A stretch of DNA of 64,000 nucleotides. Source: Mucilaginibacter inviolabilis. Lineage in GTDB: Bacteria; Bacteroidota; Bacteroidia; Sphingobacteriales; Sphingobacteriaceae. Positions 1 to 64,000 of this stretch are shown here, in pieces. Location of the stretch: positions 1,054,001 to 1,118,000 of the forward strand of contig NZ_JAANAT010000001.1 in assembly GCF_011089895.1 (NCBI RefSeq). Direction: 5' to 3'. The translations under genes and the position numbers were made by a program. The notes below the pieces were generated by a model. The model did not search any database, was not told the origin of the DNA, and saw nothing but the letters and a program-made list of their open reading frames with translations. The first letter of the stretch is position 1, and each line of letters opens with the position of its first letter.

Positions 1-1633
1 CTTTTCTTTGATCACTTTCATTTGATGAGAGTCCTGCCGAGCCAACCCCATAGGTCTGAGGTAAAAGATATTCAAGGGATGTGTAATTGCCGAGTGGGTA
101 ATAGCTGCCAGAAGGAATAGCAAGGTCATCAGTATGACCAGAAAGTTTATTCCGAGCTTTTACAGCACGCAGCCATTTAAGGGTATCGCGTACCTCGGTT
201 AGAGATGGCAAATACGGAAATTGATTTTTATAGAAAAGAAGCTTTGATTTTGTTTCAGAAAATACAGGTTTACAGCCTGTTGTGATGGGCATACACCAGT
301 TTTTTCCGGTTAAACCGGTGACGGGTATATCATCAGCTCCGTATTTTGTCATCATAAAATTTCGGGCAGCTAATACACCGTCGATATCCATGATCAGACT
401 GATAATATCCGATGCGTATATTTCCTGCCGTAACTGTGTTTGCTCCAGCTCTGCTGTATCAATAAATCCATGTTGCAATGTAGGACCTTCAAATATGGCA
501 TCTGTTGTATAGCCTTTATCCTGTAATTCGCTTAACAGGTAAAAGTTCACCGATGGGTTAAGGTATTCCTCTATAACGTAAAATACCTGTGCCTGTATCT
601 GTTCCATATCTGCGGAGGGTGAAACTTCTATATCGCAGCAAATGGCTACTTCTTCATCTTTTATCGTGGTAACGCTTACAAAATCTTCACACAAATTTCT
701 GTTTTCATTCAAGGTACGGACAGCCGATTGAACAATCCTTTTTGCCTGTTGAATTTTCAGCAGATACAGGTTAAGTACCTGAGCGGTAAAATCGGAACTA
801 AAAAATGCCTGGATATCGCTCAATTGTACCAACTGACCTGATGGTTGCAAATCAACATCAACTATGCCGGCTATTACAGCAGAAGAGTTTGTCCCTCCAG
901 AGGTGTAATTAAAATCAATTTGAATAGTAATATTATTTCCGGTTGTAAAACTGGCAGTAGCTCCTGAAACAGATTTGGGATCAATGGTTAATAATGGGGC
1001 TACGGCTGCATCGTCCCACACTGGAAAGATGAGGGTAAGACTAACATCGCCTCCTTTAAATTTGCCGCTGGCCGGATTTAAAACCTGTAACTCGCCATTG
1101 TTCATATCACCAAACTGCTGATCCGAATCCAGATCAAGTAATACTTTATACAAACCTGACAAGTAAACCGGATGTGGTGTTTGATCGTATGATAATGTAT
1201 CCTTCTTACAATCGGCATAAAGGGCTATTTCTCCGGCAGGAACGTTGCGATCATTACTGATATAGAAGTCATCGTACAAAAACCAGGCGTTATGTACCCC
1301 TACTATATCTATCAATAATTTACGATAATCATTTACTGTAAGTGGCGATTGTGTAAGTATATTTTTGGCGGTATACAGAGTTTGTGAAGATGCTATTTGA
1401 CCATCAGCCCCGGTAAGCAGGTCTTCCATTGGCATCCCAGTTCTGTAACCCAACTCGGTTATAGCATAACAGAGGGCTTCTAAGATAGTAATGCCTGGAT
1501 CGTGCTCGTTATAATCTGTCCAGATTTTACCACTAAGCTTTTCAATATAACTCAGACCTGCCTCTCTGAGAAAAGCATAATTTTGATCGTCGGTTAAACC
1601 CGGATCTTTGCTGATTACTTTTTGCTTATCCAT
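1..1633 (-). CDS. eCIS large baseplate protein (partial, C-terminus beyond window)
   Basis: Open reading frame running off the left edge; 544 codons are visible with no stop. It begins MDKQKVISKDPGLTDDQ and contains DYNEHDPGITILEALCYA near residue 33, a pattern typical of the large baseplate-wedge proteins of contractile injection systems (Afp12-type, baseplate-J-like superfamily). Its ATG lies inside the last codons of the upstream baseplate-J gene (8-base overlap), so the two are translationally coupled and probably make a stable baseplate pair. Family assignment rests on this opening motif, size and position. It could also be an Afp11 paralogue. The missing C-terminus prevents a domain call. 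Confidence 0.75.
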   Translation of the reverse strand, partial: MDKQKVISKDPGLTDDQNYAFLREAGLSYIEKLSGKIWTDYNEHDPGITILEALCYAITELGYRTGMPMEDLLTGADGQIASSQTLYTAKNILTQSPLTVNDYRKLLIDIVGVHNAWFLYDDFYISNDRNVPAGEIALYADCKKDTLSYDQTPHPVYLSGLYKVLLDLDSDQQFGDMNNGELQVLNPASGKFKGGDVSLTLIFPVWDDAAVAPLLTIDPKSVSGATASFTTGNNITIQIDFNYTSGGTNSSAVIAGIVDVDLQPSGQLVQLSDIQAFFSSDFTAQVLNLYLLKIQQAKRIVQSAVRTLNENRNLCEDFVSVTTIKDEEVAICCDIEVSPSADMEQIQAQVFYVIEEYLNPSVNFYLLSELQDKGYTTDAIFEGPTLQHGFIDTAELEQTQLRQEIYASDIISLIMDIDGVLAARNFMMTKYGADDIPVTGLTGKNWCMPITTGCKPVFSETKSKLLFYKNQFPYLPSLTEVRDTLKWLRAVKARNKLSGHTDDLAIPSGSYYPLGNYTSLEYLLPQTYGVGSAGLSSNESDQRK

Positions 1634-4600
1634 TACAATCGCAGTTAGCTGGTGAATTAATCAAATGTTTTACTTTAGTTTCTTCATTATAATAGGATAC
1701 CAAAATGGATCTGGCAGTGCTGGCTATCGCCTCATCTATATCGTATTCAGCCTGTAAGATTAACTGCCCCTGCCGAAGGATAATATGATTCATCTTAAAA
1801 CAGGTAACAAAGTCTACATAAGGCCTTTCCTCAATAAAATTGAGCACCACTGATTTTTCAATACTGTTACCAAATTGAATTGCTTGTGGATTGCCAAAAG
1901 CCCAGGGGGTTAAAAATTGCTCAATTTCATCGTTCAATTGATTAGAGAAATAAACGGGGTCGATATTTTCGCGGAACGTCACACTAAACTGAAACTGAAC
2001 TTCTTCAAACAACGGGTTACTGAGGTGTAGTTTTACAAATGGCGATGTTAACGTTGCAATATATTTCTCTATTTCAGTCAGCAAACCTATACTGGTATAT
2101 GGCCTGAGCGGATTGGCATTATTGAGGTGCGTAAGATCTGGGATCGTTATTATCGTTACGTGTCCTGCCAGCATCTCGCTATATTTTTGCTGGTTGGTAT
2201 TTTCATCTGGCAGGAAACCGGTATGATCAATACATTTTACTTTGAAAACCTGTGGAAAATACTGTAGGATTAAACGTTCATAATCCCAGGTGGTAATAGT
2301 CCTGTTTTTGTGGCGCAGGCGTTCACTCACCCTTTGATAAAACTGATCATCAGTTTCCTGTACACGACCGCCAAACGAGGTATATGGTTGTTGTGTTTTC
2401 TTTAAAGCAGCGTCGGCAATGGCTGGTTTACTGATTATATTAGGCGGCAGTACTTGGGTAAATACGATGTTATTTGCAATATCTTGTACAAACTGTGCCT
2501 TTGCAGCGTTTACATCAACGGCAATTAAATTACAAATAGCATCTGTATCGTGTTGTACAACTGCTTTTATCCAAATCAGCCCGCTGTCTGCACGGCTATT
2601 CACAAGTGTGGCATCTGCGGGGACATTAAATATCACCAAGCCGGAACTGGTAAGATTATTGGTTTGATCGGTAACCGATTGTTTGTTAAATGACAGCCAG
2701 TTGTTATTGCTCAGATAATACCAATCAACCTGTGTCATGTTTTTCAATGGATTGGCACTTCCGTCAGATACCTGGAACAGGATAGAGAATGTTTCGTCGG
2801 CTTTGGCATTGATAAGCCCAATCCACAATTCGCCACCGTCATCTGTAGGTATTCCGTCCTCTACATTAAAAACAGGTAATAATGTAAGCGCGTCTGTAGT
2901 AATAGTCGGGTGCATTTCACGATAACCGAATGGTTCCAGATGATAAAAGAAATTGCTACGATCGGTAAAGTCTGTATTACTGAAAACAACACTATCCTCA
3001 GCAGTATATTTTACGTTTATTGATTTTAAAACCGGATGGTTTGGTACTGGCGCGGCGGCAGTATCAACGGTATAACCAACAATTTTATTGGGGTCTGTAG
3101 TATCATAAACAACCTTAACCGAAGGTTGGGGAATATTGCTTAGAAATGTAGCCATGCTATAATCATTGCCAATCATTTCCAGTTTTATATAACCATCAAT
3201 GGAGGTTATACTATAGTCTTCGTTTGGTGTAAAATCCTCAGGCGATTGTACTACGCGTTCTAACCCGGTAATATCAACCTCTTTAGGCCCTGCTGCAACG
3301 TAAATGTGTGTTGGATTGGCTATTATTATGTTGGGTATTTCGTTTTTAATAACCTTGTTTGGATTAAAGGATAAACCGTTGTTGATTATATTTTTAACGT
3401 TGAATGGCTGATCATTCTGCGCGAAAGCGCTTATATTCATGAACTGAGTATTATTAGCTTCAAATCCTAAACCTTTATTTACTATCGAAGTGATATCAGT
3501 GGTTAAAGTATTACGTAAGTTGAGGTCATTGAATATTTGTGGGTTACGTACCCTTTGTTGCAAGTCTGTTATAACAATGCTCGATGCATATAAACTTGTT
3601 GCATTAGCAATGGCTGTCCAACCTCCTTTAGCTAGCGACGATATATTTACCGTTGTTTTTGATAATGGAGCCTCTTGCCAATCGAAATCGACGGTTAATT
3701 TAGTCAGTTGCTTTTGAAAGATTTCTTTACTGCCAATGATAAATGAGGCACCATTTTCAGGAAAATCACCAAATGGCTTAAATGGTTTTGCCGGGTTTAT
3801 TTTCCCATCATCGTTTTGCAATATTAAATTCTTAATGGCATCAACAGTTACTGATACTGTTACCGCATTTATCCTGGGGAGTTTTATTTTTTGATAAGAG
3901 GCATAGCTGTTGAGCAATACCTGCACCATTGGAAGCGTAACAGCGAAATTTCCACCATGTATTTTTAACGAATATGGAACTATAGCAGGCGCATCGCCCT
4001 CCAAAACTATGGTTAACGAGAATGTTGTATTATTAATAACTGAAGCCGTATAAGCAGAAGCAGTATACCAGCTCTTTTTTCCTGTTAATTGTATGCTGAA
4101 TATCCCAGAAAGATCGGTGTAGGTGATACCGGCTAAACTATCGCAGGTAAAAGTTAACGTTATAGTTCGATTACCTTCATTTAAATATAATACGTTTGAT
4201 GCTATTGCAAAGCCTATAGATGCCTGTTGAATGTTCTTGGGGTTGCCAAAAGGAAACCAGGAGTTATCTGCGCTTAGTAATTTGCCGCCCTGTCCGTCTT
4301 CCGAATTGGCTATAGGTGAAGAATACAAGGCTACGGGTGTATTGTCTTTATTTAAATAAATAGATTTTAGTTCCTGAATACTGGCTGTTTGAATCACAAG
4401 ATCATCTGTGAGCGAATAAAACAGGTCTTTATTGTTGGCATCCTTTCCGGCTTTAAATGAAGTGCCTTTTGGTAATAAGTGCTGATCTATATTTTTTTGC
4501 AACTCAAAAACCAGATGCACAAAATCAGCTTCGGCTACATTATTACTTAATTGTAAAACCTGTTTATAGTAAAAGTCAAGGTGTTTTTTGGTATACTGAT

Positions 4601-5492
4601 TCAGATGCTGCTGGGCAAAGCCAAATAACTTTATGAAAACCAGGTAAAGTGCATAATGAGGTGCATGAGTTGGATAATTATCCAATGCTTCGGATAGATA
4701 AGTTGGAGTTCGGCTTACTATATTTACGATGCCCGAAATAAATGATTGTAAGGCACCGGTAAATAAATTATGTGTAAGGATATGGTCGATATCTTTGTGT
4801 AGGGTGCCTGTTAGTGTGATCGGAAAGGCGGTAACAGGAGGATTAACTGTAAAAATACTATCCAGCTGTTTCTGGGAAGAAATGACGAATATTCCCCCTA
4901 CCGGATCAAAAGTGAAATTTTGTGAGAAGACAATATCATCGAGAGGGATTGAAGCATCTGTGTATGTTGAAGCAGGATCAATAAGCGAGCCAGCCACAAA
5001 CGTCTCATAATATTGATACAAAATGCTTAATGGCGCCGCTATTTTTGAAACAATGGAAACGGATAAAAAGGTTTTGTAACTCAGATCATCAGCTAAATGT
5101 TTATAAGCATCATCTAGCGCGCCGGTAATGGAGAAAATAAAATCAAAAAGGATTTTAAAGTTATTTTTGGCATCGGTATCATTAGGGGCATTAACTATGG
5201 TGTCATTTAGGTATTTGATAAATGATGCATAATCATTTATTCTCCATTCGGCAATTGCTGCAATTACTACGGCAATATCTTTGCCCATGAGCTGTTGCCA
5301 ATCTCCGTTGATGGTATTGGTATTATCATAATAATTTAACCAGGCACTATACTTTTTTGTGAGCAGGATCAAATCTGCATCAGTACGCTCATCTACAAGT
5401 GCACATTTAGCCAAAAGGGCATCCAACGCACGCTGAGCCTGGCTGGTGCCGTTATAGGATAAGAGTTTGGTATCGAAACAATTATTTGCCAT
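1626..5492 (-). CDS. Baseplate J-like protein of eCIS (Afp11-type)
   Basis: A 1288-aa protein. The C-terminal third carries the recognisable baseplate-J part: GGRVQETDDQFYQRVSERLR (about residue 1045), then TTWDYERLILQYFPQV and a wedge-like fold. The N-terminal two thirds are long, poorly recognisable and beta-rich, as in other Bacteroidota eCIS J proteins. In the family, this protein forms the baseplate wedge that links sheath and tube to the spike. The start ATG is within one base of the gp25-like stop at 5492, and its end overlaps the next baseplate gene. It is much longer than phage gp47/J (about 300-450 aa) but normal for eCIS. Function is inferred by homology and neighbourhood. Confidence 0.85.
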   Translation of the reverse strand: MANNCFDTKLLSYNGTSQAQRALDALLAKCALVDERTDADLILLTKKYSAWLNYYDNTNTINGDWQQLMGKDIAVVIAAIAEWRINDYASFIKYLNDTIVNAPNDTDAKNNFKILFDFIFSITGALDDAYKHLADDLSYKTFLSVSIVSKIAAPLSILYQYYETFVAGSLIDPASTYTDASIPLDDIVFSQNFTFDPVGGIFVISSQKQLDSIFTVNPPVTAFPITLTGTLHKDIDHILTHNLFTGALQSFISGIVNIVSRTPTYLSEALDNYPTHAPHYALYLVFIKLFGFAQQHLNQYTKKHLDFYYKQVLQLSNNVAEADFVHLVFELQKNIDQHLLPKGTSFKAGKDANNKDLFYSLTDDLVIQTASIQELKSIYLNKDNTPVALYSSPIANSEDGQGGKLLSADNSWFPFGNPKNIQQASIGFAIASNVLYLNEGNRTITLTFTCDSLAGITYTDLSGIFSIQLTGKKSWYTASAYTASVINNTTFSLTIVLEGDAPAIVPYSLKIHGGNFAVTLPMVQVLLNSYASYQKIKLPRINAVTVSVTVDAIKNLILQNDDGKINPAKPFKPFGDFPENGASFIIGSKEIFQKQLTKLTVDFDWQEAPLSKTTVNISSLAKGGWTAIANATSLYASSIVITDLQQRVRNPQIFNDLNLRNTLTTDITSIVNKGLGFEANNTQFMNISAFAQNDQPFNVKNIINNGLSFNPNKVIKNEIPNIIIANPTHIYVAAGPKEVDITGLERVVQSPEDFTPNEDYSITSIDGYIKLEMIGNDYSMATFLSNIPQPSVKVVYDTTDPNKIVGYTVDTAAAPVPNHPVLKSINVKYTAEDSVVFSNTDFTDRSNFFYHLEPFGYREMHPTITTDALTLLPVFNVEDGIPTDDGGELWIGLINAKADETFSILFQVSDGSANPLKNMTQVDWYYLSNNNWLSFNKQSVTDQTNNLTSSGLVIFNVPADATLVNSRADSGLIWIKAVVQHDTDAICNLIAVDVNAAKAQFVQDIANNIVFTQVLPPNIISKPAIADAALKKTQQPYTSFGGRVQETDDQFYQRVSERLRHKNRTITTWDYERLILQYFPQVFKVKCIDHTGFLPDENTNQQKYSEMLAGHVTIITIPDLTHLNNANPLRPYTSIGLLTEIEKYIATLTSPFVKLHLSNPLFEEVQFQFSVTFRENIDPVYFSNQLNDEIEQFLTPWAFGNPQAIQFGNSIEKSVVLNFIEERPYVDFVTCFKMNHIILRQGQLILQAEYDIDEAIASTARSILVSYYNEETKVKHLINSPANCDCNG

Positions 5493-5899
5493 CAGTGTAT
5501 TTCTGTTCCTTCGTTTTTATAGAAAGGATATACAAAATTGAACCTTGAATTTGTAGTGCGAACAGTATAGTTGAGGATGATTAGAATAACCCCTTCTGTT
5601 TCGCGACTGTCGTCTACCTGTATCGAACTCAGATCAATACGCGGCTCATAATAAAGTATAGCCGTTTTGATCATCTCGCGGACATAGGTTTTAAAAGTGG
5701 TAGTCATGGGCTCAAATAACATCTCATCTAAATTACATCCGTAATCGGGCACCATCACGCGTTCACCCTTGCGTGTTGCCAGTAATATTTGCAGACTGAA
5801 TTGTATGTCGGCCTCATCACTGGTCATGATCACCGAGTTTGCGGTGGTATCAAATGTTGGCGGAAAACTCCACCCTGTTCCTAAAAATGAATCAGCCAT
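5492..5899 (-). CDS. gp25/GPW-like baseplate wedge protein (Afp9-type)
   Basis: A 135-aa protein of the gp25/W lysozyme-like baseplate family, which lacks enzyme activity and acts as the wedge piece that starts sheath assembly. Visible family signatures are the ATRKGERVMVPDYGCNLDEMLFEP stretch near residues 41-64 (cf. GER...P.fGt.l...lfep) and ILYYEPRIDLSSIQV near the middle. Length matches the family (about 110-150 aa). It sits between PAAR and baseplate J with 1-base contacts on both sides, the usual eCIS order (spike, PAAR, gp25, J). Confidence is high. Confidence 0.92.
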   Translation of the reverse strand: MADSFLGTGWSFPPTFDTTANSVIMTSDEADIQFSLQILLATRKGERVMVPDYGCNLDEMLFEPMTTTFKTYVREMIKTAILYYEPRIDLSSIQVDDSRETEGVILIILNYTVRTTNSRFNFVYPFYKNEGTEIH

Positions 5900-5900
5900 G

Positions 5901-6191
5901 TTAACCTCCTATGATTACTGTTGGACATCCTATTATAATTGAACCGCCATGCGCCGTTGGGTCACCCATGCGCGCCGCTGGTTTACCTCCTATTAATACT
6001 GTAGCAGAGCCATTTGCTATTACGTCCGGCGGACCTGCGCAGGTACACATGTCGCCTACACAGGCTGCGGGTAATCCACCTATTAATACGGTAGGGCTTC
6101 CTGGTGGCAATATCGGTCCACCTACATGCGGAACCGGCCCTGTAAACATGGGGCAAACGTGCATATCTGAAATTCTTGCTGCGAGTGGCAT
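5901..6191 (-). CDS. PAAR-domain spike-tip protein (Afp10-type)
   Basis: A 96-aa protein made almost entirely of a PAAR repeat domain. It opens MPLAARISDMHVCPM, with repeated VLIGG / GDPTAHGG / PTVIIGG motifs. The conserved His and Cys residues (H11, C13, C44, C50, H81 region) could bind the single zinc that sharpens the tip. PAAR proteins cap the VgrG-like trimer and puncture the target membrane. No C-terminal toxin extension is present, so cargo is not carried here. It lies downstream of the VgrG gene after a 127-bp palindromic gap and immediately before the gp25 gene. Confidence 0.93.
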   Translation of the reverse strand: MPLAARISDMHVCPMFTGPVPHVGGPILPPGSPTVLIGGLPAACVGDMCTCAGPPDVIANGSATVLIGGKPAARMGDPTAHGGSIIIGCPTVIIGG

Positions 6192-6193
6192 AT

Positions 6194-6318
6194 TTTTATT
6201 GGTTAAGTGGTTGATTGAGTTGGATTAGGTTAGATTAAGTGAATGGTTGATTAAGTTATTATTCGTCAACCTATCAAACCACTTAACTCAATCAACCGTT
6301 CACCTAATCAACTAAAAA
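6194..6318 (-). repeat. Imperfect palindrome of GGTTGATTGAGT-type words (site A)
   Basis: The gap between the VgrG stop and the PAAR start is filled by an imperfect inverted repeat. The left arm carries words such as GGTTAAGTGGTTGATTGAGT and the right arm carries ACTCAATCAACC and CCTAATCAACTAA. The centre is about 6258-6266. It begins directly after the VgrG stop codon, so in RNA it would fold just 3' of vgrG and could tune or protect the upstream message within the eCIS operon. Confidence 0.6.
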
Positions 6319-8115
6319 TTAATTAATCATTACTACGCCGCCTTTTATGGTTGCCGTTCCAGAACCTTCCACCTTTACAGATGGTGCCGATATGGCAGCG
6401 CTTCCGCTATCGGCTTTTATAGATGAACCACCGGCACTTACCGAAAAACTTGACGACGGGCTAAGCGAAATATTCACCGCTTCGATAGTAAGGTCGCCCG
6501 TTGCTTTCAGCTTGATATCCGCCCCGCTTTGCAAGCTTATGGCTGATGAATCCATAGTTACCTTATTATTATTCTCGTCCTCCATTTGTATATAGCCTTC
6601 TTTCTCACTGATGGTTACCTTTTTGCCTGCTGGTGTTTCGATTTTTAATGATTTTTCATCGTCATTAAAAATCATTTTCATGCCGCTGCGGGAGGTATAG
6701 CCCTTTTCATCGTTCTTATTAGCGGCTTTCAGTGGCGCCGGTTTATTGCTACTATTCAGCATGCCTAATACTACCGGGTGCCTGGGGTCATTATTTAAAA
6801 AACCAACAACTACCTCATCTCCTATTTCCGGACGAAAAAAAGTGCCCCGGTTATTGCCAGCATCTAAACAAGCTACACGTGTCCAGATACCATCCTCGGC
6901 CGGATCAATGATGGGGAGCCTCACCCGTATCCGGTCTTGCGTATCCGGATCGTTTTCCAGGTCGGTCACTATCCCTATCTGTAAACCTTGTATGGCCGGT
7001 AGCATATCTACAGCTGGTGCAGAATTTACATCTGGTTGGCGGGTAAATAGTTCATTTGACAAACCAAATTGCACATCAGTCGTCCAGCTTCCATTTACTA
7101 TTTCATGGCGCACACCAGATACAAATACTTTTCCGTTAAAACGGTCACCCACCCCGCCTATATTGATCAGATCACCTGGATTTAATTGCCCGCCATATCC
7201 ACGAAAACGAACCCGTCCCCTACAACGTGACATGCGTGCTTTTTGAAGACGTCCATCAGCCAGGCTTTGTAACTCATCACTTGTAAGGTCTTCGCCCGAG
7301 TACAGGTCATATTCTGATACACTTAGTACCGCCCCCAAATCGCTGCTTGAAATATTGCCATTCTCTTCAAAACCAGGTTCAGCAGCGCTTGCAGTGGCTA
7401 TTTCCTGGGTAGTATAATCCCATGTTTTGGCGGTAAGACTTTGATATTGATTACGGGCATCCAGATCGGCGTCAAACTCCAGGATGGTGGCTCCAAATAA
7501 AGCATCAAGTACTGTTGCTGAACTGAAATCAGGTTTTTTTGCGGTTATTTTACCGTTATCAACCATGCAAAGCTTTCCGTTGGCCTCCATACGTGATACC
7601 ATAAAATCCCAGTCGGTACTGTCATATTGAACAATAGCTTTTAGTGTTGTGCTGGTATCCTCTATGTCGGTATCTAATCCGTAATTACCTATGATCTGTG
7701 TTATAGCATCGCTGTCTTTACTATCATAAAAATATTTGTTCTTGCGGGCTACGGTCATTTTAATGGCTTTGTCACGGCAGTCCAGAATCAACATGGGTGA
7801 GCCATTGCCTCTTATTTTTAAGCTGTGTTTTAAAATAATGCCATTAAAAAGAGTGGCTTCGTCTGCATGATAACCTACGGCTATTTCAATTTCGGCACCT
7901 GGAACCAGGGTTGCTTCATTACTTATTGCAAAATCCTGTACCGATGCATTGCCATCATATATCAGCAATTTAGCTACCGGGATGCGGTTTATCTCTTTAC
8001 TGAAATTCATGGAAGCCACCTGATAGGACGCGCCTAATACTGTCCCGTTTACCTTGATAGTGAAGGTAACCAGATCTGTATTTTGTGTTCCTGGTAATGT
8101 TTGGCTTAGTGACAT
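6319..8115 (-). CDS. VgrG/Rhs-family spike protein of eCIS (Afp8-type)
   Basis: A 598-aa VgrG-like protein. The N-terminal gp27-like hub covers roughly residues 1-370 (GYHADEATLFNGIILKH; CDSTDW-like YDSTDWDFMVSRMEANGK). The gp5 OB-fold follows at about 380-460 with the signature GDEVVVGFLNNDPRHPVVLG. The C-terminal beta-helix-like part is rich in repeated ISL/IKL strands and ends ATIKGGVVMIN, ready to receive the PAAR cone. Family role: trimeric spike at the tip of the tube. No extra effector domain is attached. It is separated by 3 bases from the upstream LysM gene, consistent with one operon. Confidence 0.95.
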   Translation of the reverse strand: MSLSQTLPGTQNTDLVTFTIKVNGTVLGASYQVASMNFSKEINRIPVAKLLIYDGNASVQDFAISNEATLVPGAEIEIAVGYHADEATLFNGIILKHSLKIRGNGSPMLILDCRDKAIKMTVARKNKYFYDSKDSDAITQIIGNYGLDTDIEDTSTTLKAIVQYDSTDWDFMVSRMEANGKLCMVDNGKITAKKPDFSSATVLDALFGATILEFDADLDARNQYQSLTAKTWDYTTQEIATASAAEPGFEENGNISSSDLGAVLSVSEYDLYSGEDLTSDELQSLADGRLQKARMSRCRGRVRFRGYGGQLNPGDLINIGGVGDRFNGKVFVSGVRHEIVNGSWTTDVQFGLSNELFTRQPDVNSAPAVDMLPAIQGLQIGIVTDLENDPDTQDRIRVRLPIIDPAEDGIWTRVACLDAGNNRGTFFRPEIGDEVVVGFLNNDPRHPVVLGMLNSSNKPAPLKAANKNDEKGYTSRSGMKMIFNDDEKSLKIETPAGKKVTISEKEGYIQMEDENNNKVTMDSSAISLQSGADIKLKATGDLTIEAVNISLSPSSSFSVSAGGSSIKADSGSAAISAPSVKVEGSGTATIKGGVVMIN

Positions 8116-8118
8116 GGC

Positions 8119-8838
8119 TTATTTGGCAATTGGTGGAAAAATGATCTTAGTACCAGCTGTTAATTTTTTAAAATCGGTTAACCCATTGTATTGAGCTACC
8201 TGGTAGTAATACTTACTATCTCCATACTCTTTATAGCACATTAAAGGAAGTGTATCTCCTTTAATTACTGTTCGGATATGTGTAAGATCTGGTGACTGTC
8301 GATTTTCGATAGCCGCCAGTTTGGTTTCGTCAATTACACCCTGGAAAGTACAATCCGCTTCGGCTCTTAATGGTGTTCCATCTGGGTTGAATAGTTTAAA
8401 AGTTAACGTCATGCGGGTCATCTGGCAATTGTAAAGCAAAGGGCCCCATTGTAGCTGAACATAACGTGGCTGATGTGTGGTACCATCGTAGTCATAAACC
8501 ACGCTTTTAAACTTTTCAAAGTCCTGAACCACATCAGGTTTATCTGCCGGCAATCCCGGTACAGCTAAGCCTGATAACAATCCGCCACCTCCCCTTTTTA
8601 TCACACCCGTACCATCAAACAGAAATTTAAAGGTGAGTGATTGAGCTGATCTTTTACTAAAAGAAGTAATACTTTCGCTGGAGCCCTGGGCACTTTTTTG
8701 ATTTACTTCGGTTCCATAGGTAAGTGCATACGATTCCGGATTGATTAAGACGTCGTAATCCAATCCATCGGCTTTTGTATTAAAACTGATATCCGTATAG
8801 GCAACCAGCTTCATCTTTTTTAATTCACCCAGGCTCAT
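8119..8838 (-). CDS. CIS-tube/LysM protein (Afp7-type tube-baseplate adaptor)
   Basis: A 239-aa protein. The N-terminal about 180 aa resemble the contractile-injection-system tube-like adaptor domain (KADGLDYDVLINPESYALTY; FKFLFDGTG; PRYVQLQWGPLLYNCQM). The C-terminus is one LysM-like repeat (THIRTVIKGDTLPLMCYKEYGDSKYYYQVAQYNGL, about residues 187-221), as in Afp7/gp53-type proteins that join the tube to the spike hub. The ATG overlaps the stop of the DUF5908 gene (ATGA), implying translational coupling. The LysM here is normally structural rather than peptidoglycan-directed; that is family knowledge, not visible in the sequence. Confidence 0.92.
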   Translation of the reverse strand: MSLGELKKMKLVAYTDISFNTKADGLDYDVLINPESYALTYGTEVNQKSAQGSSESITSFSKRSAQSLTFKFLFDGTGVIKRGGGGLLSGLAVPGLPADKPDVVQDFEKFKSVVYDYDGTTHQPRYVQLQWGPLLYNCQMTRMTLTFKLFNPDGTPLRAEADCTFQGVIDETKLAAIENRQSPDLTHIRTVIKGDTLPLMCYKEYGDSKYYYQVAQYNGLTDFKKLTAGTKIIFPPIAK

Positions 8839-9002
8839 CTGTCAGTTTTTTCTTTTAAAATTTCCAGTACCTGTTCAACACATTTGGCAATGATATCTTC
8901 ACTACCAGTAACGTTCGGTGAAGGCGACGGTGTGTTACCACCCGTACTTCCACCTTCGGTGATGGTTGTGACAATTTGCAATTCTCGTATCTCTACTGGC
9001 AT
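8835..9002 (-). CDS. DUF5908 small eCIS protein
   Basis: A 55-aa protein beginning MPVEIRELQIVTTITEGG, the hallmark opening of DUF5908 peptides, followed by a Gly/Pro/Ser-rich linker and a short amphipathic C-terminal helix (EDIIAKCVEQVLEILKEK). Genes of this type sit between the tube and the LysM adaptor in many Bacteroidota eCIS loci. Their role is not established; a small tube-baseplate accessory (Afp6 position) is an inference. The stop codon overlaps the next ATG by four bases. The ATG at 9002 was chosen because the family begins MPIEIREL. Confidence 0.85.
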   Translation of the reverse strand: MPVEIRELQIVTTITEGGSTGGNTPSPSPNVTGSEDIIAKCVEQVLEILKEKTDR

Positions 9003-9038
9003 TGGTTTACTATTAAACTGTTTGTTAAAACATATGGA

Positions 9039-9563
9039 TTATCCTACAGAAATACTGGCACTTGCACTGGCCCCTCCAAACAGATCGGCCACGGCTCCTA
9101 CTGCAGCGCCAACCGCTGCTGATAGGTTGAGTGTCTTGTAATATTCATAACGAAGGGTCATAGATTCAATCACTATCGAGTTTGTTTCCGCATTAAATGA
9201 AGAAAGACTGTATTTGATTGGTATGGCATTGGCAATGTACCATGACGATACCGGTAAATGATCTTCGTTTAAAAGCGATATCAACATGTTGGTTGGCTGA
9301 TAATTGAAATTCTCGATCGAATCAAGACACCATGCGGTTACACCTGATACCAGTGTCATTCCCCGTTTTAAAACCAGGTCTGAATACGTGTTACGTCCGG
9401 GTAACCGGTGTACAAAACGGTTCTCGCCACCCTCCTTATAAGTATCCAGGCCCACATCAACAGTTAAACCGGTTACCTCCTGAAAACGGAAATCATTAGG
9501 CACCTGGGGAAATATTTCAAATACTACCAGGAAATGGAAGCCGGTAAAAGGATAATCAAACAT
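9039..9563 (-). CDS. eCIS inner tube protein (Afp5-like, second tube gene)
   Basis: A 174-aa gp19/Hcp-like phage-tail tube protein. Recognisable elements are FHFLVVFEI at the start, FQEVTGLTVDVGLDTYKEGG (about residues 27-46), LPGRNTYSDLVLKRGM and the C-terminal IESMTLRYEYY. It is longer than the first tube gene because of an Ala/Gly-rich tail (AAVGAAVGAVADLFGGASAS), which may contact the baseplate. It lies 2 bases after the first tube gene. In Afp-type systems the second tube protein forms the baseplate-proximal ring; assignment to that role is inference from position. Confidence 0.92.
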   Translation of the reverse strand: MFDYPFTGFHFLVVFEIFPQVPNDFRFQEVTGLTVDVGLDTYKEGGENRFVHRLPGRNTYSDLVLKRGMTLVSGVTAWCLDSIENFNYQPTNMLISLLNEDHLPVSSWYIANAIPIKYSLSSFNAETNSIVIESMTLRYEYYKTLNLSAAVGAAVGAVADLFGGASASASISVG

Positions 9564-9565
9564 GG

Positions 9566-9997
9566 CTATTCGTTTTGCATGGTTAAGCCTTCATGTGCGA
9601 GTTCAAGTGTTTCGATAGCAACCTCGTTACCATCAGCTTTCAAGTCGGTGGATGTAACTTTGGTTGGCCAAGCATTTTTAACTTTCCATACCACTACAGG
9701 TGCTAATGTTTCATCAAGCAGACTGATGGTAATGTCGCGGCGCTCAACCGTATTCATGTTGATAGAGTTGTGCCAGTTATAAAACTCATTGTCTGATTTA
9801 AACACGCCACGTTTAAGCGTTATGTTGCTGAATTTGCGCTGTCCGGGCATCTTTATTTTATGATACTCCGGGCTTGCGCCGTCGCGGTATTCAATTACAT
9901 CGTTTGTTATATCTAGTCCGCTTACGTCAGTGAAGCCGATGCGTGTGCCGCCCCAGTCAACACTAAAATGGAATTTCGGAAGTGGGTAATTAGCCAT
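9566..9997 (-). CDS. eCIS inner tube protein (Afp1-like, main tube)
   Basis: A 143-aa tail-tube protein: YPLPKFHFSVDWGG at the N-terminus, FTDVSGLDITNDVIEYRDG (about residues 22-40), MPGQRKFSNITLKRGV and ETLELAHEGLTM at the C-terminus. These motifs define the conserved eCIS/phage tube family, which stacks as hexameric rings inside the sheath. It directly follows the sheath gene (48-base gap) and is probably the most abundant inner component. Length is typical (about 145 aa). Confidence 0.95.
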   Translation of the reverse strand: MANYPLPKFHFSVDWGGTRIGFTDVSGLDITNDVIEYRDGASPEYHKIKMPGQRKFSNITLKRGVFKSDNEFYNWHNSINMNTVERRDITISLLDETLAPVVVWKVKNAWPTKVTSTDLKADGNEVAIETLELAHEGLTMQNE

Positions 9998-10045
9998 AAT
10001 ATTTAAGTTTTAGATTGATTGATAATTAATTTTTAAATGCTACTA

Positions 10046-12058
10046 TTAAGCTTGTTGCTGAATCTGAGAAAAACGTAGGATGATAAATTCAGCAGGGCGT
10101 ACCGGAGCCATACCAATTTCAATGATCATTTTTCCATTCAGGATGTCATCAAAAGTCATGGTTTGTCCCAGACCTACTTTTACATAAAATGCTTGCTCGG
10201 GTTTTGGCCCGGCTAAAGCACCCTGACGCCATAAATTAGTAAGATAGTTTTCGATCATGGCACGTACGCGAACCCAGGTATTACCGTCATTAGGTTCAAA
10301 TACAAACTGCATGGCTGCTTTTTTAACTGATTCCTCAACCATGATATAAAAGCGGCGTACCGATATGTATCTGAAATCATTACTATTGCCATCCAGTGTA
10401 CGGGCTCCCCAAACCAGGATACCTTTACCTGTAAATGCGCGTACCGCGTTAATTGACTTGCCCGAGTCTGTATCAATATTCAGATCTTCCTGGGTGTTGT
10501 CATCTACATTTACTAATGGTTCAACTATGGTGTTGACACTAACATTGGCTGGAGCTTTCCAAACGCCCCTGGTGCCATCAACCGATGCATAAATACCGGC
10601 CAGGGCTCCGCTCGGAGGTACTACAATGCCTTGATTTGCAATGGCTACAGTAATGTTGCTGTAAATGGAGCTTGAATCATTCAATTGAAGTTCCAGATTT
10701 TGCAAACGCAAGTTTACTTCACTAATGAATGCCATCACAGAATTCACAACACTTGAATACAGGTTGTTAACTCTTGTCCTGATGTATTTTACCGCAGCGG
10801 CAGCGTCGGCGGGTGCTGGTGTGCCATATATGGTAGGATCTGCCACTACACCTGTAGCATTTGGAAATGCCGGGGTAAAATTAGCTGCAATTGCTGCGCC
10901 AACAGCTCCGCCGGGGAAACTTTCATCCAAAAGAAGAAGTTCGCGGATCAGTTGATCCATTGGTGAAATATCAGTTGCGTCAGCCCCAGCACGGATATAA
11001 CTGGAATGAATATCCTTGGTTGTGCGTCCGCCGTAGATGTGGCTCGGATCAGAATCGGTTAGTGTACTGTTTAATGCCACAAACCCCAATATCATATCTT
11101 TAATATATGATAACCGCAGGGTCATTTCAGGCTTATCACTGGTGGAAGGTATCAGGCCATAGGCATCGGTTATTGCCCCTAAATATGGCGCCACATTGAA
11201 CGGGGCACCAAAACCTGGAGTATTAACAAAAGTGTTGATATGCGTATTCAGGTCAGTTACTGCTCTGTCAATTTGTGTTACAAAAACATTATTAGTTATA
11301 ATATCTTTTGTAGGCACATTGGTACCGGCAGGCTTTTGTATCTGGATATTTCTATAAGAAAAAGAGTATGACAAACTTGAACGCAACCACGGATAGTAAG
11401 CGGCGCCATAATTCAGGTTGGCCGAACCAATGCCATTTCTGAAAACGGTGACAACATCTGCATTGTCATAAGATCTTTCCTGATCGCCATTAAGTATATC
11501 CAGTATCGTAAACCTGTCTTGCAGATCAGCGCAAGCTTTTAACGATGTTGTAGCCAGATTATTAAAATCATTGGCACCAAATAAAATAGCATCAGGAATA
11601 ACTATCAGCGTAGGCTCATCCTCTTTACGTAAAACTTCAAAAGCTCTGATCTTGCCGGCGTCAATAAAATCGGTAATCAGAACTGATCCATCATTTTTGT
11701 AGGTACCTACAGAAAGAATATAGCAGTTAACACCGCCATTACTATAAAACATTCGTACCGCGTTATACAACTGGTACCTTGGCGATATGCTTACCGTATC
11801 AACGCTATTGTCTGCATTAAGCGCAACATTAGCGGTGAGATTAGGAAAGTCGGCCCCAAAATACTGTACGTATTGAACAAGCGAAGAGATACGTATGGCC
11901 TGATTAACCACACTCTTTCCATTTCTTGTTGCAACTTGCGAGTATCCGATAAATATCGGAACCGCAGTGGCCACCTGAGCGATAGATGGCGGAAAGGATG
12001 GAATTTCATTCACATAAACCCCTGGAGTTTTAATTGTGCTTTCGTTTATTTGTGACAT
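10046..12058 (-). CDS. Contractile sheath protein
   Basis: A 670-aa tail sheath protein. The N-terminus carries the family opening TPGVYVNEIPSFPPSIAQV (about residues 11-29) followed by AVPIFIGYSQ. The C-terminus has the domain that clamps neighbouring subunits (KAAMQFVFEPNDGNTWVRVR, then LTNLWRQGALAG and FYVKVGLGQTM), and ends in the IIEIGMAPVRPAEFIILRF strand that joins subunits. It is the only sheath gene in the visible locus, whereas Afp/PVC encode several. It is also longer than the short Afp sheaths because of a central region (about 250-480). Contraction of this sheath would drive tube and spike into a target. Confidence 0.96.
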   Translation of the reverse strand: MSQINESTIKTPGVYVNEIPSFPPSIAQVATAVPIFIGYSQVATRNGKSVVNQAIRISSLVQYVQYFGADFPNLTANVALNADNSVDTVSISPRYQLYNAVRMFYSNGGVNCYILSVGTYKNDGSVLITDFIDAGKIRAFEVLRKEDEPTLIVIPDAILFGANDFNNLATTSLKACADLQDRFTILDILNGDQERSYDNADVVTVFRNGIGSANLNYGAAYYPWLRSSLSYSFSYRNIQIQKPAGTNVPTKDIITNNVFVTQIDRAVTDLNTHINTFVNTPGFGAPFNVAPYLGAITDAYGLIPSTSDKPEMTLRLSYIKDMILGFVALNSTLTDSDPSHIYGGRTTKDIHSSYIRAGADATDISPMDQLIRELLLLDESFPGGAVGAAIAANFTPAFPNATGVVADPTIYGTPAPADAAAAVKYIRTRVNNLYSSVVNSVMAFISEVNLRLQNLELQLNDSSSIYSNITVAIANQGIVVPPSGALAGIYASVDGTRGVWKAPANVSVNTIVEPLVNVDDNTQEDLNIDTDSGKSINAVRAFTGKGILVWGARTLDGNSNDFRYISVRRFYIMVEESVKKAAMQFVFEPNDGNTWVRVRAMIENYLTNLWRQGALAGPKPEQAFYVKVGLGQTMTFDDILNGKMIIEIGMAPVRPAEFIILRFSQIQQQA

Positions 12059-12070
12059 ATTTATCGGTTT

Positions 12071-13243
12071 TTAAAAGTTTAAAAAGATCTCTGAACATGG
12101 ATAAGTATCGGTACCCTTGATAATTGTGACGAGCCTCTGAGGATCTGCACAAGCAATTGGAGAATAATCATGATTATTTAAGGTTAATTTTAAATTCAGT
12201 GCCTTATTGCTTAAGGGAATTGGCGTAAGAGAGGTTATTACACTTGCGGGATTCGCAAAGTGATATAAGTTTGCTGTATCATTAATATTTCCGGGCTGGT
12301 TACTTGCCAGAATATATTTCCAGATGGTAGCCCTGCTTAAAAAGTAAATGCTGTAGTGAGGGGCTGGATTGAGGAGGGCTCCATTACCATCAAGTAAGGT
12401 AGAAGAAACTGGCGCAACATCATTAAAAATATCAATTACGGCAAAAGTTTTACCATCAGTAAGTTCATCATTAATGTAGATCCATTGATGAACACCATTA
12501 ATTGTTAATGAATATTTTCCGGGCTGTAAGAAGCTCAGATCAAGTGTAAATGAGGATGCCGGGTTTGCAAAAGCTATTGTTTTTGAAAGTACTGATTGGG
12601 TATAAGCTGTTGTAATGCTATCATAACCTAATACAGATATGCTGACCGATGGTTGCGGAGATCCTAATTGATATACTGATATGGACGGCATCCATTGTAA
12701 AGCATCATTATCCGAAAGATACTGATTGTTATCAACCTCCATCCAATGATCGGTATTAGAAAGATCAAAACTATTGCCAGGTTTACTGCTGCTGATAGCC
12801 CGGTAGGTAGTACCACTGCCGTTTAATGCTAAATCACCGGGTGCATACGTATTGGCTGCATTATAAGCTGTTATTTTGCTGGTGAGAAAAGTTTTTCCGT
12901 TACTGACGTTATTATTTCTATTAGTGAAGTAGTAAATTTTGCCCGGCGCGGTTGACGATAAATTGGTATAGTTAAAAAACACAGGATTATTAAGTTGCAT
13001 GAAGAAAGTAAATTGTGTACCCTCTTCAATCGCGATGAATGGTTTTGGTGGGTTTACTTTGGCATCACAGTTTGCCCCGGCAATTAGTTGGTTATAATAT
13101 TGCCTGGCTATTATTTGATGACCACCTAAAGTTTTTACGGTTTGGTTGGAGGCCGAAATATTAAAGTCGGGACACAGTTGATCTTTATAGTAACTATGCA
13201 ATAGTTCAACAGTGAACAGGTTTCCGAAATTGATATCTATCAT
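12071..13243 (-). CDS. Unknown eCIS-locus protein with a carbohydrate-binding-like stretch
   Basis: A 390-aa protein of unknown role between the DUF4255 and sheath genes, overlapping the former by four bases (ATGA). No signal peptide is seen. Residues about 124-170 (ITAYNAANTYAPGDLALNGS, then TTYRAISSSKPGN and DHWMEV) resemble the short aromatic Y..GD.V...G..Y.a......P....W pattern of CBM5/12-type sugar-binding modules. The rest is beta-rich, with an LDLSFLQPGKYSLTING strand pair near residue 250. A surface fibre, cap decoration or sheath-associated factor are possible; none is demonstrated. Confidence 0.7.
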   Translation of the reverse strand: MIDINFGNLFTVELLHSYYKDQLCPDFNISASNQTVKTLGGHQIIARQYYNQLIAGANCDAKVNPPKPFIAIEEGTQFTFFMQLNNPVFFNYTNLSSTAPGKIYYFTNRNNNVSNGKTFLTSKITAYNAANTYAPGDLALNGSGTTYRAISSSKPGNSFDLSNTDHWMEVDNNQYLSDNDALQWMPSISVYQLGSPQPSVSISVLGYDSITTAYTQSVLSKTIAFANPASSFTLDLSFLQPGKYSLTINGVHQWIYINDELTDGKTFAVIDIFNDVAPVSSTLLDGNGALLNPAPHYSIYFLSRATIWKYILASNQPGNINDTANLYHFANPASVITSLTPIPLSNKALNLKLTLNNHDYSPIACADPQRLVTIIKGTDTYPCSEIFLNF

Positions 13244-13833
13244 AGCGTTTGAAGCGTTTCGTTAACAATAATTTCATGTAACAAAGGAGCATTGCCCTGT
13301 TTAAATTCTTCACTTATACTGATCATCCGCATTTTATACATTACAGATGGTAAATACTTTGAACCCAGTATACCCCATAAGTTGTTCATATCCTGGAATG
13401 AAAGTGTATTGAGATCCATGATCAGTTTTTCGACTCCGGCAGGTAAATCAGGTGAGCCGAGAGATGTAAATACATTTTGGTATTGGAAAAACTGGATGAT
13501 GTAAGAAAGCCGCTTTAACGACTCTGTATAAGATGACAGGTTAACTGCGAATAACACATAAAGATTAAGGTATATTTTAGGATTCTTGTAGGTGGTTTCG
13601 CTTCCCTGCCGAATATAATTCTCAGGTGATTTACTGATCCTGTCTTCCTCAATATTTACCAGGGTGATGAACGCATTCGAAGGGCTGTTTGTTCCGTTAG
13701 ATCCAGAGGTATCGCTATCATTCCAAGCAATATTGGCTACCTGAATGAAAGAGTTACTGTTGGCGGGATCCAACTTTAACCGTAGGTAACTATCCAATTG
13801 CGTATTCAAGAATGTTAATACCTGATCTATCAT
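13240..13833 (-). CDS. DUF4255 tail terminator/cap protein (Pvc16/Afp16-type)
   Basis: A 197-aa protein that opens MIDQVLTFLNTQLDSYLRLK and carries FITLVNIEEDRISKSPENYI (about residues 55-74) and YLNLYVLFAVNLSSYTESLKRL, the standard pattern of DUF4255. In Afp/PVC the corresponding protein ends tube and sheath polymerisation at the distal end. It is the first gene of the visible eCIS operon, and the start lies 34 bp downstream (on the minus strand) of a 10-bp perfect inverted repeat. It overlaps the next gene by four bases. Confidence 0.92.
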   Translation of the reverse strand: MIDQVLTFLNTQLDSYLRLKLDPANSNSFIQVANIAWNDSDTSGSNGTNSPSNAFITLVNIEEDRISKSPENYIRQGSETTYKNPKIYLNLYVLFAVNLSSYTESLKRLSYIIQFFQYQNVFTSLGSPDLPAGVEKLIMDLNTLSFQDMNNLWGILGSKYLPSVMYKMRMISISEEFKQGNAPLLHEIIVNETLQTL

Positions 13834-13866
13834 GACGTTATAAGGTTTTTATGCGGTTATAAAAAT

Positions 13867-13895
13867 CTGTTTTATAAAAGGGACTTATAAAACAG
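13867..13895. promoter_or_regulatory. 10-bp inverted repeat upstream of the eCIS operon
   Basis: CTGTTTTATA and TATAAAACAG form a perfect inverted repeat around a 9-bp centre, 34 bp upstream of the first eCIS start codon. This is a good position for a dimeric repressor or activator, or for a 5'-UTR hairpin. No regulator is identified. Confidence 0.45.
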
Positions 13896-13960
13896 CAGGT
13901 TAATAATTTCAGGGAGAATTATTATGATATAAAGCTAGGTGCTTAATTATTAATTAGCGC

Positions 13961-14005
13961 GCGTACTTTTACGAAAAATACTTTAAATAGCTGCGTAGTT
14001 TTACG
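13961..14005. promoter_or_regulatory. Two 13-bp direct repeats spaced 32 bp (eCIS upstream)
   Basis: GCGTACTTTTACG at 13961-13973 and GCGTAGTTTTACG at 13993-14005 differ at one base, and each is itself a partial dyad (CGTA...TACG). Their starts are 32 bp apart, close to three helical turns, so a protein could bind both on the same DNA face. They lie about 130-170 bp upstream of the eCIS start. Confidence 0.4.
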
Positions 14006-14130
14006 CAACTTTTTTGTGTTAGTATGACAGGTGTTTGTTTCTGTTATTGAGGTAGTTATATGGTGTTTCTGTCCGGTTGTAAAGACATGAAAAATTATTT
14101 CATTTATCGCGATAAAAAAATGATTGATAA

Positions 14131-14162
14131 CAAAAAAAGGGAGGCACAAAGCCTCCCTTTTT
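14131..14162 (-). terminator. Rho-independent terminator of susD
   Basis: Stem GGGAGGC/GCCTCCC with a 5-base loop (14139-14157), flanked by A7 on the left and T5 on the right. On the minus strand it follows the SusD stop (14184) by about 20 bases and ends in a T7 run. The right-hand T run could also let it stop plus-strand transcripts. Confidence 0.88.
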
Positions 14163-14183
14163 ACTACCAGGTAAGAAGTAGAA

Positions 14184-15716
14184 TTAATATCCTGGATTTT
14201 GATACATTTTAACCGGGTCTAATTTGGTTTCATTAAACGGAATTGGGAAATATCTGTCTTTAGTCGAGAAATTTGAAAGTAGCGCCGAACCAAAATCAGC
14301 CTGTTTTTTGCTATGGAAATAGGTTACCAATTCATCGGTAGTAAATGTTCTTAACAGGTCGAACAAACGATGGTGCTCAAAAGCCAGCTCAACACGACGT
14401 TCGTGTAATATAGCCAGTTTAAGCGTAGGATATTTAGAACTGTAGTTAGGATCCAGAGAAGAAACTTCATAAGTTGGCATACCAGCCCTCGCACGTACCA
14501 TATCCACGTACTGGATAGCGGCGGTATTGTTACCAAGATACATATTTACTTCGGCAAGCATCAGGATCACATCGGCATAACGCATCAGAATCCAATCATT
14601 TCCGCCATAGCCGTTTTTACCTGCTCCAGAACTTACATCCCTGAATTTGGTAACGAACCAATCTTTAACAGTAGCATCATTGGCAAATTTGATAGAGAAT
14701 GCACCACGCGGATCATTAGGTTCATAGTCATTCACCAGGTCATGTGTTACATTGTTACCAACACCTGTTGATGTTTTTTGAGAGTTAATAGTTTCGCCTT
14801 TAGCCTGATTATTTGCCGCTATGCTTGAGCTATAAATAGGATCTCCCTGGATATTTACAATTTGCCAGATCAATTCCGGGCAGGTAGACTTCTTTGTTAC
14901 ATCAAATACATCAGTGTATGGAATATCCTTTAAGTTGGCAAAGGTTTTGGCATTATATGCTGCAGTGAGACTTGTTAAAGCATTATTTAAATTAGCAGTT
15001 TTGTTTGCCGCATCCAGTGTTGTAGCCATAGTTAAATAAACCTGGCCCAGCAAAGTATTTACAGCGGCAAGTGATATACGACCAATAGTACCAGTAGCCT
15101 GGGTAGCAGGTAGCGGGCTACCCTGGGCGTCTTTTAAATCAGCAACTATCTGCGCATAAACTGTTGCCTGTGGCGAGCGGAAGGTATTTGCAGTAACATC
15201 GGCAGTACTGATCAATTGTTTGGTAACCAATGGCACATCGCCCCATTCGCGTACCATATGAAAATAGATCAGGGCACGTATAAATTCGGCCTCTGCCTTA
15301 TATTGTTGTTTGGTTTCGGGCTTTGCAAAGGTTACCTTATCAATATTTGACAATACGATATTGCAATTTGATATAACCGTATACATATTCAACCAATGGG
15401 TGTATAAATAGCTGTTGGTCGGTATCAGCGAAAAATTGTTGAACCCAAAAGGTTCGCCGGCGTTTGATTGATTGTCGTTGGTTCCAGTATCGTCAGACCG
15501 CTGATCCGTCCACAGGTCGCTACCTTCGCCTATTGTATTACCGCTTCTCAATAAGGAATAACAGCCATTAACTGCTAATAATACGTCGTTCTCAGTTTTA
15601 AAGGAAGTGGCTATTACGCTGGCATCAGGGTTGCTTTGCTGTAGAAAATCCTTTTTGCAGGAACCCAGCATAAATAATGCTGCCAGGCACATTAGTTTTA
15701 TATTTATATTCTTCAT
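14184..15716 (-). CDS. SusD/RagB family outer-membrane nutrient-binding lipoprotein
   Basis: About 510 aa. The N-terminus is a lipoprotein signal (MKNINIKLMCLAALFMLGSCKK, lipobox LGSC), followed by the SusD N-terminal pattern SFKTENDVLLAVNGCYSLLR. Further motifs are EFIRALIYFHMVREWGDVPLV (about residues 144-164) and the C-terminal ERRVELAFEHHRLFDLLRT and DRYFPIPFNETKLDP. SusD proteins form the lid on a SusC transporter. The ATG at 15716 is preferred over the upstream TTG. It is the last gene of the locus, followed by a strong terminator. The ligand is unknown. Confidence 0.95.
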   Translation of the reverse strand: MKNINIKLMCLAALFMLGSCKKDFLQQSNPDASVIATSFKTENDVLLAVNGCYSLLRSGNTIGEGSDLWTDQRSDDTGTNDNQSNAGEPFGFNNFSLIPTNSYLYTHWLNMYTVISNCNIVLSNIDKVTFAKPETKQQYKAEAEFIRALIYFHMVREWGDVPLVTKQLISTADVTANTFRSPQATVYAQIVADLKDAQGSPLPATQATGTIGRISLAAVNTLLGQVYLTMATTLDAANKTANLNNALTSLTAAYNAKTFANLKDIPYTDVFDVTKKSTCPELIWQIVNIQGDPIYSSSIAANNQAKGETINSQKTSTGVGNNVTHDLVNDYEPNDPRGAFSIKFANDATVKDWFVTKFRDVSSGAGKNGYGGNDWILMRYADVILMLAEVNMYLGNNTAAIQYVDMVRARAGMPTYEVSSLDPNYSSKYPTLKLAILHERRVELAFEHHRLFDLLRTFTTDELVTYFHSKKQADFGSALLSNFSTKDRYFPIPFNETKLDPVKMYQNPGY

Positions 15717-15741
15717 GTTGATCAAGAATTGATTTTTTTAA

Positions 15742-18700
15742 TTAAAAAGTTGCTTTAACACCCAGATTGTATGAGCGTACCAATGGGTAAACGCCATAAT
15801 CAATACCCGGAGCAAGATTAGCACCCTGTGAACCGCTATTGGTGTAATTGTAATTAACCTCAGGATTATAGCCTTTGTATTTGGTAATAGTAAAGCCGTT
15901 GTTAATTGAGCCGTATACTTTAAGGCCGCTTAAACCCAAATTACGACTTATGTAGTCTGACTTAATGGTATAACCAATGGTTGTATTGGTATTTCTCAGG
16001 AAAGAGCCACTCTGCAAATAAAATGTTGACAACCTGGTACTATTACTTTGCGTGCTGCCGCGTGATGCACGGTAAACAGATCCATCGCCCGGATCAGCGG
16101 CGTTACGGTAGCGGTTGGCAACATCCTCGTATTGGTTACCTGAGCCTTCCATATTGTACAGATAGTAATCCTGTCCGTCAAGCACCTGGTTGCCATATGA
16201 ACCGGCAAATGCCGAACTGAAGAAGAAGCCCTTATAAGTTGCATTGATAGCAAAACCATAAGTGAATTTTGGATATGGAGTGCCAATAACACCTGCATCT
16301 TTACTATCAACTACACCATCGCCGTTAACATCTTTAAAATAAAGATCGCCTGCCTGCAGCGGAGTTGTTGAAAATGTAGAAATTGGTGGCCCCTTGATTT
16401 TATAACCTGCAGGGTAAGAGTGCGTAGCTGAATTATAGTTTGCTTTATCGGCAGCTATATTAGCCAGATCGGCCTGCGTAACTATGCCGCCTACCTGGTA
16501 GCCATAAAACATACCTATAGGTTGCCCGGTCTGTGTAATGCTGGTTAAGTATGATCGCTCGGCGCCGGCGGTGAGGATGGTATTGTTACCACTTAAACTA
16601 AGCACCTTGTTCCGGTTTATAGAAATATTACCGCTTAGATTTAAAGTAAAATCTTTGGTGGCAATGGCCTTACCGTCAACCTGAAAATCAAATCCTTTGT
16701 TGCTAATTTTTGAATTAGAACCTAAATTGGTAAGGATGGTTGAACTTCCTGAAATGGCTGATATCGGTTGATTAAATAATAAATTGTAAGAGTGGCTCAG
16801 GTAATAATTGGCAATAATAAAGAGGCGGCCTTTAAGCAAACCTAAATCAGCACCAAAGTTATATTGTGAAGTTGATTCCCAGCCTAAATTTGCGTCTTTA
16901 ATTGTACCGGCAGTAAGTGCAGAGGATAGTGACCCTGTACCAAATACCGTGTTTACAGGCGAGTTAAATACACGTTGGGTATTATAATTACCCACATTAT
17001 AATTACCGCTTAAACCCCAACTTGCACGCAATTTAATGGTAGATTGGTCACCAAGCCAGCTATGATAAAATTTCTCATCAGACAGATTCCAACCCGCAGA
17101 TACCGATGGAAAAGCTGCATACCTGTTATTAGACCCAAAGCGTGAAGAACCGTCTGTACGGAAAGAAGCCGATAAAAAATACTTACTGTCATAATTATAA
17201 TTTACCCTTGCCAGGTATGATAATAAGGTAAAAGTATCATCGCCTGTTGGCTGTACACCTTCAATAAAACCGCTGGTGGGTGTAATTAACGTTATCTGGC
17301 TTGGAGCAGCACCAGTTATGTTAGGTATATTATCGTTCTGAAAGCCCGTACCTTGTACCGTAAGTACATTATTAGTTGTTTTTTGAGCGGTATAACCTAC
17401 TAAACCATCAAAATGATTTTTGCCCAGCTGTTTGCTGTAATTTAAAGTAAGCTCACCTAACTGATCACGATAGTCAATGGTTTGTCTGACAGCTTTTGCC
17501 GCCTGTATTGATTGAGGTGAACCTGGTGGGTTTGCACCATTACTAATGTTGGTAGGTAAATAATAATTATAGTTCTCGGCATAAGTTTGCATGCCTAAGT
17601 TGGCATTGAATGTCAATCCATCCAAAATAGAATAACTGGCATGGGCATTATAGGTTGCACGGTCACCCACCCTATTTATCTTTATTAATGTTGCTGTTGC
17701 TATTGGATTTTCAATTGACTGGTAGGCGTAAGCCGTTGATTGCGCTGCAGCCACGTTTGTAGCAATACTGCCATCGGGATTGTAGGCAGGAAAGAATGGC
17801 ATATATATCAAGGCCCCAAAAGCCGGGCTATGATCCCAACGACCATCCTGAGTTTCCTGATTAGTGGTTTGTGTAAATGCAATATTGGCACCTACTTGCA
17901 GCCTTTTACCTATCTGGCCATCAACATTGGCGCGCAGATTAATTTTTTTCTGTCCGGTACCCAACATAATACCAGGTTGATCCTGGTAACCTGTGCTAAA
18001 ATAATAGCGGGTTCCGTTTGAACTGCCGGTGAATGACAGGTTATGGTTTTGTGTTAAAGCGTTACGGTATAACTCATCCTGCCAATCGGTGTTAACCGTT
18101 TGGTGAATCAGTGATTGCGTTTGAAAGTTGTATAGATAAGGAGGAATACTCACGGAACCGGCATTACCCACATTGGCAATACGCGTTGCGTTATTATCTG
18201 AGTACATGGCATCGTTCCAGGTATGACCGGTGGTTATCCAAAGATCATGATAAGAGTTATTACGACCATCGATTACCAGTTGAGCAAACTGATCAGAGTT
18301 TAACAAATCAACCTTTTTGGCCATTTGGTTTATCCCGGCTTGATAATCATATTCAAACTTACCTTTGCTGTCGGTTTTTGAACCGTGCTTGGTTGTGATC
18401 AACACCACCCCTCCTGCAGCTCTCGATCCATAAATAGCTGCCGATGCAGCATCTTTCAATATGCTTATTGATTCAATGTCATTAGGATTAATAAACAGGT
18501 CATTGCCGGCAGCGTAGCCGTCAATGACATACAGCGGATCAGAACTGGCATTAAAAGAGCCGACACCGCGTACAGCAATTTTGGTAGTTCCATAAGGAGC
18601 ACCTGTTATTTGCGATACCTGTACGCCTGCCACCTTACCAACAAGGGCCTGGCCCGCGGTTGGCGCGGTTAAATTCAGTTCTTCTGATCTAACGCTGGCA

Positions 18701-19416
18701 ACGGCTCCTGTAAAGTCACTTTTGCGCACTGTTTGATAACCAATGGCTACAACTTCGTTCAAAATATTGGCAGCAGGTTTTAACTTAACATGGATCGTAG
18801 TTTTGTTGTCAACAACAATTTCCTGATCTGCATAACCCACAAAAGTAAAAACCAACGTTGAACCCGGTTCAACAGTAATATTAAACCTACCATTAACATC
18901 GGTAGAGGTGCCTTTATGTGACTTTTTTTCATAAACGCTTACTCCCGGTAAGGGTAAGTCAGCTTCATCAACTACGGTACCCGATATTTTTACTGCCGCA
19001 GCCTGTTCTGTTTTTGATGGATTTTTGAGATCCAATGCGGGTTTTTCTACCCGGATCACCACATGATGATCATCTACCTGGCTAATGGTTCCTTTGTAGT
19101 TTTTTAATAACTGTTTTAATACCTCGCTTATGGTTTGATTGTTTACGCGAAGTGATACGTGTTTTTTAATATCAACAGTATTATCATATCCGATAATGAA
19201 ATCTGTTTTTTGTTCAATAATGGCAAAAATATCCTTAATGGTAAGATTATCAGCTATAATTGATATACGGGTGTTGTTAATGGTTTGCCCATCGGCTGCA
19301 AAAGCAGGGACGCCTATCTGTAATAAAAATATTATTACGAGCAAAGGATGAAGTATTATTGATGTAAACTTCTTTATTAAATAAAATGGAGGACTGATTC
19401 GATAAAAATTTTGCAT
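15742..19416 (-). CDS. SusC/RagA TonB-dependent transporter with N-terminal STN domain
   Basis: About 1224 aa from the ATG at 19416 (16 codons inside the longest frame), chosen because MQNFYRISPPFYLIKK leads directly into the signal peptide ending PAFA. In order (long-frame numbering): an STN/secretin-like signalling domain at about 65-138, a CarboxypepD_reg-like domain at about 158-230 (ISGTVVDEADLPLPGVSVYE), a plug starting FTGAVASVRSEEL with the VYGSRAAGGVVLITTK-type motif, and a 22-strand barrel ending in F. The STN domain is the part that signals to a FecR partner, which is encoded just upstream (19526-20506). It pairs with SusD 25 bases downstream for TonB-driven import. Confidence 0.96.
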   Translation of the reverse strand: MQNFYRISPPFYLIKKFTSIILHPLLVIIFLLQIGVPAFAADGQTINNTRISIIADNLTIKDIFAIIEQKTDFIIGYDNTVDIKKHVSLRVNNQTISEVLKQLLKNYKGTISQVDDHHVVIRVEKPALDLKNPSKTEQAAAVKISGTVVDEADLPLPGVSVYEKKSHKGTSTDVNGRFNITVEPGSTLVFTFVGYADQEIVVDNKTTIHVKLKPAANILNEVVAIGYQTVRKSDFTGAVASVRSEELNLTAPTAGQALVGKVAGVQVSQITGAPYGTTKIAVRGVGSFNASSDPLYVIDGYAAGNDLFINPNDIESISILKDAASAAIYGSRAAGGVVLITTKHGSKTDSKGKFEYDYQAGINQMAKKVDLLNSDQFAQLVIDGRNNSYHDLWITTGHTWNDAMYSDNNATRIANVGNAGSVSIPPYLYNFQTQSLIHQTVNTDWQDELYRNALTQNHNLSFTGSSNGTRYYFSTGYQDQPGIMLGTGQKKINLRANVDGQIGKRLQVGANIAFTQTTNQETQDGRWDHSPAFGALIYMPFFPAYNPDGSIATNVAAAQSTAYAYQSIENPIATATLIKINRVGDRATYNAHASYSILDGLTFNANLGMQTYAENYNYYLPTNISNGANPPGSPQSIQAAKAVRQTIDYRDQLGELTLNYSKQLGKNHFDGLVGYTAQKTTNNVLTVQGTGFQNDNIPNITGAAPSQITLITPTSGFIEGVQPTGDDTFTLLSYLARVNYNYDSKYFLSASFRTDGSSRFGSNNRYAAFPSVSAGWNLSDEKFYHSWLGDQSTIKLRASWGLSGNYNVGNYNTQRVFNSPVNTVFGTGSLSSALTAGTIKDANLGWESTSQYNFGADLGLLKGRLFIIANYYLSHSYNLLFNQPISAISGSSTILTNLGSNSKISNKGFDFQVDGKAIATKDFTLNLSGNISINRNKVLSLSGNNTILTAGAERSYLTSITQTGQPIGMFYGYQVGGIVTQADLANIAADKANYNSATHSYPAGYKIKGPPISTFSTTPLQAGDLYFKDVNGDGVVDSKDAGVIGTPYPKFTYGFAINATYKGFFFSSAFAGSYGNQVLDGQDYYLYNMEGSGNQYEDVANRYRNAADPGDGSVYRASRGSTQSNSTRLSTFYLQSGSFLRNTNTTIGYTIKSDYISRNLGLSGLKVYGSINNGFTITKYKGYNPEVNYNYTNSGSQGANLAPGIDYGVYPLVRSYNLGVKATF

Positions 19417-19525
19417 TTTAGAAGAATTTTTAATGATTGTAAGATCGTTTTTGAAGGCAGACACTACTTTAGTGTCTGATTTAACAGGGAATGGTGAAGC
19501 GTTCCCTGTTTTAATGAACTGGCTG

Positions 19526-20506
19526 CTATTTCATGCTGGTACAATTTTTTAGATTAATTAATACAATCTTATTTTTCATTTGGTAGCGTAAACCTGTAAG
19601 GCGGGTAAGTACATTTAATACCTGATCAAGAGGTTCGTTATTAAAGCTAACAGTGTAGCGTCGGCACTCTTTATTGTTTTTAAGCTTTATGGTTACATTA
19701 TACCACCTTTCAAGCGTATGGGAAATCTCATCCATAGAGGCATTGTTAAAACATAGTTTATTATATTGCCAGGCAGTTAAATCAGAGGTTTGAACCTGGC
19801 TTAAGGCATGCTTGTTGCTTTGTTTATCATACACCAATTGCTGATTGTGAGTAATTGCGCCGGCAAACATTTCAGGCTTACGCCCGACACTGTTTTTTTC
19901 CACCTTTACTTTACCGCTTTCCACTGCTATTTGTATTTTTTGTTCTTCAGGGTAAGCTTTTACGTCAAATTCGGTACCCAGATCGGTAATTAGTAGCCTG
20001 GAGGAGTGGATAGTAAATGGTTTGGCAGCGTTGTGTTTTATTGAAAAAAAAGCCTCACCAGAAAGAGACACCTCTCTGCTTTTTATACCAAAGTTTGATG
20101 GAATGCGGATATGGGAGCCCGAATTAAGACTAACCCAACTGCCATCGGGTAATGAGAATCGTTTTTTTGTACCCTTTGGTGCTGCAATAATGCTGTAAGA
20201 AATTGTTGAACTTTGCTTATCAGCAGTTTGGCCATATTTAAACCATGCAATTCCAAAAGATACCAATATTAGGGCCGCTGCTGCATACAGCCATTTATAA
20301 CCAAATGAATGACGTGGCTGTGCAAAAAGCATTTGATTTATTTTTTCGTCCATTGGCGAAAAAAAATCAAGATTTTCTTTTGTACTTATTTCTTCAATAT
20401 CTGCCTTTTCAAAACTGGCAAACCAGTCTTCAACTATTTTGCGTTCCTGATTATTTGCTTGTCCCGATTGATACCTTTCAAATAACTTCTTAACCCTTTT
20501 GTTCAC
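19526..20506 (-). CDS. FecR-family anti-sigma factor
   Basis: 326 aa. A short cytoplasmic N-terminus (MNKRVKKLFERYQSGQANNQE) is followed by one membrane helix near residues 72-90 (WLYAAAALILVSFGIAWF). The periplasmic FecR domain contains APKGTKKRFSLPDGSWVSLN and VSLSGEAFFSIKHNAAKPF, and a C-terminal STN-like (DUF4974) region reads CRRYTVSFNNEPLDQVLNVL. It would hold the adjacent ECF sigma factor inactive until the SusC STN domain signals ligand. The order sigma-fecR-susC-susD supports this. Confidence 0.95.
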   Translation of the reverse strand: MNKRVKKLFERYQSGQANNQERKIVEDWFASFEKADIEEISTKENLDFFSPMDEKINQMLFAQPRHSFGYKWLYAAAALILVSFGIAWFKYGQTADKQSSTISYSIIAAPKGTKKRFSLPDGSWVSLNSGSHIRIPSNFGIKSREVSLSGEAFFSIKHNAAKPFTIHSSRLLITDLGTEFDVKAYPEEQKIQIAVESGKVKVEKNSVGRKPEMFAGAITHNQQLVYDKQSNKHALSQVQTSDLTAWQYNKLCFNNASMDEISHTLERWYNVTIKLKNNKECRRYTVSFNNEPLDQVLNVLTRLTGLRYQMKNKIVLINLKNCTSMK

Positions 20507-20557
20507 TATACCCTGCTTTTAGATAAGCTCGTGTGCAAAGGCAGTTTGTCCTTTAAG

Positions 20558-20583
20558 AAAAGGTTAACAATTTGTTACCTTTT
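20558..20583 (-). terminator. Hairpin at the end of the sigma-factor gene
   Basis: AAAAGGTTAACAA facing TTTGTTACCTTTT forms a near-perfect palindrome that includes the sigma stop codon. It could attenuate transcription between sigma and fecR or simply stabilise the mRNA end. There is little loop, so terminator activity is uncertain. Confidence 0.35.
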
Positions 20584-21204
20584 AAGTATGGTTGTTAGAA
20601 TCACTGAAAAAATAGCTTTAAAGCTAAGGACAATGGTAAGTATTAAAAGTTCGGGATGACTATTTCGTAAATTTAAGCGGAGGCGCTTTAAAGCCTCGGA
20701 TACATTATTGCGTACTGTTTTTTCTGATATGTTGAGGATATCGGCAATCTCACCATTCTTTTTGCCTTCGTTTTTGCTTAAATTATAACAAGAACGCATG
20801 GTTTCTGGCAGTTGTACCACCAACTGATCAATATGATCAGTTAGTTCACGGGCAAATCGGTACTCTTCAGCAGAATGAGCCATTTCCTCAATTTTGCCTA
20901 TGAGATAATTTTCGCCTTTAATTTGGGTATTCTTTTTCCGATAGGCTGATACTACCTGATTACGACTAAAAACGTATAAGTATAATTTAAAATCATTTAA
21001 ATTACGTAACTGCTCACGATTTGTCCACAGCGTTATAAAAATATCCTGTGTAACATCTCTTGCGTCTTCCTTACTGGCGAGCCTTAAGCAAACTATATTA
21101 AAAACGAACTCTTTATACCTGTGATAAAGTTCCTGAAAAGCAGCGGTGTCACCATCGCTACATCGATTTAGTAGCAATTGTTCTGATAAATTTATATATA
21201 TCAT
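20575..21204 (-). CDS. ECF sigma factor (SusCD-linked)
   Basis: 209 aa. The sigma-70 region 2 motif reads FQELYHRYKEFVFNIVCLRL then DARDVTQDIFITLW (about residues 24-72). Region 4 reads LPETMRSCYNLSKNEGKKNGEIADILNISEKTVRNNVSEALKRLR (about 135-180), a helix-turn-helix. A hydrophobic tail (LILTIVLSFKAIFSVILTTIL) suggests membrane attachment, a common trait of Bacteroidota SusCD-linked sigma factors. It is followed by fecR 68 bases downstream. Confidence 0.95.
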   Translation of the reverse strand: MIYINLSEQLLLNRCSDGDTAAFQELYHRYKEFVFNIVCLRLASKEDARDVTQDIFITLWTNREQLRNLNDFKLYLYVFSRNQVVSAYRKKNTQIKGENYLIGKIEEMAHSAEEYRFARELTDHIDQLVVQLPETMRSCYNLSKNEGKKNGEIADILNISEKTVRNNVSEALKRLRLNLRNSHPELLILTIVLSFKAIFSVILTTILKR

Positions 21205-21296
21205 TGATTCGCTCCTGATAAACGCTACAAATTTAATACCCCTATGTAGTCAGATTATAAACTACATATTAACAAACCAATACATTGCGGGTAACA

Positions 21297-22181
21297 TTAC
21301 CAACCAATATGGATATAGTTCACATTGTTTTTTCGTGATGATGTTACAGCAATGCCCCTTTTTCCTGTACCGGTAAAGGCAAAACCTTCTAATTCATCAA
21401 GTCTTTCATTGACATCAACTGTCTTGATCACTTGTTGCTGTCCTGTTTCGATAGATTTTTTCAGATCAACGTAGGTAAATCTCCACTTTCGGCCTTCAGT
21501 TTGATTTTGAATCAGTACTAAAATACCTTTATCTGCCAGATAATATAAATTTTGCACCCAGGCGGTACAGGTAAACTTTTTAAACAATACACCCTTTTCA
21601 CTTGTTTTGGAAGCTGCTTTTAGCGTTTCCGGATCATACAATCTCACCTCGTTACCGTTATTACCGTAATCGGCAGTAGCTACATACCACTTGTTGTTGT
21701 ATTTTATATATTCAGGTCTTGTACCCTGAATACAGGCATCATCATCAATGGTATTTATCAAATTACCATCAAGTGTACCGGTTTTCAGTAGCCCTTTCCA
21801 ATCAACACAATAAATTACAGCTTTCCATTTAGTACCTTCCTTGTTTAAACGGATAGAATTACCCATAAAAGTAGGTCCGGTTCCATTATAGGCAATACCT
21901 GTGGGATGATTGATCACATCCTGTCCATTTTGGGTAAGTTTATATTCTTTGTTGGTATAAGTAAGACTATCCCCTATCATCTTAAATTCCCGTATCATTC
22001 CCACTTCGCGGTCGCCATATAAAAATATCCTTCCGTTTTGATATGAAATACCTTGACAGGCACCTAATGAATCGATAGTTATGGAATGGGTAATAGCCAT
22101 ATCAACCGTTTTATTTATAAATGCGAAGAAGCCTAAGCATAGTATAGTCGTTGAAGCAAAAAATAATTTCTTCATGATCAT
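21297..22181 (-). CDS. Secreted protein of unknown function (propeller-like)
   Basis: 294 aa with an N-terminal hydrophobic signal (MKKLFFASTTILCLGFFAFIN). Repeated short strands around GRIFLYGDREVG, GPTFMGNSIRL, KWYVATADYGNNGNEVRLYD and ELEGFAFTGTGKRGIAVT suggest a beta-propeller, but no family was recognised. It is encoded between the DUF218 gene and the sigma factor on the same strand, so it may be part of the same nutrient-processing locus. A lactonase-like or phytase-like propeller is possible but unproven. A second ATG at codon 3 is an equally good start. Confidence 0.7.
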   Translation of the reverse strand: MIMKKLFFASTTILCLGFFAFINKTVDMAITHSITIDSLGACQGISYQNGRIFLYGDREVGMIREFKMIGDSLTYTNKEYKLTQNGQDVINHPTGIAYNGTGPTFMGNSIRLNKEGTKWKAVIYCVDWKGLLKTGTLDGNLINTIDDDACIQGTRPEYIKYNNKWYVATADYGNNGNEVRLYDPETLKAASKTSEKGVLFKKFTCTAWVQNLYYLADKGILVLIQNQTEGRKWRFTYVDLKKSIETGQQQVIKTVDVNERLDELEGFAFTGTGKRGIAVTSSRKNNVNYIHIGW

Positions 22182-22225
22182 CTTTTTATGTGTTTGAAAA
22201 ATAGTTTCCCGGATAAACTGACCTG

Positions 22226-23470
22226 CTATGGATCCAGAGGTTCATCATTATCAATTCGCAGGGATTCAATGGTTGGATAAAATTCCTGTTCGGTATCTGA
22301 CAGGCGGTTGCCCAGCTTGTAAGGCACATATCCTAACTCTTTTTCGCAGCGGGTAGCCATGTTTGATATAAAATAGCTTTGTGATTTATCTGTTGAGGTG
22401 ATACATGGCTTGCTAAATGGCATCCCGTAACGGAATATGATACGGGCACAATTACGCATGTTGGTAGTGGTGTGCCGTGCATGAGGGTCAACCAATATGG
22501 CGTTTTCCGGCACATGCAGTTTTTCGATCATATACTTTTTCATTTCATCAGCTTCACAATATTTTGTTTTATACGGATGTACTTTACCGCCCGATGTCAT
22601 GATAAATGGTGCCAATCCTTCAAAGTATCTTAATGCAGCTACCCGGCATCGTAACATCCCTTCGGCACTTAAGGCCACACCATCAATATCCGGACCTGCT
22701 CCGGGTATCAGGATCATGGTGTATTTATACTTGGCCCAATTGATGGTTTTTGCACGATTATAAGCGTTCTTATTGATCCCCGAGATCATTGGTTCATCAT
22801 TGGCGGCATCATCTCTTTCATTTATTTCCAGACAATGTAATGCATAATTCATGGATGGTAAAAAAAACAGCTTTTCGTTTTTGCTTTCGTCCCATATAGT
22901 CGCAGAGGCATCATAAACCAGGTTAAGATATCCCCGGCTTTTTACATTGAAGCTGATAGAGTCAATAGCTGGATAGTTGGGTTTTCGTCCTTCAGCATAA
23001 ACTTCAATCGTATAATTAACTGCTTTAGCATCCTGTTCCCACGCACTAACCAATATTTGAACCGGTGACAAGCTATTAAATTGCTGGTAAGTACCAGAAG
23101 GTATTACATGTTGTTTTATCAAATTGTCCAGGGCATTACCTGTTTTATATAAATTGGTTAGTCGGTCACTAACGGTTTTGATCTCGCCGTCACTAAACTT
23201 TAATACTTGCGTAAAACACAATGGATCCTTACAAGTTGTAAGTGACGATTTAATATTATCCAACCGAGTTTGATTCAATTTGACCAGTTCGGGATCATTG
23301 CTTAGCAGCTGTTTTACCGCTGCATTATTTTGAAATAAAGTAAGCAGGAAATAGTTTTTGGTCTGTATAATATTGCTGCCTATCAGTTTGTAGTTTTGGT
23401 CTGCTGTTTGGCCATAGCTGTGGTAAGCAACTAAAGTTAATAATAGGAATAAGTATTTCTTAAAATCCAT
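22226..23470 (-). CDS. DUF218 (YdcF/ElyC-like) domain secreted protein
   Basis: About 414 aa from the internal ATG at 23470 (MDFKKYLFLLLTLVAYHSYGQ), which gives a clean signal peptide; the longer frame adds 23 unlikely residues. The C-terminal half carries the DUF218 pattern: YTMILIPGAGPDIDGVALSA, RVAALRYFEGLAPFIMTSGGKVHP, EADEMKKYMIEKLHVPENAILVD and ARHTTTNMRNCARII. DUF218 proteins are associated with envelope biogenesis or nucleotide-like ligands, but activity is unclear. The export signal is unusual for the family. It lies downstream of the phosphoesterase gene, same strand, 65 bp apart. Confidence 0.82.
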   Translation of the reverse strand: MDFKKYLFLLLTLVAYHSYGQTADQNYKLIGSNIIQTKNYFLLTLFQNNAAVKQLLSNDPELVKLNQTRLDNIKSSLTTCKDPLCFTQVLKFSDGEIKTVSDRLTNLYKTGNALDNLIKQHVIPSGTYQQFNSLSPVQILVSAWEQDAKAVNYTIEVYAEGRKPNYPAIDSISFNVKSRGYLNLVYDASATIWDESKNEKLFFLPSMNYALHCLEINERDDAANDEPMISGINKNAYNRAKTINWAKYKYTMILIPGAGPDIDGVALSAEGMLRCRVAALRYFEGLAPFIMTSGGKVHPYKTKYCEADEMKKYMIEKLHVPENAILVDPHARHTTTNMRNCARIIFRYGMPFSKPCITSTDKSQSYFISNMATRCEKELGYVPYKLGNRLSDTEQEFYPTIESLRIDNDEPLDP

Positions 23471-23535
23471 GTTGGTGAAATATTGGTGTTTTAAATGGTG
23501 AATAAGTATGACCGACCGGTTAATTAAATACTGAA

Positions 23536-25989
23536 TCAATCATCGTCATCTTTCTTTTTTTGCTCTAACAGTACAAAAGCACTTCTTTTAGGTGCCGGCA
23601 TTGTGGAATGCTCACCTTTTACCGATTTCCAGACTACCTCGTTCAAGTCAAGATCAGGTACCGCATCCTCTTTGGCAAAGTTGAATGATTCAGAGCGGCG
23701 GCTACTTTCGTTATTGGCAATATTCCGCCTTTCCAGATCAACCTCCGCCGGTTTTAGTTGGTAAGGTGTAACATCAGCTTTACTGGTGAAGCATTCATAT
23801 AAAGGCATTGCCCCGGCATCATACTGGCTCATAGGGGGTAAACCGAGTATCAATTCCATGGTTCGTAAAAAGCCCGAAGTTGAATACATGGTATGCACAA
23901 CAGCATTATGTTTTACATAAGGGCCAACTACAAATGCAGGCGAACGGTGAGCGTCTACATGATCCGGGCCATTTTGAGCGTCATCTTCCAGTATAAATAC
24001 AACAGATTCCTTCCAGATAGAGCTTTGTGATAAATGCTCGATAAAACGACCGATGGCAAGGTCATTATCGGCAACCGCCGCAACTGGCGAAATCTTACCT
24101 TTCTTTTGCCCGCTGGTATGATCATTTGAAATGCGGATAGTATTAAACTGAGGTACAGCATTAATTGTAAGCAGCGAATCAAAATCATGTTGCCAGGCGT
24201 CAACCCTGACTTGATCTTTTATATCGAGGTTGAAGCCCGGTGATTGTGGACAAATATGTCCTTGCAGCGTTTTAATATTAGCCTTTCCATCGTCACTGAA
24301 TTCGCCATAGCTTCGATAAGTAATGCCAGCTCGTTTACAATAATCCCAAATAAAGCCATCGCGTGGATAAGTGGCCGGCCTGCCACCTTCAAAATTGGTG
24401 CTGCCACCCCGATTGCCATAGCTAGTTGGCCAGGTTTTTTCAACAACATCGGTAGCGTATGCTGCCATACTCCAATTATGTCCATCGGCACTTACTTCCG
24501 CATCAACATAAAAATTATCAAGCAATACAAATTCACTGGCTAATGCGTGGTGATTGGGGGTTACGTGTTTGCCAAATAAGGTTAAGGATGTGTCGCCATT
24601 ACCACCCGGCATATCTCCTAAAACCTGGTCATAAGTGCGATTTTCTTTAATAATATAAAAAATATGTTTTATGGGCGATTTTTCGCCGAGTTTACGGGGG
24701 ATTGGGTTTCCCGCCTCCCCATCAGCGGTTTGGGTCCTTTTGTCGGTAAATGGGGTATTAGCATAAACCTGATGTGTATATTGTTTCAACTGTTCAGGCT
24801 TTGGAACATCAATAAAAGATAATGAACCTTTAAATAAGCCCGCAATGTATTGTAAATGGCTGTTTGCTGTGCTACCCGTTTGATAGCCACTATTATCGGC
24901 CTTTGAGATAGGTTGAGGACCCTGAGGGTTAGCCATAGAACTTAACCCTTTTCCATTGGTTACCAATATTTTATTCCCTAATGTTTTTACATTGGTGGGA
25001 TACCAGCCTACAGGGATAAAACCCTGACTTTTGCTATAGCCAGGCTTTGATACATCAAATACCGCCAGGCAATTATTATCGGCATTAGCAATGTACAATG
25101 TTTTTTCGTTAGCGCTAAGTGCCAGCCCGTTGGTAGTGGAACCGGTAAGGCGGGTTGGGTATAATGTAGTGGCAACCGTTTCAATTACCTTATTACTACT
25201 AGTACTGATGATGGAAACCGTATTGTCATTAGCGTTGGCCACAAACAGGTAATTCCCTTTTTTATTCAAGAGCAATTCATTTGGATGATCGCCGGTTGCT
25301 ATTCTGTTTTCAATAACCTGAGATGTTGTATTTACTACCGCAACAGCTTTGCCACCCCAAAGCGAAACGTAAAGCTTTGTTTCGTCAGAGGATAGCACGC
25401 AACTGTAAGCAATAGCAGGAAGCTGAACTTTATGAAGTATCTGTTTTGCTTGCGGATCAATAATATAGAGTGTACTGTCTTCCTTGGTTACTGTATATAG
25501 TTTAGTATTAGTTTTATTAACGGCGATACCTGTAGGGCATATTTTGCTTTTAGGCCATGGCGTACCCAACTTTATAGTATCAGCCTGGTTTAGTTTATTA
25601 TCTTTTAAATGAAAGTCCAATATCCAGTTATCGTTCCCGCCTGATGCGTACAGATGTTTTTCGTCGCGGCTAAAGGCTAATCCGTACCATGATTTGCCCA
25701 GCACCTGCTCGTCCAGTAGTTTTTCGGTTTTGGGATCTATGAGCTGCAATGATTGCGTACTCTGTCCATTATTGGTTACTGCCAACAATTTGCCAGAGGT
25801 ACTTAGTTGCATATTTAAAGGCAGATCGCCCAATGTTAAAGACCTTCCGGCTGGACTTAACTTCCAGCCATTGGGAAGTAATACCTGCCCTGTTCCTTTT
25901 ACTTTACCTGGTATCTGCGCCATTGCTGATGCACTAATTCCTAAGCTTAAAGCTATAATGCAGCTTATGTTTTTAATTGAACTAACCAT
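23536..25989 (-). CDS. YncE-like beta-propeller fused to phosphoesterase (alkaline phosphatase superfamily)
   Basis: 817 aa. A signal peptide (ending SASAMAQ) precedes a YVTN/YncE seven-bladed propeller at about residues 50-400, with repeats such as LFVANANDNTVSIISTSSNK and LYIANADNNCLAVFDVS. A phosphoesterase domain (PF04185-like) follows at about 440-750: KHIFYIIKENRTYDQVLGDM, EFVLLDNFYVDAEVSADGHNWSMAAYATD, FNTIRISNDHTSG, FILEDDAQNGPDHVDAHRSP. These hold the metal-binding Asp/His/Asn pattern. It is the first gene of the SusCD-linked block and probably cleaves a phosphoester outside the inner membrane; the substrate is unknown. Confidence 0.9.
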   Translation of the reverse strand: MVSSIKNISCIIALSLGISASAMAQIPGKVKGTGQVLLPNGWKLSPAGRSLTLGDLPLNMQLSTSGKLLAVTNNGQSTQSLQLIDPKTEKLLDEQVLGKSWYGLAFSRDEKHLYASGGNDNWILDFHLKDNKLNQADTIKLGTPWPKSKICPTGIAVNKTNTKLYTVTKEDSTLYIIDPQAKQILHKVQLPAIAYSCVLSSDETKLYVSLWGGKAVAVVNTTSQVIENRIATGDHPNELLLNKKGNYLFVANANDNTVSIISTSSNKVIETVATTLYPTRLTGSTTNGLALSANEKTLYIANADNNCLAVFDVSKPGYSKSQGFIPVGWYPTNVKTLGNKILVTNGKGLSSMANPQGPQPISKADNSGYQTGSTANSHLQYIAGLFKGSLSFIDVPKPEQLKQYTHQVYANTPFTDKRTQTADGEAGNPIPRKLGEKSPIKHIFYIIKENRTYDQVLGDMPGGNGDTSLTLFGKHVTPNHHALASEFVLLDNFYVDAEVSADGHNWSMAAYATDVVEKTWPTSYGNRGGSTNFEGGRPATYPRDGFIWDYCKRAGITYRSYGEFSDDGKANIKTLQGHICPQSPGFNLDIKDQVRVDAWQHDFDSLLTINAVPQFNTIRISNDHTSGQKKGKISPVAAVADNDLAIGRFIEHLSQSSIWKESVVFILEDDAQNGPDHVDAHRSPAFVVGPYVKHNAVVHTMYSTSGFLRTMELILGLPPMSQYDAGAMPLYECFTSKADVTPYQLKPAEVDLERRNIANNESSRRSESFNFAKEDAVPDLDLNEVVWKSVKGEHSTMPAPKRSAFVLLEQKKKDDDD

Positions 25990-26498
25990 AATAGTTTAAG
26001 TAAATGTAAATTAAACCTGAGCCCTGATAACGTATTTGCTTTGTGATAGATTGAAGCTCTGATACGAAGAACCACCTGTAAGCGTATTAACAGAAAAGAA
26101 AGATAATTGTGCAGTCGCAGTTAGAGATTTGTGGGACAATAATTTTGTGTTCGTCCAGCCAATCTTAATGTCAATAAAAGCGTCATATACTAAAACTCTC
26201 TTTTCATGGTGTGAAATAACCCTCTTTATGTTAACCTATGATTAAGTAAAAGTAAACATAATGTTTGATGGCTTTTGGCCATGACTTTGTTACAAATGTT
26301 CCCCTCACTCTGGTTCGATCAATGTAAACCCAGAATAATGATGGTTTACACTATATGATGGTTTGTTTTATTTAACTTATTGATTTTCAATTTAATAAAT
26401 CAATTTTAGTCGTAAATTGTGTAAACCATGTAAACCCACAATTGCCCGGCTTTTACCGCACTTATTTGGAAAACTTTACATAGAAAAAGGGACATGTT
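25990..26498. other. Gene-free 0.5 kb upstream of the phosphoesterase locus
   Basis: No reading frame with family character was found here. The region is AT-rich, carries four copies of the word TGTAAACC (one inverted) at 26323-26436 and is the likely control region for the phosphoesterase-SusCD block on the minus strand. Confidence 0.55.
26323..26436. promoter_or_regulatory. Cluster of four TGTAAACC words
   Basis: TGTAAACC at 26323-26330 faces GGTTTACA at 26343-26350 (inverted, 12-bp gap). Two direct copies follow at 26420-26427 and 26429-26436. Repeated use of one 8-mer in both orientations in non-coding DNA suggests a DNA-binding-protein site array, 330-450 bp upstream of the phosphoesterase start. 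Confidence 0.45.
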
Positions 26499-26642
26499 TT
26501 ATTCTCTGGCTTTTTTAAACGTAATTAGAATACCCATTACCAGCCCTATCGCTATGCCCACAGGCAAACTGTGCAGAATTAAACCGATGATTATGCCAAT
26601 AACCAAACCTCCTATAAAATACCCGGGTTTTATCTTATTCAT
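26499..26642 (-). CDS. 47-aa glycine-rich membrane peptide
   Basis: A short frame reading MNKIKPGYFIGGLVIGIII, then a second hydrophobic run ending in a basic tail (TFKKARE). The spaced glycines (GGLVIGIIIG, GIAIGLVMG) resemble a glycine-zipper double transmembrane hairpin. The basic ends fit a cytoplasm-in topology. Codon usage is normal for the neighbourhood. It is not recognised as a known family. It could be a real small membrane protein or chance, but continuous hydrophobicity with positive flanks makes chance less likely. Confidence 0.6.
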   Translation of the reverse strand: MNKIKPGYFIGGLVIGIIIGLILHSLPVGIAIGLVMGILITFKKARE

Positions 26643-26757
26643 TTTGCCTATAAAATTAAAGCATCTACGCTAAATAATGATATCTTTTACGGCTGACAAA
26701 CTGCTGTTATTCCGAATCATTAATTTTAACTTTATAATCAATCTATCAGGAATTATA

Positions 26758-27810
26758 ATGAAGAATAACTATCTGGCTGCACAACGAATCCATAACCAAC
26801 AAATTTATAACCCACAGTTTAGTGAACCAGAAAATGTTATAAAACACATGGTAGCTATGCAGGCTCAGGACTATGCCGGAGCCAAATGGGCGATAGCTTT
26901 GCGGACGCATAACGCCAGTGAGGATGTTATAGAACAAGCTATAAGAGATGGCAAAATATTACGTACCCACTTGTTACGGCCTACCTGGCATTTTGTTTCG
27001 CCCCAGGATATCCGTTGGCTATTAACGCTTACCGCACCGCGTATCCACGCTATAAATGCACCATTTTATCGAAAATTTGGATTTACCGACGCTTTGTTTA
27101 ATAAAACCAATGAGCTGCTGACCAGAGCCCTACAGGGTAACAAGCAGTTGAGCCGGCCCGAGGTTTTAAACTTGATTAAACAGGCCGGTATTGCGACCGA
27201 CGATATCAGGTTTACCATAATACTCATGCGCGCCGAACTTGATCAGGTTATTTGCAGCGGAGCCCGGGTTGGTAAACAATTTACCTATGCTTTACTTGAT
27301 GACCGGGCTCCCGTAACACCCTTATTAACTCAGGAAGAAGCATTGGCTAAACTAGCCCTGGGTTATTTTAAAAGTCGTGGCCCGGCTACTTTACATGATT
27401 TTGCAAACTGGTCTGGCTTAACTTTGACTGATGCAGGTATTGGGCTTGAACTGGTCAAATCGCAATTGATTAATGATGTAGTTGATGGTCGTACCTATTG
27501 GATGCCGGATAATACAATTGACCTACCTTCTCTCAAAACAAAAGCCTATTTATTACCGGCATTTGATGAATTTGCCATTGCCTATAAAGATCGCGATGCA
27601 TTGGTTAATCCAAAATATCTTAAGCAGGCACGACATGTAATTTTCGATCCGGCAATAATTGTCGATAATCAGGTTGTGGGTAACTGGAAGCGAACGGTTA
27701 AAGCTAAATCTGTCGATGTCCATTTAAATTTTTTTGGCCAATTAAATAAAACACAGGAAAAAACGGTGGGAGCAGCTGTTTCCAGATACAGAAAATTTCT
27801 TTTTTCCTAA
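26758..27810 (+). CDS. Winged-helix DNA-binding protein, AlkZ/YcaQ-like (HTH_42)
   Basis: About 350 aa from the ATG at 26758 (MKNNYLAAQRIHNQQ); a longer frame starts 27 codons upstream but adds no family residues. Family signatures are MVAMQAQDYAGAKWAIALR (QxQ motif, which is catalytic in AlkZ glycosylases), ILRTHLLRPTWHFV (about 75-90), ARVGKQFTYALLDDR and GYFKSRGPATLHDFANWSGL. AlkZ-type proteins unhook interstrand crosslinks or remove alkylated bases. Many Bacteroidota members are annotated only as winged-helix proteins. DNA-repair function is inferred from the retained QxQ motif. Confidence 0.85.
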   Translation: MKNNYLAAQRIHNQQIYNPQFSEPENVIKHMVAMQAQDYAGAKWAIALRTHNASEDVIEQAIRDGKILRTHLLRPTWHFVSPQDIRWLLTLTAPRIHAINAPFYRKFGFTDALFNKTNELLTRALQGNKQLSRPEVLNLIKQAGIATDDIRFTIILMRAELDQVICSGARVGKQFTYALLDDRAPVTPLLTQEEALAKLALGYFKSRGPATLHDFANWSGLTLTDAGIGLELVKSQLINDVVDGRTYWMPDNTIDLPSLKTKAYLLPAFDEFAIAYKDRDALVNPKYLKQARHVIFDPAIIVDNQVVGNWKRTVKAKSVDVHLNFFGQLNKTQEKTVGAAVSRYRKFLFS

Positions 27811-27925
27811 TTAAGGGTATTCCCGGGAAAATTGTCCATGTACTAACGAAATTCATCCATGTTACCGCTTCACGCTTGTATGCAATTTTGTATTGTCAAT
27901 AACGACAAACTAAAAAGACAAAACA

Positions 27926-28480
27926 ATGGCACGTTTAAAAGCAATAAACCCTGACGAAGCAACAGGTAAAACAAAAGAATTATTTAATGCAATACAAAGT
28001 AAATTAGGTGTAGTGCCTAACATGATGCGTACAATGGGTAGCTCACCGGCCTTATTACAAGGTTACCTTGACCTGAACAATACCTTATCCCACGGTTTGT
28101 TAGGTGCAAAAAACAGCGAATTTCTAGCGCTCTCCATAGCTGAGACAAACGCATGTGGTTACTGTTTATCTGCACATTCTTATATAAGTGAAAAATTGGT
28201 TCATATCGATACTAATAGTATTGTCAAAGCTCGTCAGGCAAATTCATCTGATGCCAAAACCGAAGCGGCTCTGAAATTTGCAAACGTGTTGATTGCTAAA
28301 AATGGTCTGGTAAATGATAGCGATGTTGAAGTTGTAAAAGCGGCAGGTCTGTCAGAAGGTGAAATTGGTGAGGTAGTTGGCCACGTTGCCCTAAATATAT
28401 TAACCAACTATTTTAATAATACCGCTAATACCGAAATTGATTTCCCCGTTGCAAAACCCTTACAAGAAATCGAAGCTTAA
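27926..28480 (+). CDS. Carboxymuconolactone decarboxylase/AhpD-like protein
   Basis: 184 aa. The AhpD-type redox motif CGYCLSAHSY (CxxC plus a following His, about residues 72-81) lies in an all-helical fold. The sequence PDEATGKTKELFNAIQSKLGVVPNMMRTMGSSPALLQGYL is the standard CMD-family opening. These proteins act as peroxidase partners or gamma-carboxymuconolactone-type enzymes; the complete CxxC/His favours the peroxidase-like subgroup. The following AraC-family gene on the same strand may regulate it, which is inference from adjacency. Confidence 0.93.
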   Translation: MARLKAINPDEATGKTKELFNAIQSKLGVVPNMMRTMGSSPALLQGYLDLNNTLSHGLLGAKNSEFLALSIAETNACGYCLSAHSYISEKLVHIDTNSIVKARQANSSDAKTEAALKFANVLIAKNGLVNDSDVEVVKAAGLSEGEIGEVVGHVALNILTNYFNNTANTEIDFPVAKPLQEIEA

Positions 28481-28495
28481 GAAACTATGTAACTA

Positions 28496-28534
28496 ACAGT
28501 AAAAGTCAAGCACAAATGCTTTGGCTTTTGCTGT
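28496..28534 (+). terminator. Terminator-like hairpin after the AhpD-like gene
   Basis: ACAGTAAAAGTCAAGCA faces TGCTTTGGCTTTTGCTGT across a CAAA loop, with a few G-T pairs, 15 bases after the stop codon. The T-run is short, so the call is moderate. Confidence 0.55.
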
Positions 28535-28584
28535 ATTGTTTAACTTTACGGTTATTTAAAGGCATAATTAGCTAATAATACTAA

Positions 28585-29469
28585 ATGATTAATACGCAAA
28601 ATACATTTACACTGATTGATGAACCAAAAGGGAATCTCGCCTTTAAATTATTTTGGTTTGATGACAATAGTCACTTTGATCACTTGCAGCGTCATAATTA
28701 TTTTTCGCTTATCTGGATCAAAGAAGGGTCTGGTATATTAAAATCAGATTTTTCGGAATACAATTTTGAAGCCGGACGGATGCTTGCCTTTTCGCTCTAT
28801 CAACCGTTTATGTTATTGGCACAGGGGCCTATAAAGGGTGTGGCCATTCAGTTTCATCCTGATTTTTTTTGTATTCTGAAACATCATAAAGAAGTATCGT
28901 GCAGTGGTATCTTGTTTGATAACATATACAAACCACCTTACGTAATGGTTGATGCGGTAAATGAATCACTTTTAAATTTACTGCTGGAGCAAATGAAGGC
29001 CGAAATGCTGAATAAAGCGCTCGCACAATATGAAATACTCATCTCCTACCTCAAAATTTTCCTGATAACCGCATCCCGTTTAAAAACTGAGCAACAGGAT
29101 ATTTTGTATCAGCTCGATGATGATACAAAGGAGCCCTATATATTGCAGGATCTTAAGGATGCCATCGAAGCTCATTTTAAAACCAAACATAGCGCCAGTC
29201 ATTATGCCGATATGCTGAATATTTCGGCGAAAGCCCTGGCTCGTATCACTAAAGCCCATTTTAATAAAACCATCAGTAACCTGATTGCTGAACGCATTAT
29301 TGTCGAAGCCAAACGCGAGTTGTATTTGACCAATAAACCGATAAAGGAAATAGCCTATGAGTTAGGTTATGATGATGAATATTATTTCAGCAGGTTTTTT
29401 AAAACAAATGCCGATGTATCGCCGCAATTATATCGTGATACGGTTGGCTATGGCCGGGCAAGCGCTTAA
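28585..29469 (+). CDS. AraC-family transcriptional regulator
   Basis: 294 aa. The N-terminal cupin-like sensor domain covers about 1-150 (FSLIWIKEGSGILKSDFSEYNF). The C-terminal AraC double helix-turn-helix runs from about 190: SASHYADMLNISAKALARITKAHF, and IKEIAYELGYDDEYYFSRFFK with the consensus G-[FY]-x-x-x-x-[YF]-F pattern. It probably regulates the preceding AhpD-like gene or other genes; the ligand is unknown. Confidence 0.95.
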   Translation: MINTQNTFTLIDEPKGNLAFKLFWFDDNSHFDHLQRHNYFSLIWIKEGSGILKSDFSEYNFEAGRMLAFSLYQPFMLLAQGPIKGVAIQFHPDFFCILKHHKEVSCSGILFDNIYKPPYVMVDAVNESLLNLLLEQMKAEMLNKALAQYEILISYLKIFLITASRLKTEQQDILYQLDDDTKEPYILQDLKDAIEAHFKTKHSASHYADMLNISAKALARITKAHFNKTISNLIAERIIVEAKRELYLTNKPIKEIAYELGYDDEYYFSRFFKTNADVSPQLYRDTVGYGRASA

Positions 29470-29520
29470 ATTAAAACTTATCCTCTTATATTTGGTTTTC
29501 CATATTAAAAAGCTTTCATC

Positions 29521-30297
29521 ATGCCTGAATTACCCGATCTGCAAGCCTTTAGTTATAATCTCGATAAAAAGTTAGCCGGTAAAACGGTTAAACATGTAGC
29601 CATTATCAACGCCAAAAAATTGAATGTAAGTCATCTGGAGCTGAAGGATACACTAGAAGGCCAGAAGCTGGATAAAGTGTATCGGGAAGGTAAAGAGCTT
29701 TACTTTAAATTTTCAAAAGGCGATGTTCTCGGTTTGCACCTGATGTTGCATGGTAAACTATATTTATTCGAAGGTAAAAACGAGCATAAATACCCCATTA
29801 TTGAATTGCATTTTACAGATGGTAATGGTTTGGTATTGACAGATTTCCAGGGAATAGCTAATCCTACCTTAAACCCAGAAGAAAAAGAGTCACCTGATGC
29901 CTTATCTGAAGATGCCGGCGTTGATTATTTAATTCATCGTTTGCAAAAAACAAAAACCAATATTAAAACGGTTTTGCTTGATCAAAAGATTATTCGCGGT
30001 ATTGGCAATGCTTATGCCGATGAGATCTTGTGGCATGCAGGTATATCGCCGATGTCTATAAGCAGTAAAATTCCGGAGCATAAGATAAAGGAATTGGTTA
30101 AATCCATCCACACCGTACTTACTGATGCCGAAAAGGCTATCCTTAAATCAAATCCCGATATCATCAACGGTGAGGTTAGGGATTTTATGCATATCCACAA
30201 TTCAAAAAAGCCCCATAGCCCTAAAGGCGAAAAGATCATTGTGAAGGAAGGCACAAGAAAAACGTATTACACTGAGGAACAGGAGCTGTATAGTTAA
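29521..30297 (+). CDS. Fpg/Nei-type DNA glycosylase lacking the zinc finger
   Basis: 258 aa. The N-terminus reads MPELPDLQ, keeping catalytic Pro2 and Glu3 of the Fpg/Nei family. GKELYFKF supplies the family Lys, HLMLHGKLYLF matches the HLGMTGRL motif, and RGIGNAYADEILWHAGISP is the H2TH DNA-binding motif. The C-terminus (GEKIIVKEGTRKTYYTEEQEL) aligns with the usual zinc finger, but all four cysteines are missing, giving a zincless finger as in some Nei-like enzymes. Bifunctional base-excision activity on oxidised bases is expected from the family. Confidence 0.92.
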   Translation: MPELPDLQAFSYNLDKKLAGKTVKHVAIINAKKLNVSHLELKDTLEGQKLDKVYREGKELYFKFSKGDVLGLHLMLHGKLYLFEGKNEHKYPIIELHFTDGNGLVLTDFQGIANPTLNPEEKESPDALSEDAGVDYLIHRLQKTKTNIKTVLLDQKIIRGIGNAYADEILWHAGISPMSISSKIPEHKIKELVKSIHTVLTDAEKAILKSNPDIINGEVRDFMHIHNSKKPHSPKGEKIIVKEGTRKTYYTEEQELYS

Positions 30298-30314
30298 ATT
30301 GGCTAGTACTTACT

Positions 30315-30911
30315 CTACTTTAGCTTTTTAACCAGCACATTAAAATCGGCGCCAACAATGGGTATTTTTTTCCATTCTTCGGTTGGGCCATTTTTGCGAT
30401 AAGTGCCGCCGTTGAGTACGCCGCATGAAAAACCGAGTTCTTTACGGGGCTGCGTTTTTAAAAATTCAACAGCAACCAATATATCGCCTTTTACCTCCAC
30501 TTTGTACGGTGCCAGATCAACGGTGATCAATTGGTTATTCATTAGCGGCTCGTTAGGATTTTTTTTCCTAATTATTGATCCCCTTATTTCTTCTTTAACC
30601 AGGTTGTCGCCCTCTGGCAATTTATCGCCCATGGCATACACGTTCACTTTAAACGGAATAGTATCCTTACCCAGGTTGTCGACATGAAAACTCAGTTTCA
30701 GTAATTCAACCGGTTTATGGCCGGCATTCATCCTGATCCCTACTTGCGCCCCTTGTACAACATTGAAAGAGTTATTGGTTGTTCCTGACCGGAGTTTGTT
30801 ACCGATAGTTTTAGTTTTATCCTGTGCCAGGCTATTAAAAGCAGCAAAACAAATGAAACAGATAAATAATAATTTAAAGATTTTTGATAGCGGCAGGCAG
30901 CGGTTGATCAT
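30315..30911 (-). CDS. Secreted protein of unknown function
   Basis: About 198 aa from the ATG at 30911, giving a signal peptide (FKLLFICFICFAAFNSLAQ); the longer frame adds 12 residues. The mature part has beta-sandwich-like text such as KPVELLKLSFHVDNLGKDTIPFKVNVYAMG, APYKVEVKGDILVAVEFL and GFSCGVLNGGTYRK. No family was recognised with certainty. The fold resembles extracellular Ig-like or carboxypeptidase-regulatory domains, which is speculation. It is convergent with the glycosylase gene. Confidence 0.65.
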   Translation of the reverse strand: MINRCLPLSKIFKLLFICFICFAAFNSLAQDKTKTIGNKLRSGTTNNSFNVVQGAQVGIRMNAGHKPVELLKLSFHVDNLGKDTIPFKVNVYAMGDKLPEGDNLVKEEIRGSIIRKKNPNEPLMNNQLITVDLAPYKVEVKGDILVAVEFLKTQPRKELGFSCGVLNGGTYRKNGPTEEWKKIPIVGADFNVLVKKLK

Positions 30912-30987
30912 AAAGTTGTTTATAAAAGTATATCTAATTAAGAGCAAGACGAAACCTGATGCAAATTGGTTGCAAGGCCGGTAGCTT

Positions 30988-31419
30988 TTATTTCCTGATC
31001 ATTTTATAATGCCATATGCCGGCTTCTTCAAACTCCGGACCTTTCTTTTCAAAATTAAACCGCTCATAAAGGGATACGGCCTGTGTTTGCGCGTGCATAT
31101 ACACATAGGTAGCATCGGCCGGCAAATTATCCAGAACGGTTTGCACCAGGGCCTGCCCTATGCCATGGCCACGGAATTTTTTCAATACGGCAAAACGCTC
31201 CAGTTTATAGCCCTTATCTGTTTTTCGCCAGCGACAGGCACCAGCCGGTTCTCCATTAATAGTGGCCAGAAAGTGGGTTGATTCATCTTCAAACTCCCAT
31301 TCCAGTTCCGGTGGGCAGTTTTGTTCAACTACAAACACTTCGCGTCTTACGGCAAATACTTTATCCAGATCGGTTTGCTCAGTTACTTTTTTTACTTCTG
31401 GTTTTAAGTTTGTGGGCAT
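30988..31419 (-). CDS. GNAT-family N-acetyltransferase
   Basis: 143 aa. The acetyl-CoA motif A reads VLKKFRGHGIGQALVQTVLD (about residues 76-95), preceded by ACRWRKTDKGYKLERFAV and followed by YVYMHAQTQAVSLYERFNFEKKGPEF, the ElaA/GNAT-like ending. The substrate cannot be told from sequence. Its start overlaps the 3' end of the iron-permease-like gene by 41 bases in a different frame. Confidence 0.93.
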   Translation of the reverse strand: MPTNLKPEVKKVTEQTDLDKVFAVRREVFVVEQNCPPELEWEFEDESTHFLATINGEPAGACRWRKTDKGYKLERFAVLKKFRGHGIGQALVQTVLDNLPADATYVYMHAQTQAVSLYERFNFEKKGPEFEEAGIWHYKMIRK

Positions 31420-31891
31420 TATAGTGTGGTTTTGATTGTAATAAAGTTAGTTTAGCATTATGATTCTCTTCGGCAGCATCAATGGAGTGCGTACAAGTGA
31501 GATCATCTTCGCGTTCGGCCAGTTCCGACAATTGTACGTAAAATTTATGCAATTGGTCGAGCTCTTTTTCATTCATATCTTCAATATCTACCATCCGGTT
31601 GCTGGCACCCTGGTGCGAAGCCAGTAATTCATTCAGTTTTAAATGTATGGCTTTTGAATCCTTGTTTTGTGATTTCTGGATCAGGAATACCATGAGGAAA
31701 GTAACGATGGTAGTACCCGTATTGATAATGAGCTGCCAGGTATCAGAATAATGAAATATCGGCCCGGTAATACCCCAAACAATAATAACGGCAATAGCAG
31801 TTAAAAAGGCCCCGGAACTACCTGTAGCAATAGTGGCCCAGTTGGCAAAATGTTCAAATAAATTCTTCTTTTTTTTAGCGATCTCTGCCAT
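31379..31891 (-). CDS. Low-affinity iron permease family protein
   Basis: 170 aa. Two membrane helices, about residues 27-46 (LTAIAVIIVWGITGPIF) and 52-70 (QLIINTGTTIVTFLMVFLIQ), are followed by the family motif SQNKDSKAIHLKLNELL and an acidic cytoplasmic tail. The family is named after yeast Fet4-like proteins, but bacterial iron transport is unproven. The C-terminus overlaps the downstream GNAT gene by 41 bases, an unusually long overlap. Confidence 0.9.
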   Translation of the reverse strand: MAEIAKKKKNLFEHFANWATIATGSSGAFLTAIAVIIVWGITGPIFHYSDTWQLIINTGTTIVTFLMVFLIQKSQNKDSKAIHLKLNELLASHQGASNRMVDIEDMNEKELDQLHKFYVQLSELAEREDDLTCTHSIDAAEENHNAKLTLLQSKPHYNAHKLKTRSKKSN

Positions 31892-31925
31892 ACATTATAT
31901 TTATTAGGTTGGGAAACGCTTATAA

Positions 31926-31966
31926 TAACAAAGCGCCATTACAACAAATGTAACGGCGCTTTGTTA
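31926..31966 (-). terminator. Terminator of fbaA
   Basis: TAACAAAGCGCCATTACA faces TGTAACGGCGCTTTGTTA across ACAAA (18-bp arms, one mismatch), 15 bases 3' of the fbaA stop on the minus strand. It is a long stable stem. Confidence 0.85.
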
Positions 31967-31980
31967 GTTTATGATGAATA

Positions 31981-33060
31981 TTATAATTTGCTATTTACAT
32001 CAACACAATTAAGGTCTTCAAAAGCAATAGCTAGCCTTTTTACAAAGGTTTCTTCACCTTTACGTAACCAAACGCGTGGATCGTAGTATTTTTTGTTTGG
32101 AGAATCCTCACCCTCAGGGTTACCTATCTGGTGCTGCAGGTATGCTTCTTTTGATTTGTAGTAATCTTTAATGCCTTCCCAGTATGCCCATTGCATGTCG
32201 GTATCAATGTTCATTTTGATGGCACCGTAAGAGATAGCTTCGCGGATCTCTTCCTGACTTGAACCAGAACCACCATGGAATACAAAGTTGATTGGTTTTT
32301 CGGCAATTAAGCCAAATGTCTTTTTCACATACTCTTGTGAGTTATGTAAAATAACCGGTTGTAATTTCACGTTTCCTGGTTTGTAAACACCGTGAACGTT
32401 ACCAAAAGCAGCGGCTACGGTAAAACGCGGACTTACTTTTGATAAATGCTCATATGAGTAAGCAACATCTTCTGGCTGAGTATATAAACGTGAGCTGTCA
32501 ACGTCAGAGTTGTCAACACCGTCTTCTTCACCACCGGTTACACCCAGTTCAATCTCCAGGGTCATACCTAATTTGGCCATACGGGCCAGGTATTTTGCCG
32601 AGATCTCGATATTTTCTTCAATAGGTTCTTCAGAAAGGTCGAGCATGTGTGACGAGAAAAGCGGTTTACCTGTTTCGGCAAAGAATTTTTCGCCATGGTC
32701 AAGCAAGCCATCAATCCATGGTAAAAACTTCATGGCAGCGTGGTCAGTATGCAAAATTACGGCTACACCATAATGCTCGGCCAGTAAGTGCACATGTTTT
32801 GCAGCTGATACCGCACCTAATATACAGGCCTGAAGTTTTGAATTATCTAATGACTTGCCGGCATAAAACTGTGCGCCACCGTTTGATAGTTGAATAATTA
32901 CAGGAGAGTTTACCTGTTTGGCAGTTTCCATAACCGCGTTAATGGTATTAGTACCGATAACGTTTACCGCAGGTAAAGCAAACTGATGCTTTTTAGCAAC
33001 CTCAAATAGTTCCTGCACCTGATCGCCGTGCAGAACACCTTTATAATTTTTTAAATTCAT
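31981..33060 (-). CDS. fbaA: Class II fructose-bisphosphate aldolase
   Basis: 359 aa. The zinc-dependent class II aldolase signatures are present: HTDHAAMKFLPWIDGLLDHGE (catalytic Asp and metal His, about residues 107-127), MTLEIELGVTGGEEDGVDN (about 170) and FHGGSGSSQEEIREAISYG (about 268). The catalytic cleavage or condensation of fructose-1,6-bisphosphate serves glycolysis and gluconeogenesis in the cytoplasm. Length matches the E. coli FbaA type. It is transcribed divergently from accD. Confidence 0.97.
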   Translation of the reverse strand: MNLKNYKGVLHGDQVQELFEVAKKHQFALPAVNVIGTNTINAVMETAKQVNSPVIIQLSNGGAQFYAGKSLDNSKLQACILGAVSAAKHVHLLAEHYGVAVILHTDHAAMKFLPWIDGLLDHGEKFFAETGKPLFSSHMLDLSEEPIEENIEISAKYLARMAKLGMTLEIELGVTGGEEDGVDNSDVDSSRLYTQPEDVAYSYEHLSKVSPRFTVAAAFGNVHGVYKPGNVKLQPVILHNSQEYVKKTFGLIAEKPINFVFHGGSGSSQEEIREAISYGAIKMNIDTDMQWAYWEGIKDYYKSKEAYLQHQIGNPEGEDSPNKKYYDPRVWLRKGEETFVKRLAIAFEDLNCVDVNSKL

Positions 33061-33279
33061 GAGCTTTTATTTGGGCCTCGAAGTTATAAAATTTCTTGGT
33101 TTTAGTATAAGTATCTGATTATTTGTTACGATTTAACCGTTTAGCTACTCACTTACTGTAATTTATACACTTTGCTTGATGAAAAATAGATTAACAAATA
33201 AAACTGAACATGGATTACTTACTACTTGTTATAATATTTTTCGTTTCTTTGTAGTCAATTGAAAGAGCTCGACATAGAT

Positions 33280-34125
33280 ATGGCATGGTTTAAACGAGAG
33301 TTGAAAGGGATAATTACGACTACTGAGGAAAAGAAAGAGGCCCCCGATGGGATCTGGAATAAATGCCCTAATTGTAAGAAACCCCTGCATTATTCTGAGC
33401 AGGTTGAAAATCAATATGTTTGTCACTATTGTGGCTATCACCTGCGTATAGGTTCAAAAGAATATTTTGCAGTATTATTTGATAATAACGAATTTACAGA
33501 GTTGTTCCCTGATCTGACATCGGGTGATCCCCTGCATTTTGAAGATACTAAAAAGTATACCGACCGACTAACTGAAACCCAATTTAAAACTGGCTTAAAG
33601 GACGCTATACGCGCTGGGGCAGGTAAAATTGATGGACAAGACTTGGTTATTGCCTGTATGGATTTTAATTTTATCGGTGGTTCAATGGGATCGGTAGTGG
33701 GCGAAAAAATAGCCCGTTCTATTGATTATTGTATCGCTAACAAAGTGCCATTCCTTATGATATCCAAATCGGGCGGGGCAAGGATGATGGAAGCAGCTTT
33801 CTCCTTAATGCAGATGGCTAAAACATCAGCCAAACTAGCTTTACTGTCACAGGCTAAAATTCCATATATTTCTTTACTGACTGATCCTACTACCGGTGGT
33901 GTTACCGCTTCGTATGCCATGCTGGGTGATATTAATATTGCCGAACCAGGTGCTCTCATAGGTTTTGCAGGCCCAAGGGTTATTAAAGAAACTATCAAAA
34001 AAGATTTACCGAAAGGGTTCCAAACCGCAGAGTTTGTTCAGGAACATGGTTTTCTCGATTTTATTGTTGATCGTAGGGAAATGAAAGAAAAACTGGCTTC
34101 GTTTATTAAAATGATGGCCAATTAA
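33280..34125 (+). CDS. accD: Acetyl-CoA carboxylase carboxyltransferase subunit beta
   Basis: 281 aa from the ATG at 33280 ([10 protein letters not shown], the standard AccD start; the longer frame uses an upstream TTG). The N-terminal zinc ribbon is intact (CPNCKKPL ... CHYCGYH). The carboxyltransferase core follows: [64 protein letters not shown] and [12 protein letters not shown]. It makes malonyl-CoA together with AccA, which is not in the window. Confidence 0.97.
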
Positions 34126-34140
34126 AATATCGTTTCATTA

Positions 34141-34185
34141 AATAATAAGAAAGGCTATCCAAAACGGATAGCCTTTCTTATTATT
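34141..34185. terminator. Bidirectional terminator between accD and the 34190 gene
   Basis: A perfect 20-bp inverted repeat (AATAATAAGAAAGGCTATCC / GGATAGCCTTTCTTATTATT) with a 5-base loop lies between two convergent genes. T-rich ends on both strands support use in both directions. Confidence 0.93.
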
Positions 34186-34189
34186 TAAT

Positions 34190-34414
34190 TTATTTGGTTG
34201 TTGCACCGGCATTTGCACCTCCGCCCTCTACATGCGGGTCTGGAAGGTCGGCAAAACTCCCATCTCTGTGAAATACCTTGAAATCACCTCTGTGAGGGCC
34301 ATATTTTTCAATGTACCGCTCATTTTGAACGCTACCTGAATACGTATTCCGGTAGTTTGATCCTGTTTCTTTGTTATTGCCTGGGTTCATCCCGGGTCTT
34401 AAATAGCTGCTCAT
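34190..34414 (-). CDS. Small hydrophilic protein of unknown function
   Basis: 74 aa, MSSYLRPGMNPGNNKETG, polar and glycine-rich with GPHRGDFKVFHRDGSF near the middle. No signal or membrane segment is present. It is followed by a strong convergent terminator and preceded, 39 bases upstream, by another unrecognised acidic gene, so the two form a probable two-gene unit. Conservation in relatives is not known to me. Confidence 0.6.
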   Translation of the reverse strand: MSSYLRPGMNPGNNKETGSNYRNTYSGSVQNERYIEKYGPHRGDFKVFHRDGSFADLPDPHVEGGGANAGATTK

Positions 34415-34453
34415 CGTCTTATCCTCCTATGCTATAAATAATCAAGGTATTGG

Positions 34454-34942
34454 TTATATACCTTCGGTACCCGGCTCGTGGCCTATCATTCGGCCGGTGG
34501 TACGGCCTTGCGGACGGCTTTCAAAGTCGGTTTTAGCTGGGCCTTCGGATGGGAACTCTTTTTTGTTTGGCGGTGTTACGTCGTTTTTTTCGCTGTATGA
34601 AGTATCTGCACCACGCATGGGCTGATCAACTTCCGGTTGGCTATGATAGCCTGAGCCTTCTTTTTTTATTTGACCTTCTTCAGGTAGCTCATTATCATCG
34701 TCTTCTTCTGGAACTTCATCGGGGCGATCATATTCCTCATCCTCATCATTTAGGTCTTTTTGATTAAACGTGGGTTTCAGATCATTAGTATAAGCATCCT
34801 CATCCTCTTTCAGTTCGTCGTCACCCAATTCATTACTATTAAATGCATCTTCGTTTTGGCGGGGGAAAGAGCTGTTGGTATGGTCGGAATCATTACGATT
34901 ATTGTCCCGGGAATCCCAGGCTTCTTCTTTATTGGTCATCAT
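34454..34942 (-). CDS. Highly acidic disordered protein of unknown function
   Basis: 162 aa, strongly acidic (runs such as GDDELKEDEDAY and EVPEEDDDNELPEE), with few hydrophobic residues and no membrane segment. It looks intrinsically disordered, of the kind seen in desiccation- or stress-related hydrophilic proteins, but no family is recognised. It probably shares a transcript with the 74-aa gene downstream. Start MMTNKEEAW; the second Met is equally possible. Confidence 0.6.
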   Translation of the reverse strand: MMTNKEEAWDSRDNNRNDSDHTNSSFPRQNEDAFNSNELGDDELKEDEDAYTNDLKPTFNQKDLNDEDEEYDRPDEVPEEDDDNELPEEGQIKKEGSGYHSQPEVDQPMRGADTSYSEKNDVTPPNKKEFPSEGPAKTDFESRPQGRTTGRMIGHEPGTEGI

Positions 34943-35052
34943 AGGTTTTTAATTTAGTAGTTAATTGATAAACCAGTTTGATTCCTGAATTGTTTTTATT
35001 TTTTCTAAATAAGAAAATTAATTTCTTACAATATGAATTTATTTTACTTGAT

Positions 35053-35122
35053 CTTGCGCTCGTTTGCAACGAGTGTTTAACATTGGTTTGCGTTTTAAGC
35101 ACCCGTTGCAAACGAGCACAAG
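35053..35122. repeat. Inverted repeat GCTCGTTTGCAACGAG type
   Basis: CTTGCGCTCGTTTGCAACGAGTG (35053-35075) is inverted against CACCCGTTGCAAACGAGCACAAG (35100-35122). Each arm also contains its own hairpin (CTCGTTTGCAACGAG). The nested form resembles intergenic REP/BIME-like elements. Confidence 0.65.
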
Positions 35123-35148
35123 TTGAAATGACAATGGGGTATAACGAA

Positions 35149-35179
35149 AAAGCCCGTCATTAACAAAATGACGGGCTTT
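35149..35179 (-). terminator. Terminator of the cysteine desulfurase gene
   Basis: AAAGCCCGTCATT / AATGACGGGCTTT with a 5-base loop, 23 bases 3' of the stop at 35202 on the minus strand. It is followed by a T-rich run on that strand. Confidence 0.9.
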
Positions 35180-35201
35180 GAAAACGAATTGTCTTTTTAA
35201 T

Positions 35202-36338
35202 TTAAGCGTTCACCAGGCAAAGTTCACGAACTTTGGCTACAACGTAATCAACTTCTTCTTTGGTGCTGTATTTGGAGAAAGAGAATCTTACCGATGGTCT
35301 TGACGAGCTAGCGCCAATAGCCGTAAGTACATGCGAGCCAATATCGCTACCCGAGCTGCAGGCGCTGCCACCAGATGCCGAAATTCCGGCAATATCCAGG
35401 TTAAACAACAGCATATCCCCCATTTCCATTTCCGGGAAGGCTACATTAAGTACAGTGTACAAGCTTTTCTCCGGATCTGTTTCGCCATTAAAGCTAACAC
35501 CCGGTATCTGATCAGTTAGCTTACCCATCATATAGGTTTTCAGGTCTTGTATATGATTGCGGTGCTGCTCCATTTCGGTATAAGCCAGTTCAAGCGCTTT
35601 GGCCAACCCTACTATGCCATAAATGTTTTCGGTACCGCCACGCATGTTACGTTCCTGTGCACCGCCATAAATAAACGGTTTTATTTTAATACGATGGTTG
35701 ACGTGTAAAAAGCCCACACCTTTTGGCCCATGCAGCTTATGCCCCGCACAAACTAAAAAATGTGCCTTTAGTTTACTCAGGTCATGTTCGTAATGCCCCA
35801 TAGTTTGTACGGTATCACAATGATAAATAGCATTGTATGCCTCACAAAGATCACCAATGCGGATCATATCAGACAGGGTGCCGATCTCGTTATTGGCATG
35901 CATGATAGATACAAAACTGCGTTCATTATTTTTCAATAATGTTTCCAGGTGATCATAATCCACATTGCCCTTGCTGTCTACATTAACGAAGCTTAACTTG
36001 ATGATGCCCGATTTTTCCATCGCTTCCAGTGTATGCAGCACTGCGTGGTGCTCAATTGGAGTAGTAATAGCGTGGGTAATATTATGATCAACAATACCAC
36101 AGCGGATGGCTGTATTATCGGCCTCGGTGCCGCTTGATGTAAAAAAGATCTCGGCAGGTGAAGTGTGCAATAAACCGGCTATGGTTTTACGTGCCCGTTC
36201 GATCAGTGTGCGTGCTTCGCGACCATGGGCATGAATAGACGAAGGGTTACCATAATGGTTCTCCATCACTTTGTACATTTCTTTTAAAACTTCCGGATCA
36301 AGCGGTGTGGTAGCCGCGTTATCAAAGTATACACGCAT
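35202..36338 (-). CDS. Cysteine desulfurase (NifS/IscS-type)
   Basis: 378 aa. The PLP-dependent aminotransferase class V start reads VYFDNAATTPLDPEVL. The PLP lysine motif is CAGHKLHGPKGVGFLH (about residues 203-218), and the catalytic Cys loop is GGSACSSGSDIGSHVL (about residues 320-335), of the short-loop class I type. It supplies sulfur for Fe-S clusters or tRNA thiolation. No scaffold gene (iscU/sufU) is adjacent, so its partner is unknown. Confidence 0.95.
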   Translation of the reverse strand: MRVYFDNAATTPLDPEVLKEMYKVMENHYGNPSSIHAHGREARTLIERARKTIAGLLHTSPAEIFFTSSGTEADNTAIRCGIVDHNITHAITTPIEHHAVLHTLEAMEKSGIIKLSFVNVDSKGNVDYDHLETLLKNNERSFVSIMHANNEIGTLSDMIRIGDLCEAYNAIYHCDTVQTMGHYEHDLSKLKAHFLVCAGHKLHGPKGVGFLHVNHRIKIKPFIYGGAQERNMRGGTENIYGIVGLAKALELAYTEMEQHRNHIQDLKTYMMGKLTDQIPGVSFNGETDPEKSLYTVLNVAFPEMEMGDMLLFNLDIAGISASGGSACSSGSDIGSHVLTAIGASSSRPSVRFSFSKYSTKEEVDYVVAKVRELCLVNA

Positions 36339-36346
36339 CTCTCTTT

Positions 36347-36446
36347 TGTAATTATTGAATTATTGAGTTAGTGAATTAGTGATTGAAATGGTGATATGCA
36401 GCATTTGAAACTACTATCTCACCACTCTCTACTCACCGCTCACTAC
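36347..36446 (-). repeat. Imperfect palindrome of GAGTTAGTGAATTAGTGA-type words (site B)
   Basis: Left arm: TTATTGAGTTAGTGAATTAGTGATT. Right arm: CTCACCACTCTCTACTCACCGCTCACTACTTAATT. The right end abuts the glmM stop at 36447. Its words are distinct from those at the other palindromic sites, but the arrangement is the same. Confidence 0.55.
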
Positions 36447-37829
36447 TTAATTTAATATTTCTTTTATATCGGCAATTATTTTGTTTGCCAGGCCGTTTGC
36501 TACCGTTTCTGAATTACCCTCAGAGTATATCCTGATGATGGGTTCGGTATTTGACCTGCGCAAATGTACCCATTCTTTGTCAAATTCTATCTTCAGGCCA
36601 TCAATGGTGCTGTGCGGTTGTTTGCTGTATTTCTGCTCAACTTTAGTTAAAAGGGCATCTATATCCATTTCGGGCGTAAGGGTTATTTTATTTTTCGAAA
36701 TAAAATAACCGGGGTATGACATACGAAGCTGAGAAATAGATTTGCCATACTTAGCCAAATGAGTTAAAAACAGGGCGATACCCACTAAAGCATCGCGACC
36801 GTAATGCAGTTCGGGATATATTACCCCTCCATTGCCTTCACCACCGATAACGGCGTTTACCTCTTTCATTTTGTTAACTACGTTCACCTCGCCTACCGCA
36901 GCCGCATGGTATTCGCCGCCTTCTTTTTCGGTAACATCGCGCAGGGCACGGGTTGATGACAGGTTTGATACTGTATTGCCTTTATTGTTTTGCAGCACGT
37001 AATCGGCCACGGCCACCAGCGTATATTCTTCGCCAAACATGTTACCATCTTCGCAAACAAAGCAAAGTCGGTCAACATCCGGATCAACTGCTATACCTAA
37101 ATGTGCTCTTTTGGCGGTTACTTCTTTTGATAAAGCCACCAGGTTTTCTGGCAGCGGTTCCGGGTTATGCGGAAAATTGCCATCGGGTTCGCAATATAGT
37201 TCATGAACGGTATCTACGCCTAAAGCTTTAAGTAAAGCCGGTACATAAATACCACCGGTAGAGTTTACACAGTCTATAACTACACTAAATTGCGCATTTT
37301 TAATAGCCGCCACATCAACCAGAGGTAATGCCAGTATCAGGTCGATATGTTTTTGCATCCAGCTATCGTCTTGGGTAACTTTACCCAGGTCGTTCACATC
37401 AGCATAATCAAAATCGCTGTTCTCGGCCATTTCCAGTACCTCTTTGCCATCAGCATCACTTATAAATTCGCCTTTAGCATTCAATAGTTTAAGGGCATTC
37501 CATTGTTTTGGGTTGTGGCTGGCAGTAAGGATAATGCCCCCTGCGGCCTGCTCGCCGGTAACGGCAACTTCCACAGTTGGTGTGGTAGACAGACCCAAGT
37601 CGATCACGTCGATGCCCAGACCCTGCAATGTGCCAATAACCAGATTATTGACCATAGCGCCGGACAAACGCGCATCGCGACCAACGACAATTTTTTTGAT
37701 GCCTGATTTTTTTACGGCCCATGCACCATAAGCCGATGTGAATTTAACAATATCCAATGGTGTTAAACCGTCGCCAACAGCACCGCCTATGGTGCCGCGG
37801 ATCCCTGAGATAGATTTTATGAGTGTCAA
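36447..37829 (-). CDS. glmM: Phosphoglucosamine mutase
   Basis: 460 aa alpha-D-phosphohexomutase. SISGIRGTIGGAVGDGLTP opens the protein. The active-site serine loop is ILTASHNPKQWNALKLLN (about residues 97-114), the Mg loop is VDPDVDRLCFVCEDG (about 243-257), the sugar loop is VIGGEGNGGVIYPELHYGRD (about 319-338), and the C-terminal phosphate-binding motif is RRSNTEPIIRIYSEG. It converts glucosamine-6-P to glucosamine-1-P for UDP-GlcNAc synthesis. The glmM assignment over phosphomannomutase is family-based; Bacteroidota homologues are usually annotated so. Confidence 0.9.
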   Translation of the reverse strand: MTLIKSISGIRGTIGGAVGDGLTPLDIVKFTSAYGAWAVKKSGIKKIVVGRDARLSGAMVNNLVIGTLQGLGIDVIDLGLSTTPTVEVAVTGEQAAGGIILTASHNPKQWNALKLLNAKGEFISDADGKEVLEMAENSDFDYADVNDLGKVTQDDSWMQKHIDLILALPLVDVAAIKNAQFSVVIDCVNSTGGIYVPALLKALGVDTVHELYCEPDGNFPHNPEPLPENLVALSKEVTAKRAHLGIAVDPDVDRLCFVCEDGNMFGEEYTLVAVADYVLQNNKGNTVSNLSSTRALRDVTEKEGGEYHAAAVGEVNVVNKMKEVNAVIGGEGNGGVIYPELHYGRDALVGIALFLTHLAKYGKSISQLRMSYPGYFISKNKITLTPEMDIDALLTKVEQKYSKQPHSTIDGLKIEFDKEWVHLRRSNTEPIIRIYSEGNSETVANGLANKIIADIKEILN

Positions 37830-37936
37830 AATTATTTGGTTTTGAGTGGCAAAAGTAAAAATATTTAAATGATAAGCGGCGTATAAACGGGTACAATTTG
37901 CAGGCTGAACAGGTTTTATAAGCTACTTTTTTCACG

Positions 37937-37946
37937 CAAACGTTTG
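37937..37946. promoter_or_regulatory. LacI-type operator-like palindrome
   Basis: CAAACGTTTG is a perfect 10-bp palindrome within ACGCAAACGTTTGTGA, similar in shape to GalR/LacI-family operators (central CG). It lies 108 bp upstream of glmM. Confidence 0.35.
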
Positions 37947-38071
37947 TGATAACATGCTTTTAAAACGGAAGTTTAAATGCAACAAAGCTACATTATGTAC
38001 TTTGATTGTAAATTATCCGTTTATTTATCAGCATTAGCCGTACTGCATCAATGTTGTTTTAAAGTAATTGA

Positions 38072-38079
38072 TAACTTTG
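38072..38079 (+). promoter_or_regulatory. Bacteroidota -7 promoter box (TAACTTTG) for the PAP2 gene
   Basis: TAACTTTG matches the Bacteroidota -7 consensus TAnnTTTG exactly. It is located about 55 bp upstream of the PAP2 start. A convincing -33 element at 19-21 bp is not obvious. Confidence 0.4.
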
Positions 38080-38134
38080 TTACCTAATTGCGGCTTCATA
38101 TTCGTACGGCTTTTATCATTACATACAAACGGCA

Positions 38135-38698
38135 ATGCCAGAACATCTATTACAACTCGACCGGCATTTATTCTATTTTATTAATCATGATCTGTCGAAC
38201 CCGTTTTTTGACTGGATTATGCCTTTGCTGCGTAACCCAAAATTCTGGATCCCGCTATATCTGTTCATTATAGGTTTTTGTATCTATCGTTATAAAAAAA
38301 CGGGCGCTATTATTATTTTATTGCTGGCCATTACCGCGGGTTTTGCCGATTTTAGCAGCGCCAGTATCATTAAGTATAATGTAAAACGTTTGCGTCCCTG
38401 CCGCGACCCTATCGTTTCGCAAACTGACATCAGTCGGGTACCCTGCGGAACGGGCTACAGCTTCCCTTCTACCCATGCTACCGATCACTTTGCCATGGCT
38501 ATTTTCCTGAGCCTGGTATTTTTCAGGAAATGGCGCTGGATATGGCTTTGGGCCATACTTTGGGCTGGTATTATCAGCTTTGCCCAAGTGTATGTAGGTG
38601 TACACTTCCCTGTTGACGTTACCTGCGGCGCTATTTACGGTGCGTTGATTGGTGGCTTATTTGCCTTACTGTTTAAAAAATTACAACCTGCTTTTTAA
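38135..38698 (+). CDS. PAP2-family membrane phosphatase
   Basis: 187 aa with five to six membrane helices. The PAP2 signature triplet is present: KYNVKRLRPCRDP (motif 1, about residues 78-90), CGTGYSFPSTHATDHFAMA (motif 2, SxxH, about 104-122) and VYVGVHFPVDVTCGA (motif 3, about 151-165). It is probably an undecaprenyl-pyrophosphate or lipid phosphate phosphatase at the inner membrane. Its stop and the ATG of the downstream ZIP gene overlap (TAATG). Confidence 0.95.
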   Translation: MPEHLLQLDRHLFYFINHDLSNPFFDWIMPLLRNPKFWIPLYLFIIGFCIYRYKKTGAIIILLLAITAGFADFSSASIIKYNVKRLRPCRDPIVSQTDISRVPCGTGYSFPSTHATDHFAMAIFLSLVFFRKWRWIWLWAILWAGIISFAQVYVGVHFPVDVTCGAIYGALIGGLFALLFKKLQPAF

Positions 38699-39414
38699 TG
38701 GCTGTCTGGAAAATTTGTTTATTATTTTTTTGTGCCTTCTTTGGCGGTACTTCTGTGTTCTTCTTTAAGGGCGATAACCATAAAACTCTTAAACTGGTGT
38801 TATCATTCAGCGGCGCTTATCTGTTTGGCATTACGGTGCTGCATCTAATACCCGATGCCTATCATGGTAATGATAATTGGGTAGGTGTTTTTATACTGGC
38901 CGGTTTTCTGTTTCAGATCATACTGGAGCAGTTCTCTGATGGTATTGAACATGGACACATGCATAAACCTAAGCATGATATGCCTATTTTTCCGATGGGG
39001 ATTATGATCAGTCTTTGTTTACATGCTTTTCTGGAAGGAATGCCGCTGGCACGGGGCAATCAGGATCAGTTGGTGTATGGCATCGCCTTGCATCACATAC
39101 CAGCAGCTTTTGCACTGGGTACAGTTTTACTGACCAATAAGCAGAGTAAACAGCATACTATTTTATTCGTCGCCTTATTTGCAGTGATGGCGCCTGCGGG
39201 TTATTTTTTCAGTAATGCGCTCAGCAATGGCAATATTGGCAATTTGCAGCATTACTTTAACCGTATTATGGGGGTGGTTATCGGTATATTTTTGCATATT
39301 TCCACCACTATCCTGTTTGAATCAAGCGCCGATCATCGCTTTAACCTACGTAAAATGATTGCGGTGTTACTGGGTGTTGCCATAGCATTGGGGGCTTTTT
39401 TGGGAGAGATGTAG
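38698..39414 (+). CDS. ZIP-family metal transporter
   Basis: 238 aa, about eight membrane helices. Family features are the LHLIPDAYHG loop (about 45), a His-rich cytosolic segment GIEHGHMHKPKHD, helix IV/V with SLCLHAFLEGMPL and GIALHHIPAAFALG that supply metal-binding His/Glu, and a closing HISTTILFESSADH. Zinc or iron uptake is expected. It is translationally coupled to the PAP2 gene (one-base overlap). Confidence 0.93.
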   Translation: MAVWKICLLFFCAFFGGTSVFFFKGDNHKTLKLVLSFSGAYLFGITVLHLIPDAYHGNDNWVGVFILAGFLFQIILEQFSDGIEHGHMHKPKHDMPIFPMGIMISLCLHAFLEGMPLARGNQDQLVYGIALHHIPAAFALGTVLLTNKQSKQHTILFVALFAVMAPAGYFFSNALSNGNIGNLQHYFNRIMGVVIGIFLHISTTILFESSADHRFNLRKMIAVLLGVAIALGAFLGEM

Positions 39415-39417
39415 AGC

Positions 39418-39566
39418 CTCCCAGCCCCCTGAAGGGGGAGCTTTTGACTTGCTAATTCAGTAAATCAATGTAAATAACAAAGCCCTGGTTTCTTTTGGAA
39501 CCAGGGCTTTGTTATTTTTTAGTCGTGCTAATAAAAAAAGCTCCCCCTTCAGGGGGCTGGGGGGCG
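39418..39566. repeat. Long inverted repeat with CAGCCCCCTGAAGGGGGAGC arms
   Basis: CTCCCAGCCCCCTGAAGGGGGAGCTTTT (39418-39445) is inverted against AAAAAGCTCCCCCTTCAGGGGGCTGGGGGG (39535-39564). Each arm is self-complementary (CCCCCTGAAGGGGG). The pair encloses the terminator at 39476. This is typical of a Bacteroidota intergenic element that brackets a gene end. Confidence 0.75.
39476..39513. terminator. Bidirectional terminator between the ZIP and M20 genes
   Basis: AACAAAGCCCTGGTT / AACCAGGGCTTTGTT with an 8-base loop, followed by ATTTTTT. It lies between convergent genes. Confidence 0.9.
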
Positions 39567-39567
39567 T

Positions 39568-40632
39568 CTAATTTATACTTTCCAGCATTTTTATATACAG
39601 ATCGATGCCTTCTCTGATTTCGTCTACATAAACAAACTCGTCGGCGGTATGCGAACGTGCCGAATCGCCGGGGCCAACTTTGATGGATGGGATATCTAGT
39701 AGCGATTGATCTGATGTGGTTGGTGAACCGTAAGTGGTGCGACCTAAAGCAATACCTGCCTGAACTATTGGATGTTCTTTAGGTATAGATGAAGGTTTTA
39801 AGCGGATAGAGCGCGGATTAACATCGCAGCTTACATGTTGGCGAATAATCTCCAATACTTCTTCATTGCGGTAAGCATCGGTAACCCTTACATCAACTGT
39901 AAAGGTACAGCTGGCAGGTACCACGTTATGCTGCGAACCTGCATTGATAATAGTTACCGACATTTTGATCGGCCCAAATACTTCCGATTCTTTCGGGAAA
40001 GTAAAACTACGGAACCATTCGATATCCGTTAACGCTTTATAAATGGCATTGTCGCCCTCTTCACGTGCGGCATGACCTGCTCTGCCATGCGCCACGCAAT
40101 CCAATACCATTAAGCCGCGCTCAGCAATAGCCAATTGCATTAGTGTAGGCTCGCCTACTATACCAAAATCAAGCTTGCCTAGTTCAGGAATGATGAGTTC
40201 CAGACCATTTACACCTGAGATTTCTTCTTCGGCTGTGGTGGCCAGGCAAAAGTTGTATTTTAAATTCTCCTTATCGTAAAAATAGAGAAATACCGCTATC
40301 AATGATACCAGGCATCCGCCCGCATCATTGCTGCCCAGGCCATAAAGCTTGCCATCTTCAATTTTGGCGTCATATGGATCGCGGGTATAGCCCGAATTAG
40401 GTTTTACAGTATCATGGTGAGAGTTGAGTAAAATGGTAGGCTTGGCTGCATCAAAATGCTTGTTCCAGGCCCAGATGTTGTTCATTTTACGATGGGTTTG
40501 TACACCGCGCTGCTGTAAAAACTCATTGATCAGATCGGCCGTGCGATCTTCCTCTTTACTAAACGATTGTATGGATATCAGTTGCTGCAGTAAAGATACT
40601 GCCTGTTGAAATAGATTATTGTTATCGGCCAT
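39568..40632 (-). CDS. M20-family metallo-hydrolase (ArgE/DapE-like)
   Basis: About 354 aa from the ATG at 40632; an ATG four codons upstream is also possible. M20 motifs are LLNSHHDTVKPN (metal His, about residues 70-81), LYGLGSNDAGGCLVS (bridging Asp, about 101), TTAEEEISGVNGLE (catalytic Glu pair, about 138) and ERGLMVLDCVAHGRAGHAA (dimerisation His). Proteins of this size in Bacteroidota act as N-acyl-ornithine or N-succinyl-diaminopimelate deacylases. No arg or dap gene is adjacent, so substrate stays open. Confidence 0.88.
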   Translation of the reverse strand: MADNNNLFQQAVSLLQQLISIQSFSKEEDRTADLINEFLQQRGVQTHRKMNNIWAWNKHFDAAKPTILLNSHHDTVKPNSGYTRDPYDAKIEDGKLYGLGSNDAGGCLVSLIAVFLYFYDKENLKYNFCLATTAEEEISGVNGLELIIPELGKLDFGIVGEPTLMQLAIAERGLMVLDCVAHGRAGHAAREEGDNAIYKALTDIEWFRSFTFPKESEVFGPIKMSVTIINAGSQHNVVPASCTFTVDVRVTDAYRNEEVLEIIRQHVSCDVNPRSIRLKPSSIPKEHPIVQAGIALGRTTYGSPTTSDQSLLDIPSIKVGPGDSARSHTADEFVYVDEIREGIDLYIKMLESIN

Positions 40633-40674
40633 ATATGTAGGCATATCCTATGATGGTAAGCGGGCAAAATTAAT

Positions 40675-40800
40675 ATTTTTTAGCCAGTATATTGGTATCA
40701 AGTAATTAGTATCAAGTATCAAGACAGCTGCATTTATTTTTATAACGACTTGAAAAATCTTGATACTTGATACTAATTACTTGATACTAAATAAAAACTA
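40675..40800 (-). repeat. Imperfect palindrome of GTATCAAGTAATTAGTATCAAG-type words (site C)
   Basis: Left arm TATTGGTATCAAGTAATTAGTATCAAGTATCAAG faces right arm CTTGATACTTGATACTAATTACTTGATACTAA. The right end almost abuts the MFS stop at 40803. The arms pair over about 30 bp with few mismatches. Confidence 0.75.
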
Positions 40801-40802
40801 AA

Positions 40803-42128
40803 TTATTCATCTTCTATTTTAGAATGTTTGCGCGTGTCATTCATCGTAGTGTATAAAATCAGTGACAACGCGATGCAGACAGTTACATACCAGTAAAACC
40901 ATTGCTGATGGTGCTCATTTTTAAATAGCAAGGCTATGTACTCGGCAGAGCCGCCAAATAAAGAAACGGCTATAGCATACGGGAAACCTACGCCGAGGGC
41001 GCGTACATTGGCCGGGAAAAGTTCGGCTTTAACTACGGCATTGATGGAGGTATAACCACTTACAATGATCAGGGCCGCTAATATCAACGCAAAAGCTACC
41101 CAAACATCTTTGGTTTCGCTCAAAAGCGTCAGGATAGGTACCGTGGTAAGTGTGCCCAATACCCCGAATCCAATGAGCAGAGGTTTTCGGCCAATTCTGT
41201 CAGATAGCAGGCCAAAAACCGGCTGTAACAGCATAAATACGGCAATGGTAAGCGTTGATACCAGGGAAGCACTACTTTTGCTAAAACCAGATGTGTTTAC
41301 CAGGAATTTTTGCATATAAGTAGTAAACGTATAAAAGGCAAGTGTGCCTCCTGCCGTTAAGCCAATTACCGTAAATACAGCTTTGGGGTGCTTAGCTAAA
41401 GCCTTCAATGTGCCATGCATTGATTTTGACTGGTCGCTTTCATTGGTAAATGAGGCCGATTCCTGCAGGCTGCGTCTTAAATACATGGTAATAATCGCCA
41501 AAAGAGCGCCTATACCAAAGGGAATGCGCCAGCCCCAGTTATGCAGTTGCTGTTCGCTTAAAAAAACACGCTGCAGTAAAATTAATACGCCTAATGCCAT
41601 CAGTTGCCCCATGATCAAGGTTACATACTGAAAACTGGAATAGAATCCCCTGTGTTTTTTGCCTGCCATTTCGCTCAGGTAAGTTGCGCTGGTGCCATAT
41701 TCGCCACCTACGCTTATTCCTTGTATAATGCGGGCCAGTACCAGCATCAAGGGAGCAGCTACCCCAATGGTACGGAAACCAGGTGTTACAGTGATGATGA
41801 ACGAGCCCAGGCTCATCAATAATACCGATGCGGTCAATGCTTTTTTACGACCATACCTATCGGCAAAAGTACCCATGAGCCAGCCGCCAACGGGCCGCAT
41901 CAAAAAGCCAATGGCCAAAATACCTGCTGTATTTAAAAGCTGCATGGTTTGATTATCTGATGGGAAAAACGCGTCGGAAAAGTATAGGGAAAAGGCAGTA
42001 TACACATACCAATCGTACCATTCTACCAAATTACCTAAGGAGCCGCCTATGATGGATTTAATACGCCCGGTTGTTGTTTTGGGTATAGATTTGGTTGTCG
42101 ATGGTTTGTCCTTGGTTTCTTCTTTCAT
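40803..42128 (-). CDS. MFS transporter, MHS (metabolite:H+ symporter) type
   Basis: 441 aa, twelve predicted helices. Features are GSLGNLVEWYDWYVYTAFSLYFSDAFFP at the start (MHS family motif), RPVGGWLMGTFADRYGRKKAL (MFS motif A), and ISVGGEYGTSATYLSEMAGKKHRGFYSS. A second motif A, LSDRIGRKPLLIGFG, follows. Relatives transport alpha-ketoglutarate, proline or betaine, or citrate with protons; the substrate cannot be assigned. Confidence 0.95.
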   Translation of the reverse strand: MKEETKDKPSTTKSIPKTTTGRIKSIIGGSLGNLVEWYDWYVYTAFSLYFSDAFFPSDNQTMQLLNTAGILAIGFLMRPVGGWLMGTFADRYGRKKALTASVLLMSLGSFIITVTPGFRTIGVAAPLMLVLARIIQGISVGGEYGTSATYLSEMAGKKHRGFYSSFQYVTLIMGQLMALGVLILLQRVFLSEQQLHNWGWRIPFGIGALLAIITMYLRRSLQESASFTNESDQSKSMHGTLKALAKHPKAVFTVIGLTAGGTLAFYTFTTYMQKFLVNTSGFSKSSASLVSTLTIAVFMLLQPVFGLLSDRIGRKPLLIGFGVLGTLTTVPILTLLSETKDVWVAFALILAALIIVSGYTSINAVVKAELFPANVRALGVGFPYAIAVSLFGGSAEYIALLFKNEHHQQWFYWYVTVCIALSLILYTTMNDTRKHSKIEDE

Positions 42129-42288
42129 AGATTGTGGTTAGCGTATCTGATCATAAATGTAAGAGAATTTGATTGATCTTGCCTAAAATCAAGGTAATCC
42201 GTTAATCCTCCAAATCAAGATTCAGAAAAAAATCAGCGACATCAATAAAATCAGCTAAATCAACGGTCAAAAATAATTACCTTGTTTG

Positions 42289-43575
42289 ATGCTTTTTACC
42301 GAAGACTTTTTGCATTATGTATGGAAATTCAGGCTGTTTGATCGCACCGATTTGAAAACGGAAGATGGCGAAAACCTGGAGATTCTTTCGGCCGGAATGG
42401 CTAATACCGACTCAGGGCCCGATTTTCACAATGCCCGCGTAAAAATAGGTGAAACGGTTTGGGCCGGGAATGTGGAGGTGCATTTATCCTCGTCTGATTG
42501 GCAAAAGCATGGTCATACTACCGATAACGCTTATGACAACGTGATACTGCATGTGGTTTACCGCAATGATGTACCGCTTATCCTGTCCAACGGACGTAAA
42601 GTGCCCACCCTACAACTAAAAGATCGCGTGCCTGACGAACTATACAACCGTTATCATCAAATGGTATTTGGAGATCAGCATATTATTCCCTGTGAAAAAA
42701 GTATTGCCGGTATTGATGGGCTCATCATGAGCAACTGGCTTACCAGGGTGTTGGTAGAGAGGCTGGAGAAACGTTCTATAGCCGTAACAGATTCTCTTAA
42801 TATCAATCATAACGATTGGGAGGAGACTTTTTACCAGTTCCTGGCTGCTAACTTTGGCTTTAAAACTAATGCCTTGCCCTTTGAATTACTGGCCAAATCT
42901 TTACCGCAACTTACCCTGGCCAAACACAAAAATAACCCCATGCAAATTGAGGCCCTTATATTTGGGCAAGCCGGGTTCCTGGAAGCAGAGCTTAAGGATG
43001 AATATCCTCTGAAGCTAAAAAAAGAGTACGATTTTCTGCGGAAGAAATACAATCTGCAACCTATTGAAAACCATTTGTGGAAATTCATGCGCCTGCGACC
43101 ACAAAATTTTCCGACCATCCGGCTGGCGCAATTTGCGGCGTTGATTGTGCAATCGAATCACCTGTTCTCCAAAATTCTGGAAATAAAAGACATCAACGCG
43201 TTACGGGCACTGTTTACCGATATCAAGGTGAATGATTATTGGGAAGATCACTATCGTTTTGATATGCAATCAAAACCGGTACCAAAAACTTTGGGGGCAG
43301 CTTCCATCGATATACTGCTGATAAACACTTTGGCTTTGTTTTTGTTCAGCTATGGAAAGCAGCACCAGCAGCAGTATTATATTAGCAGGAGCTTAAAGTT
43401 ATTGGAAAATTTACCGGCCGAAAAGAACAATATTACCGAAGATTTTATTACCTTAGGGCTGAAAATTAACAATGCTTTTGAGTCGCAGGCGCTGCTGGAG
43501 TTGAAAAATAATTATTGTAATTATAAGAAATGCCTGCAATGTGGCGTTGGTAACAAAATATTAAAACTTGCCTGA
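42289..43575 (+). CDS. DUF2851 family protein
   Basis: 428 aa from the ATG at 42289. Typical DUF2851 stretches are VWKFRLFDRTDLKTEDGENLEILSAGMANTDSGPDFHNARVKI and WAGNVEVHLSSSDWQKHGH near the N-terminus. The C-terminus carries CxxxxCLQCGVG (YCNYKKCLQCGVGNKIL), a possible metal-binding knuckle. Function is unknown. The family is widespread in Bacteroidota. Its stop lies just before the PspC gene. Confidence 0.93.
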   Translation: MLFTEDFLHYVWKFRLFDRTDLKTEDGENLEILSAGMANTDSGPDFHNARVKIGETVWAGNVEVHLSSSDWQKHGHTTDNAYDNVILHVVYRNDVPLILSNGRKVPTLQLKDRVPDELYNRYHQMVFGDQHIIPCEKSIAGIDGLIMSNWLTRVLVERLEKRSIAVTDSLNINHNDWEETFYQFLAANFGFKTNALPFELLAKSLPQLTLAKHKNNPMQIEALIFGQAGFLEAELKDEYPLKLKKEYDFLRKKYNLQPIENHLWKFMRLRPQNFPTIRLAQFAALIVQSNHLFSKILEIKDINALRALFTDIKVNDYWEDHYRFDMQSKPVPKTLGAASIDILLINTLALFLFSYGKQHQQQYYISRSLKLLENLPAEKNNITEDFITLGLKINNAFESQALLELKNNYCNYKKCLQCGVGNKILKLA

Positions 43576-43576
43576 C

Positions 43577-43798
43577 ATGATACAGAGAATCCTTACTTTT
43601 TTTGAACGATACTCCTTTGGTGTATGCACCTATCTTGGCGAAAAGTTTAACATTTCCATCTCAAAGATCCGTTTGTTTTTTATTTACTCTTCTTTTCTTG
43701 CGGTTGGTTTTCCGCTGATATTCTATTTCTTTGCCGGTATTGTGCTGGATATCCGCAATTTTGTAAAACGCCGCCATACCGGGGTTACGGACAGATAA
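43577..43798 (+). CDS. PspC-domain protein
   Basis: 73 aa from the ATG at 43577. The PspC domain opens LGEKFNISISKIRLFFIYSSF and has one or two membrane helices (about residues 29-57) followed by a basic tail (RNFVKRRHTG). Free-standing PspC domains act in envelope-stress sensing at the inner membrane. It follows DUF2851 with no gap and is probably co-transcribed. Confidence 0.88.
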   Translation: MIQRILTFFERYSFGVCTYLGEKFNISISKIRLFFIYSSFLAVGFPLIFYFFAGIVLDIRNFVKRRHTGVTDR

Positions 43799-43926
43799 AA
43801 AGGCGTGAGTTTGTTCTGAACCTTGATTTATAGGATTAAAAGATTATTGGGATTTTTGAACTGAATTGATTTCATTGAAAGTTCTGCTTTAAAAAATCCG
43901 GGATCGAAATTCCGAATTCCCAAATC

Positions 43927-44286
43927 TTACAATAGTCTTCCGGTTTTTACAGCATCCTGCAAGTTGCTGATCTTAAACTTTGGTTTATAGCAATATAGAG
44001 CCAGTTGTTTTGCCCATGTACTGTTGTATCCAAACATAATCTTGATCATACGTACCCGGGTTGAGCCTTTGGGATAACCATATTTATACCAGGTGAATTT
44101 GGATTGATCAACTTTAAACTGATCAGCAAAATCGGCCAGGAAAAGATCTATCTCGATATCAAAAATATCCAGATCCAGATCAATGCTGGTATCCAGGTTC
44201 AGGCTACCCGGATCAACATGATTCAGCTTATAGCGGTTGCAATAATCAACAATAAATTCTTTTAAGGGTGGCAGTACTTCTTCCAT
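43927..44286 (-). CDS. DUF1493-like protein
   Basis: About 119 aa from the internal ATG at 44286 (MEEVLPPLKEFIVDYCNRY); an upstream ATG at 44349 gives 21 extra residues. NLDTSIDLDLDIFDIEIDLFLADFADQF resembles the acyl-carrier-like acidic segment typical of DUF1493 proteins. The C-terminus is basic and aromatic. Function is unknown. DUF1493 members in enterobacteria are linked to acyl-carrier-like roles, but that link is weak here. Confidence 0.7.
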   Translation of the reverse strand: MEEVLPPLKEFIVDYCNRYKLNHVDPGSLNLDTSIDLDLDIFDIEIDLFLADFADQFKVDQSKFTWYKYGYPKGSTRVRMIKIMFGYNSTWAKQLALYCYKPKFKISNLQDAVKTGRLL

Positions 44287-44442
44287 TTTAATCGAATATA
44301 GTTTTGACCATGTGTTGTATAGGACGTTGTTTTTAAAATTAGGTTGCATCTGTAGAGACAGTATTTAAAAAAAAAGGTTACCATAAATCCGCAGGAAATA
44401 AACGCCGGATGATTATTATTGCAGTCTTGTTTATAAAAGCAC

Positions 44443-45132
44443 ATGAAACTAAAGGTTATAGCTTTTGATGCCGACGACACCCTCTGGGTAAACGAGCCCT
44501 ATTTTTTAAAAACCGAAGAGAAGTTTTGCAGTTTACTGGAGGATTTTTTACCCCAGCATACGGTTTCGAATGAACTTTTTAAGATCGAGATAGCCAATTT
44601 AGCCCTTTATGGTTATGGTATAAAAGGATATATCCTGAGTATGATTGAAGCTGCGCTAAAAATATCCGACAAAAAAATAGGCCTCGACGCTATCGAGCTA
44701 ATCATGGACTATGGCAAAGGAATGCTCAATGAACCTATTGAACTATTGGATGGTGTGGAAGATGTATTGGCAACCTTAAAAAAGCATTACCGCCTGGTGG
44801 TGGCCACCAAAGGTGATCTGCTCGACCAGGAACGTAAGCTCAAAAAATCAGGCCTCTCACATTATTTTCACCATATCGAGATCATGTCTGATAAACAGGA
44901 TGATGATTATACCAAACTGATCAAACACCTGGATATCAAACCGGCCGAGTTTATGATGGTGGGCAACTCCTTAAAATCTGATGTAATGCCGGTGCTTAAT
45001 ATCGGCGGTCATGCCATCCACGTCCCTTTTCATACCACCTGGGCCCATGAGCATGTAGAAACTAATTTAACCCACGAAAATTTTAATCAGGCTGATACAC
45101 TTCGGGAAATTCTGCCGTATATACTTTCATGA
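44443..45132 (+). CDS. HAD-family hydrolase
   Basis: 229 aa. Motif I is AFDADDTLWVNE (about residues 6-17), motif II is LVVATKGD (about 110-117), and motif III/IV lies in EFMMVGNSLKSDVMPVL. All key residues (DxD, T/S, K, D) are visible, so a phosphatase is likely. The substrate is unknown. Its stop overlaps the ATG of the downstream CAT-like gene by four bases, so the two are coupled. Confidence 0.93.
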   Translation: MKLKVIAFDADDTLWVNEPYFLKTEEKFCSLLEDFLPQHTVSNELFKIEIANLALYGYGIKGYILSMIEAALKISDKKIGLDAIELIMDYGKGMLNEPIELLDGVEDVLATLKKHYRLVVATKGDLLDQERKLKKSGLSHYFHHIEIMSDKQDDDYTKLIKHLDIKPAEFMMVGNSLKSDVMPVLNIGGHAIHVPFHTTWAHEHVETNLTHENFNQADTLREILPYILS

Positions 45133-45758
45133 AGCATAAATTAAACATTGATACCTGGGCGCGTAAAGAGCATTTTAATTTTTTTAAAACTTTCGAAGAA
45201 CCATTTTATGGCGTTGTGGTCAATATCGACTGTACAAAGGCCTACAGTTACGCTAAGGATAACGGTGTGTCTTTTTTTCTATATTATCTGCATAAATCCT
45301 TAGCTGCTATCAACGAGTTGGAACCATTCAAATACCGTATTTATGGCGACGATGTTTTTGTTTATGACCGTATAAACGCCGGCCCAACTATTGGTCGTGC
45401 TAACGGCACTTTTGGTTTTGGCTATATCGATTTTCATCCTTCGCTAAATACTTTCCTGGAAGGTGCTAAAAAAGAGATTGAAAGGGTGCAAAGTACCACC
45501 AGTCTTTTTGCCCTAAAGCTCGATGATGATATTGTACATTATTCGGCTATGCCCTGGATCAATTTTACCAGCTTATCCCATGCTCGTAGTTTTTCGTTCC
45601 CGGATAGCTGTCCTAAAATATCATTCGGAAAAATGACGGAGGATAATGGTAAAAAAAGCATGCCGTTATCACTTCATGTACATCATGCTCTGGTTGATGG
45701 CTTACATGTGGGGCAATACTATGATCTTTTCCAGGAACTGATGAACAGTAGTAATTAA
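45129..45758 (+). CDS. Chloramphenicol acetyltransferase-like O-acetyltransferase
   Basis: 209 aa of the type-A CAT fold. The catalytic motif HVHHALVDGLHVGQYYDLFQ (His about 186) matches the HHAVCDGFHVGR signature, and PWINFTSLSH carries the hydroxyl-binding SFTS-like Ser of CAT. The N-terminal IDTWARKEHFNFF also matches. It could acetylate chloramphenicol or another hydroxyl substrate. It sits in a chromosomal metabolic setting with no mobile element nearby, so resistance is not implied. Coupled to the HAD gene by a four-base overlap. Confidence 0.9.
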   Translation: MKHKLNIDTWARKEHFNFFKTFEEPFYGVVVNIDCTKAYSYAKDNGVSFFLYYLHKSLAAINELEPFKYRIYGDDVFVYDRINAGPTIGRANGTFGFGYIDFHPSLNTFLEGAKKEIERVQSTTSLFALKLDDDIVHYSAMPWINFTSLSHARSFSFPDSCPKISFGKMTEDNGKKSMPLSLHVHHALVDGLHVGQYYDLFQELMNSSN

Positions 45759-45765
45759 ACTACTG
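45746..45765. terminator. Convergent terminator at the CAT-like/GNAT gene ends
   Basis: CAGTAGT / ACTACTG with loop AATTAA overlies the last codons and stops of the two convergent genes and is followed by CTTTTTCC on the plus strand. It is compact and partly coding. Confidence 0.65.
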
Positions 45766-46267
45766 CTTTTTCCATTACAATGAGCTCTATCAACTGTTTA
45801 GGGCTACCAAAGCGGCCATGCGCATGAAAGGGTTGTATCTCACCGGTAAATGCGTAACCACGGCGCTCATACCAGCTAATGAGTTCTGCACGGGTGCGGA
45901 TAACCGTCATGGTCAGGGTATGACAATTCAACTGTTTGGCTAATACCTCAGCCGCTTCCAATAAGGCCCGCCCTACTCCTTTCCCCTGCAATACAGGCGA
46001 TACACTAAACATACCGAGGTATAGTTTTGGCCCTTTCACTTCCAGGTAGACGCAGCCTGTGATCAGGCTGTTATCATCCGTGTATTTTAATATAGTGATA
46101 GCCTCGTTAGCGAAATATTCTTTCAGCATCGTTTCATCAATCCGGATACCATCGAGCATATCAGCTTCCGATGTCCAGCCTTTTTTCGACTCTTCACCGC
46201 GGTAGGCGCTGTTAACTAATACATTTAATTCGGGAACGTCGGCAAGTGTGGCTTTGGTAATGGGCAT
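45755..46267 (-). CDS. GNAT-family N-acetyltransferase
   Basis: 170 aa. Motif A reads FSVSPVLQGKGVGRALLEAAE (about residues 92-112), with a preceding GCVYLEVKGPKLYLGM strand and a final YERRGYAFTGEIQPFHAHGRFG. The substrate is unknown. Convergent with the CAT-like gene (their 3' ends overlap by four bases), and 18 bases downstream of the cupin gene, with which it may be co-transcribed. Confidence 0.92.
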   Translation of the reverse strand: MPITKATLADVPELNVLVNSAYRGEESKKGWTSEADMLDGIRIDETMLKEYFANEAITILKYTDDNSLITGCVYLEVKGPKLYLGMFSVSPVLQGKGVGRALLEAAEVLAKQLNCHTLTMTVIRTRAELISWYERRGYAFTGEIQPFHAHGRFGSPKQLIELIVMEKAVV

Positions 46268-46285
46268 ATAGTAAAAAGGGCGTTA

Positions 46286-46618
46286 TTAATATTTAAAATC
46301 CTCACGTACAGGGTCGAATATATCAATCAGCTTGCAATCGGTAATAGCCCTGCCCCCGTGTATTACATTGGGAGGGATAATGGCATACGTACCTGTATCC
46401 AGTATTTGCGATACGCCATCCACTGTTAATTCAAACTGACCCTCAATAACAAAGGCACATTGATGATTAATATGCTGGTGCATAGGTGATACAGCGCCAG
46501 CTTTTACCTCCAAAAAATTGATGGTATTGCCCGGGGTATGAATGATCTTGGAGAAGTAACCGGGTGTCATTTCCCGGGTCTCGATGTCTGCAAAATGATT
46601 AAATACTTTGTTATCCAT
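46286..46618 (-). CDS. Cupin-domain protein
   Basis: 110 aa single-domain cupin. VKAGAVSPMHQHINHQCAFVIEGQFELTVDGV carries the first metal-binding motif (HxH...E), and YAIIPPNVIHGGRAI carries the second His. The metal and the substrate are unknown; sugar-isomerase-like or auxiliary roles are possible. It lies upstream of the GNAT gene on the same strand. Confidence 0.93.
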   Translation of the reverse strand: MDNKVFNHFADIETREMTPGYFSKIIHTPGNTINFLEVKAGAVSPMHQHINHQCAFVIEGQFELTVDGVSQILDTGTYAIIPPNVIHGGRAITDCKLIDIFDPVREDFKY

Positions 46619-46799
46619 GATAGTGTTTGAAGCCTTATGAAAGCTTAAACGTAAAAGTATAAAAATTACCTTGAACGCAGTAAGCCTTGTCGTTGTGTTT
46701 TGATCAGGTTACCGTCAGAATAGCAGGTAAAAAATACACGGGTTAAAACTAAGCCGTATATTTAAGGGTTAATAAATTATACTACATTCTACGCTTGAT

Positions 46800-47693
46800 A
46801 TGGCTTTTATTGATTACTATAAAACTCTGGGTCTTACTAAAACCGCCACCGATAAGGATATTAAAAATGCTTACCGCAAGCTGGCGCGTAAATATCACCC
46901 CGACCTTAATCCGGATAACGCGGAAGCCCACAAGAAATTCCAGGAACTTAATGAAGCTAATGAAGTGCTGAGCGATCCGGAAAAGCGAAAAAAATATGAT
47001 AAATACGGTGAGAACTGGCAGCACGGAGAAGCTTATGAACAACAAGCCCGGCAACAACAAAGCCGACAAGGTAGTTATGGTGGTGGTGGTTTCGGCGGAT
47101 TTACTGATGATGAAAGCTTCGGTGGTGGCGATTTTTCCGACTTTTTTAAATCAATGTTTGGTGGCGGAGGCAGCAGGCAAACTAAATACCGCGGGAAGGA
47201 TCTGAATGCAGAGTTACAATTAAGTCTGCTGGATATCGCGGAAACTCACAAACGAACCTTAACAGTTAATGGTAAAAATATACGTATTACTATTCCTGCA
47301 GGCATCGAAAATGGGCAAACCATTAAGATAACCGGTCATGGTGGTGCAGGTGTAAATAACGGTCCGGCAGGAGATCTGTATATCAAATTTTCAATATCAG
47401 ATGATCCCCGCTTTAAGCGTGACGGGCGCAATTTATATGCTACCATAAAGCTTGATCTTTATACCGCTGTGCTTGGCGGCGAAATTACCGCGGAGACATT
47501 GACCGGCAAAGTTAAGGTAAAGGTAAAGCCAGAAACGCAGAATGGTACCAAAGTGAAGCTAAAAGGCAAAGGTTTACCTGTTTATAAAAAAGAGAATGAG
47601 TTTGGCGACTTGTACCTTACTTATGATATCCAGATACCGGTTAACCTTACCGATCAGCAAAAGCAGTTATTTGAAGAACTTTCAAAGTCATGA
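46800..47693 (+). CDS. cbpA: DnaJ-type chaperone CbpA
   Basis: 297 aa. The J domain covers about residues 4-72 with HPD at 33-35. A Gly/Phe-rich linker ([11 protein letters not shown] ... [17 protein letters not shown]) and the two C-terminal substrate-binding domains follow; the Cys-rich zinc-finger of DnaJ is absent, which is the CbpA arrangement. It works as a co-chaperone of DnaK. The cbpM-like gene immediately downstream matches the classic cbpA-cbpM pair. Confidence 0.93.
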
Positions 47694-47708
47694 TATAAAT
47701 TAAATAAG

Positions 47709-48002
47709 ATGAAAACAGCGGATTTAATATCAATAAATGATTTTTGTTTGTATCATAACGTGGAGTATGCCTTTATAGAATCGCTATATGAGGCTGATTT
47801 AGTCAAAGTTACCCTGATTAATGAAACTACTTATATACCTGGCGAGGAATTGCGAAAACTGGAAAAACTGATTAATCTTTACCAACTGGATATCAACGTA
47901 GCCGGTATAGAAGCCATCAGTCATTTATTGCACCGCATGGAAAAAATGCAGAACGATATGCAAAGCCTGAAAAATAAACTGAGGTTGTATGAAAGTGAAT
48001 AA
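47709..48002 (+). CDS. cbpM: Chaperone modulator CbpM-like protein
   Basis: 97 aa. MerR-like N-terminal helices (SINDFCLYHNVEYAFIESL) and LRKLEKLINLYQLDINVAGIEAISHLLHRMEKMQNDMQSLKNKL with a coiled coil. CbpM binds the J domain of CbpA and inhibits it. Assigned mainly by position 15 bases after cbpA and by size; sequence conservation in CbpM is modest. Confidence 0.88.
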   Translation: MKTADLISINDFCLYHNVEYAFIESLYEADLVKVTLINETTYIPGEELRKLEKLINLYQLDINVAGIEAISHLLHRMEKMQNDMQSLKNKLRLYESE

Positions 48003-48009
48003 GTGCCCC

Positions 48010-48471
48010 CTATTCTAGTGATCTAAAGATATATTGTTCATTATAGTCTATTTCGAAATGCTCAAGGAATGATTTATACTCTTCCAAGAAAGACTTTTTT
48101 CGATGATGCTCCTCTTGGTTTTCTATATATTCCGAAACATTTTTTATGTGTGAACGTGAATATGAAAAAGCTCCGTAACCTTCCTGCCATCGAAAAGTTA
48201 AGGTATTAAACTTTTCTTTATTTATCCATTCAGATGAGTCGCTTTTAATCATTCGCATCAAGTCTGAAAGCGATTGATTAGGTCTGAACCCAATAAAAAG
48301 GTGTAAATGATCTGGCATGCTATTTATGGCTATCATTTTATGTCCATTATTACTAATGATTCCAGTGATATATTGATGTAATTTTTCTTTCCATGAAGGA
48401 AGGATCAGAGATTGTCGAAATTTTACGGCGATAACGCATTGAATATGTATCTGGGTATAGGTATTGGGCAT
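48010..48471 (-). CDS. IS200-like transposase of the RAYT (TnpA-REP) group
   Basis: 153 aa HUH nuclease. The HUH motif reads MPDHLHLFIGFRPNQ (about residues 53-67), and the catalytic Tyr lies in YGAFSYSRSHIKNVSEYI (about 107-124). The protein is slightly longer than IS200 TnpA and lacks adjacent IS ends, but sits directly beside a composite REP-like palindrome (48487-48700). This is the usual arrangement of REP-associated tyrosine transposases, which are domesticated and act on REP sequences. Confidence 0.9.
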   Translation of the reverse strand: MPNTYTQIHIQCVIAVKFRQSLILPSWKEKLHQYITGIISNNGHKMIAINSMPDHLHLFIGFRPNQSLSDLMRMIKSDSSEWINKEKFNTLTFRWQEGYGAFSYSRSHIKNVSEYIENQEEHHRKKSFLEEYKSFLEHFEIDYNEQYIFRSLE

Positions 48472-48486
48472 AAAATTGTATGAGTT

Positions 48487-48700
48487 GCATACCTACGGCA
48501 TGCAAAATATTAAATTACTATTTCTACCGACATTTTGCTCCTATCGGAGCACTTTTTATTTTACAATCAGTGTTATTGGTGGTTATATTGGATATGGGAG
48601 TATATCGGAACTAGATCCGGTTTACAAAAATGCTCCGATAGGAGCAAAATGTCGGTAGAATTATGGTCGTTAGTAAAGAACTCGTGCCGTAGGTACGAAA
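48487..48700. repeat. REP/BIME-like composite inverted repeat beside the RAYT gene
   Basis: Inner 30-bp arms TTCTACCGACATTTTGCTCC... at 48522-48551 and their exact complement at 48631-48660 face each other over 79 bp; each ends in the hairpin TGCTCCTATCGGAGCA. Outer arms also form small hairpins (GCATACCTACGGCATGC at 48487 and CGTGCCGTAGGTACG near 48683) in opposite orientation. The whole is about 214 bp, directly upstream of the RAYT start. Confidence 0.88.
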
Positions 48701-48715
48701 CTAAAATATGGTGAC

Positions 48716-50398
48716 TTATTCCATGTACTTCAACATCATCCGCTCACTTACAATATTAGCATCTTCTATCACAGAATCCGGATATCCCATGGATTCTAAT
48801 ATGGCTATACCGTTACGGCTTTTGAGTAGGCCCTCTTTAAGCTTATAGTCAAACACCAGGACAGCCCCCGATTTTGAATCTTCGAAAGAATAAATAGCAA
48901 AATCTTCATCGAGTAATTCGGCCAGTTCCAGGTCATGAGTTGATACAAAAACAAAATTTTGATTAGCGGTGATATAGGATAATACCGATTTTGCGGCGGC
49001 GATACGTTCAATTGTATTGGTACCCCGGAAAATTTCGTCAATAATAACCAGGCTTTTTACCTGTTCAACCTCGTTGCTGCGGCTCATAATAGTGAGTATG
49101 GATTGTGCCTGAGCCTGGAAATAGCTTTTTTGCTCTTCTATACTATCACTGGTTTTGATGCTGGTCTGTATCTTTAAAAAAGGTGCTTTATATTCCTTTG
49201 TGCAGCTCGTGAATAAAGTTTGAGCCAACAGGGTGTTAACAGCTATAGCCTTAATAAAGGTTGTTTTACCCGACATGTTTGAACCCGTTATCAAAGCGCC
49301 TTTATCAGCACGGGTATACAGCGAATTGGTAACACATTTATCAATCAACGGATGATAAAGATCGGTGATGTTCATTTGTGCATCTGTGTCGATAAACTGG
49401 GGCTTATTGTAATAAGGCAACCCATCTCTTACCGATTGGATAGCTACCAGCATATCAATTTCTGCAACGTATTGATAAATCTGCTCGATATCTTCCCGAT
49501 ACTTTTCAATATGCTTTATGGAGCTGGCGTAGATGCGGGGTTCTAATAAAAATAATGTTTTAACGAGTTGAAAAACGGCGTAGCTCAAATCACCGGCCCC
49601 ATTAATCAGCTTGCTTTCTAAGTTAATAATACTTAAAGATCGTTTTAGCCCCAGCAAATTTTTTAAACTGTTCTTCACAGATTCATTATCCTCCAATCCG
49701 GAGTTTTTTACCAGCCATACCGCTACATTATGCATGATAAGCAATTGGGGCAGTGAGTTGGTATAGGCGCTTATTTTTTTCTTGTTGGCATAATGTAAAA
49801 CCACATTATAACCCACAAAGAACAATAGTAACAGGATACTGATGGGGTTAGGGTAAACAATTAGTGACGCGATCAGGGCAATGATCACCAATGGTACAAA
49901 CCTGATATAGAAATTCATGATAGGCACAAACAGTGATTCATGAGTTTTTAAAAACAGATCGGCAATATAATAGGCGTACGTGTTGTTGAGTTTTGATAGT
50001 TGCAGTTCAATCAGCTCGCGGTTGGGTTTATCTTGATTGATAGCCTCAACCTTAGCATCAAGCTCCAGTAGTTTTTCAAGGTTTGTTTCGGGGAAATGCA
50101 GCTTTTTATATAGATATTGTTTCCCGGGCTTGGAACTTGTTCTGTCGATATAGTTAAAAATACTTTTAAGATCGATATCTTCTGCGGTAACATCTGATAA
50201 CCTATCCCAGCTTTTATCGGCATTTAAATAGGTTTTAATCAAGTCGAAATTGCGCCTGGTATTTACGGGCTTACCCCATTTACTTTTTATTTTATCAAGC
50301 TTTTTTTCTTCGGCCCGTAGTTTACCGTAATAAGAGCTTATCAATGAAAAACCCAGAACGATGGCCAAAAATAGCAGTGTAAATAAAAAGTAATACAT
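48716..50398 (-). CDS. Membrane-anchored MutS-like ATPase
   Basis: 560 aa. An N-terminal helix (about 1-18) and two further hydrophobic helices (about 168-205, FVPLVIIALIASLIVYP and ISILLLLFFVGYNVVLHY) precede a MutS core. The C-terminal ATPase has Walker A GSNMSGKTT (about 372-380), Walker B SLVIIDEIFRGTNTIER (about 449-465) and a FVFVSTHDLELA switch. No mismatch-recognition domain I (Phe-x-Glu) is seen, so it is not a canonical MutS. Membrane-anchored MutS-like proteins of this kind are common in Bacteroidota with unknown substrate. Confidence 0.88.
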   Translation of the reverse strand: MYYFLFTLLFLAIVLGFSLISSYYGKLRAEEKKLDKIKSKWGKPVNTRRNFDLIKTYLNADKSWDRLSDVTAEDIDLKSIFNYIDRTSSKPGKQYLYKKLHFPETNLEKLLELDAKVEAINQDKPNRELIELQLSKLNNTYAYYIADLFLKTHESLFVPIMNFYIRFVPLVIIALIASLIVYPNPISILLLLFFVGYNVVLHYANKKKISAYTNSLPQLLIMHNVAVWLVKNSGLEDNESVKNSLKNLLGLKRSLSIINLESKLINGAGDLSYAVFQLVKTLFLLEPRIYASSIKHIEKYREDIEQIYQYVAEIDMLVAIQSVRDGLPYYNKPQFIDTDAQMNITDLYHPLIDKCVTNSLYTRADKGALITGSNMSGKTTFIKAIAVNTLLAQTLFTSCTKEYKAPFLKIQTSIKTSDSIEEQKSYFQAQAQSILTIMSRSNEVEQVKSLVIIDEIFRGTNTIERIAAAKSVLSYITANQNFVFVSTHDLELAELLDEDFAIYSFEDSKSGAVLVFDYKLKEGLLKSRNGIAILESMGYPDSVIEDANIVSERMMLKYME

Positions 50399-50498
50399 GC
50401 CTTAAAAATAAAAAAAATATACTAAACCTCAAGTAGTATTTATAGTCTATAAATATAAAATAACTAATAACTACAGTGTTAACTTAAGTTTTTGAATT

Positions 50499-50777
50499 AT
50501 GAAACTCATCAAATTTTCAGTCATAGTTTTTGCATTACTATTTTCAGTTCAATTTGTAAAAGCTCAAAGTATATCCGTAGGCGCTTCATTTGGTTATGGT
50601 TACCCGCATTCACGAGTGGTAGTTGCGTCTAATTATCCGGCATATGGTTATTATGACCGCCCTGTATATTACGGTTATGCCCGCAGGGTTTATTATAATC
50701 GCCCATATTATTATCCAGGCCGTTATTATGCCCGCCCTGTTTATTACAGAGTACACCGTCATTACGGGTGCTGGTAA
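50499..50777 (+). CDS. Tyr/Arg-rich secreted small protein
   Basis: 92 aa. The signal peptide MKLIKFSVIVFALLFSVQFVKAQ is followed by a Tyr-Pro-Arg-rich mature chain with many repeats of YYxRPxYY and YYNRPYYYP and a final HYGCW. Its tyrosine content is extreme, suggestive of an adhesive, matrix or surface-coat polypeptide. No family is recognised beyond small secreted Bacteroidota proteins. A terminator directly follows. Confidence 0.75.
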   Translation: MKLIKFSVIVFALLFSVQFVKAQSISVGASFGYGYPHSRVVVASNYPAYGYYDRPVYYGYARRVYYNRPYYYPGRYYARPVYYRVHRHYGCW

Positions 50778-50790
50778 GCACTCTATAAGA

Positions 50791-50824
50791 AAAGAAACGC
50801 CCGGTTATTACCGGGCGTTTCTTT
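50791..50824 (+). terminator. Terminator of the Tyr-rich protein gene
   Basis: AAAGAAACGCCCGG / CCGGGCGTTTCTTT with loop TTATTA and a T-run, 13 bases after the stop. Strong stem. Confidence 0.94.
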
Positions 50825-50871
50825 TTTAAAACGAGTTGGAACAACTCCTTGAGAATAACTCAAACAGTGTT

Positions 50872-51648
50872 TTATCTGTTGCCGCTCAAAAAGCGTTGTA
50901 ATGCCTGTTGGGTGAACTCTGAAAGTACCAGTTCGCCACTAATGGCTGCGCGTTGGGTTAATAGTTCGTCCCAGTCTTCTGTGCCTTCCCACAGGATTTG
51001 TTTTAGTCCGGCGAGGGCATCGGGATTATAGGAGGCTAGCTTTTCTGTAAGCTCCACTACAGCTGAGTCGAGTGAAGCAGTATCTTCATATACGTCATTA
51101 TACAGGCCATGTTCATGCGCCCATTGAGCAGTTTGAAAATCAGAGGCCCTGATGGTTAACTGGGAAAATGCAGATAAACCAACTTTACGGGTTACCGCCG
51201 GCGATATTACAAATGGCCCTATACCGATAGCCAGTTCACTTAGTTTGATAGAAGCAAAGCTGGAAGCCAGGCAATAATCGGCCGCAGCTGCAAGCCCCAC
51301 TCCTCCTCCAACTGCCTTGCCCTGAACACGGGCAACAATTATTTTAGACGATTTACGGCAGGCATTGATTACTTTGGCAAAGCCCGAAAAAAAGAGCGCC
51401 CCTGTTTCCTTATCTTTTATTTCCACCAACTCATCAAAACTGGCTCCGGCACAAAACGTACGATCACCGCCACTCTTCAAGATGATCACCTTTACTTCCG
51501 GATCATTACCCATCTGTGTAATATACCCCGCAAGATCATTTAAAAGAACAGTTGGCAGGGAGTTTTGGGCAGGATGAGAAAAGCTTATGGTTGCAATACC
51601 GTTTGAACTCTTTGAGAAAGTCACGTTACCATTATCAGTAGATGGCAT
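50872..51648 (-). CDS. Enoyl-CoA hydratase/isomerase family protein
   Basis: 258 aa from the ATG at 51648 (MPSTDNGNVTFSKS); the longer frame adds 16 residues. The crotonase fold shows ISFSHPAQNSLPTVLLNDL, CAGASFDELVEI (oxyanion), KAVGGGVGLAAAADYCLAS and a Glu/Asp position in IKLSELAIGIGPFVISP. The reaction is probably hydration or isomerisation of an enoyl-CoA, possibly a methylglutaconyl-CoA-type step; no beta-oxidation neighbours are present. Confidence 0.92.
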   Translation of the reverse strand: MPSTDNGNVTFSKSSNGIATISFSHPAQNSLPTVLLNDLAGYITQMGNDPEVKVIILKSGGDRTFCAGASFDELVEIKDKETGALFFSGFAKVINACRKSSKIIVARVQGKAVGGGVGLAAAADYCLASSFASIKLSELAIGIGPFVISPAVTRKVGLSAFSQLTIRASDFQTAQWAHEHGLYNDVYEDTASLDSAVVELTEKLASYNPDALAGLKQILWEGTEDWDELLTQRAAISGELVLSEFTQQALQRFLSGNR

Positions 51649-51752
51649 AATTTTGAGGTTTATTTTAAGATAATGCAGTGATTTAGTAATCACCAATCAG
51701 CCCAATATCAGAAGTATTTAGTTTACCTGCAATTTTGGTTTAAAATAGTTTG

Positions 51753-53417
51753 TCAAACAACTAAGGGTAATTCAAAGTAAAAGGTAGCCCCTTTACCTAA
51801 CTCACTCTCTACCCCTATTTTACCCTGATGATTATTAATGATTTCGGCACTGATATACAGGCCCATGCCCAGACCGCTTGTCATAAACTTTTTATCTTCA
51901 ACCCTATAAAAACGTTCAAATATCCGCTCTATCTGTTCTTCAGATAAACCGATGCCATAATCGCTTACCGATACGCGTACCACATTAGCATTTATGGTGG
52001 TTTTCAGAATGATTTTCTTGTCGGCAAGCGAATATTTTACGGAATTATTTATAAAATTCATCAAAACCTGCTCCAACCGTTCGGCATTACCCGTAATTAG
52101 GATATCAGGTTGCAGCTGACTGTCAAACTCATATAGTGGATAAATGTGTTTTGAGTTTTCGGTTACCTGTGCCATAAGGTCAGACAAGTTAACTTCGCCC
52201 ATGGCATATTCAAGTCTCCCAGCCTGTATTTTACTCACATCAAGCAAATCATTGATAAGGCGCTGCAACTTATTGATAGCTACGCTTGCTTTTTCGATAT
52301 ACTGCTTTACTACAGGCGGTACTTCTTCCCTCTTATAGGAAGTGATGAGCTGCAGATACCCTTTTAAACTGGTTAATGGCGTGCGGAGCTCATGGCTGGC
52401 AATGCCGATAAATTCATCCTTACGATCCATTTCCCTTTTTTGATCTTCAATATCCGTAGCTGTACCTACCCAGAAAATAATTTCGCCCTTATCATCCCTC
52501 AAAGGAACGGCCCGGTTCAGGTGCCAGCGGTAGGTGTTATCCCATCTTTTGTACCGGTTTTCAACCTCAAATATATTGCCCGTTTTTAAAGCCTCAATAT
52601 ACTTATCTAAGGTATTGGGCAGGTCATCCGGGTGTACTACATGCTGCCATCCCCAGCCTACAGTATCGCCATAGCCACGGCCAGTATAGTTATACCATTG
52701 CTGATTATAAAAGTCAACCTCACCGGCTGGCAAGTTTGTCCAGGTCATTTGCGGTATATTGTTGGCCAGTAGTTTAAAATGTTCGCGGCTTATCAGCAGA
52801 TCATTGGTTCGGGCTCTAACCGTATCTTCCAGTTCATTATTGAGCTTTTCTGCCGCGTTTTGGGCAGCCAGTAGCTGTTCGTTTTTTACTTTTAGTTCCC
52901 ATTCAGTCTCTTTTTGACTGGTAAGATCGGTTAAGATCAAACTTAAGGCAGTGCCCTCATCCAGGTCAAGTGTAGTGCAGGAAAGCAGACAGGGCGTAAG
53001 TTTTCTGTATTTATCGGCCAGTAATATTTCGCCTTTGCAATCTTCCTTCCACCCTTTAAATATGAGCTCATTAAATTTCTCTCCTGATATTTCAGGAATA
53101 AAAAAGGCAAAGTTTAGTCCAATTACCTTTTCTAACGGCAAATTCATCATGGTGGCAAACCGCGAATTACTGTACAGAATAGTTCCTTCTCGATTCAAGG
53201 TAACCGCGCCTTCATTCATCTTTTCAATAAAAACGCGATAAGTTTGGTCGGCTGTTTTTAAAGTATATAATTGGTGCCCTTCAGCGTCTTTTACAATAAG
53301 CGCATCAACCTGGCCGGTACGAATGGCGTCAATGGTATCATTGGCTTCCTCCAGCTGTATCCGAAGTTCTTCGTTTTGCTGCAGTAATTCTTCATATGTA
53401 TATTTAGCCAGTTCCAT
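51753..53417 (-). CDS. PAS-domain sensor histidine kinase of the kai operon
   Basis: 554 aa, no membrane helix. An N-terminal coiled coil (residues 5-35, EELLQQNEELRIQLEEANDTI) precedes two PAS domains (about 55-170 and about 215-330, the second with the PAC-type YRWHLNRAVPLRDDKGEIIFWVGTATDI). HisKA has His342 in ASHELRTPLTSL, and HATPase_c carries N (FINNSVKYS), G1 (DYGIGLS) and G2 (GLGMGLYI) boxes. It shares a one-base overlap with kaiB2, so it is the fourth gene of the kai operon. A cytosolic kinase downstream of KaiC is plausible as an output, like SasA in cyanobacteria but without a KaiB-like sensor domain. Confidence 0.93.
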   Translation of the reverse strand: MELAKYTYEELLQQNEELRIQLEEANDTIDAIRTGQVDALIVKDAEGHQLYTLKTADQTYRVFIEKMNEGAVTLNREGTILYSNSRFATMMNLPLEKVIGLNFAFFIPEISGEKFNELIFKGWKEDCKGEILLADKYRKLTPCLLSCTTLDLDEGTALSLILTDLTSQKETEWELKVKNEQLLAAQNAAEKLNNELEDTVRARTNDLLISREHFKLLANNIPQMTWTNLPAGEVDFYNQQWYNYTGRGYGDTVGWGWQHVVHPDDLPNTLDKYIEALKTGNIFEVENRYKRWDNTYRWHLNRAVPLRDDKGEIIFWVGTATDIEDQKREMDRKDEFIGIASHELRTPLTSLKGYLQLITSYKREEVPPVVKQYIEKASVAINKLQRLINDLLDVSKIQAGRLEYAMGEVNLSDLMAQVTENSKHIYPLYEFDSQLQPDILITGNAERLEQVLMNFINNSVKYSLADKKIILKTTINANVVRVSVSDYGIGLSEEQIERIFERFYRVEDKKFMTSGLGMGLYISAEIINNHQGKIGVESELGKGATFYFELPLVV

Positions 53418-53752
53418 TAATTTTCTGTTTGTAAACCAAGACCTTTTAATACTTTACCCGTATTGGACATATCACCAATGAGCCTGCGTTCCATACCTGG
53501 CGCTTTTTTGATAAGCATGGGTAAAGCGATGATCTGCTCATATTCAACAATTAGCGGCTGTTGATAAACATCTACTATCTCCAGGTCATAATTACCTTTT
53601 AAATGGGTTTCGCAAATATCTTTGAGATTGGTTATAGCCCGCGATGAATTTGGAGATGCACCCGTTACAAACAGGCGTAAATGATACATCTGCTGTTCCT
53701 GTTCATTTAAATAGTTATCCTCAGATAAAGATGATTGATCCTTTTCGGCCAT
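53417..53752 (-). CDS. kaiB: KaiB-like protein 2 (divergent)
   Basis: 111 aa thioredoxin-like KaiB domain. LRLFVTGASPNSSRAITNL and YDLEIVDVYQQPLIVEYEQIIALPMLIK correspond to the KaiB beta-alpha-beta and PTL segments, but the usual ATPTL triad is changed to ALPML, and the conserved RRIIGDLS becomes RRLIGDMS. There is an extra acidic N-terminal tail. It is in the same operon as kaiC and kaiB1 and has a one-base overlap with the kinase. It is probably a regulatory variant rather than a duplicate. Confidence 0.88.
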   Translation of the reverse strand: MAEKDQSSLSEDNYLNEQEQQMYHLRLFVTGASPNSSRAITNLKDICETHLKGNYDLEIVDVYQQPLIVEYEQIIALPMLIKKAPGMERRLIGDMSNTGKVLKGLGLQTEN

Positions 53753-53755
53753 TTT

Positions 53756-54049
53756 TTATAGTTTACGGGGGCGTATATCTAATCCCACCAATACTTTTTC
53801 TTCATTTGACAGATCCCCGATTATTTTACGGATAGGCTCCGGAACTTTGCGTACCAATGTGGGGATAGCAAATATCTGGTCGCCTTCGGCCAATTGAGGT
53901 TTTACTAAAAGGTCAATCACTTCAATAGAATATTGGCCTTTTAAATGTTCTTCACAATATTTTTTAAGATTAGCTAAAGCACTTACAGATTTTGCTGTTT
54001 TGCCCGCAATATATAACCTTAATTCATAATTTATAACTTCCGCTTCCAT
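53756..54049 (-). CDS. kaiB: KaiB-like protein 1 (canonical)
   Basis: 97 aa Kai[75 protein letters not shown] follow cyanobacterial KaiB almost without gaps, including the PTL and IIGDLS segments needed for the fold switch. It overlaps the kaiC stop by one base (TAATG) and precedes kaiB2 by three bases. Confidence 0.95.
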
Positions 54050-55809
54050 TACTTTTTTTTCTTTATCGGACTTTCTTCTTTTACCCCTCTTCTCATTTTC
54101 GTGATCTCATCCCGGTTTTTGTCCATTATTTGTTGTTTCAATTCGTCTTCATAATAAATCCTGTTCAACTCTTCTTCTACCGATTCGAACTCAGCTTGTA
54201 AATTGGATATCTTGGCTTCCAGCATTATCCGTTTACGCATAATTTCCTTGTCTTTTCGGGATACGGCAAAATCGCGTAATGCTACACCGGTTTTTTCTTT
54301 AAGTTGTTGTGCCTGCCGTGCCGATCCTGTTAATACACCTTCCGGTCCCAGGTAAACATCAACAAGATCAAGGCCTTTATCGGTAATAATAAATTCACGC
54401 ACTTGGTTAGAGTGTTTCATACCGCGCGATTTCATGATATATAAACCACGGTTACGCTCGCCATTATGTTCAATATCGCGCACCAACATCCAGGTATCAA
54501 CCAGCGATGATACGCCTTCGTCCGTTTGTTCATTTACCACGGTGTTAAGCGATAAAGCTGTGAACATAACCGTAATTTGCTCGTTTTGTAAAAAATCTAT
54601 CAGCCGTACCAGCATCGATTTTACTTCACTTACAGATCCTACAGTGATCAGATTGGTTATCGGATCCAATATTACTGTATCTGGTTTAAATTGCTTTATC
54701 AGTTTGTAGATAGCTACCAGGTGCATCTCCAATCCATAAAGTGTTGGCCGTGAAGCATGAAATCGCAATAATCCGTTATTAACATAAGGCTGCAGATCGA
54801 TATTAATCGATCTCATATTGCGAATGATCTGGTTCGGAGATTCTTCGAAAGCAAAATAGAGGCATTTCTTTTTCTGTTTGCAGGTTTCGGCAGCGAAATA
54901 AGCTCCAATACTGGTTTTGCCGGTTCCGGCAGTTCCGGAAACCAGGATGCTGCTGCCTTTAAAAAAGCCCTGACCACCGAGCATATCATCCAATGCCGGG
55001 ATACCAGATGAAACTCTTTTTGAAGAAACGGCTTTTTCTAGTCCTAAGGATGTTACCGGTAACACAGAAATGCCATCCTCATCAATTAAAAATGGATATT
55101 CGTTAGTTCCGTGTTGAGACCCCCGGTATTTTACAACGCGAAGACGGCGGGTTGATATCTGGTTGATAACGCGGTGATCAAGCAGAATAACACAATCAGA
55201 AACATATTCTTCTAAGCCCTGACGGGTTAATGCCCCGCCATCTCCCTTTTCGCCGGTGATAATAGCAGTGACGCCTTTATTTTTTAAAAATGTAAAAAGC
55301 CGGCGCAATTCGGCACGCAGTATGGTTTGATTATTAAGGCCTGAAAAAAGATTTTCAAGGGTATCTAATACCACCCTTTTAGCTCCGATGCTGTCAATGG
55401 CGTGGCCTAGTCTGATAAACAATCCTTCCAGATCATATTCACCGGTCTCCTCTATTTCGCTACGGTCAATATGTACGTGATCAAGCTTAACTTTTTTCTC
55501 TTCCTGTAATTTATATAGATCAAAGCCGAGCGAGGCTACATTCATAGCTAACTCGTCTGTTTTTTCTTCAAAGGCCATAAAAACCCCCGGTTCATTAAAG
55601 AGTGTAACTCCGCGAACTATAAATTCAAGCGACATCAACGTTTTACCGCAGCCGGCTTCTCCGCAAATAAGTGTTGGCCTGCCGGTAGGTAAACCACCAT
55701 CTGTTATTTCATCAAGTCCGTTAATGCCCGTCGGTGTTTTGGGCAATGTTTTAAAATTGGTTTGCTGTTTTTTATGTGATTTAGTCATCGTAAACAAATG
55801 TTTTTTCAA
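54049..55809 (-). CDS. kaiC: KaiC-family double ATPase
   Basis: 586 aa, two RecA-like domains. CI: Walker A GEAGCGKT (50-57) and catalytic Glu pair FEEK (81-82). CII: Walker A GTAGTGKT (292-299), Glu pair FEES (322-323). The phosphorylation segment [12 protein letters not shown] (residues 429-440) aligns with TDSHIST of cyanobacterial KaiC, giving Ser434/Ser435 in place of Ser431/Thr432. The tail (from about 500) is a long basic/acidic coiled coil rather than the A-loop, consistent with the lack of kaiA. It may be an hourglass-type, not self-sustained, timer. The ATG eight codons downstream (MTKSHKK) is an alternative start. Confidence 0.95.
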
Positions 55810-55966
55810 GTGTTGATCAACTCAAGCCTCAAAATTATAGTGTGTTTTCATGTCAAATGGTTAATAAATACTTATTGGGCTCAAATTGTTTTAATCACTT
55901 AATTTATGATAGCTTCATTAACGCAATTTGATACTATTGGTTTTTAACAGCAAAAAAACTTTACTC

Positions 55967-55974
55967 TAAATTTG
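55967..55974 (+). promoter_or_regulatory. -7 box TAAATTTG upstream of the DUF2383 gene
   Basis: TAAATTTG matches the Bacteroidota -7 box TAnnTTTG exactly and lies about 92 bp upstream of the ATG at 56066. A -33 TTTG is not clear. It may also serve the shared kaiC/DUF2383 divergent region. Confidence 0.4.
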
Positions 55975-56065
55975 AATATTGTTAGATATTTAAACAGGTT
56001 CATTTACCTCAATTAAAAAAACATTAACTCACTTGTTATGTTTATTAGTTATAAAAATAATAATC

Positions 56066-56539
56066 ATGGGAGTTTTACAACACGTACAACATCAGATATC
56101 GTCGCTTAACGATCTGATCAAAATAAATAACGACCGTATAGCGGGTTATGAAAAAGCCAATGAAAGTACTAATGAAGCAGGCCTGAATTTGCTTTTTAAA
56201 GAATATATAGACCAAAGTAAAAGCCATGTTTCGGATTTGAAAGAGTACATTCATGTTTTGGGGGGTGATCCTACTGATGGTACTACTTTATCTGGAAAAC
56301 TTAATAATACCTGGATAGATGTTAAAGCGGCTTTTGGAAGTAAAGACAGACATAGCATATTGGTTGATTGTGAGCGCGCCGAAGATGTTATCAAAAAAGC
56401 ATACAGAGCAGCATTAGATGACAAAGAACTGATCTGGGAAGATCAGCAGGTTGTATTTATCCTCAAAAAGCATTTGGAAAGCTTAATAGTTGCCCATGAT
56501 ACCATTAAAGCTTTGCGTGATTCGGAAGTCAGTGCATAG
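56066..56539 (+). CDS. PA2169-family four-helix-bundle protein (DUF2383)
   Basis: 157 aa from the ATG at 56066 (MGVLQHVQHQISSLND); the longer frame has a TTG start and adds 11 residues. Helices are LNDLIKINNDRIAGYEKA, LLFKEYIDQSKSHVSDLKEYI and a ferritin-like CERAEDVIKKAYRAALDD. Members are often stress-induced and can bind metal through Glu/His residues. It is divergent from kaiC and shares its 256-bp upstream region. Confidence 0.93.
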   Translation: MGVLQHVQHQISSLNDLIKINNDRIAGYEKANESTNEAGLNLLFKEYIDQSKSHVSDLKEYIHVLGGDPTDGTTLSGKLNNTWIDVKAAFGSKDRHSILVDCERAEDVIKKAYRAALDDKELIWEDQQVVFILKKHLESLIVAHDTIKALRDSEVSA

Positions 56540-56578
56540 TATGCTGCACTGACACAATTAATGGATTAAGCCGGAAGA

Positions 56579-56965
56579 TTATTGACTAACCGGCTTTACC
56601 GAAATAATACTATCTACAACAAATACGCTTACACCGCGCCAAGGTAATGCGTGCAAATACTCTTTGTAATGTAGCTCAAGGAACGAACCTGTGCTACTGT
56701 TTAGTTTTTGTGCTACTTTCTCATCAGTAACCGAAAACATAAATTCGTTGGAGGAGATATTACCACCGCCCTGTGGTGGCGTTTTTATACCACTTTGTAT
56801 TAAACGGCCCTCGTAGGTTTTAAACATATATCCCTTTTTTACAAAGTAATTCATAGTGCCAGCCTTTGCGCCTTCGCCAAAAACAAAGAAATAACGTTGA
56901 TAAGTAAATCCGGCGATCAATACTAGTATTACGATTAAAATAATTGCTTTGGTACGGCCTTTCAT
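56579..56965 (-). CDS. Single-pass membrane protein of unknown function
   Basis: 128 aa. An N-terminal membrane helix (about residues 7-25, AIILIVILVLIAGFTYQRY) is followed by FGEGAKAGTMNYFVKKGYMFKTYEGRLIQSGI and a C-terminal beta-rich segment. The protein resembles a conserved Bacteroidota hypothetical family with no known function. It is convergent with the DUF2383 gene. Confidence 0.75.
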   Translation of the reverse strand: MKGRTKAIILIVILVLIAGFTYQRYFFVFGEGAKAGTMNYFVKKGYMFKTYEGRLIQSGIKTPPQGGGNISSNEFMFSVTDEKVAQKLNSSTGSFLELHYKEYLHALPWRGVSVFVVDSIISVKPVSQ

Positions 56966-56997
56966 ATAGATATATTTTTATCTAAACTACAAAATAA

Positions 56998-57114
56998 AAA
57001 TAAGAGTCAGGAATCAAGAATTAAGAATCAAGAAAAACAACAATAGTAGGATAATATTGCTATAAGAAAAGTACTTCCTTGTCTTAATTCCTGATTCTTA
57101 TCTCTTGATTCTCA
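56998..57114 (-). repeat. Imperfect palindrome of AATCAAGAATTAAGAATCAAG-type words (site D)
   Basis: Left words GAGTCAGGAATCAAGAATTAAGAATCAAG face right words TTAATTCCTGATTCTTATCTCTTGATTCTCAT. The right end abuts the stop of the gene at 57115. Confidence 0.7.
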
Positions 57115-57894
57115 TCAATTATTGCCAGCTGGAGTAAGCTTTACGTTTTTATAAGATGAGAGCATGAACTTTACCAGGTCGATAATATTTAGCGGAGGCT
57201 CGTTGGTATTGATGCTTAGTTTCTTTTTACTGTCAACAAAATCAATGGCGAAGTAATAGTTAGGCGCGTCAACCACCTGATTGCCCTGCTGCCAGTCGTT
57301 CATTTTTTTTAGCTCACTGTGTTTTAACCAATAATTTAAAGTGTCCAACTGAGTTTGACTTAATTTTCCAGTATAATCACCCTTATAAGGTGTAGCATGT
57401 TCACCAGCTTTTAAATGATAATCGCCATTGGGCCATATCTCAATACCCAACTGCGGGCAATCTCCAAAACAGGTGGAAGATAAGAAATAGATTTTGGCAA
57501 ACCTGATATTCTTATCATAACTGTTTTTAAAGTTGAAGAATTCATAAGTAATAGTACCGGCCAGTTCGATAGCATTTGGTTCAACAGCTTTTAAATATAT
57601 GCGATTATAGTCGGCGTGCCTGATCAGGAACTTAAAATCAGTCCGTCGTTGTTTCTTGAAATTGTCGGCACTGCTTCTGAAGATGTCTGACAAGATTAGC
57701 GTATCGTTCACAATGGCATAATGGTCTTTGACCCCGGCGTTACCCACAAAATTGTAGTATACTTTCTTGTCGGCAAAGTATAGGTGACCCAAATCCTTTG
57801 TTATCCATCGTTCGGCATCCAATTGTACTTTTTGAGCAAATAATGAGCCCGGGATTAACAAAAATAACAGCAGGGAGAGTTGACGTTTTACCAT
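57115..57894 (-). CDS. DUF6438-like secreted protein
   Basis: 259 aa. The signal peptide (LSLLLFLLIPGSLFAQ) is followed by a DUF6438-type domain around residues 130-215: FLSSTCFGDCPQLGIEIWPNGDYHLKAGEHATPYKGDY, with CFGDCP and the G...Y spacing diagnostic for the family. The N-terminal part has no recognised domain. It is probably a periplasmic or extracellular protein; function is unknown. Confidence 0.85.
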   Translation of the reverse strand: MVKRQLSLLLFLLIPGSLFAQKVQLDAERWITKDLGHLYFADKKVYYNFVGNAGVKDHYAIVNDTLILSDIFRSSADNFKKQRRTDFKFLIRHADYNRIYLKAVEPNAIELAGTITYEFFNFKNSYDKNIRFAKIYFLSSTCFGDCPQLGIEIWPNGDYHLKAGEHATPYKGDYTGKLSQTQLDTLNYWLKHSELKKMNDWQQGNQVVDAPNYYFAIDFVDSKKKLSINTNEPPLNIIDLVKFMLSSYKNVKLTPAGNN

Positions 57895-57943
57895 TGGGGT
57901 TATACTTTTAGGAGCAAATGATTTTGGCTAACGTTTTAAAAAC

Positions 57944-58576
57944 TCACAAACTCATATAATATTTCGTTAATGATTTAAAATCATCAAACTTCAGAGCATA
58001 ATCGTCTGTTTTGCCAAAGCCATAGCTCACAAATATAAATGGTATCCCGGCCATACTTGTCTGCTCAGCGTCACCATTGGTATCACCTATATAAACCGGG
58101 TGTTTTAAATGATGCTTATCAATCAGCAATTGCATGTTATGGTGTTTGGGCATATTGTTTTGCCCATAGGCTATAGAGTCGGTAATGTCATCCCCTATTT
58201 TGGCCCAGCTGATAAATAGCGGGATAATACCCACAGCACAATTGCTGAGTATAAAGATTTTGTATTTTGTGGTTAATTGCTTAATCCCCTCGGTTACCCC
58301 ATCATACATGATGCCACCACTGGTGGGGAGTATCTGCCTGCGGGTTTCATTTACGTCCATGTAAATGCCTTGAGCCTTATCGTCATCAAAATCGGGCATA
58401 AGAACCTTGGTTAGTTTTTTACCTTCCATGCCCATTAACTGCATCAGGTCGTTTCGACCGATAACGCGTTGAATACTCATTTTTTCAAATACAAGGTTCC
58501 AGGAGTTGGCGTAGGTGTCAACGGCATCCCAAAGGGTTCCGTCCATGTCAAATATCAGGCTGTCGGGTTTCTGCAT
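57944..58576 (-). CDS. HAD-family hydrolase (phosphoglycolate-phosphatase-like)
   Basis: 210 aa. Motif I FDMDGTLWDAVDTYANSW (residues 9-26), motif II KIFILSNC (about 107-114), and motif III/IV PVYIGDTNGDAEQTSMAG (about 163-180). The capped subfamily I layout fits a small-molecule phosphatase, with no substrate signature. Confidence 0.94.
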   Translation of the reverse strand: MQKPDSLIFDMDGTLWDAVDTYANSWNLVFEKMSIQRVIGRNDLMQLMGMEGKKLTKVLMPDFDDDKAQGIYMDVNETRRQILPTSGGIMYDGVTEGIKQLTTKYKIFILSNCAVGIIPLFISWAKIGDDITDSIAYGQNNMPKHHNMQLLIDKHHLKHPVYIGDTNGDAEQTSMAGIPFIFVSYGFGKTDDYALKFDDFKSLTKYYMSL

Positions 58577-58659
58577 ATAAGCAATCTTGTTTTCTGCTAA
58601 GATGTAAAATTTACACCAAGCATAAAACAGAAGTTCATGTTTTCTTCATTATTTATCTT

Positions 58660-58750
58660 CACCTTAGCAGTGTGATAAGGTTAATGTGGGCCAGCTTAGC
58701 AGGAGGTTGGTTCCATAGGGCCTCTACCGTAAAAGGTAGGGGCTTTTTTT
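58660..58750 (+). ncRNA. Candidate plus-strand small RNA ending in a strong terminator
   Basis: GCCTCTACC / GGTAGGGGC with loop GTAAAA followed by T7 at 58720-58750 is a clean rho-independent terminator on the plus strand, yet no plus-strand gene precedes it (both flanks are minus-strand genes). A TATCTTCA box at 58654 resembles the Bacteroidota -7 motif. A transcript of roughly 80 nt is therefore possible. The family is unrecognised and the start is a guess. Confidence 0.4.
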
Positions 58751-58780
58751 ATTTTACAACATTTTATTTGATAAATATAT

Positions 58781-58811
58781 AGAACCGGAGTCTGAGTATG
58801 ACTTCGGTTCT
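58781..58811. terminator. Hairpin 3' of the MBL-fold gene
   Basis: AGAACCGGAG / CTTCGGTTCT with an 11-base loop, about 35 bases 3' of the MBL stop on the minus strand. There is no long T-run on that side, so it may instead help stop plus-strand RNA (TTTTGTTT follows). Confidence 0.5.
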
Positions 58812-58843
58812 TTTGTTTGAATAGAGTTATTGTAATTTGATTA

Positions 58844-59503
58844 TCAGATAGTTAAACTATTTCCAATTTGATAGATCTCATGGAATTTAATGCCTAGCTT
58901 ATCAAAATGCTTCACATAAGCGGCGTAGCGTTTCTGAATAAAGAATGTTTTAGCGTATCCATCATGAACGGGCAATATCTGGCGGGGATTTAACTGATCG
59001 GCAAATGCAGTTATCATTACTTCACTGGCAAATGGGGCCATAGTTACCATGATGAGTAATTCTATATCTTTGAATTTCAATAGATTATCTTCCATAGAAT
59101 CGACCGGGTGCAGCACTTTGTCATTTATGAGGAAGCCCGTCATTTGCGGTAAAGGGTTATCCATGATCAAAGCATGCTTTACCGGGAAGGCCTGCAGTTT
59201 AAATGGGCCAAAGTGTTCAATGCCTTCTTCCAGGAGAGCATATTTTACTCCCGCTTTCTTTAATTGCTCACCAACCTGGCTATTAGTTAGCACTTGCGCA
59301 CCGCTAAAATTTATAATTTTCTGTAAAATATCTATTACAAAATGATCTGGGTGGATATGTGTGATCACAATAATGTTGACGTCGGCGAACATTTCTGGAG
59401 TTACCAGGCCTTCAATAAAAGAAAAATCGCCCGGATCAAATAAAATTTTATAACCATCGAGCTCAAATACAAGACACGAATGGAGATATTTTGATATTTT
59501 CAT
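58844..59503 (-). CDS. MBL-fold metallo-hydrolase (UlaG-like)
   Basis: 219 aa. The metal-binding motif is THIHPDHFVIDIL (HxHxDH, about residues 48-60). Later motifs VKHALIMDNPLPQ, HPVDSME and ILPVHDGYA supply further metal ligands. The compact UlaG-like group is small, cytosolic and of varied substrate. The start abuts an intergenic palindrome. Confidence 0.9.
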   Translation of the reverse strand: MKISKYLHSCLVFELDGYKILFDPGDFSFIEGLVTPEMFADVNIIVITHIHPDHFVIDILQKIINFSGAQVLTNSQVGEQLKKAGVKYALLEEGIEHFGPFKLQAFPVKHALIMDNPLPQMTGFLINDKVLHPVDSMEDNLLKFKDIELLIMVTMAPFASEVMITAFADQLNPRQILPVHDGYAKTFFIQKRYAAYVKHFDKLGIKFHEIYQIGNSLTI

Positions 59504-59600
59504 AATTTTTAAATTAGTATCAAGTAGCTAGTATCAAGTATCTAGATTTTTGAATGTGTTGCGAAATAAATGTAGCTGTCGTGATACTTGATACTAAAAA
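59504..59600 (-). repeat. Imperfect palindrome of TAGTATCAAGTAGCTAGTATCAAG-type words (site E)
   Basis: Left ATTAGTATCAAGTAGCTAGTATCAAGTATCTAG, right GTGATACTTGATACTAAAAATT, with the phoH stop at 59601 next to its right end. Its words partly match site C (TATCAAGTA), but the loop is different. Confidence 0.65.
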
Positions 59601-60953
59601 TTACAATAGTTCATTAGCCAAATTGGCCAGTTCGCTCCGCTCCCCTTTTTGTAGAGTGATATGTGCATATAACGGATGCCCTTTGGCTTTATCTATCAGG
59701 TAAGACAAACCATTACTTTCTGCATCCAGGTATGGTGTATCTATCTGGTAAATATCTCCCGTAAAAACAAATTTGCTGTTTTCACCGGCGCGTGATATGA
59801 TAGTTTTTACTTCATGCGGTGTAAGGTTCTGCGCTTCATCTACAATAAAAAAGATTTTGCTCAGCGTACGGCCACGGATAAAAGCAAGCGGAGCTATCGA
59901 TATTTTATCGTTAGTGACCAATTCATCAATCTTGGCCTGCATCTTTTCGTCGTCTACGAACTGATCTTTGATAAACTTCAGGTTATCCCATATTGGGGCC
60001 ATGTATGGATCGATCTTGGATTTAATATCACCGGGTAAAAAACCGATATCCTTATTACTTAAAGGTACAATTGGTCGTGTAACAAAAATTTGACGATAAT
60101 ATTTTCTTTGCTCCAGTGCACTAGCCAGGGCCAGTAAGGTTTTACCTGTACCGGCATTACCTTGTATGGTTACCAGTTTAATATCCTGATGTAATAAGGC
60201 ATGGATAGCAAAAGCCTGCTCAATATTCCGGGGTAGTATATTAAATACGGGTTGTTCAATAACTTTTTCAAGCTGCCGGGTCTGTGTATTATAAAAACCT
60301 GGAACATCACTGTTCTTACCTTTTAGTATATAAAAGTGGTTGTTAGTATAGGAGGCAATATGCAAACTCTCGGCGGGTAGGTTTTCTTGTTTGTTGAGCT
60401 GGGTAATGAGCTTTTCGGTCACCTTATTTACATCGGTTTGCCCGGTATATAATTCAGCCAGGTTTTTAATCTTACCTGTTTCATAGTCTTCTGCATGCAG
60501 GTTGAGGGCTTTTGCTTTCAGCCGCAAGCAGATATCCTTTGATACCAGTACTACTTTTTTACCGGGATTTTCTTCCTGTAAGCCCAGGGCAGCATTTAGT
60601 ATACGATGATCTGTTTTGTCGGAACCAAACACCTCTTCGGCATCAATGGCAGTTGTTTTAACATCCATTGCCACTTTAAAGCTGCCTTTGCTTTTGCCAT
60701 TGAGCGGGATCCACTCATTGACCAGGCTATTGCGCGACAGATCATCCATGAGCCGGATAAAGCTGCGGGCTTCAAAGTTGCGGGTATCGTTACCGTTTTT
60801 TTTATTATCCAGTTCTTCGAGCACCTGTATGGGTATGGCCACGTCATGTTCCTGGAAATTCTGAAATGCATTGTGATCGTAAAGGATCACTGAGGTATCT
60901 AAAACAAATATTTTATTACTTACAATAGTCCCGTTCTTACCATCTTTATTCAT
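59601..60953 (-). CDS. PIN-PhoH fusion ATPase (PhoH2-type)
   Basis: 450 aa. The N-terminal PIN domain (residues about 14-155; FVLDTSVILYDHNAF, ELDNKKNG, TDHRILNAAL, LVSKDICLRLKA) supplies the four-acidic RNase site. The C-terminal PhoH domain has Walker A GNAGTGKTLLALA (265-277), Walker B IFFIVDEAQNLTPHEVK (about 367-383) and a GDIYQID switch. PhoH2-type proteins have RNA-helicase/RNase activity in other bacteria. There is no toxin-antitoxin partner next to it. Confidence 0.96.
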   Translation of the reverse strand: MNKDGKNGTIVSNKIFVLDTSVILYDHNAFQNFQEHDVAIPIQVLEELDNKKNGNDTRNFEARSFIRLMDDLSRNSLVNEWIPLNGKSKGSFKVAMDVKTTAIDAEEVFGSDKTDHRILNAALGLQEENPGKKVVLVSKDICLRLKAKALNLHAEDYETGKIKNLAELYTGQTDVNKVTEKLITQLNKQENLPAESLHIASYTNNHFYILKGKNSDVPGFYNTQTRQLEKVIEQPVFNILPRNIEQAFAIHALLHQDIKLVTIQGNAGTGKTLLALASALEQRKYYRQIFVTRPIVPLSNKDIGFLPGDIKSKIDPYMAPIWDNLKFIKDQFVDDEKMQAKIDELVTNDKISIAPLAFIRGRTLSKIFFIVDEAQNLTPHEVKTIISRAGENSKFVFTGDIYQIDTPYLDAESNGLSYLIDKAKGHPLYAHITLQKGERSELANLANELL

Positions 60954-60996
60954 ATCCGCCTAATTTAAGGAATCTGTTTTTAGTTTCAAGCACAAA

Positions 60997-61026
60997 GATC
61001 ATCTGGATTTCGGAATTCAGATGATC
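60997..61026. promoter_or_regulatory. 9-bp inverted repeat in the phoH/cytochrome divergent region
   Basis: GATCATCTG and CAGATGATC form a perfect inverted repeat over a 12-bp centre between two divergent genes. This could be an operator or a hairpin in either leader. No regulator is identified. Confidence 0.35.
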
Positions 61027-61128
61027 GATTTCGGATTTAAACCTCAGAATTTAGAATTTACCTCCTTGTCGGTTTTGTTCTATTTTAATTTTTGATATCG
61101 TGGCAATTTTATCAAAAAATAAAACGCC

Positions 61129-61464
61129 ATGAAATCATCAATTTTTAAGAAAGATATTATAACACGGCAATGGCTTGTCCCTTTTGTCATCATTATTGCC
61201 CTGGGATATCATAACGTTGCTACTGCCCAAAATCCGCCACTAACAGGCAGGGCATTGTTTGAAAAGAAATGTACTCCCTGTCACGGCGCCGATGGTACAA
61301 GAGGGCGCTGGGGGGCTAAGAATTTACAAATAAGCCGGCTGGATAACGAGGAATTGCTTAACACCATTAGTAAAGGCCGCGGGATAATGCCCAGCTGGGG
61401 TAAAAGGCTATCAATTGCCCAGATCGCCTCGGTTATTGAATACATTAAAACTTTAAGAAAATAA
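61129..61464 (+). CDS. Small c-type cytochrome
   Basis: 111 aa. An N-terminal signal-like helix (WLVPFVIIIALGYHNVATAQ) is followed by a monohaem cytochrome c domain: FEKKCTPCHGADGTRG gives CxxCH at about residues 45-49, and GIMPSWGKRLSIAQIASVIEYIKTL has the distal Met and the family C-terminal helix. It is probably periplasmic. Together with the adjacent DUF1772 gene it may form a small redox unit. Confidence 0.9.
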   Translation: MKSSIFKKDIITRQWLVPFVIIIALGYHNVATAQNPPLTGRALFEKKCTPCHGADGTRGRWGAKNLQISRLDNEELLNTISKGRGIMPSWGKRLSIAQIASVIEYIKTLRK

Positions 61465-61466
61465 TT

Positions 61467-61970
61467 ATGATTAAGATAAATATGACAACCCTCATTTTAA
61501 TAATCACCGCTACAGCTACCGCTTTAATTGCGGGCCTGTTTTATGGCTACACCTGCTCCGTTAATTTGGGACTAGGTAAACTATCAGACCGCGAATACAT
61601 TGCGGCTATGAGTTCCATCAACGTACAAATACTAAATCCACTGTTTTTTGCCAGTTTTATGGGTACATTATTGCTGCTACCTCTGAGCGCTTATCTACAT
61701 TATACTCCGCAATTTACTCCCCGTTTTATATTATTGGCAGTCGCTACTTTGGTTTATATTATTGGTGTATTTGGTGTAACCATGTTTGGGAACGTGCCTT
61801 TGAATGATGCGCTGGCCCGGATTAATGCAGAAACAGCATCAGCAAAAGATCTTTCCATATTCCGGGCGATGTTTGAGGGGGCATGGAATTTTTTGCATAA
61901 CATCCGAACCCTGGCCAACGTGGTAAGTTTGGTATTGGTTATTACAAGCTGCTGTTACGAAAGCAAATAG
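61467..61970 (+). CDS. DUF1772 membrane protein
   Basis: 167 aa, four membrane helices. FYGYTCSVNLGLGKLSDREYIAAMSSIN and GVTMFGNVPLNDALARINAE are typical of DUF1772 (anthrone-oxygenase-like) proteins. It starts 2 bases after the cytochrome stop, so the pair is co-transcribed. Bacterial members have no proven activity. Confidence 0.9.
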   Translation: MIKINMTTLILIITATATALIAGLFYGYTCSVNLGLGKLSDREYIAAMSSINVQILNPLFFASFMGTLLLLPLSAYLHYTPQFTPRFILLAVATLVYIIGVFGVTMFGNVPLNDALARINAETASAKDLSIFRAMFEGAWNFLHNIRTLANVVSLVLVITSCCYESK

Positions 61971-61974
61971 GAGG

Positions 61975-62375
61975 AAAAAAGATCACAAAATCTTGTAAAC
62001 ACGAAAACGGGAGTCTTTTCTTTCGAATTGATCTCCCGTTTCCCGACCACTGTTCGGCCATAGCTTCCCAGTAGCATCAAGTTTTGTGTATCATTACCGA
62101 TATGACCTTGTCCGTCGTTCTCTCGAACTGTCGACTCCTTCAATATCATTGGTTCAGTTGCGGTTCTCCGTGAAGTTCCTGCATTTTCCCAATACCTCTT
62201 TTAATCACAATCTTTTTTCAAAGACTTTCGTTTTTTCATTTTTTCATGTGACTCAAGCACTTCTGTTGTTCTTTAGTTTTCCCGAAGGCTAACCCGATTC
62301 AATTTCTGTAATCCTGAAAGGCTGTCAATGTACGTCGTTCTTGATGATTTCAATATCGGGACATCTGCATGATTA
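61975..62375 (-). ncRNA. Candidate structured RNA with 3' terminator (about 400 nt)
   Basis: On the minus strand the segment ends with hairpins AAACGGGAG/CTCCCGTTT (62005-62041) and AAGAT/ATCTT followed by T6 (61975-61994), a terminator-like end. Upstream, the strand shows a GNRA-capped hairpin around 62114-62134 (TTC-GAGA-GAA), a CC-TTCG-GG tetraloop near 62281-62289, and a long-range CCCGAT/ATCGGG pairing (62293-62298 with 62355-62360). No RNA family (RNase P, tmRNA, 6S, group II intron) was matched. It could be a 3'-UTR of the DNA-repair gene, a decayed gene or a new RNA. Confidence 0.4.
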
Positions 62376-62576
62376 TGCAAGGATTTTATTTATTTTTTAT
62401 TAACACATTATTAACATTGTGGATGAGTTTATGAACATTCATTACAGTTTGATTTACAGTTGATTATTTACTTATCGTTGAAAAATAATCATGGTTACAA
62501 ACAATCTATTTATTCACAAAATTTGACGAAATCAAGAATTTAACTTCTGGTAAAAAATCGTAAAAACGAAAGTGCT
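62376..62576. other. AT-rich gene-free stretch
   Basis: About 200 bp with no gene-like frame. It contains TTATTAACA twice, TGTGGATGA and TTATTCACA (a match to the loose DnaA-box form TTATnCACA), so it is discussed as a weak replication-origin candidate. Otherwise nothing is recognised. Confidence 0.4.
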
Positions 62577-63335
62577 TTAAATTTTCTCTGTTAAATGTTT
62601 CCAATAACGCCTCGGAACATGTCTTAAATGTAGCCGGGTATTTTTCCTGGAAATGATATTTACACTGGCGAAATAGTTTTTCCAGAGGTGCTGATAAATA
62701 CTTTCATCATCACTAAAAACAGTTATTGTATTTGCGGGATTGTTCACTTCCGAGAAATCAAGCGAAATATATTGTGTGTCATGCAGATTATAATACAGTC
62801 CATAACCGCGCTTAATATCATAAATTATCCATTTTTGATCAGCATATCTATCTTTAAAATGTCTGATCAGCAGTGGTAATACATTAAAATCAGGTTCAAT
62901 AGCAGCGTAAAAAGTTTCATCCTTTAGTTTTTGAAAACGCACAAATGCCTCCATTCTGTGTTTTTCGCGACGAACCATTTTGATGATCTCTGAAATACGC
63001 ATTACATATTTGTTGCCATAATCTTCCTCAATATTCCGATCGGCGTCAAAGGCATAGCGAATAAAGCCAACAATCGCGTTTTCTTCATTCTCCATTTCGG
63101 CCATTTGGGCAATATAAAGCCGTTGTACACAGGCTGCTGATAATCTTTTACGTAGTCCTCTTAATACTCTGTTAGCCCGGTTTTCGTCTGTGATAATCTG
63201 CAATACCTCCTCAAACAACGCGCTGGCACGCCACTCTCCTTTTATTAATTTTACGTGGAATAGTTTACGCTCGTATATTTCAAATACCGCAGTCAGTAAG
63301 CCCTCAAATGTTCCATCGTAAACTAAGGTATACAT
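62577..63335 (-). CDS. TIGR03915-family putative DNA-metabolism protein
   Basis: 252 aa from the ATG at 63335 (MYTLVYDGTFEGLLTAVFEIYERK), the diagnostic TIGR03915 opening; a TTG two codons upstream is the longer option. Further family text is NRVLRGLRKRLSAACVQRLYIAQMAEMENEENAIVGFIRYAFD and PDFNVLPLLIRHFKDRYADQKWIIYDIKRGYGLYYN. These proteins always occur next to a radical-SAM partner (here 63338-64000), and a role in DNA repair or base modification is proposed but not proven. Confidence 0.92.
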   Translation of the reverse strand: MYTLVYDGTFEGLLTAVFEIYERKLFHVKLIKGEWRASALFEEVLQIITDENRANRVLRGLRKRLSAACVQRLYIAQMAEMENEENAIVGFIRYAFDADRNIEEDYGNKYVMRISEIIKMVRREKHRMEAFVRFQKLKDETFYAAIEPDFNVLPLLIRHFKDRYADQKWIIYDIKRGYGLYYNLHDTQYISLDFSEVNNPANTITVFSDDESIYQHLWKNYFASVNIISRKNTRLHLRHVPRRYWKHLTEKI

Positions 63336-63337
63336 GA

Positions 63338-64000
63338 TCAAAACAAGTTAAGTTGGGTTTGCGTGTTTTTGATGTACTTGCTTTTTGATTCGGCCAGGAT
63401 AAATTGTTTAATGTTATTGCCGGTCAGGTCCCGTCGTTCAAACTCATTGCTTTTACAAATGATAAAATACCGGGCCCGGTTAATGGCCACTCCTATTTTT
63501 TTAAGTTGCTCCCAGCTCAATTGGGCAAACTTGCGCGCACTTATAATTTTTTGTGCCGATAGTAAACCTATCCCCGGCACTCGTAATATCAATTGCAAAT
63601 CGGCCTTATTTACATCAATAGGAAAAACCTGCATGTTACGAATGGCCCAACCCAGCTTAGGGTCAATATCCAGATCAAGCAAGGGTTGTTGCTGATTTAC
63701 AATTTCATTTACATGAAAACCATAAAACCGCATGAGCCAATCGGCCTGGTAAAGCCGGTTTTCGCGTACCATGGGTACTGCCGTATTTAATGCGGGTAGG
63801 CGTTTATCAATCAGCACAGGAACATAACCCGAATAATACACTCGTTTTAAATTGAAGTTTTTATAAAAATAATTAGCTGATTGAAGCACTTGTTGATCGC
63901 TCTCGGGTGTAGCGCCAATAATGACTTGTGTGCTTTGCCCGGCCGGGGCAAACATGGGTGCATTTTTAAATAGCTTCTTTTCTTCGGTTCGTTGAATAAT
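63338..64000 (-). CDS. Radical-SAM DNA repair/modification protein (TIGR03916-type), C-terminal part
   Basis: The open frame continues beyond the right edge, so only about 220 C-terminal residues are visible. It carries APAGQSTQVIIGATPESDQQVL, YKNFNLKRVYYSGYVPV and a C-terminal helix-hairpin-helix (LRVPGIGLLSAQKIISARKF, about 80-100 residues before the end) that can bind DNA. The Fe-S CxxxCxxC site of the radical SAM domain lies outside the window. Its stop is 2 bases before the start of the partner gene, so the two are co-transcribed. Confidence 0.92.
   Translation of the reverse strand: MIQRTEEKKLFKNAPMFAPAGQSTQVIIGATPESDQQVLQSANYFYKNFNLKRVYYSGYVPVLIDKRLPALNTAVPMVRENRLYQADWLMRFYGFHVNEIVNQQQPLLDLDIDPKLGWAIRNMQVFPIDVNKADLQLILRVPGIGLLSAQKIISARKFAQLSWEQLKKIGVAINRARYFIICKSNEFERRDLTGNNIKQFILAESKSKYIKNTQTQLNLF

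Follow-up and report, generated by a model that had tools for sequence, protein, structure and literature searches.

The window analyzed here, a 64-kb (64,000 nucleotides) stretch of the Mucilaginibacter inviolabilis genome, contains an intact kaiC-kaiB-kaiB-histidine kinase operon of four genes, all on the minus strand (Table 1). The packing is as tight as the original prediction had it, namely four genes that overlap or lie within 3 bases of each other: kaiC and the first kaiB (kaiB-alpha) overlap by one base (TAATG), as do the second (kaiB-beta) and the kinase gene, and 3 bases separate the two kaiB genes. The operon had also been described as lacking kaiA, and this extends to the whole genome (7.15 Mb, 99.97% complete), where no match was found to KaiA, the protein that a KaiABC circadian oscillator includes, while the S. 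elongatus control was detected. The only KaiB matches in the genome are the two of the operon, and there is a single double-domain KaiC; two further KaiC-family matches are frames of 489 and 346 aa on other contigs. KaiB was found in 24 of 60 sampled genomes of relatives (this genome among the 24), with at least two copies in each, and the gene order was found again in five families of the class, so that a chance layout is unlikely. The same layout recurs across many bacterial phyla and in archaea.

Table 1 Features of the kai operon (positions refer to the window).
Feature	Position	Strand	Basis or remark
PAS-PAS-HisKA-HATPase_c histidine kinase	51753-53417	minus	Pfam
HisKA + HATPase_c core, residues 333-552	51762..52421	minus	Pfam
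Second PAS domain, residues 223-324	52446..52751	minus	Pfam
First PAS domain, residues 60-121 as matched	53055..53240	minus	Pfam
Kinase N-terminal module (putative receiver), residues 1-75	53193..53417	minus	Predicted long helix, beta hairpin, helix into PAS
kaiB-beta, second KaiB paralogue, predicted kinase adaptor	53417-53752	minus	Pfam KaiB 81.5 bits, cut-off 27
Beta signature Tyr-Gln-Gln-Pro	53555..53566	minus	Tyr column counts
kaiB-alpha, canonical KaiB, all three fold-switch prolines	53756-54049	minus	Pfam KaiB 95.4 bits
kaiC, double-domain KaiC2-type ATPase	54049-55809	minus	586 aa from TTG; Pfam + alignment
KaiC C-terminal extension, predicted coiled coil as in KaiC-RS	54052..54294	minus	KaiC-RS tail alignment, to residue 557
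KaiC Ser434-Ser435	54505..54510	minus	Aligned with Ser413-Ser414 phosphorylation pair of R. sphaeroides KaiC (8dba; Glu-Glu mutant 8fwi)

The KaiC is full-length, as claimed before, with two KaiC ATPase stretches (Pfam, 358 bits), Walker A motifs starting at residues 50 and 292 and catalytic Glu pairs starting at residues 81 and 322; translation might instead begin at the ATG of codon 8. Its best match and closest solved relative is the Rhodobacter sphaeroides KaiC (KaiC-RS). Besides the two ATPase domains it has the Ser-Ser pair, by which KaiC2 proteins are recognized in parts of PMC5520375 and PMC10076222, and the C-terminal extension of about 50 residues; judged by its sequence it is therefore of the KaiC2/KaiC-RS type. 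A tail of at least 55 residues is present in 115 of 122 distinct KaiCs from loci bearing the kinase module described below. KaiC-RS is described in sections of PMC10076222 as an hourglass that works without KaiA, with the ATP/ADP ratio resetting it via the tail.

Of the two KaiBs, predicted originally as one canonical and one divergent copy, alpha falls into one clade with R. sphaeroides KaiB. Beta also belongs to the KaiB family by its Pfam score (Table 1) and has Met at the third fold-switch proline position, where the R. sphaeroides type has the last of its three prolines. That there are two KaiBs stands, but the second is an ancient paralogue rather than a divergent stray: alpha and beta are separated by one change on the KaiB tree, across phyla and archaea, in a tree of 105 columns from a short search in which 100 of 175 inner branches had support under 80. 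On this tree, with its single change, a recent duplication was rejected. Rows below 70 bits or 85 aa were excluded from tree and counts, the rebuilt tree omits five rows, including one beta, that came from four loci, and five pairs of identical KaiB sequences had entered twice, from two tools or related genomes, so that features were counted over distinct sequences. The signature Tyr, residue 63 of beta, where alpha has Leu, occurs in 93/117 distinct beta sequences, 1/115 alpha and 2/45 others, and in 10/13 distinct single KaiBs adjoining the module. Loss of the third proline was considered as a rule making beta non-switching, and was dropped: it is lost in 14 and kept in 103 of the 117 distinct beta sequences, and the class may thus still switch folds. 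Furthermore, the NCBIfam model for SasA-type kinases matches 36/36 beta but only 18/35 alpha sequences.

The last gene encodes, in agreement with the original prediction, a cytosolic PAS-PAS-histidine kinase; its highest 19-residue hydropathy (1.13) indicates no membrane span, and its phospho-acceptor was assigned by motif as His342. A response regulator adjoining the kinase was dropped as its partner, as no receiver-domain match lies within the 64-kb window, and the genome contains 90 such matches. What the prediction had missed is that this kinase is one among several outputs with a common front module of about 75 residues, for which there is no Pfam name. Foldseek matches of the module model were PAS/LOV proteins and uninformative on the helix and hairpin alone. 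Among 29 module proteins scanned, the domains behind the module were those of 21 kinases, 2 HD-GYP proteins, 1 GGDEF-EAL protein and 2 sigma54 activators, with 3 proteins having no enzyme domain. Standing in front of such different output domains, the module looks like a receiver.

The module is closely tied to kaiB. A module-only scan of named genomes gave 265 confirmed loci, and of the best 80 of these, 76 have a same-strand kaiB no more than 400 nt upstream, and 74 have two KaiBs, as found with profiles built from kai-adjacent copies. In two of the four exceptions (L164 and L192) the contig ends 193 and 223 bases from the start of the module frame; in a third (L209) the kai genes are 2-5 kb off, and around the fourth (L203, in the same genome as L209) KaiB is absent from 7 kb on each side. 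Strong copies were found in 28/395 Bacteroidota genomes, one each and all at most 263 nt from a KaiB match, and in 9/299 Pseudomonadota genomes (E <= 8.8e-11), all adjoining KaiB. In an archaeal phylum, 13/294 genomes carry 17 copies: 13 behind KaiB, 3 as second copies in such clusters and 1 fused to KaiB. Weak matches without an intact KaiB alongside occurred in Bacteroidota (G390) and in Pseudomonadota (G513, G677, G541 and G581, as well as G584, with a KaiB remnant upstream). Conversely, 26/35 Pseudomonadota and 11/39 Bacteroidota genomes with KaiB have no strong module (four of the 11 have weak or contig-edge KaiB matches), and other kai systems must therefore signal otherwise. At module loci with a single KaiB, 14 of 15 rows score nearer to alpha, 11 of these 14 lying between the classes, so that beta is not always needed.

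Within the operons, beta co-varies with the module and alpha does not. Over 74 operons the partial correlation was 0.44 for module-beta and 0.06 for module-alpha, and in a stricter set of 27 operons 0.62 and 0.02, respectively. Between beta and the PAS in the same gene as the module it was -0.11; PAS distances were near saturation (mean 1.68), yet PAS-KaiC still reached 0.41. KaiC in turn gave 0.41 with alpha, 0.28 with beta and 0.18 with the module. In addition, KaiB-module-PAS-kinase fusions were found as seven protein clusters in two architectures, and the KaiB part was beta in 7/7, by 16-20 bits; the search query was itself a beta fusion, and alpha fusions may thus have been missed. The module is strong in two fusions and weak (28-61 bits) in the archaeal ones. 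A further candidate (P0126), in which a single frame holds alpha, beta and a portion of the module, appears to be a frameshifted assembly and was not counted among the seven.

AlphaFold2 modelled beta alone in the thioredoxin-like, fold-switched, KaiC-binding topology (mean pLDDT 71.6). This counts less because default AlphaFold2 yields the fold-switched state even where a KaiB favors the ground state (PMC10808063). The top PDB match of the model, and thus the nearest solved structure by fold, was L. pneumophila KaiB (4kun), followed by KaiC-bound KaiBs and then SasA; no ground-state KaiB structure was among the 50 matches listed, which is no proof of absence. The beta profile gives the 4kun sequence a higher score than the alpha profile does (95.0 vs 79.4 bits), whereas for R. 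sphaeroides KaiB the order is reversed (121.8 vs 137 bits). L. pneumophila KaiB reportedly does not bind its KaiC in two-hybrid tests.

Taken together, these results point towards a KaiC2 system lacking KaiA and probably coupled to its output kinase through a dedicated KaiB-beta, with beta and the module forming a SasA in two pieces, a model of which we infer every binding and signalling step. KaiC would autophosphorylate at Ser434/Ser435 and would likely be reset through its tail by the ATP/ADP ratio, as KaiC-RS is, while alpha would likely provide fold-switching feedback like R. sphaeroides KaiB. Beta, in its predicted KaiC-binding fold, would report the state of KaiC by docking on it, where it may compete with alpha. 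It would dock as well on the N-terminal module of the kinase and, through the helix and hairpin there, would control how active His342 is. Of the non-cyanobacterial timer with a built-in kinase output proposed for this locus, what holds is a KaiC system outside cyanobacteria that likely has the kinase gene as its output, but "built-in" would be better worded as a kinase with its own dedicated KaiB. That the timer could measure stress duration or day-night changes in a soil bacterium stays a suggestion.

Other explanations have to be weighed against this one. Both KaiBs might be feedback regulators of KaiC that differ in kinetics because beta is locked in the binding fold and alpha switches, with the kinase reading KaiC directly via its module and beta-module co-variation arising only from shared contact with KaiC. 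We regard this as unlikely: KaiC does co-vary with both beta (0.28) and the module (0.18), and module loci with an alpha-like single KaiB occur, but the module-beta partial correlation, which controls for KaiC, is 0.44-0.62, and the fusions observed place the module with beta in every case, within the bias of the beta query. It is still less probable that the module is an ordinary PAS-dimerization leader inherited with the operon, the kinase sensing its own ligand via PAS and the kai genes being merely co-transcribed. That the module opens with a long predicted helix, leads directly into PAS and finds PAS/LOV proteins in Foldseek would fit such a role; against it, the module stays constant while output domains vary, and strong copies were found in 0/356 Bacteroidota and 0/264 Pseudomonadota genomes without KaiB, the samples that this KaiB-free comparison covers. 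The idea of a general PAS-kinase leader was rejected for strong copies within the three phyla sampled.

We consider it very improbable that beta stands outside KaiC timing and acts as a thioredoxin-like protein in stress or redox functions, as proposed for L. pneumophila KaiB. Both the structural match to 4kun and the preference of the 4kun sequence for the beta profile speak for this; the occurrence of two KaiBs upstream of the module in 74 of the best 80 loci and the co-variation of beta with KaiC and with the module speak against it.

Several known systems resemble a reading through beta and the module. In SasA, the cyanobacterial histidine kinase that reads KaiC, a KaiB-like thioredoxin-fold part is linked to a HisKA/HATPase_c kinase, and the match of all 36 beta sequences to the SasA-type model and the natural beta-module-kinase fusions extend this likeness. 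The kinase core is the same, but the KaiB-like part is here a separate gene, being in the same protein only in the fusion relatives, the kinase has the module and PAS, and non-kinase outputs occur. The KaiBC hourglass of R. sphaeroides, as presented in parts of PMC10076222, shares the KaiC2 with its Ser-Ser sites and C-terminal tail, the lack of KaiA and a KaiB in the clade of alpha; the present operon adds a beta KaiB and a putative receiver module, and the terms "histidine kinase" and "operon" do not occur in the main text of that paper. A PAS histidine kinase within a kaiCB operon (kaiC-B-PAS/HK) is described for R. palustris and R. sphaeroides in a portion of PMC4794148, where one KaiB is named; we compared the kinase by this description. 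Similarly, the first kaiC context in the Ramlibacter paper (PMC3164672, one text section) comprises non-cyanobacterial kaiC-kaiB clusters that are followed immediately by a gene for a kinase or a GGDEF/EAL protein; that section describes neither a common N-terminal module nor two KaiB paralogues, and the KaiB-like N-terminal domain in that paper is one of kaiC-HK pairs that lack kaiB. The presence of kinases or GGDEF/EAL proteins next to kaiBC was already known. In the parts of the open-licence literature covered by our search, no description was found of the module, the alpha/beta split or the fusions, and the search gave no paper combining Mucilaginibacter with KaiC.

According to passages of PMC5520375, SasA homologues outside cyanobacteria lack the KaiB-like domain and a different output pathway must exist; the published literature treats Kai signal output outside cyanobacteria as an open question. 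For that output, the beta-module pair offers a concrete and widely conserved candidate. We see about even chances that, outside cyanobacteria, KaiC2 timers of bacteria and archaea are read by a two-part receptor: a beta that docks on KaiC, and a module of 75 residues that docks on beta and connects its signal to histidine kinases, c-di-GMP enzymes or sigma54 activators. SasA would then follow the same principle in fused form, and beta-module-kinase fusions would have arisen again in archaea and elsewhere. KaiB-kinase fusions do occur in archaea. The beta-module pair provides a marker sequence for finding Kai outputs in genomes and predicts Kai control of c-di-GMP turnover and, directly, of transcription.

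All four genes of the original prediction, a close-packed kaiC-kaiB-kaiB-kinase operon, were found intact, with junctions that consist of two 1-base overlaps and one 3-base gap; because of this spacing, the four genes probably share a single transcript. Scans for promoters and terminators gave results close to the shuffled expectation. The predicted lack of kaiA also held, since a search of the window's genome returned no KaiA match. The same genome encodes one double-domain KaiC, and its only KaiB matches are the two of the operon, here called alpha (the first, canonical KaiB) and beta (the second, divergent one). Upstream of kaiC the window has a DUF2383 gene, at the position where ten relatives' loci (L059, L060, L068, L071, L072, L075, L077, L082, L083 and L084) have a divergent kinase-like protein (866-1019 aa) that faces kaiC.

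The kai operon and neighbouring genes in the window
Feature	Position	Strand	Remark
kaiC	54049-55809	minus	intact gene
kaiB-alpha	53756-54049	minus	intact gene
kaiB-beta	53417-53752	minus	intact gene
PAS-PAS-HisKA-HATPase_c kinase	51753-53417	minus	intact gene
DUF2383 gene	56033-56539		four-helix bundle
560-aa protein	48716-50398		resembles a MutS-family ATPase with membrane segments (by eye)
92-aa protein	50499-50777		Tyr/Arg-rich; start signal-peptide-like (by eye)

The kinase begins with about 75 residues that carry no Pfam name (the module), and the same residues open the gene after the last kaiB in 40/40 fetched Bacteroidota kaiC-kaiB-kaiB loci and in the window, whatever follows. Module profiles, which were trained on kai-adjacent copies, detected strong copies in 28 of 395 Bacteroidota genomes, that of the window among them, with a single such copy per genome. 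By coordinates, each of these copies follows a KaiB match at a distance of no more than 263 nt. KaiB itself was detected at E <= 0.001 in 39 of the 395 (37 above the cut-off), and the 356 genomes without KaiB yielded a single weak module match. Among 60 relatives, again including the window's genome, the module occurs in 24, exactly the 24 with KaiB. A module-only scan of 84,980 species genomes, whose query contained no kai sequence, confirmed at least 265 loci; among the best 80 of these 265, many from metagenome assemblies, KaiB lies at most 400 nt upstream in 76 and two KaiBs are present in 74. By record title, these 80 belong to Bacteroidota, Chlorobi, Proteobacteria, Nitrospirae, Acidobacteria, Chloroflexi, Verrucomicrobia, Spirochaetes, Planctomycetes, archaea and others. 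In 299 Pseudomonadota genomes, nine copies with E <= 8.8e-11 all lie downstream of KaiB, and none of five weaker matches follows an intact KaiB. In 294 genomes of one archaeal phylum we counted 17 copies: 13 after KaiB, three second copies adjoining such a cluster and one fused to KaiB.

Several loci depart from this arrangement. In L288 (genome G584) a KaiB remnant (~4718-4828) immediately precedes a protein that matches the module faintly, and the locus looks like a decayed kai operon. In L089 (6130-6370) and L094 (6258-6498), from two genomes of one genus that retain kaiC, alpha and the module-kinase, beta's expected place holds some 240 nt in which no KaiB-like frame occurs: beta lost, with the module retained. 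Two KaiBs 0.8-2.4 kb apart flank other genes, without a module, in 12 of the 20 Pseudomonadota loci L270-L289, which is a different kai layout. L111 (4917-9136) and L117 (3091-7309) carry kinase-KaiB-hybrid kinase clusters that lack the module and, as far as the fetched sequence extends, kaiC; they represent another KaiB-linked signalling layout. The relative G031 has two extra KaiB genes (L069 6648-6929 and L070 2516-2806), with no kaiC within the fetched stretches.

A Pfam scan of 29 module proteins, made up of the window's kinase, eight from a set of ten and all of a further 20, returned 21 histidine kinases with four phospho-acceptor types, some hybrid (L204 was counted on an HWE domain alone), two HD-GYP proteins, one GGDEF-EAL protein, two sigma54 activators that also carry a Fis-type DNA-binding domain, as well as three proteins without an enzyme domain, one of which (L116) has an in-frame stop. 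Because the front is constant and the backs are exchangeable, the module looks like a receiver. Its AlphaFold2 model (mean pLDDT 90 across 195 residues, 59-82 near the hairpin) comprises a helix (8-34), a hairpin (39-44 and 47-52) and a second helix (56-66) leading into the PAS domain.

The alpha and beta labels were assigned from gene position alone. In a quick KaiB tree (105 columns; 178 of 297 rows left once near-copies were removed), one change separates 55 alpha from 86 beta rows, and the smallest well-supported side with every alpha and no beta holds 63 rows, R. sphaeroides KaiB among them (SH-aLRT 99). A rebuilt tree, with a fusion added and five rows of four loci left out, agrees (SH-aLRT 96). 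The beta profile outscored the alpha profile in 118/118 beta and 0/119 alpha rows without overlap, these rows being also the ones on which the profiles had been trained. Where a single KaiB adjoins a module (15 cases), it scores nearer alpha in 14, and 11 of those 14 fall between both classes. Isomerisation of three prolines limits KaiB fold switching, according to a passage of PMC11551320; all three are present in 115/115 distinct alpha sequences, and in distinct beta sequences the first two are present in 117/117 and the third in 103/117, the window's beta having lost it. A tyrosine behind the second strand (93/117 distinct beta, 1/115 distinct alpha sequences; 10/13 single module-adjoining KaiBs, 2/45 other KaiBs) marks beta and the single module-adjoining KaiBs.

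Which KaiB partners the module was addressed with pairwise distances of KaiC, alpha, beta, the module and the PAS behind it in 105 complete operons (74 once near-copies were removed), each pair being correlated given the other three parts. In the 74 operons, the partial correlation was 0.44 for module-beta (bootstrap 0.27 to 0.55) and 0.06 for module-alpha, the former being higher in 98% of bootstraps; in the 27 more distant operons the values were 0.62 and 0.02. The remaining values in the 74 were PAS-beta -0.11, PAS-KaiC 0.41, PAS-module 0.27, KaiC-alpha 0.41, KaiC-beta 0.28 and KaiC-module 0.18. A first run that left out PAS gave module-beta 0.43, module-KaiC 0.33 and module-alpha 0.07. Since PAS and module share one gene, linkage alone does not account for the module-beta value; the PAS distances are, however, near saturation.

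Fusions of KaiB and module also occur. In one archaeal genome with a complete operon, an additional frame encodes KaiB-module-PAS-PAS-HisKA-HATPase_c as one protein (domains other than KaiB, module and kinase core were read by eye and from relatives' Pfam labels). When its first 185 residues served as query in a protein search, 34 matches resulted, of which eight combine a KaiB domain with a module match; P0126, which looks frameshifted, was excluded as a fusion. The remaining seven, one named Methanosphaerula subterraneus, are of two architectures, only one of which includes a receiver domain. All seven KaiB parts score 16-20 bits higher as beta, although the query was a beta fusion and alpha fusions may be missed; their modules score 28-61 bits in fusions of the archaeal type and 91-93 in those of the second type. 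The layout of SasA, the cyanobacterial KaiC-reading histidine kinase, corresponds to a beta covalently joined to its kinase, as in these fusions. The solved SasA domain was matched by the beta profile at 3.2e-5 and by the alpha profile at 0.041, and a SasA-type model matches 36/36 beta and 18/35 alpha sequences. Modelled with 12 rows of close relatives, beta is predicted to adopt the fold-switched topology (strand-helix-strand-helix-strand-strand-helix, mean pLDDT 71.6). The best structure matches are L. pneumophila KaiB and KaiBs that are KaiC-bound or stabilised in the fold-switched fold, followed by the SasA sensor domain. According to PMC10808063, R. sphaeroides KaiB, an alpha, is predicted in the ground state when small alignments are used; of the two KaiBs, beta alone was modelled here.

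The closest solved relative of the window's KaiC is that of R. sphaeroides (8dba, 649 bits), and the Ser-Ser pair and C-terminal extension are both conserved, by which features it is placed in the KaiC2 class. Passages of PMC10076222 describe KaiA-free phosphorylation, a coiled-coil dodecamer and reset by the ATP/ADP ratio for this class, and a passage of PMC5520375 assigns only KaiB2/KaiC2-like proteins to Bacteroidetes. Among 122 distinct KaiCs from fetched module-bearing loci, 119 have Ser-Ser and 115 a tail of at least 55 residues; in 24 from fetched loci without module, the counts are 16 and only 3.

The gene order is not new, because passages of earlier papers describe kinases or GGDEF/EAL proteins immediately downstream of non-cyanobacterial kaiC-kaiB (PMC3164672) and a kaiC-B-PAS/HK operon in purple bacteria (PMC4794148). 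In a search of open-licence papers we found no description of the module or its link with beta, nor of the alpha/beta split or the fusions. The simplest reading, with binding, direction of effect and physiological signal as we infer them, would be that timing proceeds as in R. sphaeroides KaiC and alpha acts as the feedback KaiB, while beta would serve the output protein as a detachable sensor, with the module as the socket that receives it.
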